DNA of 64,000 bases from Pseudomonas sp. A-RE-19 (GTDB lineage: Bacteria; Pseudomonadota; Gammaproteobacteria; Pseudomonadales; Pseudomonadaceae): positions 62,001 to 126,000 of the forward strand of contig NZ_JAHBDQ010000066.1 of assembly GCF_019956555.1 (NCBI RefSeq). The letters run 5' to 3'. How positions within the stretch are numbered: position 1 is the first letter of the stretch; each line of letters opens with the position of its first letter. Below, in pieces: positions 1-64,000 of the stretch. A model generated the notes under the pieces. It ran no database searches. It saw only the letters and a program-made list of their open reading frames with translations, and had not been told where the DNA came from. Position numbers and translations under genes: made by a program.

Positions 1-103
1 AGTTCATTTGCCAAGCCTCCACCGATGCCGCCGCACAGGTTGGCGGATGAGTCATTCCCCGACCACAATGACATGACTCCACCCCTCGACAGGCAGGCCA
101 TCG

Positions 104-1294
104 ATGTATCAGAACCTGGCTCTGCTTGCCGCCTTCCTGCTGGCCTACAGCATATTTGCAGGGCGTTTCGAGTCACGCCTGCTCAATGGTCCGCTCATGT
201 TCATGCTTGCCGGTCTGATTCTCGGCCCGGCGGTTCTGGGCATTCTGCAACCTCGGATTGACAAGGACGGCCTCAAAATCCTGGCAGAACTGACATTGGC
301 AATTGTGCTCTTCAGCGATGCGGCCAACGCTGACCTCAAGGTTCTAAGAGCACACGAAGGATTGCCGCTGCGCTTGTTGATGATAGGGCTACCACTGACC
401 ATTCTGAGCGGTTGGCTGGTCGGCATCTGGCTGTTCCCGCAGGTACCCTCGGTGGAATTGGCAATACTGGCGACCCTTCTGGCTCCCACCGATGCTGCAC
501 TGGGTAAGGCCGTTGTGAGCAATCCCAAGGTTCCGGCGTCCGTGCGTGAAGGGTTAAACGTGGAGAGCGGATTGAATGATGGCATCTGTGTTCCCGTCCT
601 GTTGATGTTCCTGGCCCTGCTGGTCGAAGAGCAGACGCAGTCACCCCTCGCGCTGGCAATGGAGTTGGTTATCGAGGAGCTGGGCATCGGTGCCGTCATC
701 GGTATCGCCCTTACGCTTATTGCCTGGCTGTTGCAGCGTTACTCCGAAAAACACCATTGGCAAACCCCCATGTGGTCACAACTGACACTGCCCGGGTTAG
801 CCATTCTTTGCTTCGCCACAGCGCAAGCATTAGGCGGGAGCGGGTTTATCGCCGCGTTCGTCGGCGGGTTGTTCGCCAGTTATTTGTTTCCCGAGCAAAA
901 ACATCACCTGCTCGAGGCCAGCGAAGAGTTCGCCAGCCTGTTGTCGGTCATTACCTGGGTCGTATTCGGGGCGCTGGTCATCCCTCGGGCCTGGAGCAGT
1001 CTTACCTTGAACATCTGGCTTTACGCAGTGCTCAGCTTGACCGTGATTCGCCTGCTGCCCGTGCTGATCAGTCTGGTGGGAACCCGCTTCGATTTCGAAA
1101 CCCGCCTGTTCATCGGTTGGTTCGGCCCGCGAGGTCTGGCCAGCATCGTCTTCGCCGTCATGATATTGGACTACCCTCTACAAGCCAGTCGTACCCTGAT
1201 AGCTGTCGCGGTCTGCACCGTTTTACTCAGCGTGCTACTGCATGGCTTGAGTGCCAATCCATGGGTTGCTCGGCTGGCTCGTCGTGATCATTGA
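104..1294 (+). CDS. Na+/H+ (cation:proton) antiporter, NhaP/CPA1 type
   Basis: An inner-membrane monovalent cation/proton exchanger of 396 residues, almost wholly hydrophobic, with about 11-12 predicted membrane segments. The family signature is visible around residues 128-165: APTDAALGKAV followed by LNVESGLNDG, where the Asp of the TDAA stretch and the ESGLNDG stretch form the ion-binding core of CPA1 exchangers. A second conserved stretch, GWFGPRGLASIVFA, lies near residue 345. It has no long C-terminal regulatory tail, so it is a short bacterial form. The ATG at 104 opens the hydrophobic N-terminus directly. The gene precedes an RND efflux operon but is separated from it by 90 bases, so co-transcription is uncertain. 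The ion preferred cannot be read from the sequence. Confidence 0.88.
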   Translation: MYQNLALLAAFLLAYSIFAGRFESRLLNGPLMFMLAGLILGPAVLGILQPRIDKDGLKILAELTLAIVLFSDAANADLKVLRAHEGLPLRLLMIGLPLTILSGWLVGIWLFPQVPSVELAILATLLAPTDAALGKAVVSNPKVPASVREGLNVESGLNDGICVPVLLMFLALLVEEQTQSPLALAMELVIEELGIGAVIGIALTLIAWLLQRYSEKHHWQTPMWSQLTLPGLAILCFATAQALGGSGFIAAFVGGLFASYLFPEQKHHLLEASEEFASLLSVITWVVFGALVIPRAWSSLTLNIWLYAVLSLTVIRLLPVLISLVGTRFDFETRLFIGWFGPRGLASIVFAVMILDYPLQASRTLIAVAVCTVLLSVLLHGLSANPWVARLARRDH

Positions 1295-1384
1295 TTTCCG
1301 TCAAATTTGCCACGGTTTGTTGGTTCGCATAGTGAAGACATAGTGGCTACGCTTCTGTTCGAGTGACCTTTACGGAGCATAGGC

Positions 1385-2608
1385 ATGGGCGCAAACATGA
1401 ACGTCGTCAGACAGCTCGTCGGCTTGCCCATCGCGATGATGATAGGGGTCTTGGGCCTGGTTGCCGGTTGTGGCAAAGAGCCCACTACCCTGGCCCGTCA
1501 AGCCCCCGATGTAACGGTCATGACGGTCACCGCGCGCGACACCCCGGTCTCGTTCGAATTCGTTGCCCAGACACAGAGCTCCCGCGAGGTGGAGATCCGC
1601 GCTCGAGTTGCCGGCTTCCTGGAGAAACGGCTGTACACCGAAGGCGATTTGGTGAAGGCCGGGCAAACGCTGTTTCAAATGGACCGCAAACCTTTTGAAG
1701 CCGCGTTGCTGTCAGCCCAGGGGCAATTGGCTCAACAACAGGCACGCTGGGAAGTGGCCAAGTCTACGTTGGCCCGCGTCCGTCCCTTGGCGGCGCAGAA
1801 TGCGGTCAGCAAGATGGATCTGGACAACGCCGTCGGCGATGAGCGTCAGACACGGGCCGCCGTACTCGCCGCCGAGGGCACGGTTCGCACCGAGCAGTTG
1901 AACCTCAGTTACACCACCATAGCCTCCCCCCTCACCGGTCTTTCAAGTTTTGCCAAAAAACAGGAAGGCAGTTACGTCACTCCAGGCGAATCAGGGCTGT
2001 TGACCACTGTGTCACAGATGGACCCGATCTATGTCAACTTCAGTCTTTCGGAAAACGAGACGCTCAAATACCGCGACGAGATTGCTGCCGGACATCTCAT
2101 ATTCCCCCCGCGCAGTGAGTTTGTCGTCGAGGTGGTGCTGGCCGACGGCTCAGTGGTACCTGACCGTGGTCGCCTGAATTTTGCCGCGCCCTCTTATAGC
2201 CAGGAGACTGGTACCTTTCTGGTCCGCGCCGTAGTCGCCAACCCGACCGCCCAACTGCGTCCCGGGCAATTCGTGCGGGCGCGGGCAATCGGAGCTTCCA
2301 GGCCTAACGCCATTGTGGTGCCGCAGAAGGCGGTACTGGAGGGCGCCAAGAGCCATTTCGTGTGGGTGGTCAATGCAGAGGGCAAGCCCGAGCAACGCAT
2401 TGTCGAAGTGGGCGACTGGCATGGTGATGACTGGTTCATTACCAAAGGGTTGCAAGCCGGCGAGCGCATAGTGGTCGATGGTGCGATCAGAGTGGCACCC
2501 GGAGCGCAGCTGAATATCATCGCCCCCCCTCCCCCCGCGCAGGCAGGCGAGACGACGGCGAAACCGAAAGCCGGTACGTCGGCGCAAGACGCTGGGCGTA
2601 GCCCATGA
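1385..2608 (+). CDS. RND efflux periplasmic adaptor (membrane fusion) lipoprotein
   Basis: Periplasmic adaptor linking an inner-membrane RND pump to an outer-membrane channel, 407 residues. The N-terminus has a hydrophobic segment ending in the lipobox LVAGC with Cys29 as the lipidation site. Next come the split lipoyl domain (EIRARVAGFLEKRLYTEGD... and the later TTIASPLTGLSS), an alpha-helical hairpin between them, a beta-barrel and a membrane-proximal domain. The tail is Ala/Pro-rich. The start is supported by CGGAG six bases upstream of the ATG. The stop overlaps the pump's ATG by four bases (ATGA), indicating translational coupling. It belongs to the AcrA/MexA/MexE family; the transported drugs cannot be named. 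Confidence 0.93.
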   Translation: MGANMNVVRQLVGLPIAMMIGVLGLVAGCGKEPTTLARQAPDVTVMTVTARDTPVSFEFVAQTQSSREVEIRARVAGFLEKRLYTEGDLVKAGQTLFQMDRKPFEAALLSAQGQLAQQQARWEVAKSTLARVRPLAAQNAVSKMDLDNAVGDERQTRAAVLAAEGTVRTEQLNLSYTTIASPLTGLSSFAKKQEGSYVTPGESGLLTTVSQMDPIYVNFSLSENETLKYRDEIAAGHLIFPPRSEFVVEVVLADGSVVPDRGRLNFAAPSYSQETGTFLVRAVVANPTAQLRPGQFVRARAIGASRPNAIVVPQKAVLEGAKSHFVWVVNAEGKPEQRIVEVGDWHGDDWFITKGLQAGERIVVDGAIRVAPGAQLNIIAPPPPAQAGETTAKPKAGTSAQDAGRSP

Positions 2609-5600
2609 GCATTTCACACTATTGCATTGATCGCCCCATCTTCGCTTCGGTGATCTCGATCATCATCACCTTGGCTGGCGCAGTTGCGATGGTCAAACTG
2701 CCGGTCGCCCAGTACCCGGATATCACGCCGCCGCAAATTACGGTTTCAGCGACCTACCCGGGGGCCGATGCACAAGTCGTGGCCAATAATGTGGCAGCGC
2801 CTATCGAGCAGCAGGTCAACGGCGCCGACAACATGATCTACATGAACTCGTCGAGCTCCGCGACGGGCAACATGACCCTCAACGTCTTCTTCGAGATTGG
2901 CACCGACCCTTCTCTTGCCCAGGTGGACGTGCAAAACCGGGTCAATCTGGCCTTGCCGCAACTGCCCTCCGCCGTTCAGAGCCAGGGTATACAGGTGCAG
3001 AAGAAATCCTCGGCGTTCATGATGGTTCTCGCCGTGTACTCTGCCGGCGAGCGTTATGACAGCACCTATGTCGCCAACTACGCAAACCTCTACATTCTGG
3101 ATGCAATCAAGCGTATTCCGGGCGCCAACCAGGCCAGTATTTTTGGTACGCCGGACTACGCCATGCGGATCTGGCTTAAACCCGATCGAATGGCTCAGTT
3201 GGGGATTACCGCCGCCGACGTGCAGAAAGCTGTCGCCAACCAGAACCAGCAATTCGCCGTAGGCCGTGTCGGTCAATCCCCTACGGGCCAGGCCGTGGAG
3301 CAGTCCTTTGCAGTGACGACCAAAGGCCGGCTGACCGAACCTGCCGAGTTCGAGAACATCATCTTGCGCGCCAGCAATGATGGGGCTGCAATCGTTCGTC
3401 TCAAGGATATCGGCCGGGCCGAGCTCGGGCAGAAAGACTACTCATTGCGCAGTACCTACCAGGGCCGTCCGGCGACATTGATTGCGGTGTATCAACAACC
3501 CGGCGCAAACGCACTCGACGTCTCGGCAGCGGTCACCTCGACCCTGGCGCAAATGAAGTCGACCTTTCCCGAGGGGATCGAATACAAGATCGTCATGGAC
3601 ACTACGGCGTTTACCCGCGCGTCGATTTCCGAGGTGATACACACCTTTTTCGAAGCGCTGGTGTTGGTGGTTGTGGTGGTTTTCATCTTCCTGCAGAGCC
3701 TGCGTGCCACCCTGATCCCGGTGCTGGCGGTGCCGGTGTCGATTGTCGGCACCTTCATCGGCATGTCGGCGTTGGGGTTTTCAGTGAACATGCTGACACT
3801 GTTCGGCATGGTGCTGGCGATCGGCATCGTGGTGGACGACGCCATCGTGGTGATCGAAAACGTCGAACGTAATATGCAGGTCCACAAAATGTCTCCCAAA
3901 GACGCCGCCAAACGGGCCATGGATGAAGTGGCGGGGCCGGTGGTGGCGATCGTGCTGGTGTTGTGCGCGGTGTTCATCCCGGTGGCATTCATGGGGGGGA
4001 TCACAGGCCAACTCTACAAACAGTTCGCAATCACCATTGCCATCTCCGTGGTGATCTCCGGCCTGGTCGCTTTGACACTTTCACCGGCCTTGGCCGCGCT
4101 GCTGCTCAAGCCTCAGCATGGTGATAAAAACGCATTTTTTCGCTGGTTCGAGCGCAGCTTCGAACGCATGACCGAGGGCTACTCGCGCGCGGTGGCCTTT
4201 ATGATCAAGCGCTTTGTGCTGGCGTTGTTACTCTTTGCCGGCATGATCGCGCTGATTCTGGTGATGGCGCAGCGCATTCCCAGTGCCTTCCTGCCACCGG
4301 AAGACCAGGGTTATTTGCTGGGGGCCGTGATCATGCCGGATGCCGCCAGCCTGGATCGCACCGGCGAGGTGGGCAAAATAGCCAGTGACTTCTTCATGAA
4401 CGATGAGTCCGTCGAGGGCGTCGCCATCGTTAACGGCTACAGCCTGCTCGACGGCCAGAACAAGAACAATGCTGCCGCCTTCTTCGTCGGGTTCAAGGAT
4501 TTCGAGGAGCGCTACAAGGACTCGGAAACGATCAAGGAACAAAGCGCCCCTGTGGTGATTCAAAAAGCCGCCCGCGCTTTTTCCACGGTACAGGGCGGGA
4601 TCATTCTGCCGGTCAATCCGCCGTCCATTCCCGGCCTGGGCACCACAGGCGGCATGGAGGTATGGGTTCAAAGCAAGGGGGACGCCAGTGTCGACCAACT
4701 GGCTGAAATGGTCGGCAACCTTGTCGCAAAAGCCAAACAGCGCCCGGAACTCGGCGCCATTACCTCCACCTTCAATGTGTTTTCCCGGCAATTGCTGGTC
4801 AACGTAGACCGGGAAAAGGCAGAGACGTTGGGCGTGCCGGTGGAAGACGTATACAGCACCATGCAAACCATGTTCGGCTCTCTCTATGTTTCTCAATTCA
4901 ACAAATTCAGCCGGTTGTGGCAGGTGATTCTGCAGGCTGAACCGAGCTATCGGCTCAAGGCCGAAGACCTGCAACAGATCTACGTGCGCAGCAAAAACCT
5001 TGAAATGGTGCCACTCAAAGCCTTGCTGACCACCCGCTACGTCACAGGTCCCGATCTGCTGACCCGTTTCAACAACTTCCCTGCGGTCAAACTCACCGCC
5101 AACGCAGCCCCCGGCTACAGTTCCGGCCAGGCGCTCAAGGCCCTGGAAGAAATCAGCGCTGAAATCATGACCAACGACTACGCCCTGGCCTTGAGTGGCG
5201 AAGCATTCGAGGAGAAAAAAAGCGGAGGGGCCTCCTCTCAGGTGTTCATCTTCGGCCTGGTCATGGTGTTCCTGATCCTGGCGGCCCAATACGAAAAATG
5301 GTCCCTGCCCATCGGCGTGCTGCTGGCCGTGCCCTTTGCATTGTTCGGCGCGCTGCTTGCGGTATTGATGCGGGGGTTGAGCAATGACGTCTACTTCCAG
5401 ATCGGCTTGACCATGCTGGTGGCCCTGGCCGCCAAGAACGCCATCCTGATATTCGAGTTTGCGGTCCTGAACCGGGAAAACGGCATGTCTGCCTACGACG
5501 CCGCCATGACCGCCGCAAGGGAGCGCTTGCGGCCTATCGTGATGACTTCCCTGGCGTTCATCCTCGGCTGCGTTCCGCTGGCCATTGCTGTCGGTGCCTC

Positions 5601-5814
5601 CGAGAACAGCCGTCACTCCATTGGTACAGGGGTCATTGGCGGCATGCTGGCGGCGACGGTGATCGCGATCTTCTTTATCCCCCTCTTCTATTACCTGGTG
5701 GAGCGAATGTTCGGGGAAAAGGAGGGAGCCCAAAAAGCTGTTGAGCTGGTTGCACCGGCGCAGGCTGCGCAGATTCCCGACGGCGCGGCGCAAAACAGAC
5801 ATGAGGGGGATTGA
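2605..5814 (+). CDS. RND multidrug efflux pump, HAE1 family inner-membrane transporter
   Basis: Proton-driven exporter of hydrophobic or amphiphilic compounds, 1069 residues, the usual AcrB/MexB/MexF length. The N-terminal DRPIFASVISI begins TM1. Two large periplasmic loops and 12 membrane segments follow the standard duplication. The proton-relay Asp-Asp pair is present in TM4 (AIGIVVDDAIVVIENVER) and the matching Lys in TM10 (LVALAAKNAILIFEFAV). The gene overlaps the adaptor by four bases and is followed after one base by the channel gene, so the three form one operon. The sequence looks closer to the MexF/MexQ/BpeF branch than to MexB, but that is an impression, so no symbol is given. Confidence 0.95.
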   Translation: MSISHYCIDRPIFASVISIIITLAGAVAMVKLPVAQYPDITPPQITVSATYPGADAQVVANNVAAPIEQQVNGADNMIYMNSSSSATGNMTLNVFFEIGTDPSLAQVDVQNRVNLALPQLPSAVQSQGIQVQKKSSAFMMVLAVYSAGERYDSTYVANYANLYILDAIKRIPGANQASIFGTPDYAMRIWLKPDRMAQLGITAADVQKAVANQNQQFAVGRVGQSPTGQAVEQSFAVTTKGRLTEPAEFENIILRASNDGAAIVRLKDIGRAELGQKDYSLRSTYQGRPATLIAVYQQPGANALDVSAAVTSTLAQMKSTFPEGIEYKIVMDTTAFTRASISEVIHTFFEALVLVVVVVFIFLQSLRATLIPVLAVPVSIVGTFIGMSALGFSVNMLTLFGMVLAIGIVVDDAIVVIENVERNMQVHKMSPKDAAKRAMDEVAGPVVAIVLVLCAVFIPVAFMGGITGQLYKQFAITIAISVVISGLVALTLSPALAALLLKPQHGDKNAFFRWFERSFERMTEGYSRAVAFMIKRFVLALLLFAGMIALILVMAQRIPSAFLPPEDQGYLLGAVIMPDAASLDRTGEVGKIASDFFMNDESVEGVAIVNGYSLLDGQNKNNAAAFFVGFKDFEERYKDSETIKEQSAPVVIQKAARAFSTVQGGIILPVNPPSIPGLGTTGGMEVWVQSKGDASVDQLAEMVGNLVAKAKQRPELGAITSTFNVFSRQLLVNVDREKAETLGVPVEDVYSTMQTMFGSLYVSQFNKFSRLWQVILQAEPSYRLKAEDLQQIYVRSKNLEMVPLKALLTTRYVTGPDLLTRFNNFPAVKLTANAAPGYSSGQALKALEEISAEIMTNDYALALSGEAFEEKKSGGASSQVFIFGLVMVFLILAAQYEKWSLPIGVLLAVPFALFGALLAVLMRGLSNDVYFQIGLTMLVALAAKNAILIFEFAVLNRENGMSAYDAAMTAARERLRPIVMTSLAFILGCVPLAIAVGASENSRHSIGTGVIGGMLAATVIAIFFIPLFYYLVERMFGEKEGAQKAVELVAPAQAAQIPDGAAQNRHEGD

Positions 5815-5815
5815 G

Positions 5816-7255
5816 ATGCGTGAGTTCCCTCTCCCACTGTTGTTGTGTCTGAGCCTGGCGGGTTGCATGGTGGGTCCTGACTACCAACACCCAAATGTTG
5901 AAACCCCCGCGGCCTACCGTTATGCGGACAATGAAGCAAAGAATCTGTCGAACACGCTGTGGTGGGAGCAGTTCCAGGACCCCGTCCTGAATGATCTGAT
6001 CCGCACCGCGTTGCTCGAAAACAAAGACATCAAGATTGCCGCCGCGCGGGTGGAAGAGTTCCAGGGCCGTTACGGCCAGACCCGTTCCCTGTTGTTTCCA
6101 CAAGTCGGGCTGGGAGCCCAGGGTCAGCGGAGCCGGTCGCCGCGAGACAATGGTCCGGTACCGCTGGATCCGTCGGTAGATCCGGTGTTCAACAACTACC
6201 AGGCCATTCTCAGCGTGAACTGGGAACTTGATATCTGGGGCCGTTTGCGCCGCCTCGACGAATCCGCCCGTGCCGATCTGCTGGCTTCGGAAGAAGGCCG
6301 TCGAAGCGTCATATTGAGCCTGGTGGCTTCGGTAGCGTCGAGTTACGTGACCCTGCGCGATCTCGACCGGGAGCTGGAAATCGCCCGCACGACCGCCAAG
6401 GCGCGCGGTGATTCCTACGAGATATTCAAACTGCGCTATGGTGCTGGCACCATTTCCGAAATGGAATTGGCGCAGAACCAATCCGAATACGAGCGCACCC
6501 AGGCGTCGGTTGCGCAATTCGAACCGTTGGTCGCGCAACAGGAAAACGCCCTGGCCGTATTGCTTGGCCGCAACCCGGGGCCAATCATCCGCGGGCATGA
6601 CCTGGCTCAACTGAATCTGCCATCGGTGCCTGCCGGCTTACCGTCGGATTTGCTCGAACGGCGACCTGATTTGCGTCAGGCAGAGCTGAATCTGATCTCG
6701 GCAAATGCCCAGATCGGCGCGGCCAAGGCCCAGTATTTCCCGACCATTTCCCTGACCGGGCTGTTGGGTTCTGTCAGCAATCAACTGTCGAACCTGTTCA
6801 CCGGGCCCGCCTCCACCTGGTCCTATGGTGTTGCGGCGAGCATGCCGATCTTCACTGCCGGCGGTATCGCCGGGCAGGTGCAGCAAGCCGAAGCCTTCCA
6901 ACAACAAGCGCTGCTGACGTACCAACAGGCGATTCAATCAGCGTTCAGGGACGTTGAAAATGCCTTGGTCGCGTCGAGCAAATCCAGAGAGCAGATGGAC
7001 TACCAGTCAAGGCAGGTGGAGGCTCTGCGCACTTATGCCCATTACGCACGGCTGCGCTATGACAACGGCTACACCAGCTACATCGAGGTGCTGGACGCCG
7101 AGCGTAGCCTGTTTGATGCCGAATTGAATTACACCCGCACCCGTGGCTCGGTGTTCACCAGCATGATTGATCTGTACAAGGCAACCGGCGGAGGTTGGGT
7201 GAATCAGGCTGACAAGCTGACGGCAACCGCCGCCGAACAATCAGGCCAGCGGTAG
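5816..7255 (+). CDS. RND efflux outer-membrane channel lipoprotein, OprM/NodT family
   Basis: Outer-membrane factor that completes the tripartite pump, 479 residues from the chosen start. The frame is open further upstream, but the ATG at 5816 lies one base after the pump's stop codon. It also gives a proper lipoprotein signal, MREFPLPLLLCLSLAGC, followed by MVGPDYQHP, the hallmark beginning of the OprM/NodT family. Two repeated outer-membrane-efflux domains follow. Each carries long coiled helices, and the second repeat includes SLTGLLGSVSNQLSNLF and the ERRPDLRQAE stretch. The channel should trimerise and span the outer membrane and periplasm. Confidence 0.93.
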   Translation: MREFPLPLLLCLSLAGCMVGPDYQHPNVETPAAYRYADNEAKNLSNTLWWEQFQDPVLNDLIRTALLENKDIKIAAARVEEFQGRYGQTRSLLFPQVGLGAQGQRSRSPRDNGPVPLDPSVDPVFNNYQAILSVNWELDIWGRLRRLDESARADLLASEEGRRSVILSLVASVASSYVTLRDLDRELEIARTTAKARGDSYEIFKLRYGAGTISEMELAQNQSEYERTQASVAQFEPLVAQQENALAVLLGRNPGPIIRGHDLAQLNLPSVPAGLPSDLLERRPDLRQAELNLISANAQIGAAKAQYFPTISLTGLLGSVSNQLSNLFTGPASTWSYGVAASMPIFTAGGIAGQVQQAEAFQQQALLTYQQAIQSAFRDVENALVASSKSREQMDYQSRQVEALRTYAHYARLRYDNGYTSYIEVLDAERSLFDAELNYTRTRGSVFTSMIDLYKATGGGWVNQADKLTATAAEQSGQR

Positions 7256-7394
7256 ATTGCTGGCTGAGCGATTAATCGGTGCAACCTCAGGATGGAAAGT
7301 GGCTACGGCCTTGTCCTGATTACGGCTTATTGCAACCGTGGGTTGACTGAGTAGTACCCAAGAGCACTCGACTTCGTTGAATAAAGGAGCGGAC

Positions 7395-8816
7395 ATGTCT
7401 CGCAGCAAGAAGAGTCCTATCAAAGGTGCGGTGAAGGACGCAAAGAGCATGGGGGGTGACGAACCGATTTTTCGCTCGCGCAAAGAACGCCTGGAAGCGG
7501 GTGAACGTTTATCCGAGAGCTTGCCGCACGCACTTCACGCCGTTTGGAAGCCGAAGCGCAAACACCGCGACCCTATTGAAATCCTGGAAGCGTCGAATCG
7601 ATATCGCCTGCCCAATCTGATTCCTGTCCGCTACGGGCGCATGTTACATAGCCCGTTCACCTTTCTGCGCGGCTCTGCGGGGGTGATGGCTCATGACTTG
7701 GCTAATACTCCGAATACGGGCATTCAGGTCCAGGCTTGCGGGGATTGTCATCTCTTGAACTTCGGACTGTTTGCGACCCCTGAACGCAACCTGATTTTTG
7801 ACATCAACGATTTCGACGAAACCCTTCCTGCCCCTTGGGAATGGGATGTAAAACGCCTGGCAGTCAGTTTCGTCGTGGCCGCCCGGGACAACCGGCTCAG
7901 CGACAAAGACGCCCAGGCGATAACGGTCGAGTGTGTTCGTGCTTACCGCGAGCGACTGCGCAAACTGTCGAAGATGAGCCCGTTGGAGGTCTGGTATGAC
8001 CGCATGGACGCTCAAATGATCATCGACATGGCCCCCAATGCCAAAATCAAAAAAAATAGAGAACAGCTGATCGCCAAGGCCAAAGCACGCATCGGCGATT
8101 ACCTTTATCCGACGATCAGCAACGAAGTGGCGGGGCGTCGGCGCCTGCTCGATCAGCCGCCGATACTGTTTCATATCTATGAAAAGGACTTCGCACAACG
8201 CGTGCAGATGGCGCTGAAAGACTATCGATTATCGCTGCCCCTTGAACGGCGTGTGCTTTTCGATCGTTACCGACTCGAAGACTTTGTCGTCAAGGCTGTC
8301 GGGATCGGCAGCGTCGGCACCTATTGTTTTGTCGGCCTGTTCTTTTCCGCGGAAAACCACCCGTTGCTCCTGCAATTCAAGGAAGCCTGTCCCTCGGTGC
8401 TGGCTCCTTTTACAGACAAGAGCGACTTCGAGAATCAAGGTGAGCGCGTTGTCACCGGGCAACGGCTGATGCAGTCCTCCAGCGATATTTTTCTGGGCTG
8501 GACGCAGGGGAAAAATGGCCGGCATTTCTTCGTGCGGCAGTTGCGGGACATGAAAATGGCGGCCCCTGTCGAAGGCGCGACGGTCGATCAAATGAAGTTG
8601 TATGCCGAGTTGTGCGGTCTCACCCTGGCCCGTGCCCACGCCAAATCCGGGGATGCTGCACTCATCAGTGGCTATTTGGGAAAATCGGACACCTTCGATC
8701 TGGCCATTGGCAAGTTTGCCCTGAGCTATGCAGAGCAAAATGCGAAAGACTATGCATCGCTGGTGGCCGCTGAAAAATCAGGACGCATCAAAGCGTTGAG
8801 AGAAGAAGACTTATGA
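7395..8816 (+). CDS. DUF2252 family protein
   Basis: Protein of 473 residues belonging to DUF2252, a family with a fold related to aminoglycoside/choline kinases. Diagnostic stretches are CGDCHLLNFGLF (like the GDxHxxN catalytic loop of phosphotransferases), FDINDFDETLPAPWEWDVKRLAVSF (DxxDFDE) and a basic N-terminus. AAGGAG five to six bases before the ATG at 7395 favours that start over the in-frame ATG at 7377. There is no signal peptide, so it is cytoplasmic. Its substrate is unknown. The next gene starts 76 bases downstream on the same strand and may be co-transcribed. Confidence 0.85.
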   Translation: MSRSKKSPIKGAVKDAKSMGGDEPIFRSRKERLEAGERLSESLPHALHAVWKPKRKHRDPIEILEASNRYRLPNLIPVRYGRMLHSPFTFLRGSAGVMAHDLANTPNTGIQVQACGDCHLLNFGLFATPERNLIFDINDFDETLPAPWEWDVKRLAVSFVVAARDNRLSDKDAQAITVECVRAYRERLRKLSKMSPLEVWYDRMDAQMIIDMAPNAKIKKNREQLIAKAKARIGDYLYPTISNEVAGRRRLLDQPPILFHIYEKDFAQRVQMALKDYRLSLPLERRVLFDRYRLEDFVVKAVGIGSVGTYCFVGLFFSAENHPLLLQFKEACPSVLAPFTDKSDFENQGERVVTGQRLMQSSSDIFLGWTQGKNGRHFFVRQLRDMKMAAPVEGATVDQMKLYAELCGLTLARAHAKSGDAALISGYLGKSDTFDLAIGKFALSYAEQNAKDYASLVAAEKSGRIKALREEDL

Positions 8817-8892
8817 AACCGATCCCGCGTGCAACCTTGCTCGCATGCAGAACCCGATTGCCAGGTGCCACAAAACGTAGTGAGGCAAGGCC

Positions 8893-10005
8893 ATGGATCA
8901 CGATCCTTCAGCATCGAAGACCAGGCTTTTGCCGGGCTGTACCCGCCAAGTAGCGTTCTTCGTTGTTGCCTGCTGCGTCGCCGGATGCACAACGATGGGG
9001 CCGAACTCGATTCAGCGTGACCGTACAGATTACAGCACGGTCATTGCCTCGACCTGGAAAGAACAGACACTGCTCAATATCGTCAAATTGCGCTACGCAG
9101 ATGCGCCGGTGTTCCTCGAAGTTTCCTCGGTCATCGCCTCGAGCGCGATGCAAAGTCAGGTCAACCTCGCAGCCAGTTGGTATTCGGGATTTCCCAACGA
9201 CGGAAACAGCCAGGCCATCGGGGCTTCCGGCGTGTATACGGATCGCCCGACGATCAGCTACACCCCGCTTTCCGGGGAGAGATTCTCTCGCTATTTGCTG
9301 CAACCCCTATCGCCGGCTGCCGTATTCTCCCTGATTCAGGCGGGCTATCCCATCGATCGCGTCCTGCAATTGACCACCAGTGCCGTTAACGGTGTCTATA
9401 ACCGATCCACATCACCCTCACGTTTTCGAGCAGCGGATCCACGTTTCTACGAGTTACTGGAAGCGTTCAGACGGATCCAGCGCTCCGAGTCACTGGGGAT
9501 GCGCATCAATCAACGAAGCAGCGATGAAAGCATGCTCGTCCTGATCTCGCGGGACGTCTCCGGCGAGGTCGAGAACGATCGCCGAAAGGTGCGAGAACTC
9601 CTTCACCTGAGCCCCGATGCTAGCGAACTGAGTCTGACGTTCGGCATGGTGCAAAGGTATGACACCGAGGTTGCGTTACTCACTCGCTCCATGTCGGAAA
9701 TCTTCGTGGAGCTGGCCGCAACCATCGAGGTTCCACCTGCACATTTGCAGGAAGGACGTGCAAACCCGGCGCCTGCCGCGCCTGAGCACGCAAGCCCATG
9801 GGACGAACCATTGGTGCGCATTCATTCGAGCAGGGAACGGCCAATCGATGCCTATGCGGCCGTTCGCTATCGCGACTATTGGTTCTGGATCGATGACCGC
9901 GACATGAAATCCAAATCGGAGTTCTTGTTCGTTCTCGTACTGTTTTCGCTCGCCGAAACGGGCGTGGCGCCACAGACGCCCGTGATCACCGTACCCGCCA
10001 ACTGA
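8893..10005 (+). CDS. Unrecognised lipoprotein
   Basis: A 370-residue protein I do not recognise. The N-terminus is short and polar, followed by a hydrophobic segment ending in the lipobox VAGC (Cys32), so it is probably a lipid-anchored envelope protein. The mature part starts TTMGPNSIQRDRTDYST. It includes KEQTLLNIVKLRYADAPVFLEVSS, a pattern I associate with conserved hypothetical proteins of proteobacteria. Later it has a mixed alpha/beta stretch with RYRDYWFWIDDRDMKSKSE near the C-terminus. A GAGGCAAGG stretch precedes the ATG. No enzyme motif is visible. It follows the DUF2252 gene and converges with glmS. Confidence 0.75.
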   Translation: MDHDPSASKTRLLPGCTRQVAFFVVACCVAGCTTMGPNSIQRDRTDYSTVIASTWKEQTLLNIVKLRYADAPVFLEVSSVIASSAMQSQVNLAASWYSGFPNDGNSQAIGASGVYTDRPTISYTPLSGERFSRYLLQPLSPAAVFSLIQAGYPIDRVLQLTTSAVNGVYNRSTSPSRFRAADPRFYELLEAFRRIQRSESLGMRINQRSSDESMLVLISRDVSGEVENDRRKVRELLHLSPDASELSLTFGMVQRYDTEVALLTRSMSEIFVELAATIEVPPAHLQEGRANPAPAAPEHASPWDEPLVRIHSSRERPIDAYAAVRYRDYWFWIDDRDMKSKSEFLFVLVLFSLAETGVAPQTPVITVPAN

Positions 10006-10134
10006 ACGACTACGGTAGCGCACATACCTTGAACAGCTTTTTGGCCATGTCGCGGGGAGTTGCTGGCAGAGAGGGGACCTCATGCTATCGAGTCACAGCG
10101 CAGGGTGCATAGCGTCACAACCTCATAAAGATTG

Positions 10135-10166
10135 CGGTTGCGACCCCGACGCCGGGGAAGCAACCG
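10135..10166. terminator. Hairpin between convergent genes, probable glmS terminator
   Basis: Arms CGGTTGC/GCAACCG enclose an inner CCCCG/CGGGG stem with a small internal loop. It lies in the 213-base convergent gap between the lipoprotein gene and glmS. There is a modest U-rich tract on either side (CTTTATG on the glmS side, TTGTTTT on the other), so it may serve both genes. Confidence 0.5.
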
Positions 10167-10189
10167 TGACAACCTCTGTTGTTTTGTGA

Positions 10190-10255
10190 CAGTGAGATTT
10201 CGATCACCTGTGGATAACTTATTCCACCGTCACCGACTTCGCCAGGTTGCGCGGC
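10190..10255 (-). other. Predicted attTn7 site at the 3' end of glmS
   Basis: Tn7 is known to recognise the last codons of glmS through TnsD and to insert about 25 bases past the stop codon in pseudomonads. The stop here is at 10219-10221, so insertion would fall near 10194. No Tn7 end or duplication is visible, so the site appears empty. A perfect DnaA box (10209-10217) lies in the interval. The position is inferred from established knowledge, not from a motif search. Confidence 0.55.
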
Positions 10256-12051
10256 TGGTCAACGTCCGTGCCTTTCAACACGGCGACGTAGTAGGAGAGC
10301 AGCTGCAACGGAATGGTATAGAGGATCGGCGACAGGATGTCGTGGATGTGCGGCATCTGGACAACATGAGTGCCTTCGCCATCGGTCATGCCGGCCTGCT
10401 CGTCGGCGAAGACGATCAGCTCACCACCACGGGCACGGACTTCCTGGAGGTTGGACTTCAGCTTCTCCAGCAACTCGTTGTTGGGTGCCACGGTGACCAC
10501 CGGCATATCGTTATCCACAAGCGCCAACGGGCCATGTTTCAGTTCGCCCGCCGGGTAGGCTTCCGCGTGGATGTAGGAGATTTCCTTGAGCTTGAGAGCA
10601 CCTTCCATCGCCACCGGGAATTGCGCGCCACGACCGAGGAACAATGTGTGGTTCTTCTCGGCGAACAGCTCGGCGATTTTCTCCACGGTGCTGTCCATGG
10701 CCAGCGCTTCACCTAAACGGGTCGGCAGGCGACGCAGTTCTTCGACCAGCGTGGCTTCGACACCTTCGGCCAACGTACCGCGAACCTGACCCAGAGACAG
10801 GGTCAGCAACAGCAGGCCGACCAGTTGAGTGGTGAAGGCTTTGGTCGAGGCCACGCCGATTTCGCGACCGGCCTGGGTCAGCAGGGTCAGGTCCGATTCA
10901 CGCACCAGAGAGCTGATGCCGACGTTGCAGATTGCCAGGCTGGCGAGGAAACCCAGCTCCTTGGCATTGCGCAGGGCGGCCAGGGTGTCGGCGGTTTCAC
11001 CGGACTGAGAGATGCTCACGAACAGCGTGTTCGGCTGCACCACTACTTTGCGATAGCGGAATTCGCTGGCGACTTCAACCTGACACGGAATGCCCGCCAG
11101 TTCTTCGAGCCAGTAACGGGCAACCATACCGGCGTGATAGCTGGTGCCACAGGCGACGATCTGTACATTGCGCACCTTGGCGAACAGCTCGGCAGCTTGG
11201 GGACCGAACGCCTCGACCAGCACCTGGTTCTGACTCAGACGACCTTCAAGAGTGCGTTGCACCACAGCCGGCTGCTCGTGAATCTCCTTGAGCATGTAAT
11301 GCCGGAATTCGCCTTTGTCGGCGGCTTCGGCCCCGTCACGGTACTGGACGCTTTCACGCTCGACGAGTGCGCCGTTGATGTCCCAGATTTGCACGCTGTC
11401 GCGGCGAATTTCGGCGATATCGCCTTCTTCCAGGTACATAAAGCGGTCGGTGACCTGGCGCAGCGCCAATTGGTCGGAGGCCAGGAAGTTTTCACCCAGG
11501 CCCAGACCGATCACCAGTGGGCTGCCACTGCGAGCGGCGACCAGACGATCCGGTTGCCGAGCGCTGATAACGGCCAGGCCGTAAGCACCGTGCAGCTCTT
11601 TGACGGTCGCTTTCAGGGCCGCGGTGAGATCGGGCTGCTCATTGAGTTTTTCGTGCAGCAAATGCGCGATGACTTCGGTATCAGTGTCCGACGTGAACAC
11701 GTGGCCCAAAGCCTTGAGTTGCTCGCGCAGGGCTTCATGGTTTTCGATGATGCCGTTGTGCACCACCGCCAGATCGCCTGAAAAATGCGGGTGAGCGTTG
11801 CGTTCGCACGGCGCGCCATGGGTCGCCCAGCGGGTGTGGGCAATGCCCAGACGGCCGACCAGAGGTTCTTGGATCAGCGCCTGTTCCAGTTCGCTGACCT
11901 TGCCCGGACGACGCACGCGCAAAAGTTTTTCATCGTTGGTGTACACCGCCACACCGGCGCTGTCATAGCCACGGTATTCCAGGCGCTTGAGGCCTTCGAG
12001 CAGGATGGCGGTAATGTTACGTTCTGCGACTGCACCGACAATTCCACACAT
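10219..12051 (-). CDS. glmS: Glutamine--fructose-6-phosphate aminotransferase (isomerizing)
   Basis: Makes glucosamine-6-phosphate from fructose-6-phosphate and glutamine, the committed step to UDP-GlcNAc for peptidoglycan and LPS. 610 residues, the standard length. The N-terminus [12 protein letters not shown] supplies the catalytic Cys1 of the type II glutaminase domain. Two SIS sugar-isomerase domains follow (CGTSYHAGM and SQSGETADT; later [19 protein letters not shown]), and the end is [11 protein letters not shown]. It lies one base after the glmR stop, so the two are probably co-transcribed. In pseudomonads glmS is usually controlled at the operon level; I saw no glmS ribozyme. Confidence 0.98.
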
Positions 12052-12052
12052 G

Positions 12053-12829
12053 CTAGTTCTCCTGACTGACGGCGGCGCAAATCAAATTAATGCCGCGGGC
12101 CTGAATCTGATCGCGTGCCTCCAATGGCAAACGATCATCGGTAATGAGGGTATGGACGCTGCTCCATGGCAGCTCCAGATTGGGAATTTTGCGGCCGATC
12201 TTGTCGGCCTCGACCATCACGATCACTTCGCGGGCAACTTCGGCCATGACCCGGCTCAAGCCCAGCAATTCATTGAAAGTGGTGGTCCCGCGCACCAAAT
12301 CGATGCCGTCGGCACCGATAAATAACTGATCGAAGTCATATGAGCGTAGTACTTGCTCGGCCACCTGACCCTGGAAGGACTCGGAGTGCGGGTCCCAGGT
12401 GCCCCCGGTCATCAACAGCACCGGCTCGTGCTCGAGTTCGCTCAAAGCATTGGCGACATACAAGGAGTTGGTCATCACCACCAGACCCGGTTGTTGGCCG
12501 AGTTCCGGGATCATCGCAGCGGTGGTGCTGCCGCTGTCGATGATGATTCGTGCATGCTCGCGGATCCGCGTGACGGCGGCGCGGGCAATGGCCTGCTTGT
12601 ACTTGGAAATCGGTTGGCCAACGTCCGCGACCAACTCCTGAGGCATGGTGACCGCTCCGCCATAACGACGCAGCAGCAGACCGTTGCTTTCAAGCGCTGC
12701 CAAATCCTTGCGAATCGTAACTTCCGAGGTTTCGAAGCGCTTGGCCAATTCATCCACGCTCACTTCTCCCTGCTCGTTGAGCAAGGCGAGGATGTTATGG
12801 CGGCGTTGGGGCGTATTGCGTTTCGACAT
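12053..12829 (-). CDS. glmR: DeoR-family transcriptional regulator GlmR
   Basis: Transcription factor of 258 residues from the [12 protein letters not shown] start; an upstream in-frame ATG at 12871 would add 14 atypical residues. The N-terminal DeoR helix-turn-helix is [38 protein letters not shown] in sense, starting at residue 9. The C-terminal sugar-phosphate sensor domain of the NagB/RpiA fold contains [11 protein letters not shown] and FIGADGID. It sits between glmU and glmS, as glmR does in P. aeruginosa, where it is tied to amino-sugar metabolism. Probably it senses an amino-sugar phosphate and controls glm or related genes. Confidence 0.9.
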
Positions 12830-12930
12830 GGCTTGGTAAGTTTCGATTCGAAAGATAACGTAAGCAATCAAAGCCTATTAGCGAAACTTCGTCAAGCGGG
12901 ACACGACAAAATGATCTGTGGATAAAAAGC

Positions 12931-12993
12931 TTCGCGGGCAAGCCTCGCTCCTACGGAATATCACCGTCCGTAGGAGCGAGGCTTGCCCGCGAA
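12931..12993. repeat. Inverted pair of Pseudomonas REP elements
   Basis: Two copies of the REP core, TTCGCGGGCAAGCCTCGCTC and its reverse complement, face each other about 11 bases apart in the glmR-glmU gap. The arms match almost perfectly over about 26 bases and would fold into a strong hairpin. This GTAGGAGCGAGGCTTGCCCG type is the abundant extragenic palindrome of P. fluorescens-group genomes. It may act as an mRNA 3' stabiliser or a terminator for glmU. Confidence 0.88.
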
Positions 12994-13032
12994 AGCGATC
13001 TCATGAGCGTCACATCATGCGCTGTGGATAAC

Positions 13033-14400
13033 TTAACTCTTCTTGATCTTCTCCGGCCGCTTCCAGCCATCGATGTTCTTCTGCCGCGCCCGACCCACGG
13101 CCAACTGAGCCTTATCCACATTCTGGGTAATGGTCGACCCCGCCGCCGTGGTCGCACCCGCCGAGATATCCACAGGCGCCACCAACGAGTTGTTGGAACC
13201 GATGAACACATCTTCACCCAGCACGGTTTTCCACTTGTTCGCGCCATCGTAGTTGCAGGTGATGGTGCCCGCGCCAATGTTGGTACGCGCCCCGACCTCG
13301 GCGTCGCCCAGATACGTCAAGTGACCGGCCTTGGCGCCCTCGCCCAAGTGAGCGTTCTTCAGTTCCACGAAGTTACCCACATGCGCCCGAGCTTCCAGCA
13401 CCGTACCGGGACGCAAACGAGCAAACGGGCCGGCATCGCTGCCTTCGCCGAGTATCGCGCCTTCAATATGGCTGTTGGCCTTGATCACCACGCCTTTGCG
13501 CAGGGTGCTGTCCTTGATCACGCAGTTCGGGCCGATCACCACGTCGTCCTCGATGACCACTTTGCCTTCGAGGATCACGTTGATATCGATCAGTACGTCG
13601 CGACCAATGATGACTTCGCCGCGCACATCAAAACGTGCGGGGTCGCGCAGGGTCACGCCTTGAGCCATCAAACGACGAGCGGCGCGCAGCTGATAGTGAC
13701 GCTCGAGATCGGCCAGTTGTTTGCGATCGTTGGCGCCCTGCACTTCCATGGCATCGTGAGGATGTTCGGTAGCCACCACCAGACCATCGCTGACCGCCAT
13801 GGCGATCACGTCGGTCAGGTAGTACTCGCCTTGGGCGTTGTTGTTGGAGAGCCGGCTCATCCAGTCGCCCAAGCGCTCGAAAGGAACGGCCAGAATGCCG
13901 GTATTACCTTCAGTGATCGCGCGTTCGGCTTCGTTGGCGTCTTTCTGCTCGACGATGGCGGTCACCTTGCCGGCGGCATCACGGACGATGCGGCCGTAGC
14001 CCGTCGGGTCATCCAGCTCGACAGTCAGCAAGCCCAATTGCTGCGGTGCAGCCTGCTTGAGCAGACGCTGCAGGGTTTCGACTTCGATCAACGGCACGTC
14101 ACCATAGAGAATCAGCACGGTGTCGGACTCAATGAACGGCACGGCCTGGGCCACGGCATGACCGGTCCCCAGTTGTTTGTCCTGCAAGACGAAATTCAGG
14201 TCATCGGCGGCCAGACGCTCGCGCACGGCTTCGGCGCCATGGCCGATCACTACGTGGATGCGCTGTGGATCAAGTTGCCGGGCGCTGTGGATAACATGGC
14301 CGAGCATGGAGTTACCGGCGATCGGATGCAGGACTTTAGGCAAGGCCGAACGCATGCGAGTGCCTTGGCCGGCAGCGAGGATAACGATTTCAAGAGACAT
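13033..14400 (-). CDS. glmU: Bifunctional GlcN-1-P acetyltransferase / GlcNAc-1-P uridyltransferase
   Basis: Makes UDP-GlcNAc in two steps: acetylation of glucosamine-1-phosphate, then uridylyl transfer. 455 residues. The N-terminal nucleotidyltransferase domain opens with [21 protein letters not shown] and contains the YGDVPL metal-binding stretch. The C-terminal left-handed beta-helix shows hexapeptide repeats from about residue 250 ([17 protein letters not shown]) and the acetyltransferase residues in the [20 protein letters not shown] region. It lies between the ATP synthase operon and glmR/glmS and is separated from glmR by the REP pair, so GlmR and GlmS may have their own promoter. Confidence 0.98.
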
Positions 14401-14460
14401 GACTGGCTACCAATCCTGGGGTGGTCAGCGGCTGCGACCAGGTAATGAAAGTCGGAAAAG

Positions 14461-14490
14461 AAAAAAGGGTAGCCGAGGCTACCCTTTTTA
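14461..14490. terminator. Rho-independent terminator of the atp operon
   Basis: GGGTAGCC/GGCTACCC stem with a tiny loop, flanked by A6 on one side and T5 on the other. It lies 28 bases past the atpC stop on the minus strand, between atpC and glmU. Confidence 0.85.
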
Positions 14491-14518
14491 ATCAATCGCA
14501 CAACAAGTTGATGGCCGA

Positions 14519-14944
14519 TTAGTGGCCGAACTTCTTGCGGATCTGCTGGACGGTGCGCAGCTGAGCTGCGGCCTCGGCCAGACGTGCGGCAGCAGAACCG
14601 TAATCGAATTCCGCGCCTCGCTCATGCAAGGCCTTCTCGGCAGCCTTAACGGCTTCCTGAGCGGAGGCTTCGTCCAGGTCGGCAGCACGTTGCACAGTGT
14701 CGGCAAGAACCTTGACCATGTTCGGCTGAACCTCGAGGAAACCGCCGGAGATGTAATACACCTCCTCTTCCCCGCCCTGCTTGATCAAGCGGATAGGACC
14801 CGGCTTGAGATTAGTGATCAGCGGCGCGTGACCCAAGGCGATACCAAGATCACCCAGTGCACCGTGCGCAACCACCATCTCGACCAGGCCGGAAAAGATT
14901 TCCCCTTCCGCGCTGACGATATCGCAATGGACTGTCATAGCCAT
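14519..14944 (-). CDS. atpC: ATP synthase F1 subunit epsilon
   Basis: Central-stalk and inhibitory subunit of F1, 141 residues. The N-terminal beta-sandwich begins [17 protein letters not shown] and includes the conserved [14 protein letters not shown] stretch. The C-terminal two-helix hairpin (about residues 88-141) carries the usual alanine-rich sequence. It couples rotation to the catalytic head and can block ATP hydrolysis. It is the last gene of the nine-gene atp operon and is followed by a strong terminator. Confidence 0.97.
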
Positions 14945-14966
14945 CTGATTGCCTCAACCTAAATTA

Positions 14967-14984
14967 GCGCCCGTTGCCGGGCGC
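14967..14984. other. Intercistronic hairpin, atpD-atpC junction
   Basis: GCGCCCG/CGGGCGC, seven base pairs with a TTGC-type tetraloop, between the atpD stop and the atpC start. No U-tract follows, so it is more likely an mRNA processing or stability element than a terminator. Confidence 0.6.
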
Positions 14985-14989
14985 CGGGA

Positions 14990-16396
<1,407 letters not shown>

Positions 16397-17257
16397 TTAA
16401 ACCGCGGCAGCGCCGCCGACGATTTCCGAGATCTCTTGGGTGATCGCAGCCTGACGCGCCTTGTTGTAGACCAGCTGCAAATCGCTGATCAAATCACCGG
16501 CGTTGTCGGTAGCGTTCTTCATCGCGATCATCCGCGCAGCTTGTTCAGCCGCGTTGTTCTCGACCACCGCCTGGTAGACCTGCGACTCCACGTAACGGAC
16601 CATCAAGCCGTCAAGCAGCTCTTTGGCGTCCGGTTCGTACAGATAATCCCAGTGGTGCTTGAGTTCCTGATCCGGGGTTGCCACCAGTGGAATCAACTGC
16701 TCCACGGTAGGCGATTGCGTCATGGTGTTGACGAACTTGTTGGATACCACGGACAGGCGGTCAATACGGCCATCCAGGTAGGCATCCAGCATCACCTTGA
16801 CGCTGCCGATCAGGTCATTGATCGACGGCTCTTCACCCAGGTGGCTGATAGCTGCAACGACGTTACCGCCGAAGTTGCGGAAGAAAGCCGCACCCTTGCT
16901 ACCAACGACACACAGATCAATCTCGACGCCGTTTTCGCGGTTTACCGCCATGTCCTTGACCAGGGCCTTGAACAGGTTGGTGTTCAAGCCACCACACAGA
17001 CCACGGTCACTGCTCACCACAACGTAACCGACGCGCTTTACTTCACGGTCGATCATGAATGGGTGGCGATATTCCGGGTTGGCGTTGGCCAGATGGCCAA
17101 TAACCTGGCGGATGCGCTCCGCATAAGGACGGCTAGCAGCCATGCGCATTTGTGCCTTGCGCATTTTACTGACCGCCACTTTTTCCATGGCGCTGGTAAT
17201 CTTTTGCGTGCTTTTGATGCTCGCAATCTTACTGCGAATCTCTTTTGCGCCTGCCAT
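16397..17257 (-). CDS. atpG: ATP synthase F1 subunit gamma
   Basis: Rotary shaft subunit, 286 residues. The N-terminal helix [21 protein letters not shown] and the C-terminal helix ([20 protein letters not shown]...[15 protein letters not shown]) form the coiled coil that turns inside the alpha3beta3 head. The Rossmann-like middle contains [11 protein letters not shown]. Order and spacing in the operon are standard. Confidence 0.98.
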
Positions 17258-17279
17258 GTAACACCTATCAGGTTAGCAA

Positions 17280-17301
17280 GCGGGAGCCTTGCGGCTCCCG
17301 C
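17280..17301. other. Intercistronic hairpin, atpA-atpG junction
   Basis: GCGGGAGCC/GGCTCCCGC, nine perfect base pairs with a TTGC loop, in the 50-base gap between atpA and atpG. There is no U-run. Similar GC-rich hairpins occur at two other junctions of this operon. Confidence 0.65.
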
Positions 17302-17307
17302 TGCGGC

Positions 17308-18852
17308 TTACCAGGTTTGGGTGGCCTTGAACTTCTCGATACCGGCTTTCATGCCAGCGTCGATTTCGTCATTGAAGTCACCCTTCACGTTGATCTTCGC
17401 CATCAATTCGGCGTGATCGCGGTTGAAGAAAGAAATCAGCGCTTGTTCAAAGCTGCCGATCTTGGCGATTTCGACGTCAGTCAGGAACCCACGCTCAGCG
17501 GCATACAGCGACAGCGCCATGTCAGCGATCGACATTGGTGCGTATTGCTTCTGCTTCATCAGCTCGGTAACGCGCTGACCATGCTCAAGTTGCTTACGGG
17601 TCGCTTCGTCCAGGTCAGAAGCGAACTGGGCGAATGCCGCCAGTTCACGGTACTGAGCCAGAGCGGTACGGATACCACCGGAGAGCTTCTTGATGATCTT
17701 GGTCTGAGCGGCACCACCCACACGGGATACCGAAACACCGGCGTTCACTGCAGGACGGATCCCGGAGTTGAACATGGCCGATTCCAGGAAGATCTGACCG
17801 TCGGTGATGGAAATCACGTTGGTCGGAACGAACGCGGAAACGTCGCCAGCCTGGGTTTCGATGATCGGCAGTGCGGTCAGGGAACCGGTTTTGCCGGTCA
17901 CTGCGCCGTTGGTGAACTTCTCTACGTATTCTTCCGAAACGCGGGATGCGCGCTCCAGCAGACGGGAGTGGAGATAGAACACGTCGCCTGGGTAAGCTTC
18001 ACGGCCTGGTGGACGGCGCAGCAGCAGGGAAATCTGGCGGTAAGCCACTGCTTGCTTGGACAGATCGTCATAAACGATCAGCGCGTCTTCACCGCGGTCG
18101 CGGAAGAATTCACCCATGGTGCAACCGGAGTACGGTGCCAGGAATTGCAGTGCTGCAGATTCCGAAGCGCTCGCCGCCACGACGATGGTGTTAGCCAGTG
18201 CGCCGTTTTCTTCCAGCTTGCGAACAACGTTGGCGATGGTCGATTGCTTCTGACCAATAGCTACGTAGACGCAGAAAATTCCGCTGTCTTTCTGGTTGAT
18301 GATCGCGTCGATCGCCAGAGCGGTTTTACCGATCTGACGGTCACCGATGATCAGCTCACGCTGGCCACGGCCGACAGGAATCATGGCATCGACAGCCTTG
18401 TAGCCAGTCTGTACAGGCTGGTCTACCGACTTACGCCAGATCACGCCTGGAGCAACTTTCTCGACCGCATCGGTCTCGGTGTTGTTCAGCGGACCTTTGC
18501 CGTCAACCGGGTTACCCAGTGCGTCGACTACGCGACCCAGCAGTTCCTTACCAACTGGAACTTCGAGGATGCGGCCGGTGCACTTGGCGCTCATGCCTTC
18601 AGCCAGAGACTGGTAGGAGCCCAATACAACGGCACCTACGGAGTCTTGCTCCAGGTTGAGAGCCATACCGAAGACGCCGCCCGGAAACTCGATCATCTCG
18701 CCGTACATGACGTCGGCCAGACCGTGAATCCGCACGATACCGTCAGATACGCTGACGACAGTGCCTTCGTTACGGGCTTGAGAGGTCACATCGAGCTTGT
18801 CGATGCGGCCCTTGATAATTTCACTTATTTCGGAAGGATTGAGTTGCTGCAT
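17308..18852 (-). CDS. atpA: ATP synthase F1 subunit alpha
   Basis: Non-catalytic nucleotide-binding subunit of F1, 514 residues. It starts [17 protein letters not shown]. The P-loop is [18 protein letters not shown] near residue 169. The conserved Walker B ([16 protein letters not shown]) and the arginine-finger region ([15 protein letters not shown]) are present. It alternates with AtpD in the hexameric head and anchors the stator through AtpH. Confidence 0.99.
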
Positions 18853-18873
18853 TGCTCTGCTGCCCCTTCAAAC

Positions 18874-19410
18874 TCAAGATTTCAATGCTTCGGCAAGTTT
18901 CGCGATTTTGCCGCGAATCGAGCCATCGATAACCAGGTCGCCGGCGCGGATGACAACACCCCCAATAAGGGATGAATCTTCCTCGACTTGCAGGCGCACT
19001 TCCCGGTTGAGTCGTGCACTGAGAACCTTGGCGAGTTTGTCTTGCTGTTCTTGGTTCAATGCAAAAGCACTGGTCACTTCAACGTCTACCGATTTCTCTT
19101 GTTCGGCCTTGTACAGGTCAAACAGAGCGGCGATCTCCGGCAGAAGCGGGAGACGGTCGTTTTCGGCAACGACGTGAATGAAGTTCTGTGCCTTGGCATC
19201 AAACTTGTCGCCGCACACGTCAATGAACGTGGCGGCCTTTTCTGCGCTCGTCAGTCGCGGGGCCTTGAGCACGCGCTGCATGGTGTCGTCTTGCGACACC
19301 GCTGCTGCCAGGCCGAGCATGGCTGACCAATTGGCCAGTTGCTGGTGGGCCTGAGCGTGCTCGAAGGCCGCCTTAGCGTAAGGTCGGGCCAACGTGGTCA
19401 GTTCTGCCAT
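18874..19410 (-). CDS. atpH: ATP synthase F1 subunit delta
   Basis: Stator subunit joining the top of the F1 head to the b-subunit dimer, 178 residues. It begins [19 protein letters not shown], the conserved N-terminal helical domain. The C-terminal signature [20 protein letters not shown] (the ATP synthase delta signature) lies near residue 148. Twelve bases separate it from atpF. Confidence 0.98.
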
Positions 19411-19422
19411 GATCGCCCTCGC

Positions 19423-19893
19423 TTAGATTTCAGCAGCCAGTTGGTTAACCAGCTCTGCGTGCGCGTTTTGATCGATTGTGGCACCCAGGATCTTCGCAGC
19501 ACCGCCAACGGCCAGGCTACCCACTTGGGCGCGCAGCGCGTCTTTGACGCTGTTCAGTTCCTGTTCGATCTCGGCCTGAGCCTGAACCTTCACACGTTCA
19601 GCGTCGACACGGGCTTTTTCAACAGCCTCTTCGACGATCTGATTACCGCGTTTCTTGGCTTGCTCGATGATTTCAGCTGCCTGAGCTTTCGCTTCGCGCA
19701 GTTGTTGACCCACTTTCTCTTGGGCCAACTCCAGGTCGCGAGCTGCTCGGCTGGCAGCGTCCAGCCCATCCGCGATCTTCTTCTGACGTTCGTGCAGTGC
19801 TGCTATGACCGGAGGCCATACAAACTTCATGCAGAACAGTACAAAAATCAGGAACGCAACGGACTGGCCAATCAGGGTCGCATTAATGTTCAC
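19423..19893 (-). CDS. atpF: ATP synthase F0 subunit b
   Basis: Peripheral stalk of the F0 sector, 156 residues. One N-terminal membrane helix ([21 protein letters not shown]) is followed by a long charged coiled coil rich in Ala, Glu, Lys and Arg that dimerises and contacts AtpH. Length and sequence are standard. Confidence 0.98.
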
Positions 19894-19951
19894 GCCAACA
19901 CCTCGCAGTTACGTTGTCCATCACACCAAATTACCCGGAAAATCCGAGTAA

Positions 19952-20224
<273 letters not shown>

Positions 20225-20300
20225 TTACGTCGTATGGTTTAGGTTTTTTAGATTTTAAAGCGGTAAAACAAATCGTTTCAGTGTGCCCCGTGAGGAGCGC

Positions 20301-20320
20301 CCTCCCGTTTGACCGGGAGG
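20301..20320. other. Intercistronic hairpin, atpB-atpE junction
   Basis: CCTCCCG/CGGGAGG arms around a six-base loop in the 136-base gap before atpE on the minus strand. There is no terminator-like U-run immediately downstream in the direction of transcription. It is a possible RNA processing or stability site. Confidence 0.5.
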
Positions 20321-20345
20321 AACATCAGACTAGTCGAGACCGGTC

Positions 20346-21639
<1,294 letters not shown>

Positions 21640-21713
21640 CTCTTTTGCTCCCCAATGGTCGGCTGCCAGAATTCAATAACTTGGCATAATTTGTGCCGAC
21701 AAAATGCGCGCAG

Positions 21714-21742
21714 AGTATAGGGGCGGTTCTGCCCCTATTCAA
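21714..21742 (-). promoter_or_regulatory. Sigma-70 promoter of the atp operon
   Basis: On the minus strand, -35 TTGAAT (21737-21742) and -10 TATACT (21714-21719) are separated by exactly 17 bases. The spacer holds an inverted repeat, AGGGGC/GCCCCT, that could bind a regulator. It lies about 75 bases upstream of the atpI start. Confidence 0.72.
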
Positions 21743-21787
21743 CTGTCAGGTAGTGATTTCCGACTTCACGCTACATGAGGAATTGTT

Positions 21788-22660
21788 TCAGCGGATGTGT
21801 GCAAGCACACCTTGAAGTTCATCAAGAGAGTTGTAGCCGATCACCAGCTGCCCCTTACCCTTCTTTCCGTGGCGGATCTGCACCGCAGAGCCTAGGCGCT
21901 CGGCCAGGCGCTGCTCGAGCCGGGCGATATCCGGGTCCGGTTTTGCCGGTTCCACAGGCTCCGGTTTGCCACTCAACCACTGGCGAACCAGTGCTTCAGT
22001 CTGGCGCACAGTCAGCCCCCGTGCGACAACATGTCGCGCCCCTTCAACCTGTTGATTTTCCGGCAAACCGAGCAAGGCACGGGCATGACCCATTTCCAGA
22101 TCGCCGTGAGACAGCATGGTCTTGATGACTTCCGGCAATGCAATCAGGCGCAACAGGTTGGCCACGGTGACGCGGGACTTACCCACAGCCTCGGCCACTT
22201 GTTGCTGAGTCAGCTGGAATTCCTGCTGCAAACGCTGCAGGGCTACCGCTTCTTCGATCGGATTGAGGTCTTCACGCTGGATGTTCTCGATCAGCGCCAT
22301 GGCGATGGCAGTTTCATCTGACACATCGCGAACCATCGCGGGGATGGTTTCCTGGCCAGCCTGCTGGCTGGCGCGCCAGCGGCGTTCGCCGGCGATAATT
22401 TCGAAGCGCCCGCTACCGATCGGGCGAACCACGATCGGCTGCATCACACCCTGGGCCTTGATCGATTGCGCCAGCTCTTCCAGCGCTTGTGAGTCCATGT
22501 CCCGACGCGGCTGGTATTTGCCGCGCTGGAGCAGGTCCAGCGGCAGGTGCTGCAGCTCACGCTGATCGGCTTGCACTGCTTGCTCTTCCAGCGAGCTGAC
22601 AGTCGGACCACTCAGCAGTGCATCCAGTCCACGTCCGAGACCTCGTTTCTTGACGGCCAT
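21788..22660 (-). CDS. parB: Chromosome-partitioning protein ParB
   Basis: CTP-dependent DNA clamp that loads at parS and spreads, moving origins with ParA, 290 residues. The N-terminal basic segment (MAVKKRGLGRGLDALLS) interacts with ParA. The CTP-binding motif GERRWRAS lies near residue 91, followed by the helix-turn-helix FQLTQQQVAEAVGKSRVTVANLLRL. The C-terminal dimerisation domain ends the protein. It is co-transcribed with parA (nine-base gap). Two cognate parS sites lie in recF. Confidence 0.98.
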   Translation of the reverse strand: MAVKKRGLGRGLDALLSGPTVSSLEEQAVQADQRELQHLPLDLLQRGKYQPRRDMDSQALEELAQSIKAQGVMQPIVVRPIGSGRFEIIAGERRWRASQQAGQETIPAMVRDVSDETAIAMALIENIQREDLNPIEEAVALQRLQQEFQLTQQQVAEAVGKSRVTVANLLRLIALPEVIKTMLSHGDLEMGHARALLGLPENQQVEGARHVVARGLTVRQTEALVRQWLSGKPEPVEPAKPDPDIARLEQRLAERLGSAVQIRHGKKGKGQLVIGYNSLDELQGVLAHIR

Positions 22661-22669
22661 GGGGATTCC

Positions 22670-23467
22670 TTAAGTTGCCTGAGCAGCGGCAATGCGTGAA
22701 TTTTTGCGTTGACGGCGAACCATCTCGCCGGCCAATGCCAGATAGGCAATCGCGCCCCGCGATGATTTGTCGTACGCCAGTGCCGGCATGCCATAGCTTG
22801 GCGCTTCAGCCAGACGGATGTTGCGCGGAATCACGGTGTCGTAGAGCTGATCGCCGAAGTGTTCCTTGAGCTGCGCCGAAACGTCGTTCATCAGGCTCAG
22901 GCGCGGATCGTACATCGTCCTCAGCAGGCCTTCGACTTTCAGGTTCGGGTTCAGCAGTTCGGCAATGCGCTTGATGTTATCCACAAGGTCGCTCAACCCT
23001 TCGAGCGCGAAGTACTCGCACTGCATGGGGATAATGACCCCGTCGGCGGCTACCAGTGCGTTGAGCGTCAACATCGACAGCGACGGCGGGCAGTCGATCA
23101 AAATGTAATCGTAGTTTTCACGGATCGGCGCCAACGCACTGCGCAGACGACTTTCCTTCATCTGCATTTCCAGCAGAACGACTTCGGCCGCGGTGAGGTC
23201 GCGGTTGGCCGGCAGCAACTGGTAACCACCGTGCTCCGAATAGTGCATGGCCTGAGCCAGATCGCATTCGCCGATCAGCAGGTCGTAGACCGAGTTTTCC
23301 AGGCCGTGTTTATCCACACCGCTACCCATGGTGGCGTTGCCCTGTGGATCAAGATCGATCAACAGCACCCGACGCTTGGTAGCGACCAGGGAAGCTGCGA
23401 GGTTGATGCAGGTGGTGGTCTTGCCCACACCACCCTTTTGGTTCGCTATCGCGAATACCTTAGCCAT
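22670..23467 (-). CDS. parA: Chromosome-partitioning ATPase ParA (Soj)
   Basis: Walker-type ATPase that forms a gradient on the nucleoid and positions ParB-parS complexes, 265 residues. The start is the ATG at 23467 giving MAKVFAIANQKGG; the frame opens six codons earlier, but those residues are atypical. The deviant Walker A is KGGVGKTTTCINLAAS at the N-terminus, and Walker A' and B follow (LIDLDPQGNAT and LIDCPPSLS). It lies 18 bases after rsmG. Two perfect DnaA boxes fall inside the gene. Confidence 0.98.
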   Translation of the reverse strand: MAKVFAIANQKGGVGKTTTCINLAASLVATKRRVLLIDLDPQGNATMGSGVDKHGLENSVYDLLIGECDLAQAMHYSEHGGYQLLPANRDLTAAEVVLLEMQMKESRLRSALAPIRENYDYILIDCPPSLSMLTLNALVAADGVIIPMQCEYFALEGLSDLVDNIKRIAELLNPNLKVEGLLRTMYDPRLSLMNDVSAQLKEHFGDQLYDTVIPRNIRLAEAPSYGMPALAYDKSSRGAIAYLALAGEMVRRQRKNSRIAAAQAT

Positions 23468-23485
23468 TCTTGCTTGTGTTCCCAA

Positions 23486-24130
23486 TCATGCCGTGCGGCG
23501 CAGTATCAGCAGATGGCGTTGGCCTTGGCAACCGGGTACGGCCAGGGCGTGTTCGCTATCGAGGTGGAAGTCTGCCGGCAATGCTACCAGCTCATCGGCG
23601 GGATGAACGCCCTTCATTGCCAGCCAACGTGTATCGGCGTCGCCCAAATGGCGAGTCCAGTTGCTGAAGTTCTCCATGCTGCTGAACGCCCGGGAAATGA
23701 TCCCGTTGAATGGCAGTTCAGGCTGAAAAGCTTCGACGCGACTGTGGATAACTTGCAGGTTATCCAGTTTGAGTTCGAGTTTGACCTGGGTCAGGAAGCG
23801 GGTTTTCTTGCCGTTGCTGTCCAGACAGGTCACTTGGGACTCTGGAAACAGGATCGCCAACGGGATCCCCGGCATGCCACCGCCACTGCCAACGTCCAGC
23901 CAACGGCCGTTTTCGATGAACGACATCACGCTCAAGCTATCGAGCAGGTGACGGGAAACCATTTCGTCCGGATCGCGCACGGCGGTCAGGTTGTAAGCCT
24001 TGTTCCATTTGATCAACAAGGCCAGATAACCCAGCAGCTGAGCGTGCTGGGTTTCTGTCAGCGTGACACCAAGCTGGCGAGCACCTGTGGATAACTCTTC
24101 TGCATGTTGCGAGGTAACCAACGAACTCAA
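23486..24130 (-). CDS. rsmG: 16S rRNA (guanine-527-N7) methyltransferase
   Basis: SAM-dependent methyltransferase that makes m7G527 in 16S rRNA, 214 residues. The SAM-binding motif I is [17 protein letters not shown] near residue 77, followed by [12 protein letters not shown]. Loss of this enzyme gives low-level streptomycin resistance in other bacteria. Its start overlaps the mnmG stop by four bases. Confidence 0.97.
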
Positions 24131-26028
24131 GCGCTTTGCTCCAACTGACGGCCCGCGCCGCGTTTTTTCAAATGAATCATCAACAGCGAAATCGCTGCCG
24201 GAGTCACGCCCGGAATACGCGAAGCCTGGCCCAGGGTCTCTGGACGGGTCGCACCGAGCTTGCTCTGGATCTCTTTCGAGAGACCGGAGATGTTCGTGTA
24301 ATCGATATCCACAGGCAATTTGGTGTCTTCACTGGCCCGCAGGCGGGCGATTTCATCCTGTTGACGATCGATGTAACCAGCGTATTTGGTCTTGATTTCG
24401 ACCTGTTCGGCGACCTGTGGATCTTCTGCGCCCCCACCGGTCACGGCAATCAGACCAGCGTAGTCGATTTCCGGACGGCTCAGCAGGTTGAGCAAATTGT
24501 ATTCGTGGGTCAGCGGCGTACCGAACTTCTCGGAAATCGCATCGCCCTGCTCGGTGCCCGGGCGAACCCAGGTGCTTTTCAGGCGTTGCTCTTCCAGATC
24601 GATGCTTTCGCGTTTTTTGCAGAACGCTGCCCAACGCGAGTCATCCACCAGGCCCAATTCGCGACCTTTTTCGGTCAAGCGCAGGTCGGCGTTGTCTTCG
24701 CGCAGGATCAAACGGTATTCGGCGCGGGAGGTGAACATCCGATACGGTTCCTGGGTACCCAGGGTAATCAGGTCGTCGACCAAAACGCCGATGTACGCCT
24801 CGTCGCGACGCGGGCACCAGGCGTCTTTGCCCTGAGCGCGCAGTGCGGCGTTGGCTCCGGCCAGCAAACCCTGGGCGCCGGCTTCTTCGTAACCGGTGGT
24901 GCCGTTGATTTGCCCGGCGAAGAACAAACCGCCGATCACTTTGGTTTCCAGGCTGTACTTCAGGTCACGCGGGTCGAAGTAGTCGTATTCGATGGCGTAG
25001 CCGGGACGAACAATGTGCGCGTTTTCCATGCCACGGATCGATTGCACGATCTGCAATTGCACGTCGAACGGCAGGGATGTGGATATCCCGTTCGGGTACA
25101 GCTCGTGGGTGGTCAAGCCTTCCGGCTCGATGAAGACCTGATGGCTTTCCTTGTCGGCAAAGCGGTGGATCTTGTCTTCGATCGATGGGCAATAACGCGG
25201 TCCGATGCCTTCGATCACCCCTGCATCGGAATACATCGGCGAACGATCGAGGTTGGAGGCGATGATTTCGTGGGTGCGGGCGTTGGTGTGGGTAATCCAG
25301 CAGCTGACCTGTTTCGGATGCTGCTCTTTGGACCCCATGAACGACATCACCGGAATTGGCGTATCCCCTGCTTGCTCGGTCATCACCGAGAAATCCACAG
25401 AGCGACCGTCGATACGCGGCGGCGTACCGGTTTTCAGGCGACCGACCCGCAATGGCAGTTCACGCAGGCGATGAGCCAGAGCAATCGACGGCGGATCACC
25501 AGCGCGACCGCCGGAATAATTCTGCATGCCGATGTGGATAAGTCCGCCGAGGAAGGTGCCAGTGGTCAACACCACGGAATCTGCGAAGAAACGCAGGCCC
25601 ATTTGGGTGACAACACCACGCACTTGTTCCTGCTCGACGATCAGGTCGTCGGCGGCTTGTTGAAATATCCACAGGTTCGGTTGGTTTTCCAGGGCTTCGC
25701 GGACAGCGGCCTTGTACAGAACCCGGTCTGCCTGAGCGCGGGTTGCACGCACGGCGGGGCCTTTGCGGCTGTTCAATACGCGAAACTGAATACCACCTTT
25801 ATCGGTAGCCATGGCCATCGCGCCGCCCAGGGCATCGATTTCTTTAACCAAATGACTTTTGCCGATCCCACCAATGGCGGGGTTGCAACTCATGGCACCG
25901 AGGGTTTCCACGTTATGCGTCAGCAACAGGGTCTTTGCCCCCATACGTGCTGACGCCAGTGCTGCCTCGGTACCGGCATGACCGCCGCCGATGACGATCA
26001 CTTCAAAACGGGAAGGGAAATCCACCAC
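24127..26028 (-). CDS. mnmG: tRNA uridine-34 carboxymethylaminomethyl synthesis enzyme MnmG
   Basis: FAD- and NADH-dependent enzyme that, with MnmE, modifies the wobble uridine of several tRNAs, 633 residues. The N-terminal FAD-binding motif is [19 protein letters not shown]. The GidA signatures [22 protein letters not shown] (in part) and [18 protein letters not shown] are present. The C-terminal helical domain that contacts MnmE ends the chain. It is the first gene of the mnmG-rsmG-parA-parB run and faces the DnaA-box-rich gap that also flanks mnmE. Confidence 0.98.
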
Positions 26029-26097
26029 GCACCTCGTGCCTGCTTCAGTCAGGTAATCCGGAATAGTTTGAGCTCAGGTTTTTGGACCTGGTCGGCA

Positions 26098-26126
26098 AGT
26101 ATAGGGACTTCGCCCTTCCTAAAGAA
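26098..26126 (-). promoter_or_regulatory. Possible promoter for mnmG
   Basis: Minus-strand TATACT (26098-26103) is a perfect -10 about 70 bases upstream of mnmG. The -35 at 17 bases spacing, TTCTTT, is weak, so the promoter may need an activator or have another -35. Confidence 0.4.
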
Positions 26127-26129
26127 CCC

Positions 26130-26445
26130 TTTGCACAAAATTTAACCAGCTGTGGAGAAGTCAGGGTTATAGAAATTAAAAAGAGAGAAATTTATTAAAT
26201 CTTTGTTTTTATGTTTATTTCTACTGACCCACCTTTCTGTGGATAGATTCATACAGCCCTTTGTTTTCAATATGTACAGAGATTCAAAACCCTGTGGTCA
26301 TGTGCCAAGGAGGCCCTTGGATAACCGGTGTAAGCCTGTGGATGAAAGGGGTGGTTATCCACAGAGGCGGTTATCTTCAGTTTTGAAGCCCTGTTATCAA
26401 CTGCCCTTAGCGGCAGTTATTCACAGGGCTTAATCCACAGAAAAG
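26130..26445. other. DnaA-box cluster and AT-rich tract between mnmG and mnmE
   Basis: The 546-base gap holds no gene. An AT-rich tract (26155-26225) adjoins one perfect DnaA box (26355-26363) and near matches at 26238, 26337, 26371, 26417 and 26431. Together these look like a secondary DnaA-binding region or origin-like element. In Pseudomonas, autonomously replicating activity has been reported from more than one place near dnaA; whether this segment is active is an inference. Confidence 0.55.
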
Positions 26446-26533
26446 GACGGAATGAGCAAATCCCGGGCACGGAAAATCCGCCCAGGCAGAAAAATCTGCC
26501 CGGCAGCAGAGGACTATTTCAGAAAAGGGAGAG

Positions 26534-26558
26534 CAGACAGGCCAGAACGGCCTGTCTG
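26534..26558 (-). terminator. Probable mnmE terminator
   Basis: CAGACAGGCC/GGCCTGTCTG, a ten-base-pair perfect stem with a five-base loop, 17 bases past the mnmE stop on the minus strand. It is followed by CTCTCCCTTTTCT, a moderately U-rich tail. Confidence 0.65.
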
Positions 26559-26574
26559 GGGATAATGCAGAGGG

Positions 26575-27945
26575 CTATTTACCGATGCAGAAGCTGGAAA
26601 AGATCCTTCCCAGCAGGTCATCGGAGCTGAATGCACCGGTGATTTCACCCAAAGACTGCTGCGCCTGGCGCAAATCTTCGGCCAGCAGTTCACCGGCCCC
26701 CGCTAATGTCAGCTGCGCACGGCCGTGCTCCAGGGACGCACTTGCATGACGCAGTGCCTCCAGGTGCCGCCTGCGAGCGCTGAAGCTGCTTTCAGAAGTC
26801 TGCTCGTAACCCATGCAGGCCTTGAGGTGTTCGCGCAACAGTTCCAGTCCCATGCCGGCGGATTTGGCACTGAGGCTGATCGTGACATGGCCATCGTCAC
26901 TGACTTCCAGGGCAATCGCTTCCCCCGTCAGGTCAGCTTTGTTGCGGATGAGTGTCACTTTGGCCGGGTCCGGGCGGATTTCAAGGAATTCAGGCCACAA
27001 GGCAAAGGGATCAAGAGCCTCGGGAGCTGTGGCGTCGACCACCAGCAGTACTCGATCCGCTTCGCCGATGGCTTTCAAGGCCCGTTCGACGCCAATCTTT
27101 TCCACCTGGTCATCGGTATCACGCAAACCAGCCGTGTCGACCACATGCAACGGCATGCCATCAATGTGGATATGTTCACGAAGAATGTCCCGGGTAGTGC
27201 CCGCGATTTCAGTCACGATCGCCGCTTCCCGTCCGGCCAAGGCATTCAGAAGGCTGGACTTGCCGGCATTCGGCCGACCGGCAATGACCACCGTCATGCC
27301 GTCACGCAGCAAGGCTCCCTGCCCCGCTTCACGAAGCACTGTGGATAATTCGTCACGCACTTTGTCGAGCATGCTCAGGACGTGGCCATCGGCGAGAAAG
27401 TCGATTTCTTCTTCGGGGAAGTCGATGGCCGCTTCGACGTAGATACGCAGGCCTATCAGTTGCTCGGTGAGGTTATGCACACGTTGGGAAAACGCACCCT
27501 GCAACGAACGCAGAGCATTTCGTGCTGCCTGTGCAGAACTTGCCTCGATCAAGTCGGCAATGGCTTCGGCCTGAGCCAGGTCGAGTTTGTCGTTGAGGAA
27601 GGCGCGCTCGCTGAATTCACCCGGCCGGGCCAGACGGCAGCCCAGTTCCAGGCAACGCTTGAGCAGCATGTCCAGGACAATCGGCCCGCCGTGCCCTTGC
27701 AGCTCGAGCACATCTTCGCCGGTAAACGAGTTCGGTCCCGGGAAATACAGCGCGATGCCTTCGTCCAGTACCTCTTCATTTGCACTGAGGAACGGGCCGT
27801 AATGGGCAAACCGCGGTTTCAGTTCGCGACCGCTGATGGCTTTGGCCGCCATACTCGCCAGCGGCCCGGAAATACGGACGATGCCCACACCGCCGCGACC
27901 TTGAGCGGTAGCGACGGCAGCGATGGTTTCACGAGGAAGGCTCAT
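26575..27945 (-). CDS. mnmE: tRNA modification GTPase MnmE
   Basis: GTPase partner of MnmG in making (c)mnm5U34, 456 residues from [16 protein letters not shown]; an ATG six codons upstream is less likely. The N-terminal folate-binding domain is followed by a helical domain. The inserted G domain has the P-loop [17 protein letters not shown] near residue 223, the switch G2 TTRD and the G3 DTAGLRDT. The chain ends with the family's invariant CIGK tail, which carries the catalytic Cys. Confidence 0.98.
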
Positions 27946-27977
27946 AAACCGGTATCCAGACAAAAGTGACAGATAGC

Positions 27978-28002
27978 AAAACGCCCCACTAGGGGGCGTT
28001 TT
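27978..28002 (-). terminator. Terminator of the rpmH-rnpA-yidD-yidC operon
   Basis: AAAACGCCCC/GGGGCGTTTT with an ACTA-type loop, just past the yidC stop on the minus strand. The U-run ends the stem, as in rho-independent terminators. A perfect DnaA box (28009-28017) lies between it and yidC. Confidence 0.8.
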
Positions 28003-28024
28003 GAGTGGTTATCCACAGTGTAAA

Positions 28025-29710
28025 TCAGGCAGCTGCTTTGGTAGCCGCTTCGATCTTACGCGTGATGTACCACTGTTGGGCGATGGACAGGCAGTTGTTC
28101 ACAACCCAGTACAGCACCAGACCCGCCGGGAACCACAGGAAGAAGAAGGTGAAGATGATTGGCATCAGCTTCATCACCTTGGCCTGCATCGGATCCGGAG
28201 GCGTCGGGTTCAACTGCTGCTGGATGAACATGGTTGCACCCATGATGATCGGCAGAATGAAGAACGGATCCTTGATCGACAGGTCAGTAATCCACAGCAT
28301 GAACGGCGCCTGGCGCATTTCCACGCTTTCCAGCAGAACCCAGTACAGCGAAAGGAAAACCGGCATCTGCACCAGGATTGGCAAGCAGCCACCCAATGGA
28401 TTGATCTTCTCTTTCTTGTACAGCTCCATCATCGATTGCGACATTTTCTGCCGGTCATCGCCATGTTGCTCTTTCAGCGCCGCCAGTTTCGGTGCCACTG
28501 CACGCATGCGTGCCATGGATTTGTAGCTGGCAGCCGACAGCGGGAAGAAAATCCCTTTGATCAGCATGGTCAGGAAGATGATCGAAAAGCCCCAGTTACC
28601 GACCAGTGCGTGGATATGTTGCAGCAGCCAGAAGATTGGCTGGGCAATGAACCACAGAATGCCGTAGTCGACCGTCAGTTCCAGACCTGGGGACAACTCT
28701 TTCAGCACAGCCTGGCTTTTCGGACCGGCGTACAGAACGGCGCTGGTTTCAGCTTTCGCACCTGGCGCGACAGTCATTGCCGGGGCGGTGTAACCGATGA
28801 TGTAGTTGCCTTTGCTGTCTTTACGGGTCTGGACGACGTTGTTTTCGCCCTTGGCCGGAATCCAGGCAGTCACGAAGTAGTGTTGCAACCAGGCAACCCA
28901 GCCACCGGTGACGGTTTCTTTCAGCTGAGCCTTGTCCATGTCCTTCATCGACACTTTCTTGTACGGCTCGTTACTTGTCCACAGGGCGGCGCCCAGGTAA
29001 GTCGCGGTGCCGGTGGCGGTGCTGGAAGAAGGGTCGGAACTGGCGTCACGCTTCAATTGCGCGAACATTGCACCGGACCAGGGCTGAGCGCTCTGGTTGT
29101 CGATCAGGTAGGAAACGGTTACGTCATACAGGCCACGTTTCAGTGTGAAACGCTTGATGTAGTTGACGCCGTCCTTGCTGAACTTCAGGTCTGCGACCAA
29201 TTGGTCCTGACCGTCAGCCAGTTGATAAATCTTCTTCTCGGAGGAGTAAACCGGACGACCGGCAGGACTTGCGTCCGGACCGTTAGTGCCGATCAAACCG
29301 CTTTGAGCCAGATAAGTCCGCTCGTTGCCGTTATCGAACAACTGGAACGGAATTTCCGGATGGTCCTGGCGACGTGGATACAGCGGCAACGTCAACTGGG
29401 CAACATCACCACCTTGTGGATCGATGGCCAGATTGAGCACATCCGTTTTGATCTGGATGAGGTCTTTGCTTGCAGCTACTGGCGTTTCAGCAGGTGCAGT
29501 TGCACTGGTATCGCTTGCGGCGCGGGGAATGTCGTCACTGACAGAAGCATTATTGCCAGTTGCCGTATCCGGTAGGCCCGGTGCGGTAGTACTGGAAGCA
29601 ACATTCTGAGTCGGCAGGGCAGCCTGACCATAGTCCTGGTTCCATTTAAGAACCATAACGTAGGACACGATTGCCAGGGCGACGATCAGGATCGTGCGTT
29701 TGATATCCAT
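28025..29710 (-). CDS. yidC: Membrane protein insertase YidC
   Basis: Inserts and folds inner-membrane proteins, alone or with SecYEG, 561 residues. There is an N-terminal membrane anchor (TILIVALAIVSYVMVL), then a large periplasmic beta-sandwich domain (about residues 70-340). The conserved five-helix insertase core follows, with GNWGFSIIFLTMLIKGIFFPL and PLGGCLPILVQMPVFLSLYWVL. The hydrophilic groove Arg/Lys residues are in place. Part of the rpmH operon. Confidence 0.98.
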   Translation of the reverse strand: MDIKRTILIVALAIVSYVMVLKWNQDYGQAALPTQNVASSTTAPGLPDTATGNNASVSDDIPRAASDTSATAPAETPVAASKDLIQIKTDVLNLAIDPQGGDVAQLTLPLYPRRQDHPEIPFQLFDNGNERTYLAQSGLIGTNGPDASPAGRPVYSSEKKIYQLADGQDQLVADLKFSKDGVNYIKRFTLKRGLYDVTVSYLIDNQSAQPWSGAMFAQLKRDASSDPSSSTATGTATYLGAALWTSNEPYKKVSMKDMDKAQLKETVTGGWVAWLQHYFVTAWIPAKGENNVVQTRKDSKGNYIIGYTAPAMTVAPGAKAETSAVLYAGPKSQAVLKELSPGLELTVDYGILWFIAQPIFWLLQHIHALVGNWGFSIIFLTMLIKGIFFPLSAASYKSMARMRAVAPKLAALKEQHGDDRQKMSQSMMELYKKEKINPLGGCLPILVQMPVFLSLYWVLLESVEMRQAPFMLWITDLSIKDPFFILPIIMGATMFIQQQLNPTPPDPMQAKVMKLMPIIFTFFFLWFPAGLVLYWVVNNCLSIAQQWYITRKIEAATKAAA

Positions 29711-29712
29711 GA

Positions 29713-29958
29713 TTACTCGGCCATCGAAGAAGAACGGGAGGTAGGGATAGATGGAACCGGGTCATAACCACCGGGATTCCACGGATGACAGCGACCTAAA
29801 CGACGAAAGGTCAGCCAGCCACCGCGCAGAAGGCCATGATTTTCAATGGCTTCATACGCGTAGCAGGAACAACTGGGGTAGAAACGACAGTGACTGGCCA
29901 TCAGGGGACTGATGGCATAGCGATAAAACTGGATCGGAACGAGCGCCAGTTTACGCAT
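29713..29958 (-). CDS. yidD: Membrane protein insertion efficiency factor YidD
   Basis: Small membrane-associated protein of 81 residues that assists YidC-dependent insertion. The family signature is complete: [19 protein letters not shown], then [20 protein letters not shown] and the end of the core [18 protein letters not shown] (in sections). It overlaps rnpA by eight bases and precedes yidC by two. Confidence 0.95.
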
Positions 29959-30352
29959 CGGGACTGTCTACCCCTACAGTTTCGGTTTTGACTGCTGATA
30001 CTGGCTTGCTGCGTGCCAGACGTTTCCAGAGTTTGCCGAAATGCTGAATCAATTCGGGGTTTTCTACGTCGCCCAAACCTTTACGCGCGACGATAACGAT
30101 GTCCCAACCGACCAGTGAATCCTGGTTCAGGCGAAACGATTCGCGCATCAGACGTTTGAGGCGATTGCGCTCGACGGAGAGCTTTACGCTCTTTTTCCCG
30201 ATAACCAACCCGAGACGGGGGTAATCAAGATCGTTGTTGCGCGCAAGGAGCAGGAGATTTTTCCCCGGAACCTTGCCGGTAGGGGAGTCAAAGACTGCCT
30301 TGAAATGCCGGGGAGTAAGCAGACGCTTTTCCCGACTGAAGTCCTGACTCAC
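29951..30352 (-). CDS. rnpA: Ribonuclease P protein component
   Basis: Protein subunit of RNase P, which processes the 5' ends of tRNAs, 133 residues from the GTG at 30352. The core RNR motif is complete: [24 protein letters not shown]. The start is not fully certain. The GTG lies inside a strong Shine-Dalgarno-like sequence (GGAGGTGA) with no other start codon just downstream. The frame also stays open upstream through rpmH to 30448. The chosen start gives the usual [20 protein letters not shown]-terminus. Confidence 0.93.
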
Positions 30353-30368
30353 CTCCAGTGCCGGATTA

Positions 30369-30503
30369 TCAAACTGCCAGACGCGCACGACCTTTGGCGC
30401 GACGACGCGACAGGACGGCACGACCGTTCTTGGTAGCCATGCGAGCACGGAAACCGTGGGTACGAGCGCGTTTGATAGTGCTTGGTTGGAAAGTACGTTT
30501 CAT
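30369..30503 (-). CDS. rpmH: 50S ribosomal protein L34
   Basis: Large-subunit ribosomal protein of 44 residues, read directly from the minus strand: [20 protein letters not shown] at the start and a basic tail ending RARLAV. It is the first gene of the rpmH-rnpA-yidD-yidC operon, with 16 bases to rnpA, and marks the left edge of oriC. Confidence 0.97.
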
Positions 30504-30564
30504 TGTCGTGTTACCTGGTTCGTCCACAACGGGCCGGAATGGCCCCCGTTTTAAGAGACCGGGG

Positions 30565-30593
30565 ATTCTAGAGAAAGCAAGCCTCTAGGTCAA
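30565..30593 (-). promoter_or_regulatory. Sigma-70 promoter of rpmH operon
   Basis: Minus strand: -35 TTGACC (30588-30593), 17-base spacer, -10 TAGAAT (30565-30570), about 62 bases before the rpmH start. Both boxes are close to consensus, as expected for a ribosomal protein operon. Confidence 0.8.
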
Positions 30594-31071
30594 TTTCCAA
30601 CCAGCGTTTCCTTATAAATAGATCTCCAGACGTTTTGCTCGCCCGCAGGTCGTTCGCTAGATATAGAAATAAAGAAGGGAATTATTTAAAGCTTTTCTGT
30701 AAAGCTTATAAAAGCTAGGCACACGATCATCTGTGGATAACTGCTTTAAGGCCTTATAAACCGTGATGTACAGAGAATGACAACTACGGTGGAAAACGGT
30801 GATCAGCCTGTGCTGCGCTGTCGGATAAGCTGTGTGTGGAAAGGCCAGTTATCCACAGTCAGGTTATCCACCGAGTTTCGCCCCCACTTGTCCAGTGCCC
30901 TCATGGACGGTTATCCACAGAGCTTATGCACATACCGTTGGTCTTCTTTTCCAGGGTTAACGCATTGATAAATCATGCCCTGTGCGCAACCTGCATGTGG
31001 ATAAGTGGACGTCTGGTCGCTACAATGACCGCTTGTTTTTGCCTCACCGGCTTTCAACTTAGGGGATATCC
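30594..31071. other. Chromosomal replication origin oriC
   Basis: The 568-base rpmH-dnaA gap holds no gene. It contains four perfect DnaA boxes (30732-30740, 30849-30857, 30911-30919, 30996-31004) and near matches at 30864-30872 and 30924-30932. On the rpmH side an AT-rich tract with repeated AAGCTT/AAAGCTT units (30657-30716) is the best candidate unwinding element. All genes from 10.2 kb to here read leftward and those from dnaA to gyrB rightward, as at a bidirectional origin. The arrangement matches the known rpmH-dnaA origin of pseudomonads. Confidence 0.93.
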
Positions 31072-32592
31072 GTGTCAGTGGAACTTTGGCAGCAGTGCGT
31101 GGAGCTTTTGCGCGATGAGCTGCCTGCCCAACAATTCAACACTTGGATCCGTCCACTACAGGTCGAAGCCGAAGGCGACGAGCTGCGTGTCTACGCGCCT
31201 AATCGTTTTGTTCTCGACTGGGTCAATGAAAAGTACCTGGGGCGCGTACTTGAACTGCTGGATGAGCATGGCAATGGCCTGGCGCCGGCGCTTTCCTTAT
31301 TAATAGGCAGCAAACGCAGTTCGGCACCGCGTGCGGCACCCAATGCCCCGTTGGCCGCTGCGGCGTCCCAGGCGCAGGCCGCTCAAGCGCCTGTCAGCGC
31401 TCCGGCGCCAGCCCCGGCAGCTGCATCGACCAAACGCTCGACGCAAAAAGTTGCTGATGTCAGTGAAGAGCCATCCCGCGACAGCTTCGATCCAATGGCC
31501 GGCGCCAGTTCGCAACAGGCTCCGGTTCGCGCTGAACAGCGCACGGTGCAGGTTGAAGGTGCGCTAAAGCACACCAGCTACCTGAACCGTACTTTCACCT
31601 TCGAAAACTTCGTCGAGGGTAAGTCCAACCAGTTGGCTCGTGCTGCAGCCTGGCAGGTGGCGGACAACCCCAAGCACGGTTACAACCCGCTCTTCCTTTA
31701 TGGTGGCGTCGGCTTGGGTAAAACCCACTTGATGCACGCTGTGGGTAACCACCTATTAAAGAAGAATCCGAATGCCAAGGTCGTGTACCTGCATTCCGAG
31801 CGTTTCGTCGCGGACATGGTCAAGGCCTTGCAGCTGAATGCGATCAACGAGTTCAAGCGCTTCTATCGTTCGGTGGACGCGCTGTTGATCGATGACATTC
31901 AGTTCTTCGCCCGCAAGGAACGTTCCCAGGAAGAGTTTTTCCACACCTTCAACGCCCTGCTTGAAGGTGGCCAGCAGGTCATTCTTACCAGTGACCGCTA
32001 TCCGAAAGAAATCGAAGGCCTTGAAGAACGCCTGAAGTCACGTTTCGGCTGGGGCCTGACGGTTGCCGTCGAGCCGCCGGAGCTGGAAACCCGTGTGGCG
32101 ATCCTGATGAAAAAGGCCGACCAGGCCAAAGTCGATTTGCCACACGACGCGGCGTTCTTCATTGCCCAGCGTATTCGCTCCAACGTCCGTGAGCTGGAAG
32201 GCGCGCTCAAACGCGTGATCGCCCACTCGCACTTCATGGGCCGCGATATCACCATCGAGCTGATTCGCGAATCCTTGAAAGACTTGTTGGCGCTGCAAGA
32301 CAAGCTGGTCTCTGTGGATAACATTCAGCGCACCGTCGCCGAGTATTACAAGATCAAGATCTCCGACCTGCTGTCCAAGCGTCGTTCACGCTCGGTGGCA
32401 CGTCCGCGTCAGGTCGCCATGGCGTTGTCCAAGGAATTGACCAACCACAGCCTGCCGGAAATCGGCGATGTGTTTGGCGGCCGCGACCACACGACTGTTT
32501 TGCACGCCTGCCGCAAGATCAACGAGCTTAAGGAATCCGACGCGGACATCCGCGAGGACTATAAGAACCTGCTGCGTACACTGACCACTTGA
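31072..32592 (+). CDS. dnaA: Chromosomal replication initiator DnaA
   Basis: ATP-dependent initiator that binds DnaA boxes and opens oriC, 506 residues, starting at a GTG with AGGGGAT upstream. Domain I ([17 protein letters not shown]) binds DnaB. Domain II is an Ala/Pro-rich linker of about residues 85-165, long and low in complexity. The domain III AAA+ module has Walker [17 protein letters not shown] and Walker [12 protein letters not shown]. Domain IV has the DnaA-box signature [16 protein letters not shown] perfect DnaA box lies inside the gene at 32313-32321. Confidence 0.99.
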
Positions 32593-32631
32593 TGAACACC
32601 AGCGCAGCTTATTAAGGCAAGGGACTAGACC

Positions 32632-33735
32632 ATGCATTTCACCATTCAACGCGAAGCCCTGTTGAAACCCCTGCAACTGGTCGCAGGCGTCGTCGAGCGC
32701 CGACAGACCTTGCCGGTGCTCTCCAACGTGCTGCTGGTTGTCGAAGGCCAGCAACTGTCGCTGACCGGTACCGACCTGGAAGTCGAGCTGGTCGGTCGTG
32801 TGCAACTTGAAGAACCTGCGGACCCAGGTTCCATCACCGTGCCTGCGCGCAAGCTGATGGACATCTGCAAGAGCTTGCCGAACGACGCACTGATCGACAT
32901 CAAGGTCGACGAGCAGAAGCTCGTGGTGAAGGCTGGCCGTAGCCGCTTCACCCTGTCGACCCTGCCAGCCAACGACTTCCCGACGGTGGAAGAAGGCCCG
33001 GGCTCGCTGACTTGCAGCCTCGAGCAAAGCAAATTGCGTCGTTTGATCGAACGTACCAGCTTCGCCATGGCGCAGCAGGATGTACGTTACTACCTCAACG
33101 GCATGCTGCTGGAAGTCTCGGCCGGGATTATCCGCGCCGTGGCCACCGACGGTCACCGTCTGGCCATGTGCTCGATGCAGGCCGATATCGGTCAGCCGGA
33201 CCGTCATCAAGTCATCGTGCCACGCAAAGGTATTCTGGAATTGGCGCGTCTGCTGACTGAACCGGACGGCAATGTCAGCATCGTGCTGGGCCAGCACCAC
33301 ATTCGCGCCACTACCGGCGAGTTCACCTTCACCTCGAAACTGGTCGACGGTAAATTCCCTGACTACGAGCGCGTTCTGCCTAAAGGCGGCGACAAGCTGG
33401 TACTCGGCGATCGTCAGGCATTGCGTGAAGCGTTCAGCCGTACTGCGATTCTGTCCAACGAGAAGTACCGTGGTATCCGTCTGCAATTGGCCAATGGTCA
33501 GCTGAAGATCCAGGCGAACAACCCGGAGCAGGAAGAAGCGGAAGAAGAAGTGGGCGTTGAGTACAACGGCGGCTCTCTGGAAATCGGTTTCAACGTGAGC
33601 TATCTGCTCGACGTACTGGGCGTGATGACCACCGAGCAGGTTCGCTTGATCCTGTCCGACTCCAACAGCAGTGCGCTGGTGCAAGAGTCCGACAACGACG
33701 ACTCGGCCTACGTTGTCATGCCGATGCGTCTGTAA
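32632..33735 (+). CDS. dnaN: DNA polymerase III sliding clamp (beta)
   Basis: Ring-shaped processivity factor for DNA polymerase III, 367 residues in three similar domains. It begins MHFTIQREALLKPLQLVAGV and ends with the family's typical SAYVVMPMRL. It lies 39 bases after dnaA and 20 before recF. AAGGCAAGGG precedes the ATG. Confidence 0.99.
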   Translation: MHFTIQREALLKPLQLVAGVVERRQTLPVLSNVLLVVEGQQLSLTGTDLEVELVGRVQLEEPADPGSITVPARKLMDICKSLPNDALIDIKVDEQKLVVKAGRSRFTLSTLPANDFPTVEEGPGSLTCSLEQSKLRRLIERTSFAMAQQDVRYYLNGMLLEVSAGIIRAVATDGHRLAMCSMQADIGQPDRHQVIVPRKGILELARLLTEPDGNVSIVLGQHHIRATTGEFTFTSKLVDGKFPDYERVLPKGGDKLVLGDRQALREAFSRTAILSNEKYRGIRLQLANGQLKIQANNPEQEEAEEEVGVEYNGGSLEIGFNVSYLLDVLGVMTTEQVRLILSDSNSSALVQESDNDDSAYVVMPMRL

Positions 33736-33755
33736 TCATGCTCAGCAGAAGCTAG

Positions 33756-37282
<3,527 letters not shown>

Positions 37283-37341
37283 TCCGGTGTAGGTTCCCAA
37301 AATAGTTGATCATTTTCACAAATAGATGATCGACGGACTCA

Positions 37342-37382
37342 ACACAAAAAAGGCCAATTCTTTGAATTGGCCTTTTTTGTGT
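37342..37382. terminator. Terminator after gyrB
   Basis: AAGGCCAATTC/GAATTGGCCTT with a three-base loop, extended by A and T runs to a 19-base-pair near-perfect stem. It is bidirectional in form and closes the dnaA-gyrB operon. Confidence 0.9.
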
Positions 37383-37508
37383 GCGCTCGAAAATTCGGTA
37401 TCTGCCCTTCTGCCAGGCAGAGTGCTGGTGCCCGCCCGAGGAAGGCGCCTACATCAGGGGCGTTACATGAAGTAATTGTGCCATCGGGCTTACCCAGAAC
37501 GCTCAAGA

Positions 37509-37694
37509 ATGACGGATAAGGATCTTAAACTTCAAATAGCCGACGCACCTGCACGGAATCGGCGTTTGCGCTTTGTTCCTAACGGCCTCTCCACCGAAAT
37601 GCTCCCAGTAGTCGGTGGTCGGAAGAACCAGCGCGAACTTCTCACCGCACACACGTTTGCCCAGTTATTGGAGGCATTGAGACAGTCAGCCTGA
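37509..37694 (+). CDS. Small ORF, hypothetical
   Basis: A 61-codon frame from an ATG (MTDKDLKLQIADAP...) ending in the helix-like FAQLLEALRQSA. There is no clear ribosome-binding site and I do not recognise it. It lies alone in the 429-base gap between gyrB and the panB paralog, which otherwise holds only the gyrB terminator. It reads towards the convergent panB paralog. It may be a gene fragment or chance. Confidence 0.3.
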   Translation: MTDKDLKLQIADAPARNRRLRFVPNGLSTEMLPVVGGRKNQRELLTAHTFAQLLEALRQSA

Positions 37695-37711
37695 GTTAAG
37701 CAGTATTAATG

Positions 37712-38536
37712 TCAGCGTTTCACTCCAAAGCAGTGCGAGAGTTCAGGAAAGCAGCCATTGCGGACATCAGATGCGTACTGGCCCACTGCATCGCGGATAA
37801 CAGCATGGACATCGGCATAACGTTTAGCGAAACGCGGTACGAACTCACCACCAAGACCCAGGATATCTTCGAGCACCAGCACTTGGCCATCGCACGCGGG
37901 CGAGGCCCCGATTCCGATGGTTGGCACGCGCAGTACCTCGGTCAACTCTCGGGCCAGCGGCTCTGCTACCCCCTCCAGCACGATGCAAAAGGCACCTGCT
38001 GATTCCATCGCCATGGCTGCCTCACGGATAGAGTCTGCCGATTGTTCGTCCATACCTTGGGCTTTGAAGCCACCCATGGTGTTGACGAACTGAGGCATCA
38101 ACCCAATATGCGCCATCACTGGAATGCCCCGCTCCACCAGAAACTGCACAGTGGGCGCCATGACCGCACTGCCTTCCAACTTTACTGCTGCGATATTGGC
38201 CTCCATCATCAACCGCGCTGCGCTGCGGAATGCCTGAGCCGGTGATTCCTGGTAGGAGGCGAACGGCAGATCAGCTACCACGCACGCGCGGTGTGTTGCA
38301 CGCACTACCGCGCGACTATGTTGTATCGTCTGATCCAATGTGAAATCCAGCGTGTTGGGCTGCCCGTAGGCAACCATCGCGGTCGAATCCCCCATCAGGA
38401 TAACGTCGGCAAATTCGTCAACGATCTCAGCGAGCGATCGATTGTGTGCGGTCAACGACACGATCTTGCGTTTGCCCTTGCAAGCCCTGATGTCGGGCAC
38501 GGTTAGACGGCGGGTTTCACTGACTGCGGTACTCAT
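37712..38536 (-). CDS. Ketopantoate hydroxymethyltransferase paralog (PanB family)
   Basis: A 274-residue enzyme of the PanB family, which transfers a hydroxymethyl group from 5,10-methylene-tetrahydrofolate to the alpha carbon of a 2-oxo acid. The metal ligands and catalytic residues are all recognisable. They include the Asp of LMGDST, the Asp of [10 protein letters not shown], the Lys/Glu of AVKLEGSA, the His of MAHIGLMPQ, the Glu of IVLEGVA, and [17 protein letters not shown] replaces the usual TAYD near residue 30 and the C-terminal tail differs, so its substrate may differ. It is the last gene of the prolyl-carrier operon, 42 bases after the hydrolase. Housekeeping panB normally sits elsewhere with panC in Pseudomonas. 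A role in a specialised product is inferred. Confidence 0.88.
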
Positions 38537-38578
38537 GAAGTTAGCTCCTCGCGAAAATAGCGTTGAAGGAAGGACCTC

Positions 38579-39376
38579 TTAAATCGACGCAGACGCCAAT
38601 TCGGCTTTGGGTGATGCGCCCGTCATCCGGTCAAAGAATTCGACTATAAGATCAAGTGCGTGGTCGGTCTGATCAAGATGCGGCGAGTGTCCGCAATCGA
38701 TCAGGCAATGTTGGGTGACAACTGCGGGTATCTTCCGTTGAATCGCGCTCAACTGCGCCAGCGTTCCGTACTCGTCCCGATCTCCCTGCAACAACAAGAC
38801 AGGACAACTGATATCGGCCAGGCACTGCTCAATATTCCAGTCTAGAAAATGATCGGATGACCAGACACTACTCCACCCCTCGAATACTGCTTTGGGATCG
38901 GGATGAAACAGAGCGAGTTGTCGTTCCAGGTTTCCGGTCAGGAACGAATTCCGCGCGGCGTCGATTCCGCTCAATGTGATGGATTCGACGAAAACATGTG
39001 GAGCAAACAGCACCAGCCCCGCAACAGGGAATTTGCTCGCGTGGAGCAGCGCGATGGACGCGCCGTCGCTATGACCAACCAGCACTGGATTGCGAAGCTC
39101 CAGTTTTTCCAGCAGTTCAGGCAATACCTGCTGCGCCTCCACGTGCATATAGTCAGAACGACGTGGCAGATCCGCTCGAGACGAGTGACCGTAACCATAG
39201 CGGCTATAAGTGAGCACTCGGCGTCCGGTCATTGCTGCCAGTCGATACGGGAAACGCCGCCACATCGCAATGCAACCGAGCCCCTCATGCAGCAGTACAA
39301 GTGGAGAAAGATCCGACGCTCCATCGATCAGCAAATAATCAATTTCTCCGCCATTCAGCGAGATCGTCGCCATCAT
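38579..39376 (-). CDS. Alpha/beta hydrolase, possible thioesterase of the cluster
   Basis: A 265-residue alpha/beta-fold hydrolase. The nucleophile elbow is GHSDGAS (Ser103), the acid is in GDRDEYG and the base His in CGHSPHLDQ. The oxyanion-side HEGLGC stretch lies near residue 30. It has no signal peptide. The start overlaps the MFS gene's stop by four bases. In this context it could release the product from the carrier protein or hydrolyse an intermediate; the fold alone does not say which. Confidence 0.85.
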   Translation of the reverse strand: MMATISLNGGEIDYLLIDGASDLSPLVLLHEGLGCIAMWRRFPYRLAAMTGRRVLTYSRYGYGHSSRADLPRRSDYMHVEAQQVLPELLEKLELRNPVLVGHSDGASIALLHASKFPVAGLVLFAPHVFVESITLSGIDAARNSFLTGNLERQLALFHPDPKAVFEGWSSVWSSDHFLDWNIEQCLADISCPVLLLQGDRDEYGTLAQLSAIQRKIPAVVTQHCLIDCGHSPHLDQTDHALDLIVEFFDRMTGASPKAELASASI

Positions 39377-40581
39377 TCACCCCCTACTGCGATAGACAAA
39401 CCGGGTTCCGGTACCGGGCCAAGCCCCAAAATCGCACGACTGCTGAAAATCACCAATATCGTCACCAGTCCACCAAACAGGCCTATGGTTGAAGACATGT
39501 CCCATACGGACAAAAGCAAACCCACCCCCACCACGGGCACAATCAACCCCAAATATGCCGCGACGAAAAAGCCCGAACTGACTTCCGCAATACGATTGGC
39601 AGGAGACAACATCGTCACCAGTCCCAGACCTCCGCGCAGCACCATGCCCGCCCCCATCCCTCCCAGCACCGCTCCCCCCAGGAACAAGGACAAGGATGCA
39701 AAATGAAAGGCCAGCCAGACACAGGCCAAAGCCAGGGGCAGTAGCCAGACACCCACGGGAACGACTCGACGGGCCGACAATCGCAATACCAACAACTGGC
39801 CAATGGCAGCACTGCAAAAAGTCAAAAATACAATGCCTCCGCTCAACAGAAGGCCACTGTGATGCAATCCAACAGCGAGGAAACGACCTGCCAGTGCTGC
39901 GAACAAGCCAAGAAAGCTAAAGCCGCACAGCACCGACATTGCCACGGCCATAAAGGCTTGCCGCATCTCACTCGGTATCCTCAATCGCTGCAATCGTAAC
40001 GGTGGGCGAGAACCTCCATGCATCACTGTTTCGGGTAGCCATGGCAACAGCACACTTGGCAACAGCATGAACAGCAGTGCTATATAACTGGCATGGAGCG
40101 GATGCGCCGCATTCTCTGCCACCCAGCCAGACAGTAACGCTCCAAGCCCTAGACCACTCATGTTGCTCAAGCTGGAGATCAGAGCCGCGAGTGACCGATT
40201 ACATAGCAACTCGGTCAGATAGGCAGTCGTGGCACCCACCATCAACCCTACTGCCATCCCGGACAATATTCGCCCAACGAACAAACCGGCTAACGTGGGC
40301 CAGAGTAAAAAGCTCAACAGACTTGCAAATGTCAGCCCGATCCCGAGCCCCAGCACTACTCGTCGGCCCAACAAATCAGACAATCGACCAAACACCATTA
40401 GTTTGAACAGGATGGCCAGTGCGTAGGACGCGAATACCAACGTCACTACAAACGGAGACAAGCCTAATTGTGTGGCATAGAGTGGATACAATGGCGTCGG
40501 TAACGTCCCCACCATCATCACCACCAACAACAGATAAGTGCTGAGCCAGGCGGCGCGTCTGAATTGGGCTGGAATTCGCAT
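39373..40581 (-). CDS. MFS transporter, probable exporter
   Basis: A 402-residue major facilitator protein with about 12 hydrophobic segments. The MFS motif A appears between TM2 and TM3 as FGRLSDLLGRRVVLGLG. A second loop, AGRFLAVGLHH, follows the central break. It is sandwiched between a dehydrogenase and a hydrolase gene with spacing of six bases and an overlap of four. Export of the cluster product, or self-protection, is the natural inference. Confidence 0.88.
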   Translation of the reverse strand: MRIPAQFRRAAWLSTYLLLVVMMVGTLPTPLYPLYATQLGLSPFVVTLVFASYALAILFKLMVFGRLSDLLGRRVVLGLGIGLTFASLLSFLLWPTLAGLFVGRILSGMAVGLMVGATTAYLTELLCNRSLAALISSLSNMSGLGLGALLSGWVAENAAHPLHASYIALLFMLLPSVLLPWLPETVMHGGSRPPLRLQRLRIPSEMRQAFMAVAMSVLCGFSFLGLFAALAGRFLAVGLHHSGLLLSGGIVFLTFCSAAIGQLLVLRLSARRVVPVGVWLLPLALACVWLAFHFASLSLFLGGAVLGGMGAGMVLRGGLGLVTMLSPANRIAEVSSGFFVAAYLGLIVPVVGVGLLLSVWDMSSTIGLFGGLVTILVIFSSRAILGLGPVPEPGLSIAVGGE

Positions 40582-40587
40582 GAGCCA

Positions 40588-41769
40588 TTACCAGTTAATC
40601 TGTCGTGCATCGAACAGATTAACCCCCAGTTGGGCCTTGCCTAAGTATTCCAGACAGTCCATTGGCTTGGCCGGCATAACACTGCAAAAGAACGATTCGC
40701 GCAGCAGTCGTTCCAGCGGTCGGCTACGATTCAATGTGCTCGCACCACAAAGCTTCACCGCCGCCATTGCCATCTTCGGCGCAAGTTCACCGATGAAGTA
40801 CTTGGCGGCATGCACAGCGGCATTTGCATCTATCGTTCCGCGCCGTTGTTCGATGAGTGTGCCAGCATGATTCAGCAACGCTCTCCCCGCTTGTAATTCA
40901 GCCGACAGCCTGCCTACTTCCTGATGGATCGCGCTGGATTCTCGTTGGGAAGGCGTGGTGCGCACGGCCTCGGTGATGTATTGCAACAACGCAGTAGCAA
41001 TCCCAAGATAAACACCGGTATAGCCGGAAATCATCCAATGGGGCTCACGTACCAGCTTGAATAAAGACATCCCTTCGACTGCAAGAAACAAACGCTGGCG
41101 GGTCAAAAGCACATTTTCAAAAGTCATGCTGGCGGTCTGGGTACCATTCATTGCAAACCCGTCCCAAACCTGGCCGCAATGCACGCCTTCGTCATTGCGA
41201 CCGACCACGAAGTGGCTGATTTCGCTGTCGCTGTCGTTACCCTCGGGTCTTGCCGTTACTACGATGTAATCTGCAGCGCCTGCCAACGACACAAAAGACT
41301 TGTTGCCATTGAGCAGGAAGCCGCCTTCATGCGGTCGATAATGTGTCTGGATACCTCGCAACCGCGCACCACTGCCCAGCTCGGATGTCGCAGATGCAAA
41401 CATCTTGTTGTGCGATATCACCTCATCAAATACCCAGGAGCGAAAGGCATCCGCAGCCGCTGACAGCGATTTCCCCGCCGACTCACACAACGAGCCAAGC
41501 GCCACATTGTGCATATTGAATCCCAGCGCAGTTGCCGCGTCATACTGGGCAAGTCGTGCCAGAACCTGGCTATATTCCAGATAACTCAGACCCGCCCCCC
41601 CAGCATCGCGAGGGATCAACAACCCCAACAGACCAGATTCCTTTATCAGTCGATAGCTCTCGCTACTATCCGATTGTTGGTTATCCACCAACGGAGCCAA
41701 GTCGACCAGCTGTGTTCCGATGCGGTCTACCAACGAGAGAATTTCATCGATTTGGTGTGGCAAAGCCAT
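40588..41769 (-). CDS. Acyl-CoA dehydrogenase-like flavoprotein 1
   Basis: A 393-residue member of the acyl-CoA dehydrogenase superfamily. The N-terminal helical domain has GLLGLLIPRDAGGAGLSYLE. The middle beta domain has ATSELGSGARLRG, then LLNGNKSFVSLAGAADYIVV. The C-terminal four-helix domain ends at residues MDCLEYLGKAQLGVNLFDARQ. I see no clear equivalent of the WERA catalytic-Glu stretch found in its neighbour, so it may be a divergent desaturase, a monooxygenase-like member or a non-catalytic partner. It is the fourth gene of the operon. Confidence 0.85.
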   Translation of the reverse strand: MALPHQIDEILSLVDRIGTQLVDLAPLVDNQQSDSSESYRLIKESGLLGLLIPRDAGGAGLSYLEYSQVLARLAQYDAATALGFNMHNVALGSLCESAGKSLSAAADAFRSWVFDEVISHNKMFASATSELGSGARLRGIQTHYRPHEGGFLLNGNKSFVSLAGAADYIVVTARPEGNDSDSEISHFVVGRNDEGVHCGQVWDGFAMNGTQTASMTFENVLLTRQRLFLAVEGMSLFKLVREPHWMISGYTGVYLGIATALLQYITEAVRTTPSQRESSAIHQEVGRLSAELQAGRALLNHAGTLIEQRRGTIDANAAVHAAKYFIGELAPKMAMAAVKLCGASTLNRSRPLERLLRESFFCSVMPAKPMDCLEYLGKAQLGVNLFDARQINW

Positions 41770-41808
41770 TTACGTTGACCTTATATATTATTCAAAAAGC
41801 GCTAACGC

Positions 41809-42939
41809 TCAGTTCTCGACTGGCAAACCAGCCTGGCGCGCCACGCTGATACGTAGCAGATCGTTCGCCCCCGCATAGGTCATTGAAGCCAATGGACTGA
41901 TGAGATCGATCGCCCGACCGGAATCTGCGATGTAAGAACGCACACCACCTAACTGGGCTGCCAACTGCGACAGCCGCGTAAAGTCTTCAGAAACCGATAT
42001 CTTCACCATCGCAGCCTCACCACTCAATTGACGGATAGTCACTCCGGCATCGATGCGCCGCGCAATGCCATATAGCAATTTTCGCGAACGATAAAGGGCC
42101 ATGCTCATGTCGGCCACATGCCCGGCCACTAGGTGACTGGAACCCATTGATCTTCCGAAATGACTTCGATCCCGGCTCCACTCCACCGTCTGAACCAGCA
42201 TGCTGCGCATGGGGCCTAGCGCATACCCCATGAGGAGAGCTCGCTCCCAGGTAGTAGTCGCGGTCAATACAGAGAAACCTGCACCCTCGCCCCCCAACAG
42301 GCTGTGCTCCTCCAACCGCACACCGTCAAAGGTCAACACGCCCATCGGTACACCGGGCAATGCGGCCTTGTCCAGCGGCTCACTACGCAGTACGCCCGCA
42401 TCGGACAGGTCAACTAGTGCGACTGATAAATCGAATGGTGATCGCCCCTTACCGGTACGAGCGAACACCAAGGCGTGATCTGCTACCGGGGCAGCGGTAA
42501 TGAAGCGCTTCTCGCCCGTCAACCGATAACTACCGTCCGCCTGACGTTCAGCCACGGTTTCCATCGACATCGGATCACTACCGCCATGCGCTTCAGTCAG
42601 CGCGTGACACAACAGCGTCTCCCCATCTTCCAGGCCTGCCAGTTGTTTCCGCTGCTCGGTATTCAGCCAAGTCTGCATGGGCAATTGCATACCGAACAAC
42701 TGTGAAGCAAGTGCATAGCAAAGGGCAGGACTCACGCCGCTCATGCCCAATCCTTCCACCATGGCGAGCTTGTTTGTCACCGTGCTATTGGAAGAACGCA
42801 GCAGCCCTGTAGCCGCTGCCAACAACCATTGCTCGCGGAAGGTTTTTCCTTCCAACTCAGGCAGCAAAGCCTCCCCTTGGATGCAGCCCTCCTGCACCGT
42901 TTGTTCAACGATCTTGTCTTCGTCTCCGAACAGCATCAC
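41809..42939 (-). CDS. Acyl-CoA dehydrogenase-like flavoprotein 2, PltE/PigA-like
   Basis: A 376-residue flavoprotein that most resembles the prolyl-carrier-protein dehydrogenases of pyrrole biosynthesis. Matching stretches are ALTEAHGGSDP, YRLTGEKRFITAAPVADHA, SEPLDKAALPGVPMGVLTF and TTWERALLMGYALG, where the Glu of WERA corresponds to the proposed catalytic base of PltE/RedW. FGRSMGSSHLVAGHVADM follows. Those enzymes oxidise prolyl thioesters to pyrroline or pyrrole thioesters with FAD. It lies 24 bases after the carrier protein gene. The N-terminal helical domain looks somewhat short or divergent. Confidence 0.87.
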   Translation of the reverse strand: MMLFGDEDKIVEQTVQEGCIQGEALLPELEGKTFREQWLLAAATGLLRSSNSTVTNKLAMVEGLGMSGVSPALCYALASQLFGMQLPMQTWLNTEQRKQLAGLEDGETLLCHALTEAHGGSDPMSMETVAERQADGSYRLTGEKRFITAAPVADHALVFARTGKGRSPFDLSVALVDLSDAGVLRSEPLDKAALPGVPMGVLTFDGVRLEEHSLLGGEGAGFSVLTATTTWERALLMGYALGPMRSMLVQTVEWSRDRSHFGRSMGSSHLVAGHVADMSMALYRSRKLLYGIARRIDAGVTIRQLSGEAAMVKISVSEDFTRLSQLAAQLGGVRSYIADSGRAIDLISPLASMTYAGANDLLRISVARQAGLPVEN

Positions 42940-42963
42940 TCGCCCTCTCTTATCGGCACAGAC

Positions 42964-43224
42964 TCAAGCGAGCTCGACCAGGCTGGCTTCAATTACGGCC
43001 CATAGCGCGGCAGGCGTGCGAAATGAAGCTGCGACGACTTTGTTTTCAGGGAAAGCTATCTCGAACTTTTTCTCAACGTCGACGACAATGGATATGATCG
43101 TTAGAGAGTCCAACCAACCTTCCTCCAGTAACGCCGTGTCCGGTACCACAGTAAGGTCTGCACTTTGGTATTGCGTTAGCAGATTTGACTGAATCAGCGA
43201 GCACAGCGCTTCAATGTTCTTCAT
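42964..43224 (-). CDS. Acyl/peptidyl carrier protein
   Basis: An 86-residue four-helix carrier protein. The phosphopantetheine attachment Ser is Ser40 in EEGWLDSLTIISIVVDVEK, where the usual DSL motif is present. Acidic helix II and the length agree with stand-alone carriers such as PltL. The start overlaps the adenylation enzyme's stop by 14 bases, which ties the two in translation. Expected to be loaded by the adjacent adenylation enzyme after activation by a phosphopantetheinyl transferase encoded elsewhere. Confidence 0.92.
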   Translation of the reverse strand: MKNIEALCSLIQSNLLTQYQSADLTVVPDTALLEEGWLDSLTIISIVVDVEKKFEIAFPENKVVAASFRTPAALWAVIEASLVELA

Positions 43225-44752
43225 TACTTATCTCTTCCATGTTTACACTCAACATGCTCAAAGCACGTCGATCTATTTTGCCGTTGGCAGTAGCTGGCAG
43301 CTTTCGCGCCATACGAACTCCATCCGGTCGCATCCTCTTCGGCAATGCTTCGCTCAAACCGCGAACAATGTCATCGCGACCTGCGCCAGCACTCACCACA
43401 TGTACCCAGATCTCGCAATCCGGCTCTGTGCCTTGGCGAGCCACAACGGCAGCAGTTTCAACACCCGGCAATGCCAATACCGCACTTTCTATGTCCAGAA
43501 GATCAATGCGGTGGCCGCGACGCTTCACCTGATGGTCACGTCGACCTTGCAGATGAAAGCGACCATCCGCCGCCTGATACCCGATATCCCCCGTGCCATA
43601 GGCCAACCTTTCCACTCCATCGCGGAAATACACTGCACGGCGGGCATCGCGACATACGCCATCAACCAAATAACCAGCGAACACCGTCGGCCCTGCAACG
43701 AAAATCTCACCCTCCGACGCTGCACGACCGTCGTCACCGATGATTTCGACTTCCACTCCATCAATCGCCCAACCGATCGACGGCAAAACCGTCTCGATAC
43801 TCGGCAGACTCACCTGTTCTGCGGTGCACACATTGGTTTCCGTAGGCCCATACAGGTTGTAGAACGGCAAGTCGGGGAATGCAGTCAGATAGCGCTTAAG
43901 CAGTTGTGGCGGGAAAGGTTCACCTGCGTACAACGCAGCGCGTAGTGCAGACGGCCTCGATTGCTCAATCCCGCCCTGCTGTAGCAGCATCTGATACAAG
44001 GTGGGTACTGCGTAGAACACTGAGATACTCTGCTCACCCAGCCAACGCGTCACATCGCGAGGAAAAGTCTTAAGATAGTCTGGCAACAGACAAAGGCAGG
44101 CTCCAGCCAGTGCAGTCGAGAATAGATCGAAGGTCGTCAGATCGAATGTGAGTGCCGCTTGTGATCCAACACGGTCCTCACAGTCCAGAGCAACTGCGCG
44201 TGCCGCCCAGGCACAAAAATGCAGGACGTTGGCATGGGACAGGCATACACCCTTGGGCGCGCCGGTACTGCCTGATGTAAACAAAACATAGCCACCCTCG
44301 CACCCAGCATGTCGAAGTGGTTGTCCTCGCAAGGGGAACAGCCATAGCCCGCCCACTGTGCGAGCATCGCCAGACTGACCATGAATGGAAACCACCTTGG
44401 ATGCTGCTGCTTGGCTTGCAGGGGTCGCCAATAAAAAATCCAGGTCGGCGTTGGCCAACATCCGTGCGCCCCGTTCCGCGGGGTCCTTGACATCCATCGG
44501 AGCGACTAATGCCCCCAGCCTTAATGCGGCATAAATGGCCACAACAGCGGCTGCGCTCTTCGCAATATAGATGCCTATTCGATCACCAGCATGCACCCCT
44601 TCTGCACGCATCAACTCGCATAATTTATTAACCGCTTCGTTCAGTTGTTGATAGCTGAATGACGCATCTTCCGCTTGTAGCGCGGGCCTCTGTGGATAGC
44701 GCTGTGCAGCTTCAACCAGCGTCTGATCAAGCCGAATACAATCATTGAACAA
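43211..44752 (-). CDS. Stand-alone amino-acid adenylation enzyme, predicted L-proline-specific
   Basis: A 513-residue NRPS-type adenylation domain that would activate an amino acid with ATP and transfer it to the carrier protein. Core motifs are A3 LFTSGSTGAPKGV, A4 LTFDLTTFDLF, A5 YNLYGPTETNVC, A7 YGTGDIGY, A8 GRRDHQVKRRGHRIDLLDIE and A10 LPATANGKIDRRAL with the catalytic Lys. Aligning by eye to GrsA, the specificity residues 235, 236, 239, 278, 299, 301, 322 and 330 are D, L, F, Y, L, A, L and V. This differs at one place from the DLLYLALV that I recall for PltF/RedM-type proline enzymes. The start is a TTG with AGAGG five bases upstream. It is the first gene of the seven-gene operon, divergent from the LysR gene. 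Confidence 0.9.
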   Translation of the reverse strand: MFNDCIRLDQTLVEAAQRYPQRPALQAEDASFSYQQLNEAVNKLCELMRAEGVHAGDRIGIYIAKSAAAVVAIYAALRLGALVAPMDVKDPAERGARMLANADLDFLLATPASQAAASKVVSIHGQSGDARTVGGLWLFPLRGQPLRHAGCEGGYVLFTSGSTGAPKGVCLSHANVLHFCAWAARAVALDCEDRVGSQAALTFDLTTFDLFSTALAGACLCLLPDYLKTFPRDVTRWLGEQSISVFYAVPTLYQMLLQQGGIEQSRPSALRAALYAGEPFPPQLLKRYLTAFPDLPFYNLYGPTETNVCTAEQVSLPSIETVLPSIGWAIDGVEVEIIGDDGRAASEGEIFVAGPTVFAGYLVDGVCRDARRAVYFRDGVERLAYGTGDIGYQAADGRFHLQGRRDHQVKRRGHRIDLLDIESAVLALPGVETAAVVARQGTEPDCEIWVHVVSAGAGRDDIVRGLSEALPKRMRPDGVRMARKLPATANGKIDRRALSMLSVNMEEISNEEH

Positions 44753-44810
44753 GGTTGGCCTCTACTACTAATTTGACGTTCCCCGTCTTGGCATTCGGAC
44801 GTTTTGGAAG

Positions 44811-44823
44811 ATCGATAATCGAT
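44811..44823. promoter_or_regulatory. Candidate LysR-type operator
   Basis: ATCGATAATCGAT, an interrupted palindrome in the 140-base divergent gap between the adenylation gene and the LysR gene. It is flanked by TACTA/TAGTA arms (about 44765 and 44824). LysR regulators usually bind a dyad in such a gap to control the divergent operon. No binding evidence is available. Confidence 0.4.
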
Positions 44824-44892
44824 AGTAGGAGGATTTCTCCAACCTAAGTGAATGAACAATTTTTATAAACTCTATGCGGAAATGGAATACAG

Positions 44893-45780
44893 ATGGATCT
44901 GAAGAACTTGCGCTATTTCGTGGAAGTGACAGAGCATGGCAGCTTCTCGAAGGCATCCCACAACATTCACGTCACCCAATCGGCGCTTAGCAAAGCCGTT
45001 CAATTGCTCGAAGAAGAACTGGGTACGACGCTATTGGTTCGCAGCCGTCCAGGCGTGCCATCACGCTTGACCCCGTCGGGCGAAGTGGTATTCCGCCACG
45101 CCAAGGGATTGCTGAGCCGCAGCAAGCAAATGCTGACCGACGTGAACTTGCTCAATAGCCTCGTCACCGGCGTCCTTCGGCTGGGGTTACCTCCTTTAGG
45201 CAGTACCGATCATATAGCGGTCGTGTTGACCGAGTTTCAGCGACGCTTTCCCCAAGTGGAACTCCAATTGCGTGAACAAGGAGGACAAGCCCTGGAGGAG
45301 GCCGTTCGCAAGGGCGAGATAGAACTGGCTATCAGTCTGCGACCAGAGGGAGACGACCTGGCCTGGCTTCCGATTTGTGAGGAGCCACTCGTTGTCGTCC
45401 TGCCGCCTCGCCACCCACTCGCCAACCACCATCGACTGACGCTGCCGGATTTAGCGCATCACCCATGGGTGCAGCTACAGGGTGCCTCTATCCTCAATCA
45501 CCGCATCAAGCTCTGTTGCCCTGCTCTGGACGTCAGTCGCCTACAGGCGGCCAAAAGCGACAACCTGGCCTTTTGCTTGTCATTGGTGGCTGCGAACGCA
45601 GGCCTGCTGGTATTGCCCAGGCTATTGGCTCAACACCATATCCCACCCGGTGTGGAAATCGTCCCGCTCGAATGCGCCGAACTACAGTGGCAACTCGTCG
45701 TCATCTGGCGCAAGAGCTCACAGCTGTCGGTAGCGGCGCAGCAATGGCTTGAACTGTTGGCAACCGACGCTGGCCAATAA
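44893..45780 (+). CDS. LysR-family transcriptional regulator
   Basis: A 295-residue LysR regulator. The N-terminal winged helix-turn-helix is LRYFVEVTEHGSFSKASHNI plus VTQSALSKAVQLLEEELG. The C-terminal periplasmic-binding-like effector domain runs from about residue 90 (GVLRLGLPPLGSTD). It reads away from the prolyl-carrier operon, so it most likely controls that operon in response to an intermediate or inducer. The amidase gene lies 155 bases downstream. Confidence 0.92.
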   Translation: MDLKNLRYFVEVTEHGSFSKASHNIHVTQSALSKAVQLLEEELGTTLLVRSRPGVPSRLTPSGEVVFRHAKGLLSRSKQMLTDVNLLNSLVTGVLRLGLPPLGSTDHIAVVLTEFQRRFPQVELQLREQGGQALEEAVRKGEIELAISLRPEGDDLAWLPICEEPLVVVLPPRHPLANHHRLTLPDLAHHPWVQLQGASILNHRIKLCCPALDVSRLQAAKSDNLAFCLSLVAANAGLLVLPRLLAQHHIPPGVEIVPLECAELQWQLVVIWRKSSQLSVAAQQWLELLATDAGQ

Positions 45781-45935
45781 CCTGGCATATCTTCGACGTC
45801 GTTCCCTGCGCCAAAAACAAAGGTCTATACAAATACGGCCCAGCGCTTTTGCTGAACATGTGTTGGCCGATGCACAGCGGGGTGTATATAGTCGCCCCCA
45901 CTGCAACCCGCCGGCCCATTCCAAGGAAGAGAATG

Positions 45936-47324
45936 ATGAGTGACCTGCACACCCTTACGGCCGCCGAACTCCTGGCCCGATTCGCCAGCCGGCAACTCGC
46001 TCCCATCGACTATTACGACCAGCTTCTGACCCACATCGACCGCTGGGAGCCGCAGATCAATGCGCTCTACGCCTTCGACCCGCAGCAAGTACGTCAGCAG
46101 GCCCAAGCCTCCACTGAACGCTGGAACAAAGGCCAACCCAACGGCGCCCTCGACGGTGTGCCGGTGACCCTCAAGGAACTGATCGCCACTGAGGGCGTGC
46201 CCATCCCGCTGGGCAGCGCCGCCACCCGCCTGACGCCGGCGCTGAAGGATGCACCGCCCGCCGCGCGCTTGCGTGAAGCCGGGGCAATCATCCTGGCCAA
46301 GACCACTATCCCGGATTTCGGCATGCTCTCTTCGGGCCTATCGAGTTTCCACGGCATCACCCGCAACCCATGGAACACAGCCAACAACACTGGCGGCTCG
46401 AGTTCCGGGGCCGCCGCCGCCGCAGCCGCCGGTTACGGGCCTCTGCACGTCGGCACCGACATCGGTGGATCGGTGCGACTGCCCGCGGCCTGGTGCGGGC
46501 TGGTCGGCTTCAAGCCGACGCTGGGGCGCATCCCCATCGACCCGTATTACACCGGCCGCACAGCCGGCCCCATGACCCGCACGGTCGATGATTGCGTGTT
46601 GTTGATGCAACATCTGGCCCGCCCCGATTCGCGCGACGCTACCAGCCTGCCACCGCTTACCACTGAATGGAGCAATCAGCCGCTGTCGGTAAAGGGCCTG
46701 CGTGTCGGCCTGATGCTTGAACCCGGTGCCGGCCTCACACCTGAAGATTTCGTCTGTAAAGCGGTGGAGCAAGCAGCGGGGCTGTTCGAAGCCCACGGTG
46801 CCAAGGTCACGTTGATTGCGCCGATCATGGACCGCGCCCAGCTCGACGGTCTCGACCAGTTCTGGCGCGCTCGCCAATGGGCTGAGCTGTCGGCCTTGAG
46901 CAGCGAGCAATTCGACAAAGTCTTGCCGTATATCCGCGACTGGGCCGCCCCAGGCGCCGATATCACCGGCGTGGAAGCCGTACGGGGCTTCAACCAGACC
47001 TTCGAAATGCGCCGCCGCGCCGCGCAGTTGTTCGACACATTCGACCTGGTGCTCTCCCCTACCAACCAGATCAACGCCTTTGCGGCCGACTGGCCGTCAC
47101 CGAGCAATGACCCGCAGCAACCGTTCGAACACATAGTGTTCACCGTGCCCTGGAACATGGGCGAACAACCGGCGCTGTCGATTAACTGCGGTTTCGCCGC
47201 CGACGGCATGCCCATCGGACTGCAGATGATCGCCCCGCGCTTTGCCGATCAATGGCTGCTGCAAATCGCAAAAACCTACGAAAGCTGGCGTGGCGCAATT
47301 CACTGCTGGCCGAATCCTGCCTGA
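45936..47324 (+). CDS. Amidase (amidase-signature family)
   Basis: Hydrolyses a carboxamide or aryl amide, 462 residues. The Ser-cisSer-Lys triad is complete: the Lys in GVPVTLKELIA, the cis-Ser in NTGGSSSGAAAA and the nucleophilic Ser in GTDIGGSVRLPAAWCG. There is no signal peptide, so it is cytoplasmic. AAGGAAGA eight bases upstream supports the ATG at 45936 (an overlapping ATG at 45933 is possible). The frame opens earlier, at 45849. It heads a run with an MHS transporter and an OprD porin, so a nutrient amide is its likely substrate. Confidence 0.92.
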   Translation: MSDLHTLTAAELLARFASRQLAPIDYYDQLLTHIDRWEPQINALYAFDPQQVRQQAQASTERWNKGQPNGALDGVPVTLKELIATEGVPIPLGSAATRLTPALKDAPPAARLREAGAIILAKTTIPDFGMLSSGLSSFHGITRNPWNTANNTGGSSSGAAAAAAAGYGPLHVGTDIGGSVRLPAAWCGLVGFKPTLGRIPIDPYYTGRTAGPMTRTVDDCVLLMQHLARPDSRDATSLPPLTTEWSNQPLSVKGLRVGLMLEPGAGLTPEDFVCKAVEQAAGLFEAHGAKVTLIAPIMDRAQLDGLDQFWRARQWAELSALSSEQFDKVLPYIRDWAAPGADITGVEAVRGFNQTFEMRRRAAQLFDTFDLVLSPTNQINAFAADWPSPSNDPQQPFEHIVFTVPWNMGEQPALSINCGFAADGMPIGLQMIAPRFADQWLLQIAKTYESWRGAIHCWPNPA

Positions 47325-47407
47325 ATTCAACCCTTCAAGAATTCCCCTCCCACCTTGTAGCTCCGGGCCGTCCTGGCCGGTGCTCTATCGACCTGAAAGG
47401 CAATGGA

Positions 47408-48754
47408 ATGCCCGTACAACAATTGACACGACCCGATCCTGCACTCGACACACCAACCCCGGGCGCCGGCAAGAAGAGCATCTTCGCTGTAGTTCTGGGT
47501 AACGCCGTGGAGTTTTTCGACTTCGGTGTATACGCAACGTTTGCGGTAATGATCGGCCATACGTTTTTCCCGTCCGACAGTGCCTTCGTCAGTCTGATGC
47601 TGTCGGTCATCGCGTTCGGCACCGGCTTTATCGTCCGGCCCCTGGGTGCGGTACTGATCGGCGCCTACGCCGACCGCGTCGGGCGCAAACCGGCGATGCT
47701 TCTGACCCTGGTGATGATGGCTGTGGGCACCGGCAGCATCGCGATATTGCCCGGCTACGAGACCATCGGCATCGCCGCGCCGATCCTGCTGGTGGTCACC
47801 CGCATGATCCAGGGCCTGGCTTGGGGCGGTGAAGCCGGCCCCGCCACCACCTACATCCTTGAAGCGGCGCCCTCCCACAAACGCGGCACCTACGCCTGCT
47901 GGCAAGTGGTTGCCCAGGGCTTCGCCGCCATGGTAGCCGGGCTGGTGGGGTTCACCCTGACCAAAGTCCTGTCCCCGGAAGACCTCAATAGTTGGGGCTG
48001 GCGTGTACCGTTCGTGTTCGGCCTGCTGGTGTTGCCGATCGGTATCTACATCCGCCGCAATCTTGCCGAAACCTTCCACGGCCACTCCGAACAAACCCGC
48101 ACCGGCGATCTGGTACGGGAAATAGGCGGCAAACACCGGCGCGCTCTGGTGTTGGGGCTGCTGATTCTTTCCGGCAGTACCATCACCCAGTACTTCCTGA
48201 ACTACATGACCACCTTCGCCCTCACCGAATTGAAGCTGCCCACCAGCATTTCCATGCTCTCGACCCTGGTGGCCGGCGCCGCGATGGCTGTGTGCGCGGT
48301 GGCCGGTGGCATGCTCTGCGACCGCTTTGGGCGTCGGGTGACCCTGATGACGCCCCGAGTGGTGTTGCTGTTGATCCTGTTCCCGGCCCTGCAACTGATG
48401 ACCGAGCACCCCAGCTCGGCGACCTTCCTGCTGACCCTGGCGGTACTCTCGGGTCTGCATGGCATGAGCGGCGCAGCGTTGATCGTGCTGCTGGTGGAGA
48501 GCTTCCCGAAATCGGTGCGCGCCACCGGTTTCTCCATCGTCTACGCCTTCGGTGTAGCAGCGTTTGGCGGTACGGCGCAGATCATCATTACCTGGCTGAT
48601 CGGCTCCACCGGTGACCCGATGTCACCAGTCTGGTACCTGCTGATCGCTAACCTTGTGTGCCTGACCGCCGCCTGGTTCGCCAAGGAAACGCGTCCGTCG
48701 CTGCCCGAACGCCCCGCCCGCGAAACCCGGCTTGCAGAAGCCCAGGTCCGCTGA
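47408..48754 (+). CDS. MHS-family MFS transporter (metabolite:H+ symporter)
   Basis: A 448-residue major facilitator of the metabolite:H+ symporter branch (ProP, KgtP and ShiA relatives). The diagnostic N-terminus is VVLGNAVEFFDFGVYATFAV. Motif A is GAYADRVGRKPAMLLTL. The signature GLAWGGEAGPATTYILEAAP follows near residue 140. The ATG at 47408 starts just before the conserved segment. It lies 83 bases after the amidase, so it probably imports the amidase's substrate or a related acid. Confidence 0.9.
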   Translation: MPVQQLTRPDPALDTPTPGAGKKSIFAVVLGNAVEFFDFGVYATFAVMIGHTFFPSDSAFVSLMLSVIAFGTGFIVRPLGAVLIGAYADRVGRKPAMLLTLVMMAVGTGSIAILPGYETIGIAAPILLVVTRMIQGLAWGGEAGPATTYILEAAPSHKRGTYACWQVVAQGFAAMVAGLVGFTLTKVLSPEDLNSWGWRVPFVFGLLVLPIGIYIRRNLAETFHGHSEQTRTGDLVREIGGKHRRALVLGLLILSGSTITQYFLNYMTTFALTELKLPTSISMLSTLVAGAAMAVCAVAGGMLCDRFGRRVTLMTPRVVLLLILFPALQLMTEHPSSATFLLTLAVLSGLHGMSGAALIVLLVESFPKSVRATGFSIVYAFGVAAFGGTAQIIITWLIGSTGDPMSPVWYLLIANLVCLTAAWFAKETRPSLPERPARETRLAEAQVR

Positions 48755-48816
48755 TAAACGCGTCCCCAGGCCTTTCCGGGACGGTTGCCTTACATCTGAT
48801 TTGTACGGGATTTACC

Positions 48817-50175
48817 ATGTATCCACGTCTTTTGCTGGCCGTCACTTTGGCATCCAGCACCCAGGCTTTCGCTCAGCCATTTTCCCGAGAGCAGGCCCAA
48901 GTTAACGCGCCAGGCTTTCTGGAAGGCAGTACCCTGGACCTGAACCTGCGTCACTACTATTCCAACCAGCACACCAAACGCACCACTCACCTGATCATCA
49001 AGAAACCCGGCGGCATCGAGCCCACCCGTGTTCGCGAAACCTGGGTGCAGACGAGCATGCTCAAGTACAGCTCCGGCTATACCCAGGGTCTGATCGGCGT
49101 CGGCATGGATGCAGGGATCTTCAGTGCCGTAAACCTGGAGCGCGGCCACGGAAAGGTGGCCAACGGCGGCGACCGGGTGCTGGTAGACGGCGACGGCGAT
49201 GCGATTCCCACATGGAGTCGCCTGGGGGTAGGTGATGTGCGTGTTCGCCTGTCCAACACCGAGCTCAAGGCCGGCCGGCTAATGACCGACAATCCGATCC
49301 TGCGCTACAAGGACAACCGCGCCCTGCCCTCCAGCTTTCAGGGCGTGGGTCTGCTCAGCAACGAACTCGACTGGCTGTCGATGCAGGGCGGCAGCTTCGA
49401 ACGGGCGATTCCGCGCACCGGCACCGGCGCCGAAAAGCTGACCACCACCTTCGGCAACCGCGCCTACAGTGGCGCGCGCATCAGCTACCTAGGGGCCACG
49501 GTCAAACCGGGTTATGGGCTGGAAGCCAGCGTCTATGCCTCGCGTTTCGAAGACATGTGGGACCAGACCTACGTCGGCGTTACACACCGCATGGGCGCCC
49601 AAGACAATCTGGCCCTCAAGACCGCCTTCAACTACTACCACACCAGTGATTCAGGCAAGAAGAACCTCGGCTACATCGACAACAACGCCGCCAGCCTGGC
49701 CTTCACCGGCACTCACCGGGCCCACAGCCTGACGCTTGCCTGGCAGCAAGTATTCGGCAATGAGTACTTTGACTATGTGTGGGAATCCACTGGCAACTAC
49801 ATGGCCAACTCGTTATACGCGGACTACAACGGCCCCAACGAAAAGTCCTGGCAATTGCGCTACGACCTGGACTTCACGACCTACGGAGTCTCTGGCCTCA
49901 CCGCCAGCCTGTGGCACGCCAAAGGCTGGGACATCGACGGCACCCACTACGCCGGCGACCGCTACGGCCGCAATACCGGCTACAACGTGCGCGGCCTGGA
50001 CGGCGCGAAACACTACGAAAACGGTTTGATGCTGGGCTACATCATCCAGTCCGGAAAACTCAAAAACTCGGTGCTGCGCACCATCGTCTACAACCACCTC
50101 GCCAGCGGCGGGCAGATTGACGGCAGTTACGACGAGTTCCGCATCGTCGCCAACGTGCCGATCAACCTATTCTGA
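48817..50175 (+). CDS. OprD-family outer-membrane porin
   Basis: A substrate-specific outer-membrane channel of 452 residues. The signal peptide is MYPRLLLAVTLASSTQAFA, followed by QPFSREQAQVNAPGFLEGS. The 18-strand beta-barrel pattern is clear (DLNLRHYYSN, alternating aromatic strands) and the chain ends with FRIVANVPINLF, a terminal Phe as in barrel proteins. OprD members admit small carboxylates, basic amino acids or related compounds. With the amidase and MHS transporter it would complete an uptake-and-hydrolysis route. Confidence 0.93.
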   Translation: MYPRLLLAVTLASSTQAFAQPFSREQAQVNAPGFLEGSTLDLNLRHYYSNQHTKRTTHLIIKKPGGIEPTRVRETWVQTSMLKYSSGYTQGLIGVGMDAGIFSAVNLERGHGKVANGGDRVLVDGDGDAIPTWSRLGVGDVRVRLSNTELKAGRLMTDNPILRYKDNRALPSSFQGVGLLSNELDWLSMQGGSFERAIPRTGTGAEKLTTTFGNRAYSGARISYLGATVKPGYGLEASVYASRFEDMWDQTYVGVTHRMGAQDNLALKTAFNYYHTSDSGKKNLGYIDNNAASLAFTGTHRAHSLTLAWQQVFGNEYFDYVWESTGNYMANSLYADYNGPNEKSWQLRYDLDFTTYGVSGLTASLWHAKGWDIDGTHYAGDRYGRNTGYNVRGLDGAKHYENGLMLGYIIQSGKLKNSVLRTIVYNHLASGGQIDGSYDEFRIVANVPINLF

Positions 50176-50183
50176 GGCTCAGT

Positions 50184-50468
50184 TCAGCGAACACAGTGCT
50201 GCATCGTTCCGGCCATCGTTTCCTGCACTTGAGCACCGCGACTGAACGGGGACGGTTGCGGTATACGCAGAGCCGCCTGTATCCGAAGCTCGATGGTTAT
50301 TCCGACACCTAGCACGTCGTCTCGGCCCTGGAGTGCAGAGATCAGGACCGATGTCGGCAGCCCTTGTGGATCAACTCCAGAGGGAATGGCCAGTCCTGGC
50401 ATATCGAGGAAGCTGCCGATCATGGTGTAGGCCAGGGTTCGCAGATTGGTGACTCTCACTCCGTTGAA
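50184..50468 (-). pseudogene. Remnant of an amidase 3' end
   Basis: On the minus strand a frame reads FNGVRVTNLRTLAYTMIGSF, then LDMPGLAIPSGVDPQGLPTS and VLISALQGRDDVLGVGITIE. This is the typical C-terminal end of an amidase-signature enzyme. The N-terminal part with the catalytic triad is missing; just upstream lies the end of the AraC gene. It is therefore a truncated, non-functional copy, different from the intact amidase at 45.9 kb. Confidence 0.65.
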
Positions 50469-50520
50469 ACGGCGTATCGACGTGCCAAGGGGTCGATTGT
50501 TCCCCTTCTCGATCAATCGC

Positions 50521-51318
50521 TCAGAACATCGATGCACCTTTGGACTTGGCCAGATAACGCCCCGGTGAATCCCCCAGGTTGCGCCGAAACACCGAGGTAA
50601 ATGCGCTTGGGCTGCTGTAACCCAGATCAATCGCCACTTCGGTGATAGATGAACCATTACTCAGTCTGGATGTTGCTTCTAGCAAACAGACTTGTTGCCG
50701 CCAGAACACAAAACTCATGCCAGTCGCTTCCCGAAAACTTCGCGTGAACGTTCGCCGGCTCATGTTCGACCAACTGGCCATTTCACTGATGGAAATATTC
50801 TGCGTGGGTGCATCAAGGAACCGATGGCACGATTGGGCCAGTCGAGGTTCTGAAGGCAAAGGTGCGCTCAGTGGAAGCTCCGACATGGCGCCGATTTCAT
50901 CCACCAGTAGCATCTGCACGGATTGGCTTCGGATATTGGGCGGTTGCTCCGGATCAATGGCCAACGCTGCTTCCAACAGGTGCCTGAGCAGCGGCGAAAC
51001 ATTGTAGACCTGGCAATGCTCAGGCAAACCGGCGCGGATGGAGGCAGCCTCATTGAGGTAAGTATTGATCATGGTCACGTCGCCGCGCATATGCATTTCA
51101 TGCGACACGCACGCGGGAACCCAAAGCGCTCTTTGAGGCGGGACAACCCAATTCCCCAGATCGGTGAACATCTTCAACGCGCCCGTCGAGGCGTACGCAA
51201 ACTGACCACGACTGTGAGTGTGCCGGGCAAAAACAGTACCCGAAGAATACTTGCTCAGGCTCACCACAGCATCGGGGCTTCCATGCTCGTAGGGATCCAG
51301 TGTTTGATTGATCGACAT
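50521..51318 (-). CDS. AraC-family transcriptional regulator
   Basis: A 265-residue regulator with an N-terminal cupin sensor (HTHSRGQFAYASTGALKMFT) and two C-terminal AraC helix-turn-helix motifs. The first is ISEMASWSNMSRRTFTRSFR; the second includes EVAIDLGYSSPSAFTSVFRR. It resembles NimR-type regulators that control an adjacent transporter. It diverges from the EamA transporter gene with a 164-base gap, so control of that gene is likely. Its 3' end abuts the decayed amidase. Confidence 0.92.
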   Translation of the reverse strand: MSINQTLDPYEHGSPDAVVSLSKYSSGTVFARHTHSRGQFAYASTGALKMFTDLGNWVVPPQRALWVPACVSHEMHMRGDVTMINTYLNEAASIRAGLPEHCQVYNVSPLLRHLLEAALAIDPEQPPNIRSQSVQMLLVDEIGAMSELPLSAPLPSEPRLAQSCHRFLDAPTQNISISEMASWSNMSRRTFTRSFREATGMSFVFWRQQVCLLEATSRLSNGSSITEVAIDLGYSSPSAFTSVFRRNLGDSPGRYLAKSKGASMF

Positions 51319-51433
51319 GGCCCGATTTTGACAAAAATAGACCTGCTATAGCAAGCAGGCCAAAATTTTGGACCATAGAATCGCATCTCCAAAAAAAACT
51401 GATGCAGAAACGGTTCGCATTGAACTGATTGGA

Positions 51434-51465
51434 AAGCGGCACACCGCCTACGCGGTGTGCCGCTT
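51434..51465. promoter_or_regulatory. Perfect hairpin upstream of the EamA gene
   Basis: A 14-base-pair perfect stem, AAGCGGCACACCGC with its complement, around a CTAC loop. It ends 17 bases before the EamA start codon. Only two U residues follow, so it is a poor terminator. It could be a leader attenuator, an operator or a stability element. Confidence 0.6.
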
Positions 51466-51482
51466 AATGTGAGGCTAGGGAC

Positions 51483-52382
51483 ATGCAGAAAAAACATTTG
51501 GTTCTGGCGATATTCGTCACCTTAGTGTGGGGAGTGAACTTTCCAATCACCAAGCTGGGTTTACGCTTGATCGATCCCTTTGTGTTAACCGGAATACGCT
51601 TTGCACTCGCCGCCATACCCTTGGTGTTCTTCATAAAGCGCCCCGCCATCAAGTTCAGCTATGTTGTCGCCTACGGCTTCATTTTCGGATTGGGTATGTG
51701 GGGCGTGATCAACTATGGCATTCAGGTCGGTGTCAGCCCCGGTATTGCTTCGCTGATCATCCAGCTCAGTGTGTTCTTCACCATGGGTTGGGGGGCGTTA
51801 TTGTTTAAAGAGAAGCTACGTGGGGCTCAGCTTATCGGGGCACTGCTGGCATTGGTCGGGTTGGCGGGCATCATTTCTACCCAGCAAGGAGAGCACGCAA
51901 TACTTGGAGTACTGCTGATAGTGTTGAGTGCAGTCGCTTGGAGCGTAGGCAACGTGATTATCAAGAAATCCGGTGTCAAAGAGATCTTTTCATTCATGGT
52001 CTGGGCCAGTCTGTTTCCACCCTTCCCGCTCTTCTTCATCGCTTGGCTCATGCAGGGCGCCGCGCCCTTTGAGAACCTGCAAAGCAGTCTCGACTTGACG
52101 GCTGTACTGTCGATTGTTTTCCAGGTTTACCTGGCCACACACTTTGCCTATTGGGGATGGAATTCGCTGTTGAAGCTTTATCCTGTATCAACAGTGGCAC
52201 CGCTGTCGTTGCTGATTCCGGTATTCGGCATCGGCAGTTCGATGCTGATTATCGGCGAACACATCTCGACACCGAACTTGATCTCAATTGCGATCATCAT
52301 TATGGGATTGGCGGTCGGCCTCTATCGTAAGTCCCCCGGCACAATTAATGCCGCCCCCAAAGCCGCGTTCCGTCCTGACTGA
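51483..52382 (+). CDS. EamA-type DMT transporter
   Basis: A 299-residue drug/metabolite transporter with ten hydrophobic segments in two EamA repeats: LVWGVNFPITKLGLRLIDPF near the start and LSAVAWSVGNVIIKKSG near residue 145. Length and sequence pattern are close to E. coli EamA, the exporter of O-acetylserine and cysteine, but substrates in this family vary. GAGGCTAGGG precedes the ATG. Probably regulated by the divergent AraC protein. Confidence 0.9.
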   Translation: MQKKHLVLAIFVTLVWGVNFPITKLGLRLIDPFVLTGIRFALAAIPLVFFIKRPAIKFSYVVAYGFIFGLGMWGVINYGIQVGVSPGIASLIIQLSVFFTMGWGALLFKEKLRGAQLIGALLALVGLAGIISTQQGEHAILGVLLIVLSAVAWSVGNVIIKKSGVKEIFSFMVWASLFPPFPLFFIAWLMQGAAPFENLQSSLDLTAVLSIVFQVYLATHFAYWGWNSLLKLYPVSTVAPLSLLIPVFGIGSSMLIIGEHISTPNLISIAIIIMGLAVGLYRKSPGTINAAPKAAFRPD

Positions 52383-52458
52383 ATCGGTCGTGCCAGAACT
52401 ATGCATTTTCGCCAGCGTTTGCCAGGGCTGCCGAATCATCCGGCAAAACCGCTAAACG

Positions 52459-52492
52459 AAAAAGGCCAACGCTTAGCGTTGGCCTTTTTTAT
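52459..52492. terminator. Bidirectional terminator
   Basis: AAGGCCAACGC/GCGTTGGCCTT with a three-base loop, flanked by A and T runs. It serves the convergent EamA and response-regulator genes. Confidence 0.88.
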
Positions 52493-52509
52493 TGATCGTC
52501 GAAACGTCG

Positions 52510-53229
52510 TCATTCGCTCGCAGTGGCCACGCTCTCAAGTCGATACCCATACCCGTAAATCGTCAGCAGTTGCCAACCGCGATCAGCCGTCAGGCCCAGC
52601 TTGTTGCGCAGACGATAAATATGAGTGTCCAGCGGGCGGGAGGACACCATTTCTTCATGGGTCCAAAAGCGCTCATACAAGTATTCACGGGACAAGGGAC
52701 GGCCCAGGTTGGCGAACAGGCAGCGGGCGAGACGGTATTCCCGTTCGGTCAAGCTGATGGGGGTGGAGGCGCGGGTGACGGTGAGTTCGGCGTCGTCGAA
52801 TTGAAGGTCATTGAATGTCAGTATTTCGGTGGCTGCCGCGCGTTGCAGTCGATGCCGACGAAGCACCGCGCTGACCCGAGCCATCAGCTCGTTGGGACGA
52901 AACGGTTTGCTCACGTAATCGTCAGCCCCGGCGTTCAATGCCTGGACGATATCGCTTTCGGTATCGCGACTGGTGAGCATGATCGCGGCAGGTGGTGCCT
53001 CCATATGTTCACGGGTCCAGCGCAACAACGACAGGCCGCTGATATCGGGCAGTTGCCAATCGAGGATCAGCAGATCGAAGGTCTCCCGTCGAAGTTGCCG
53101 CAGCAAGTCCTCTCCCCGCTCGAAACTGTGCAACGTCCATGCTTGCTCTCCCGTTGCGGGGATCTGTCGCAGTGTCTGTTCCACCCGGCGGAGCTCGGCG
53201 GGTTCGTCATCCAGTATTGCGACACGCAT
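52510..53229 (-). CDS. OmpR-family response regulator
   Basis: Two-component response regulator of 239 residues from MRVAILDDEP; GAAGGA nine bases upstream supports this start over an ATG six codons earlier. The receiver domain has the acidic pair DD near residue 7, the phosphoacceptor Asp57 in LILDWQLPD, and Lys in YVSKPFRPNEL. The C-terminal winged helix includes SLTEREYRLARCLFANLG and VSSRPLDTHIYRLRNKLG. The likely partner is the CHASE2 kinase at 55-57.3 kb, transcribed in the opposite direction. Confidence 0.93.
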   Translation of the reverse strand: MRVAILDDEPAELRRVEQTLRQIPATGEQAWTLHSFERGEDLLRQLRRETFDLLILDWQLPDISGLSLLRWTREHMEAPPAAIMLTSRDTESDIVQALNAGADDYVSKPFRPNELMARVSAVLRRHRLQRAAATEILTFNDLQFDDAELTVTRASTPISLTEREYRLARCLFANLGRPLSREYLYERFWTHEEMVSSRPLDTHIYRLRNKLGLTADRGWQLLTIYGYGYRLESVATASE

Positions 53230-53415
53230 GCCGAGTAGTTCCTTCATCTCGTAAGTGTAACGTTAAGAAAATTCCTACAAGAGTTTAGGCTGATTGATCG
53301 AATCTGAACAATTGTGGTGAATTGCTGTGAATTTCTCCGGTATGGCTACGCTGATATCACTTCGCCGGCAGGCGATGAGTTATTGGAAGAATGCTTAAAA
53401 AGAACTGTGAGAAAG

Positions 53416-53667
53416 ATGCGCTTGAAGATTCTCTCTAATGGATTCACCAAGTTGACGGCGTTGATGTTGGCGGCTGGCATTGGGCTGGGATGCTCTGCGG
53501 TCCAGTCGATTCCAGTTATTCATCATCAGGCTGCGGCGCATTACTTCGATTCGACAGAAACAAACTTGGTAATGGGTGATTCGCCAGGCTTTGCTCCTGT
53601 GCACTCACTACAGACAGAAAACGCCCCGCTCGCTTTACGCTCAACGCAACAACGGTGGGTGTTTTAA
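53416..53667 (+). CDS. Small exported hypothetical protein
   Basis: An 83-codon frame. The start (MRLKILSNGFTKLTALMLAA) has a basic then hydrophobic segment like a signal peptide, followed by GIGLGCSAVQSIP. The residues before the Cys fit a lipobox poorly. TGAGAAAG precedes the ATG. I do not recognise the mature part. It lies between the response regulator and the FecR/kinase genes and may belong to that signalling group. Confidence 0.5.
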   Translation: MRLKILSNGFTKLTALMLAAGIGLGCSAVQSIPVIHHQAAAHYFDSTETNLVMGDSPGFAPVHSLQTENAPLALRSTQQRWVF

Positions 53668-53996
53668 CCCCCGACCAATTCTGAACAAATGTTGAGAATT
53701 GCCTCCCAAGGCTCCCATGTCGGTAAATTCGTTCTCGCCGAGCGGCACAGGGGCATTGGGATGTGTCCCGACGCAGGGAGCGTCAATGCCAACCTGGCAG
53801 GACCGTCGATTACCGGTTTTCGACAGTCTGCAGTTCAGGTCAGGGGAAAACACACGGAGTGCCTGCTCGGCTCCGACACAAGGATGTGTCATCTCATTTT
53901 GCTCCCATGGCTATCTGCCAGAGCGTCCGGTCAGGTATCGTGCGTCCAGCGCGCGCGTTCCCGGCATGATTTCGAAAAGAGCCTAAAAAGCAATCC
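53668..53996. other. 329-base stretch without a recognised gene
   Basis: Upstream of the FecR gene. It has an inverted repeat CAATTCT/AGAATTG (53676-53701). Open frames here do not look protein-like. It may hold the promoter for the FecR and kinase genes; no clear -35/-10 pair was found. Confidence 0.35.
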
Positions 53997-54989
53997 ATGA
54001 ACCCCATGACCTTATTGCTTCCACGCTGTTCTGGCGTCTGTCTTTTACTGGTTGCCGGCCTGATGGGATTGCTCATCGAGAGTGCATCAGCAGCGGTCGC
54101 TTCGGCAAAACGTTTGCCATATATCGATGAAAACCAGCTATGCCGTGCTCAACCGCTGCCGGCGACTGTCGAGCATCTGACTGGAGAGGCCTGGAAGCTG
54201 GATGCCAAAGGCAAGGAGACGCCATTGCAGGAAGGCATGTCGATCAACGAGCAGGAAGGCGTCAAGACCTCACCTTCGGCGTTTGTCAGCCTGTCCCTGG
54301 GCGATGGCTCACGGGTGGTGCTGCCGTCCAGTTCCCGAATCACCTTGCACCTCAACGAAGAACATTCGATCCCTCAGGTCATCCTTGAGCAGGGGCAGGT
54401 CGAGTCGTATGTGATCAAGCGTGCCAGTGACCATGATCGTTTTCAGATCATCACGCCGGTGGGTGTACTGGGCGTACGGGGCACGCACTTTCGGGTGCGC
54501 AACGATGAAGGTGGCGAGGCACTGCTGGAAGTGTTGAACGGGCAAGTGGCGGTCAATCGTGACGAGGAACTGTCGGAATCCCGCCCGGCCCGGCCCGCTG
54601 CCAAACGGACTCAGCGCCCGGAAGATGAGGTCCAGGTCATGGCCCGGCAGGGTCTGCGTATTCAACAACAAGGCGCGTTGACGCCAATCGACTTGTTACC
54701 CGCCCCACGTTTGTTGGGCCAGACCGGCCAGGTGGGTGATGTGCCTGTCTGGCAACTGATCATGAAACCCATCGAAGGGGCCACGCGTTATCGCGCGCAG
54801 GTGGCCACTGACGCGGCTTTTTTGGACATCAAGCAAGAACAGTTTTCCAGCACGCCCGAGGTCAAATTCAGCGGGCTGAAAGCGTTTTTCTACCATGTTC
54901 GCCTATCGGCATATGACGCTCAGGGGTTAGAGGGAGAGACCGGGGTATATGACATTTTCTATTACCCCAGGACCACACGTGTCCCATAG
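53997..54989 (+). CDS. FecR-domain periplasmic protein
   Basis: A 330-residue exported protein. The N-terminal hydrophobic segment (CLLLVAGLMGLLIESASA) is a signal peptide or anchor. A FecR domain follows, with LQEGMSINEQEGVKTSPSAF, SLGDGSRVVLPSSSRITLH and the hallmark ITPVGVLGVRGTHFRV near residue 160. The C-terminal part looks like an Ig-like or fibronectin-like domain (ATRYRAQVATDAAF). No good Shine-Dalgarno precedes the ATG. It is 18 bases before the CHASE2 kinase and probably acts as its periplasmic partner or signal receptor. Confidence 0.85.
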   Translation: MNPMTLLLPRCSGVCLLLVAGLMGLLIESASAAVASAKRLPYIDENQLCRAQPLPATVEHLTGEAWKLDAKGKETPLQEGMSINEQEGVKTSPSAFVSLSLGDGSRVVLPSSSRITLHLNEEHSIPQVILEQGQVESYVIKRASDHDRFQIITPVGVLGVRGTHFRVRNDEGGEALLEVLNGQVAVNRDEELSESRPARPAAKRTQRPEDEVQVMARQGLRIQQQGALTPIDLLPAPRLLGQTGQVGDVPVWQLIMKPIEGATRYRAQVATDAAFLDIKQEQFSSTPEVKFSGLKAFFYHVRLSAYDAQGLEGETGVYDIFYYPRTTRVP

Positions 54990-55007
54990 CTTCCTGGCCT
55001 ACGACCG

Positions 55008-57320
55008 ATGAGAAGACGACCAGGGAAGGACGACCGCGAGCCGACCCAGGCTCAGCGGCTGTTTCGGCGGATGGTTCGCGAGTGGCTATGGGTCAGTTTG
55101 ATCCTGTTGCCGCTGACGGCGATGCTGTCCATGAGCCAAGGCCTGACCTTGAGCAATCTGCTGTACGACAACCTGCGCCGGCTAAGCCCGCTGCCGGTGG
55201 ACCCACGAATACTCATCGTCACGATCGACGACTACAGCTTGCAGCAGCTTGGCCAATGGCCGTGGTCGCGGGCCGTGCACGCGCAACTGCTGGATAGGCT
55301 CAGCGCCGCGAAGGTTAAAGGCGTTCTGTTCGACGTAATCTTCAGCGAGCCCGCTAGTCACCCCGGCAGTGATCAGCTATTGGCCCAGGCAGCTTGTCGG
55401 GCCGGGAATGTTTTCGTGCCGCTGCTGCGCGAAGGCGTCGCGCGATATGGGCAGCCTCTGGGGGAAATTGAACCGGTGGCCCCGTTGAGCCATTGCGCCA
55501 AAGGCATCGGGCACATCAATGCCGAAGCGGATGCCGACGGGATCGTGCGCAGCGTGTATTTAAGCGAAGGATCGGCGCAGAAACCACGCGCACAACTGGC
55601 CTGGCTGCTGTATGAAGAAGCCCTCGCCGACAAGGAAAAAGCCCCGATGCCCGGCGTTCCTGCCCTGCCATCGGCGCAAGGCTGGCAACGAGCCCACGAA
55701 ATACGGATTCCTTTCATCCGTTCCGACGCGGGTTTTCCCAGTGTCCCTTACGTCAGCGTACTGCGTGGCGAAGTCCCGCCCGAGTTGTTGCGCGATCGTT
55801 TGATCCTGATCGGCTCAACCGCTCCAGGCCTGGGGGACCGTTATGTGACACCGCAATCGGCGAGCATCGGCACCACACCGGGCATCGAGATTCAGGCGAA
55901 TATCCTCAACGGGCTGCTGCAACAGCGCAACATTGTGGTTCTCGATCAGCACTTGGCGGCGTTGCTGTCGGTGGTGATTGTCGGTGAATTGCTGGGCCTG
56001 CTGTTGGTGCGTCCGCGTCGCGCCCTGTGGCTGACCCTGGGTGCAATGGCGGCCGCTCTGCTGGGTTCGGGTGTACTGATGCGGCTTGGCTGGTGGTGGT
56101 CACCGGCTGCCAGTCTGCTGGGTATTTTGCTGGGTTACCTGATCTGGAATTGGCGAAGGCTGAACGCGGTGCTCGCCTATTTCGGTTGGGAACTGGCGCG
56201 TCTGGACAGTGAGCCAAAAGTCTTTCCCGAACGCCGCCGCACCCAGGCCCCGGCCGGCGATGTGCTGCAAGGGCAAATCGTCGCGTTGGAGCAGGCCATG
56301 AGCCGGACCCGCGACACCCGGCGTTTCATTGCCGATGGGCTGGAATACCTGCCGGTGGCGACGCTGATCAGCGATCCGGGCGGGCGTATTCTGCTGGCCA
56401 ACCGCAAAGCGCGAGAGGTGTTTTCCTGTGGTCTGGTGGGCGAGGACGTGCTCGAGCAACTGAGCGACCTGGGCTACCCGGCGCTGTCCGACGGAACGCC
56501 ATCTGCATTGTCGACCCTGGAGACGGTGGAGTTTCGCGATATTCAGGCTCGCAGCCTGCGTCTGGATCGGGCACCGCTGTTGCCGGCCGAAGGTGACTCT
56601 GTGATTGGCTGGCTGCTGAGCCTCACTGACTTGAGTGTCGAGCGGGATGCTGAAGAACAGCGAGCCGTATTGTTGCGCTTTTTGTCCCATGACCTCAGGG
56701 CTCCCCACTCGGCGATTCTGGCTTTGCTCGACGTTCAGCGGCATCAAGTGGCCGGCGACACCCAGGTGTTCAGCCAAATCGAGTTACAAGTACGCAAGGC
56801 GCTGAACCTGACCGAAGCTTTTGTGCAGTTGGCAAAAGCCGAGTCCGAGGCCTATCAGTTTCAGCCGAGCATATTCGCGATGCTGTTGCTCGATACCTTC
56901 GACCAAGCCTCGAGCATCGCACATCTGAAGAACATTCAACTGCGGCATGACCTCGATGAAGACGCTGAGCCGTTGGTCCTGGCCGATCAATCGCTACTGA
57001 CACGGGCACTTTTCAACCTGCTGGAAAACGCCATCAAGTACAGTCCGGCGGGTTCGCAGATCTCGGTGCGGGTGAGTTGTACCGGGGGCTGGTTGAAGTG
57101 CGAGATCGCTGATCAGGGCCGAGGGATTGCCGTCGAAGAACTTCCCGAGTTGTTCAGTCAGTATCGGCGTTTTACCTCGGCTCATGGCAGCGACGGCCTG
57201 GGGCTGGGTTTGTCCATGGTCAAGGCCGTGGTGGATCGTCATGGCGGGAGGATTTCCTGTCATAGCGTGGTGGGGCAAGGCACGACGTTCACTGTCCAGC
57301 TGCCGCTATTGAGCGACTGA
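55008..57320 (+). CDS. CHASE2-domain sensor histidine kinase
   Basis: A 770-residue membrane sensor kinase. After TM1 (near residues 28-48) comes an extracytoplasmic CHASE2 domain starting DPRILIVTIDDYSLQQLGQW. Three membrane helices follow (about residues 310-385, including VVIVGELLGLLLV and ASLLGILLGYLIW). Next are a PAS-like domain (PVATLISDPGGRILLANRKA) and a HisKA domain with His561 in FLSHDLRAPHSAI. The HATPase has the N box ALFNLLENAIKYSP and G boxes ADQGRGIA and GLGLGLSMVKAVV. It probably phosphorylates the response regulator at 52.5 kb. The usual Leu/Thr after the DLRAP motif is His/Ser here. Confidence 0.93.
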   Translation: MRRRPGKDDREPTQAQRLFRRMVREWLWVSLILLPLTAMLSMSQGLTLSNLLYDNLRRLSPLPVDPRILIVTIDDYSLQQLGQWPWSRAVHAQLLDRLSAAKVKGVLFDVIFSEPASHPGSDQLLAQAACRAGNVFVPLLREGVARYGQPLGEIEPVAPLSHCAKGIGHINAEADADGIVRSVYLSEGSAQKPRAQLAWLLYEEALADKEKAPMPGVPALPSAQGWQRAHEIRIPFIRSDAGFPSVPYVSVLRGEVPPELLRDRLILIGSTAPGLGDRYVTPQSASIGTTPGIEIQANILNGLLQQRNIVVLDQHLAALLSVVIVGELLGLLLVRPRRALWLTLGAMAAALLGSGVLMRLGWWWSPAASLLGILLGYLIWNWRRLNAVLAYFGWELARLDSEPKVFPERRRTQAPAGDVLQGQIVALEQAMSRTRDTRRFIADGLEYLPVATLISDPGGRILLANRKAREVFSCGLVGEDVLEQLSDLGYPALSDGTPSALSTLETVEFRDIQARSLRLDRAPLLPAEGDSVIGWLLSLTDLSVERDAEEQRAVLLRFLSHDLRAPHSAILALLDVQRHQVAGDTQVFSQIELQVRKALNLTEAFVQLAKAESEAYQFQPSIFAMLLLDTFDQASSIAHLKNIQLRHDLDEDAEPLVLADQSLLTRALFNLLENAIKYSPAGSQISVRVSCTGGWLKCEIADQGRGIAVEELPELFSQYRRFTSAHGSDGLGLGLSMVKAVVDRHGGRISCHSVVGQGTTFTVQLPLLSD

Positions 57321-57343
57321 AGCCAGACGCTTTCAACGGGCAT

Positions 57344-57374
57344 AAAAAAACCGGCGATATCAGCCGGTTTTTTT
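57344..57374. terminator. Terminator after the sensor kinase
   Basis: AAAAACCGGC/GCCGGTTTTT with a seven-base loop and runs of A and T on the two sides. It is followed by an AT-rich stretch to the plsC stop that includes a perfect DnaA box (57489-57497). Confidence 0.85.
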
Positions 57375-57502
57375 ACGTCCGAAAAAACTTATGCACGTTT
57401 TTCGACTTTTTATTTGCTTAAGAAATATGCATATAAATCATAAGCTTAAAAACAAATTTCGACGTTTTTCAACAAAACGGTACACAGGTTATCCACAGAA
57501 TC

Positions 57503-58282
57503 TCAGACAGTCACTTGATCGGTGGCATTGGGTGCCGCCGGCGCTGCTGGCAGCGAACCCATCTCACGCTGCATCTGTTCGTTCCAGGCCTGCACCCGGT
57601 CATTCAGGTCGGCAATGGCTCGTGGCCCGTTACCCTCGGCATACATCGGCGCGCCGATGATGACGGTGATCACGCCCTGTTTCTTCGCCCAACCGGTTTT
57701 CGGCCAGAACTTGCCGGCATTGTGCGCAATCGGCAGCACGGGGAGTGACGCATTGACGGCCAACGCCGTGCCACCGCGGGAGAACTTGCCGATGGTGCCG
57801 TAGGGAACGCGAGTCCCTTCCGGGAAGATCAGTACCCAGACATTGTCCTTAAGCAGCTCATCGCCCTTTTTCGCCACATGCTTGAGCGCCGCTTTCGGGT
57901 TGCCACGGTCGATGGCGATCGGCCGCAACATGGCCATGGCCCAACCGAAGAACGGCACGTAGAGCAGTTCACGCTTGAGCACCTGGCTCAGCGGTTCGAA
58001 ATAGGCCGAGAGAAAGAACGTCTCCCAAGTGCTCTGGTGGTTCGACTGAATCACGCAGGCCTGGTCGGGCACGTTCTCGGCGCCTTTCACTTCGTAGCTG
58101 ATGCCCAGAAAGACTTTGCTCAGCCACAAGGCACAGCGACACCAGTACACGTTGATAAAGCGATAACGCGCCTTGAACGGCAGAAACGGCGCGATGAAAA
58201 AGCTCAGGGTGCACCAGAGCAAAGAGCTGGTGCCCAGCAGCAGGTAAAAGAGGAAAGTTCTGATGGCCTGCAGTATCGACAT
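57503..58282 (-). CDS. plsC: 1-acyl-sn-glycerol-3-phosphate acyltransferase
   Basis: Makes phosphatidic acid from lysophosphatidic acid at the inner membrane, 259 residues from MSILQAIRTFLFYLLLG; the open frame extends 15 codons upstream but without family-like residues. The acyltransferase motifs are present: NHQSTWETFF (the HX4E catalytic motif) and the glycerophosphate-binding FPEGTRVPYG. It lies downstream of gmhB (81-base gap) on the same strand. Confidence 0.95.
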   Translation of the reverse strand: MSILQAIRTFLFYLLLGTSSLLWCTLSFFIAPFLPFKARYRFINVYWCRCALWLSKVFLGISYEVKGAENVPDQACVIQSNHQSTWETFFLSAYFEPLSQVLKRELLYVPFFGWAMAMLRPIAIDRGNPKAALKHVAKKGDELLKDNVWVLIFPEGTRVPYGTIGKFSRGGTALAVNASLPVLPIAHNAGKFWPKTGWAKKQGVITVIIGAPMYAEGNGPRAIADLNDRVQAWNEQMQREMGSLPAAPAAPNATDQVTV

Positions 58283-58363
58283 GGCGATATTTACCGTTGC
58301 GGGCATTGCCCGCCTATTCAAGCGCACTCCCGATCAGTCCTTGGTCAGGATGTCAGAAGAGCC

Positions 58364-58897
58364 TTAGTTGTGGATAAGTTCCGCGGCAATCGCCGCCAGA
58401 TCGTCAAAAATCAAGGTGCCCGCCGGTAGGGTTTTGCCCTGAGTCTTTTCGCCTTTCCCGGTCTTTACCAAAACTGGCTGAGAGTCGACGGCTCTGGCGG
58501 CTTCCAGGTCACCGAGAGTATCGCCGACGAACCATAGATTCGTCAGCGAAACGTTGTAATGCGCGGCGATGGTTTTCAACATCCCGGGTTTTGGCTTGCG
58601 GCAATCGCAGCCATCGTCTGGCCCGTGCGGGCAGTAGACGATCAGCCCGACTTCGCCGCCCTGCTCCGCCACCAGCTCGCGCAAACGAACGTGCATGGCC
58701 TCCAGGGTGGCGATGTCGTAATAGCCGCGAGCGATACCGGACTGGTTGGTAGCGACCGCCACCGTCCAGCCGGCCTTACTCAACTGCGCGATCGCTTCGA
58801 TCGAACCGGGGAGCGGAATCCACTCCTCCACCGACTTGATGTACGCATCGGAGTCGTAATTGATCACTCCGTCCCGATCGAGAATCAGCAGTTTCAA
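58364..58897 (-). CDS. gmhB: D-glycero-beta-D-manno-heptose-1,7-bisphosphate 7-phosphatase
   Basis: HAD-family phosphatase of the ADP-heptose pathway for LPS inner core, 177 residues. The start is taken as a TTG giving (M)KLLILDRDGVINYDSD, with AAGGGGC upstream. The HAD nucleophile is in LDRDGVIN, followed by VATNQSGIARGYY. The zinc-binding Cys cluster is CPHGPDDGCDCRKPKPGML. It is ten bases after glyS. Confidence 0.94.
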   Translation of the reverse strand: MKLLILDRDGVINYDSDAYIKSVEEWIPLPGSIEAIAQLSKAGWTVAVATNQSGIARGYYDIATLEAMHVRLRELVAEQGGEVGLIVYCPHGPDDGCDCRKPKPGMLKTIAAHYNVSLTNLWFVGDTLGDLEAARAVDSQPVLVKTGKGEKTQGKTLPAGTLIFDDLAAIAAELIHN

Positions 58898-58907
58898 CAG
58901 CAGCCCC

Positions 58908-60962
58908 TTAGCCCAGCAGCGAAATGTCAGCGACGCCCAGGAACAACCCACGCAGACGCGCCAGCAGCGCATAGCGGTTGGCTCGCACCTTGGCGTCTTC
59001 AGCGTTGACCATCACCGCTTCGAAGAACGCATCCACCGGCTCGCGCAAGGCGGCCAGACGCGCCAGCGATTCGCTGTACTGACGCGCAGCGGCCATTGGC
59101 TGCACAGCCTGGTCAGCCTGCTGGATCGCCGAATACAGCGAGAACTCGTTGGCGTTGTCGAAGTACTTGGCTTCAACGACCGACGGAACGCTGCCTTCGA
59201 TCTTGCTCAGCAAGTTCGAAACGCGCTTGTTCACGGCGGCCAGGGCTGCAGCTTCCGGCAGTTTGCGGAAGGCTTCCACCGCTTGTACGCGCTGATCGAA
59301 GTCCAGCGCCGAGCCTGGCTTCAGGGCACGGACCGACAGGTAAGTCCCGACGTCAACGCCTTCGTCTTCATAACGGGCACGCAGACGGTCGAAGATGAAT
59401 TCCAGCACCGAGTCATTCAGGCCGGCGGCCTTGATCTTGGTACCGAACGCATTCACGGCAAACGCCACGGCGTCGTTCAGATCGAGGTCGAGCTTCTTGT
59501 CGATCAGGATCCGCAGTACACCCAACGCAGCACGGCGCAGGGCATACGGGTCTTTGCTACCGGTCGGCAGCATGCCGATACCGAAAATGCCCACCAGCGT
59601 GTCGAGCTTGTCGGCAATAGCAACTGCCGCACCGGTCAGGGTGGTCGGCAGTTCAGCGCCGGCACCGCGCGGCATGTACTGCTCGTTCAGCGCCAAGGCG
59701 ACTTCTTCAGGCTCGCCGTCGTTGAGGGCGTAGTAGTAACCGGCGACACCTTGCATCTCCGGGAACTCACCAACCATCTCGGTCGCCAGGTCGCACTTGG
59801 ACAGCAGGCCTGCACGGGAAGCCCAGACAGCGTTGCCGCCAATGCGTTGAGCGATGAACGCAGCGAGTTTGGAAACGCGTTCGGCCTTGTCGTAGACGCT
59901 GCCGAGTTTTTCCTGGAACACCACGTTTTGCAGACGCAGGTTGAAGTCTTCGAGTTTCTGCTTCTTGTCTTGCTTGAAGAAGAACTCGGCGTCGGTCAGG
60001 CGTGGGCGAACCACTTTCTCGTTACCGGCGATGATTTGTTGCGGGTCTTTGCTTTCGATGTTGGCCACGGTAATGAAACGAGGCAGCAACTTGCCGTCGG
60101 CATCCAGCAGGCAGAAATACTTCTGGTTGTCCTGCATGGTGGTGATCAGCGCTTCTTGCGGTACGTCGAGGAAACGTTCTTCGAACGAGCACACCAGCGG
60201 CACCGGCCATTCAACCAGTGCGGTCACTTCGTCGAGCAGGCTCGGCGGCACGATGGCCGTCCCTTCCTGCAGCGTCGCCAGTTCTTCGGTGCGCTTGCTG
60301 ATCAGTTCACGACGCTCGTTGGCATCGGCCAGAACGTAAGCAGCACGCAGATCGCTCAGGTAGTTGGCCGGCGAGGTGATGCGCACGCTTTCTGGATGGT
60401 GGAAGCGGTGGCCACGGGAATCGCGGCCGGCCTTCTGGGCAAGGATGGTGCAGTCGATGACGTGATCACCGAGCAGCATCACCAGCCACTGGGTCGGGCG
60501 AACGAATTCTTCCTTGCGAGCACCCCAGCGCATGCGCTTGGGGATCGGCAGATCGTTCAGGGAGTCTTCGACGATGGTCGGCATCAGGCTCGCGGTCGGC
60601 TTGCCGGCGATGCTTTGGCTGTAGCGCAGTTTCGGACCGCTCTGATCGATTTCGCTCAGCTCGACGCCGCATTTCTTGGCGAAGCCCAGGGCTGCTTGAG
60701 TCGGGTTGCCTTCGGCATCGAATGCGGCCTGACGCGGCGGGCCGTCGAGGTTGATGCTGCGGTCCGGCTGCTGAGTCGCCAGCGCGGTGATCAGCACGGC
60801 CAGACGACGAGGCGCGGCGTAGACGGTTTTGGTTTCGTAGTTCAGGCCGGCAGCTTGCAGGCCTTTGTCGATACCGGCCAGAAACGCGTCGGCCAGGGTG
60901 TTCAGGGCTTTGGGTGGCAGTTCTTCGGTGCCCAGTTCAACCAGAAAATCTTGAGCACTCAT
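58908..60962 (-). CDS. glyS: Glycyl-tRNA synthetase beta subunit
   Basis: Large subunit of the alpha2beta2 glycyl-tRNA synthetase, 684 residues, standard length. It starts [20 protein letters not shown], and motifs such as [16 protein letters not shown]-like and [19 protein letters not shown] are recognisable. The C-terminal DALR-like anticodon-binding domain ends the protein. Its ATG overlaps the glyQ stop by four bases. Confidence 0.98.
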
Positions 60963-61912
60963 TGTGCAGCCTCCAGCTTGGCCAGTACTTCATCACGCAG
61001 GTCCGGGGTCGCCATCGGGAAGCCCAGCTTGGCGCGAGCCAGCAGGTAGGCTTGCGCAACGGAACGCGCCAGGGTGCGTACACGCAGAATGTATTGCTGA
61101 CGCGCGGTCACCGAGATCGCCCGGCGCGCATCCAGCAGGTTGAAGGTGTGGGACGCCTTCAACACCATTTCATAGCTCGGCAACGGCAATGGCTGATCGA
61201 GTTCGATCAGGCGCTTGGCTTCGCTTTCATAGAAGTCGAACAGTTCGAACAGCTTCTCGACGTTGGCGTGTTCGAAGTTGTAGGTCGACTGCTCCACTTC
61301 GTTCTGGTGGAACACGTCGCCGTAGGTCACCTTGCCGAACGGACCGTCAGCCCAGACCAGGTCGTAGACCGAGTCCACGCCTTGCAGGTACATGGCCAGA
61401 CGCTCCAGACCGTAAGTGATCTCACCGGTCACCGGGTAGCATTCGATACCGCCCGCTTGCTGGAAGTAAGTGAACTGCGTCACTTCCATGCCGTTGAGCC
61501 AGACTTCCCAGCCCAGACCCCAGGCGCCCAGCGTTGGCGACTCCCAGTTGTCTTCGACAAAACGGATGTCGTGCACCAGCGGGTCGAGGCCCACGTGCTT
61601 GAGGGAGCCCAGGTACAGTTCCTGGAAGTTGTCCGGGTTCGGCTTCAGGACTACCTGGAACTGATAGTAGTGCTGCAGACGGTTCGGGTTTTCGCCGTAG
61701 CGGCCGTCAGTCGGGCGACGACTGGGCTGCACATAAGCGGCGTTCCAGGTTTCCGGGCCGATGGCGCGCAGGAACGTGGCAGTGTGGAAAGTGCCGGCGC
61801 CTACTTCCATATCGTAGGGCTGAAGTACCACACAACCTTGCTCGGCCCAGTATTGCTGGAGGGCGAGGATCAAGTCTTGGAAGGTACGCACGGCTGGCGT
61901 AGGCTGGCTCAC
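60959..61912 (-). CDS. glyQ: Glycyl-tRNA synthetase alpha subunit
   Basis: Catalytic class II subunit, 317 residues from a GTG giving (M)[18 protein letters not shown]. The frame stays open upstream to 62044, but that part reads across the tag promoter region. [20 protein letters not shown] and [20 protein letters not shown] are class hallmarks. It is divergent from tag with an 81-base gap. Confidence 0.97.
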
Positions 61913-61993
61913 GAAATTCACCTGTTTCTTGGGCTGCGATTTAAAGAGCGGGAGTATACCCGATTCGGTCCTGCGCACGCCCCCTGGAGCCTT

Positions 61994-62551
61994 ATGCCAC
62001 GCTGCTTTTGGTGTACCGAAGATCCGCTGTACATGGCTTATCACGATCAGGAGTGGGGCACGCCGCTACGCGATGCGCAGGGTTTGTTCGAGTTGCTTTT
62101 GCTCGAAGGGTTCCAGGCCGGGCTTTCCTGGATCACTGTGTTGCGCAAACGAGAGCGTTATCGCGAGGTGCTGTTTGGCTTCGACGTGCAGCGCGTGGCG
62201 CAGATGAGCGATGCGGAAATCGATGAATTGATGCTCGATCCGGGAATCATCCGCAATCGCCTCAAGCTCAACGCGGCTCGACGCAATGCCCAGGCCTGGC
62301 TGGCGCTGGAGGACCCGGCGGCGTTTCTCTGGTCGTTCGTCGGTGGAACACCTGTGATCAATCATTTCAAGGATCGCAGTGAAGTTCCGGCCGTCACACC
62401 GGTCGCCGTCGAGATGAGCAAAGGCCTGAAAAAAGCCGGCTTCACGTTCGTCGGCCCGACCATTTGTTACGCGTTGATGCAGGCTTCGGGCATGGTCATG
62501 GACCACACTCGGGATTGCGATCGCTACGCCACTTTGGCGATCGGCGGTTAG
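61994..62551 (+). CDS. tag: DNA-3-methyladenine glycosylase I
   Basis: Removes 3-methyladenine from alkylated DNA, 185 residues from [20 protein letters not shown]. The open frame extends far upstream only as an antisense frame of glyQ/glyS. The zinc-binding snap is present: Cys near the N-terminus, His17, and the C-terminal [10 protein letters not shown]. The [20 protein letters not shown] helix is typical. It is followed after 40 bases by the acyltransferase gene. Confidence 0.95.
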
Positions 62552-62591
62552 AATAGCCGCCTCGCGCACAGCACAAGATCAGGAGTGACCT

Positions 62592-63479
62592 GTGGATAAG
62601 TTTAAAGGCGCCTTGCTGGTAGGCGCTCTGCGGTTGTTTGCCCTGCTCCCGTGGCGGGCAGTGCAGGCGGTAGGTTCGGCGATTGGCTGGGTGATGTGGA
62701 AAACCCCCAACCGTTCTCGAGACGTGGTGCGGATCAACCTCGCCAAGTGTTTCCCGCAAATGGACCCTGCCGAGCGCGAGCGTCTGGTGGGCCAGAGCCT
62801 GAAAGACATTGGCAAATCCCTGACCGAAAGCGCGTGCGCATGGATCTGGCCGGCTCAGCGTTCAATTGACCTGGTGCGGGAAGTCGAAGGCCTCGACGTT
62901 CTGAAAGAGGCGTTGGCATCCGGCAAAGGTGTTGTCGGCATCACCAGCCATCTGGGCAATTGGGAAGTGTTGAACCACTTTTATTGCAGCCAGTGCAAAC
63001 CGATCATTTTCTATCGTCCGCCCAAGCTCAAGGCTGTGGATGACTTGCTGCGCAAGCAGCGGGTGCAATTGGGTAACCGGGTTGCCGCCTCTACCAAGGA
63101 AGGCATCCTCAGCGTGATCAAAGAAGTGCGCAAAGGTGGTGCAGTAGGTATTCCGGCTGACCCGGAACCGGCCGAATCCGCCGGGATCTTCGTGCCATTC
63201 TTCGCCACTCAGGCCCTGACCAGCAAATTCGTACCGAACATGCTGGCCGGCGGTAAAGCGGTCGGCGTGTTCCTGCATGCCCTGCGGTTGCCGGACGGTT
63301 CGGGTTACAAAGTAATCCTCGAAGCCGCGCCCGAGGCCATGTACAGCACCGATACCGAGACGTCTTGCGCGGCCATGAGCCAGGTGGTCGAGCGTTATGT
63401 GCGGGCCTATCCGAGCCAGTACATGTGGAGCATGAAGCGCTTCAAGAAGCGTCCGCCCGGCGAAGCTCGCTGGTATTGA
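62592..63479 (+). CDS. LpxL/HtrB-family lipid A acyltransferase
   Basis: Inner-membrane acyltransferase of 295 residues that adds a secondary acyl chain to lipid A or a related lipid. The start is a GTG with AGGAGTGACC upstream. The catalytic HX4E motif is SHLGNWEVLNHF near residue 120. An N-terminal membrane helix (LLVGALRLFALLPWRAVQAV) and RNINL-like RINLAKCFPQM are typical. Pseudomonads carry more than one paralog, so the exact acyl position is not assigned. Confidence 0.9.
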   Translation: MDKFKGALLVGALRLFALLPWRAVQAVGSAIGWVMWKTPNRSRDVVRINLAKCFPQMDPAERERLVGQSLKDIGKSLTESACAWIWPAQRSIDLVREVEGLDVLKEALASGKGVVGITSHLGNWEVLNHFYCSQCKPIIFYRPPKLKAVDDLLRKQRVQLGNRVAASTKEGILSVIKEVRKGGAVGIPADPEPAESAGIFVPFFATQALTSKFVPNMLAGGKAVGVFLHALRLPDGSGYKVILEAAPEAMYSTDTETSCAAMSQVVERYVRAYPSQYMWSMKRFKKRPPGEARWY

Positions 63480-63495
63480 GGCGATTGGCATGATC

Positions 63496-63519
63496 TGTGG
63501 ATAACCTTGGTTATCCACA
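63496..63519. promoter_or_regulatory. Palindromic pair of DnaA boxes
   Basis: Two perfect DnaA boxes in opposite orientation (TGTGGATAA at 63496 and TTATCCACA at 63511) form a perfect 24-base palindrome. It lies in the 64-base gap between the acyltransferase and PilZ genes. It could bind DnaA or form a hairpin. Confidence 0.75.
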
Positions 63520-63543
63520 ACCGTTCATTCAAGGACGCAGCAG

Positions 63544-63783
63544 ATGTCCGAACAGCGCAAATCGTTTCGCATCAAGATCAGTCACGAAAGCTTTGGCGAA
63601 TGCCTGGGCCAGACCCGCAACCTGTCGACCACGGGCGTCTACGTCAAGCATCCGGCCTTGGCAGCATTGCCCAAGGGCACGGTGGTCTATGGCCAGGTGC
63701 AGGATTTACCCACAGGCGCGCCGCGAGTGCGCATGGAAGTGGTGCTGGTGGACGCCGAAGGGATTGGCCTGCGTTATCTTTGA
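63544..63783 (+). CDS. PilZ-domain protein
   Basis: A 79-residue single-domain PilZ protein, probably a c-di-GMP receptor. The ligand motifs are RKSFR at residue 5 (RxxxR) and NLSTTG near residue 27 (D/NxSxxG). AAGGACGCAGCAG precedes the ATG. Such small proteins often modulate motility or envelope functions. It is convergent with the TPR gene. Confidence 0.88.
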   Translation: MSEQRKSFRIKISHESFGECLGQTRNLSTTGVYVKHPALAALPKGTVVYGQVQDLPTGAPRVRMEVVLVDAEGIGLRYL

Positions 63784-64000
63784 TCAGTGCGCCTGACGTT
63801 CAAGCTTTTTCAGAAACACCGTCATCTCCTTCTCCGCCTGCTTGTCGCCATGGTTGCGGGCGGCTTCCAGGCCCTGTTCCCAGGCCTGACGCGCCGCTGC
63901 GTAATCCGCCAACGCCAGATGGGCCTTGCCCAATAGCTTCCAGGCCGCCGAATACTTTGGATCGAACTCGACACAGCGCTGGAAATGCTCTGCGGCTTTG
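63784..64000 (-). CDS. TPR-repeat protein, C-terminal part (truncated by the window)
   Basis: The minus strand reads from the window edge to a TGA at 63784 without a break. It gives at least one tetratricopeptide repeat (AAEHFQRCVEFDPKYSAAWK, then LLGKAHLALADYAAARQAWE) and a charged C-terminal helix ending KKLERQAH. The 5' end lies beyond 64000. TPR proteins act as protein-interaction scaffolds; the specific partner is unknown. Confidence 0.85.
   Translation of the reverse strand, partial: KAAEHFQRCVEFDPKYSAAWKLLGKAHLALADYAAARQAWEQGLEAARNHGDKQAEKEMTVFLKKLERQAH

Follow-up and report, generated by a model that had tools for sequence, protein, structure and literature searches.

We analysed a window of 64,000 nucleotides from the genome of Pseudomonas sp. 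A-RE-19 (contig NZ_JAHBDQ010000066.1, positions 62,001 to 126,000). The window contains a seven-gene operon on the minus strand that is led by the gene of an adenylation enzyme, followed by genes for a carrier protein, two flavoproteins (ACAD1 and ACAD2), an MFS transporter, an alpha/beta hydrolase and a second ketopantoate hydroxymethyltransferase (PanB). A gene for a LysR-family regulator is encoded divergently. In positions of the window, the features are:

44893..45780, plus strand: divergent LysR-family regulator, adjoining the operon in four Pseudomonas loci (sequence, Pfam)
43211..44752, minus strand: stand-alone adenylation enzyme of the ChmJ/PltF type, predicted to use L-proline, code DLFYLALVCK (sequence, Pfam, alignments, tree, structure search)
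43826..44143, minus strand: pocket stretch of this enzyme, residues 235-331 in GrsA numbering, with the Phe239 codon at 44129-44131 (alignment)
42964..43224, minus strand: stand-alone carrier protein, 86 aa, with an Asp-Ser-Leu attachment site (PF00550)
41809..42939, minus strand: ACAD1, flavoprotein of the prolyl-carrier dehydrogenase type (ChmH/RedW type), catalytic Glu232 present (NCBIfam, PDB matches, alignment)
40588..41769, minus strand: ACAD2, ACAD-fold flavoprotein with Met246 in the catalytic Glu column, probable prolyl N-oxygenase of the ChmG type (PDB matches, alignment)
39373..40581, minus strand: MFS transporter, probable exporter (PF07690)
38579..39376, minus strand: alpha/beta hydrolase with a Gly-His-Ser-Asp-Gly nucleophile motif, probable release thioesterase of the ChmF type (Pfam)
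37712..38536, minus strand: second panB gene, Tyr-to-His exchange in the LTA[Y/H] motif (NCBIfam, alignment)

Intergenic distances in the operon lie between -14 and 42 bases, and there are two overlaps, including the 14 bases shared by the carrier protein and adenylation genes. A probable role of the LysR protein is control of the operon. All eight genes, LysR included, are found in the same order in 4/4 further Pseudomonas loci (L003-L006) at 82.6-96.6% identity (tblastn). The ACAD2 match in L005 (L005:12985-14162) is split into two frames near the C-terminus (residues 1-363 and 361-393), and therefore this copy may be broken or mis-sequenced. Beyond the LysR gene, amidase, MFS and OprD genes (assigned by eye) are common to the window, L003 and L004; L005 and L006 showed none of them. 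At the other end of the operon, a distance of 429 bases with a terminator-like palindrome separates panB from the end of gyrB (by eye) in the window (37282-37712), but gyrB was not found in L003-L006, whose sequence extends about 4.5 kb past panB. Hence, the position of the cassette varies between strains. The cassette is rare. At an identity of at least 85% the adenylation gene occurs in three of 398 sampled genomes of the genus, the own genome included; in the class sample 3/369 genomes pass E 1e-62 for the adenylation enzyme, namely the own genome and two with enzymes at 34-35% identity and other codes. In the phylum sample, ACAD2 has a match at E 1e-40 in a single genome out of 398, its own. 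Related adenylation enzymes encoded next to a Glu-bearing ACAD were also seen in L023 and L024 of the same class, with the codes DLFFMGVSCK and DIFFLGVGCK.

The sequence-only reading had placed an adenylation enzyme at 43211-44752, and this open reading frame indeed encodes a 513-residue AMP-binding protein (PF00501, 236.7 bits). It starts with TTG, with AGAGG just upstream, and GTG replaces TTG in L005 and L006. PF00501 and PF13193 are its only Pfam domains, and the 86-residue PF00550 carrier protein is encoded in the adjoining gene. A single adenylation protein with a free-standing carrier protein is the arrangement typical of stand-alone L-proline adenylation enzymes. PltF is the top match of all PDB chains that have a single adenylation domain (258.7 bits versus 198.9 for the next), while chains with two matched stretches outscore it in sum. 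A predicted model of the enzyme (pLDDT 79.5) finds PltF first by Foldseek E-value and by VIA-align 2 Z (42.1); however, by TM-score other adenylation domains fit the model better (0.67 for PltF versus 0.82 for GrsA), and in Z numerous domains come within 1-2 units of PltF. Thus, PltF does not stand out by fold alone. In a 31-row tree the window enzyme joins L026, L028, L029, L017 and L018, but the support of this fork is 85/66, and a grouping with PltF-type enzymes apart from NRPS adenylation domains is tentative.

The specificity pocket was placed through the GrsA motifs. Residues D204, L205, F208, Y247, L274, A276, L300, V308, C309 and K492 correspond to GrsA positions 235, 236, 239, 278, 299, 301, 322, 330, 331 and 517, giving D-L-F-Y-L-A-L-V-C-K, and alignment to PltF and PigI bears out the earlier eight-residue reading D-L-F-Y-L-A-L-V. 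The pocket stretch aligns without gaps to PltF (PDB 6o6e) and with a single inserted residue, a few residues ahead of position 322, to PigI (7thn). In these alignments PigI reads DLFYIAWVC and PltF DLLYLALVC, and therefore the DLLYLALV given for PltF in the sequence-only reading is correct. PltF, which is 32-34% identical to the window enzyme over structural alignments, has Leu instead of Phe at 239 as the sole code difference and matches it at all other positions of 235-331. Its system, PltF-PltL-PltE of pyoluteorin synthesis, likewise combines a stand-alone proline adenylation enzyme, a carrier protein and a dehydrogenase; plt is not known to include a Met-bearing N-oxygenase-like partner or a comparable release hydrolase. 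The proline enzyme PigI of prodigiosin synthesis shares Phe239 with the window enzyme, but has Ile299 and Trp322 where the latter has Leu. The agreement with a proline code exceeds chance: the code DLFYLALVCK is identical in the 4/4 orthologous Pseudomonas loci, relatives in L017 and L018 have DLLYLALVCK, and neither proline code occurs in the 18 other adenylation stretches (one of them partial) of a 27-row comparison. A text search of the literature for both code strings found no paper. Stand-alone L-proline enzymes have the published consensus L(L/F)YLALVC (PMC3874040), and the window pocket fits it exactly between the invariant Asp and Lys (D+LFYLALVC+K), which supports the earlier assignment to proline.

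The sequence-only reading had also suggested that Phe239 could alter ring size or substitution preference, that is, retune the pocket toward a ring variant or modified proline such as pipecolate, azetidine carboxylate or hydroxyproline. One of eight residues does differ from PltF, and remodelled pockets are known in this lineage, the Streptomyces enzyme of L026 reading DLFIAGLACK. However, that pocket still has Phe239, and so do the published L-proline consensus, PigI, which was crystallised with a proline inhibitor, and the stand-alone lincosamide enzyme CcbC, whose code VFYCALVC differs from that of the window enzyme by Val236 and Cys299 and which strictly prefers L-proline (PMC3874040). LmbC, stand-alone as well but with a pocket remodelled for 4-propylproline, has Ala at the 239 site, and its A207F exchange lowers the preference for 4-propylproline over proline, the Km for 4-propylproline rising from 0.28 to 8.6 mM; kcat/Km for proline also drops, from 0.042 to 0.006 (PMC5730197). 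Conversely, only a CcbC triple mutant including F205A strongly prefers 4-propylproline over proline, and CcbC V306G+F205A accepts no alkylproline (PMC5730197). The LmbC and CcbC mutants are imperfect switches. Taken together, PigI, the consensus, CcbC and these mutants speak against Phe239 as a specificity change, and we consider a retuned pocket highly improbable. Phe239 is plainly an ordinary alternative residue of the L-proline pocket, and it is probably the two flavoproteins encoded further down the operon that alter the proline once it has been loaded. Taken alone, the pocket reading is of small importance, as it describes a textbook L-proline enzyme in which the flagged residue is already explained.

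The two flavoproteins differ in the catalytic column. ACAD1 has Glu232 there, in the column that differs between 5zw0 and 6af6 (E versus A), and its top PDB matches are the prolyl-carrier dehydrogenases 5zw0 (124.5 bits) and 4irn (124.4 bits), the latter being listed as a prolyl-ACP dehydrogenase and presumably AnaB. Against the NCBIfam models of RedW and PigA it scores 188 bits (cut-off 650) and 180.1 bits (cut-off 500), respectively. ACAD2 has Met in the Glu column in 5/5 Pseudomonas loci and in the Streptomyces locus L026. Its top PDB matches, 3m9v/4kcf, are listed as FAD-dependent oxidoreductase and are, we assume, KijD3; DnmZ and a nitrososynthase follow lower, and ordinary acyl-CoA dehydrogenases score close to 3m9v (78.4 versus 80.8 bits). 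A structure model of ACAD2 was set aside as evidence (pLDDT 47.0). In L026 the gene next after that of ACAD2 encodes a flavin reductase (PF01613), matching the need of a two-component oxygenase. A search with the PF01613 family found no flavin reductase gene in the Pseudomonas operon and one PF01613 protein encoded elsewhere in the genome. The hydrolase (265 aa) has its top NCBIfam match in the proline iminopeptidase family, under the cut-off.

A system with the same protein types has been described for chalkophomycin. There, ChmJ loads L-proline on ChmI, ChmG, which carries Met in place of the Glu and folds like KijD3, N-oxygenates the carrier-bound proline, ChmH (with Glu) finishes the N-hydroxypyrrole, and the alpha/beta hydrolase ChmF releases N-hydroxypyrrole-2-carboxylic acid (PMC10849742). 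The five protein types of the operon have similar sizes, 513/86/376/393/265 aa versus 517/92/383/395/264 aa for ChmJ/I/H/G/F (PMC11085572). Going by the published description of Chm, both systems combine a Glu-bearing ACAD with a Met-bearing ACAD-like protein, and in both the hydrolase gene adjoins the set; its product frees the acid in Chm and is predicted to do so here. Because gene arrangement and protein lengths match Chm as described, we infer the same chemistry for the operon. The adenylation enzyme would make prolyl-AMP from L-proline, the substrate suggested by its pocket, and load the neighbouring carrier protein. ACAD2 (ChmG type) would then N-oxygenate the carrier-bound proline, ACAD1 (ChmH type, with Glu) would complete the N-hydroxypyrrole, and the hydrolase (ChmF type) would free N-hydroxypyrrole-2-carboxylate. 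The MFS transporter might export the product, a guess from the presence of its gene. Unlike Chm, the operon carries MFS and panB genes, and it lacks a second adenylase of the ChmK type and any NRPS/PKS gene for using the acid. None of the seven genes encodes an assembly line, which suggests that the pathway may end with the free acid.

Alternatively, the operon could make plain pyrrole-2-carboxylate or dehydroproline, comparable to the starter units of pyoluteorin and anatoxin, with ACAD2 acting as a second dehydrogenase or as a carbon hydroxylase. An adenylation enzyme, a PCP and one Glu-bearing ACAD are a known pyrrole set, ACAD1 is equally near to 5zw0 and 4irn, and the small lead of 3m9v over ordinary ACADs in the ACAD2 matches would allow for it. 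However, ACAD2 lacks the catalytic Glu in all five Pseudomonas loci and in L026, the flavin reductase gene adjoins it in the latter, and the gene set including the hydrolase fits that described for Chm. A plain pyrrole product is thus unlikely in our view, while the N-hydroxypyrrole pathway, with loading of L-proline, oxidation by ACAD2 and ACAD1 and release by the hydrolase, is the likely function of the operon. Clusters of this kind have been reported in Pseudomonas fluorescens, within four classes from 97 organisms (PMC10849742), and hence the cassette type is not new. The operon would be a compact N-hydroxypyrrole pathway and a rare example of a recently described route.

The closest relative of the adenylation enzyme found outside Pseudomonas is encoded in a Streptomyces plasmid cassette (L026/L027 from NBC_01369 and NBC_00826; enzyme at L026:13980-15527, 51.9% identical). 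Both loci hold a nearly identical cassette and were counted as a single observation. Its hydrolase, adenylation enzyme, PCP, ACAD1 and ACAD2 are homologous to those of the window (46-54% identity), but its pocket DLFIAGLACK differs from DLFYLALVCK, with Phe239 retained and positions 278, 299, 301 and 330 changed. The lincosamide work had identified three decisive positions, 278 and 330 among them. The changes at 278 and 330 parallel the lincosamide enzymes that accept 4-alkylprolines, and therefore a larger imino acid may be loaded. In contrast to the window, the Streptomyces cassette contains flavin reductase, panD, SDR, PhyH and zinc dehydrogenase genes, and panD (PF02261), which belongs to the beta-alanine branch of the pantothenate pathway, directly follows the flavin reductase gene. 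The window LysR, MFS and PanB proteins have no match in this cassette at E 1e-5 (for panB over 29.5 kb); genes annotated as LysR and MFS lie nearby, likewise without a match to those of the window at E 1e-5. An enzyme from Streptomyces clavuligerus (L028) is only 37% identical to the window enzyme, yet has the code DLFYLALVCK. Its gene (L028:10001-11503, plasmid pCLA1) adjoins that of a Glu-bearing ACAD, and three more adenylation stretches, one of them cut by the locus end, lie nearby in a part of the record that has no annotated features.

The cassette PanB passes the curated cut-off of TIGR00222 (290.6 versus 207.55 bits) and has all of the motifs GDS, DLPF, VKLEG, HIGL and LEG, within which the catalytic residues presumably lie. 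In the LTAY motif, however, His is found in 4/4 distinct cassette PanBs, versus Tyr in 30/30 others. In this count of 34 distinct sequences the Tyr of LT[A/C/S]Y is a conserved feature, unpublished as a criterion; three PanB chains compared also have Tyr. We keep the protein as a PanB because the curated cut-off decides and none of the sources consulted calls the Tyr essential. By family membership, it would make ketopantoate. In a quick tree the cassette PanBs group as a separate clade (99% SH-aLRT), and another PanB in the own genome, which we take as the housekeeping copy, is about 40% identical to the cassette copy. Of 199 Pseudomonas genomes, 36 contain a full-length PanB with 58-62% identity to the cassette copy, the partial matches of G062 and G108 being left out of the count, and one of the 36, G011, carries such a PanB elsewhere in addition to the cassette copy. 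Apart from weak LysR matches, the other cassette proteins were not found around 25 non-cassette PanB loci, 18 of which show only about 1.5 kb on each side. In L040 (L040:6145-13782) a second PanB, different from the cassette copy, neighbours a GntR/aminotransferase-type regulator gene that combines aminotransferase and GntR domains, two ATP-grasp genes and a methylaspartate mutase E-type gene (PF06368), and this region is possibly another small-molecule cluster with a spare panB.

A pantothenate gene is thus present in both lineages, panB in Pseudomonas and panD in Streptomyces, suggesting that the product touches the pantothenate pathway. At the level of gene content, this suggests a product aimed at pantothenate synthesis, with the extra enzyme as a self-protecting copy of the target. 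PanB forms an enol using a metal, and pyrazinoic acid, a small heteroaromatic acid, binds PanD (PMC7770189). One could speculate that free N-hydroxypyrrole-2-carboxylate is itself a weapon, a small metal-binding acid that keeps competitors from making pantoate by mimicking the enolate of alpha-ketoisovalerate. The insensitive His-PanB would then protect the producer, and the Streptomyces cassette would make a related acid, with PanD for self-protection. We regard this specific proposal as rather unlikely at present. Counted against self-protection is that second PanBs are not rare, occurring in those 36 Pseudomonas genomes outside such a cassette as far as seen. A better, although still less than even, chance is given to a biosynthetic PanB that hydroxymethylates a pathway intermediate or provides ketopantoate for incorporation, in which case the pathway would end in something other than the free acid. 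Its gene is co-directional and lies 42 bases downstream of the hydrolase gene, it is kept in all of L003-L006, and the Tyr-to-His exchange could reflect a new substrate. However, the protein is above the PanB family cut-off with the motifs of the presumed catalytic residues kept, no evident ligase that would join pantoate and the acid is among the seven genes, and the Streptomyces cassette has panD and, at the threshold and span given above, no panB match.

Searches of the literature by title, covering PanD self-resistance, pyrrole-2-carboxylic acid with pantothenate, and PanB inhibitors, listed no paper that places pantothenate genes in clusters of this kind, and no title among the matches listed concerned a PanB-containing pyrrole cluster. 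The main text of the chalkophomycin paper has zero mentions of pantothenate, panB or hydroxymethyltransferase (PMC10849742). The new point of the cassette is panB, with its His/Tyr split and a panD counterpart in a diverged Streptomyces cassette that has a remodelled pocket. According to a 2020 review, inhibitors of PanB had yet to be found or designed, with the exception of substrate analogues that show some effect (PMC7770189), and if the proposed action of the acid were true it would be the first natural PanB inhibitor. Having panB and panD in two diverged cassettes makes a target testable, and this pantothenate link is the part that is worth an experiment.
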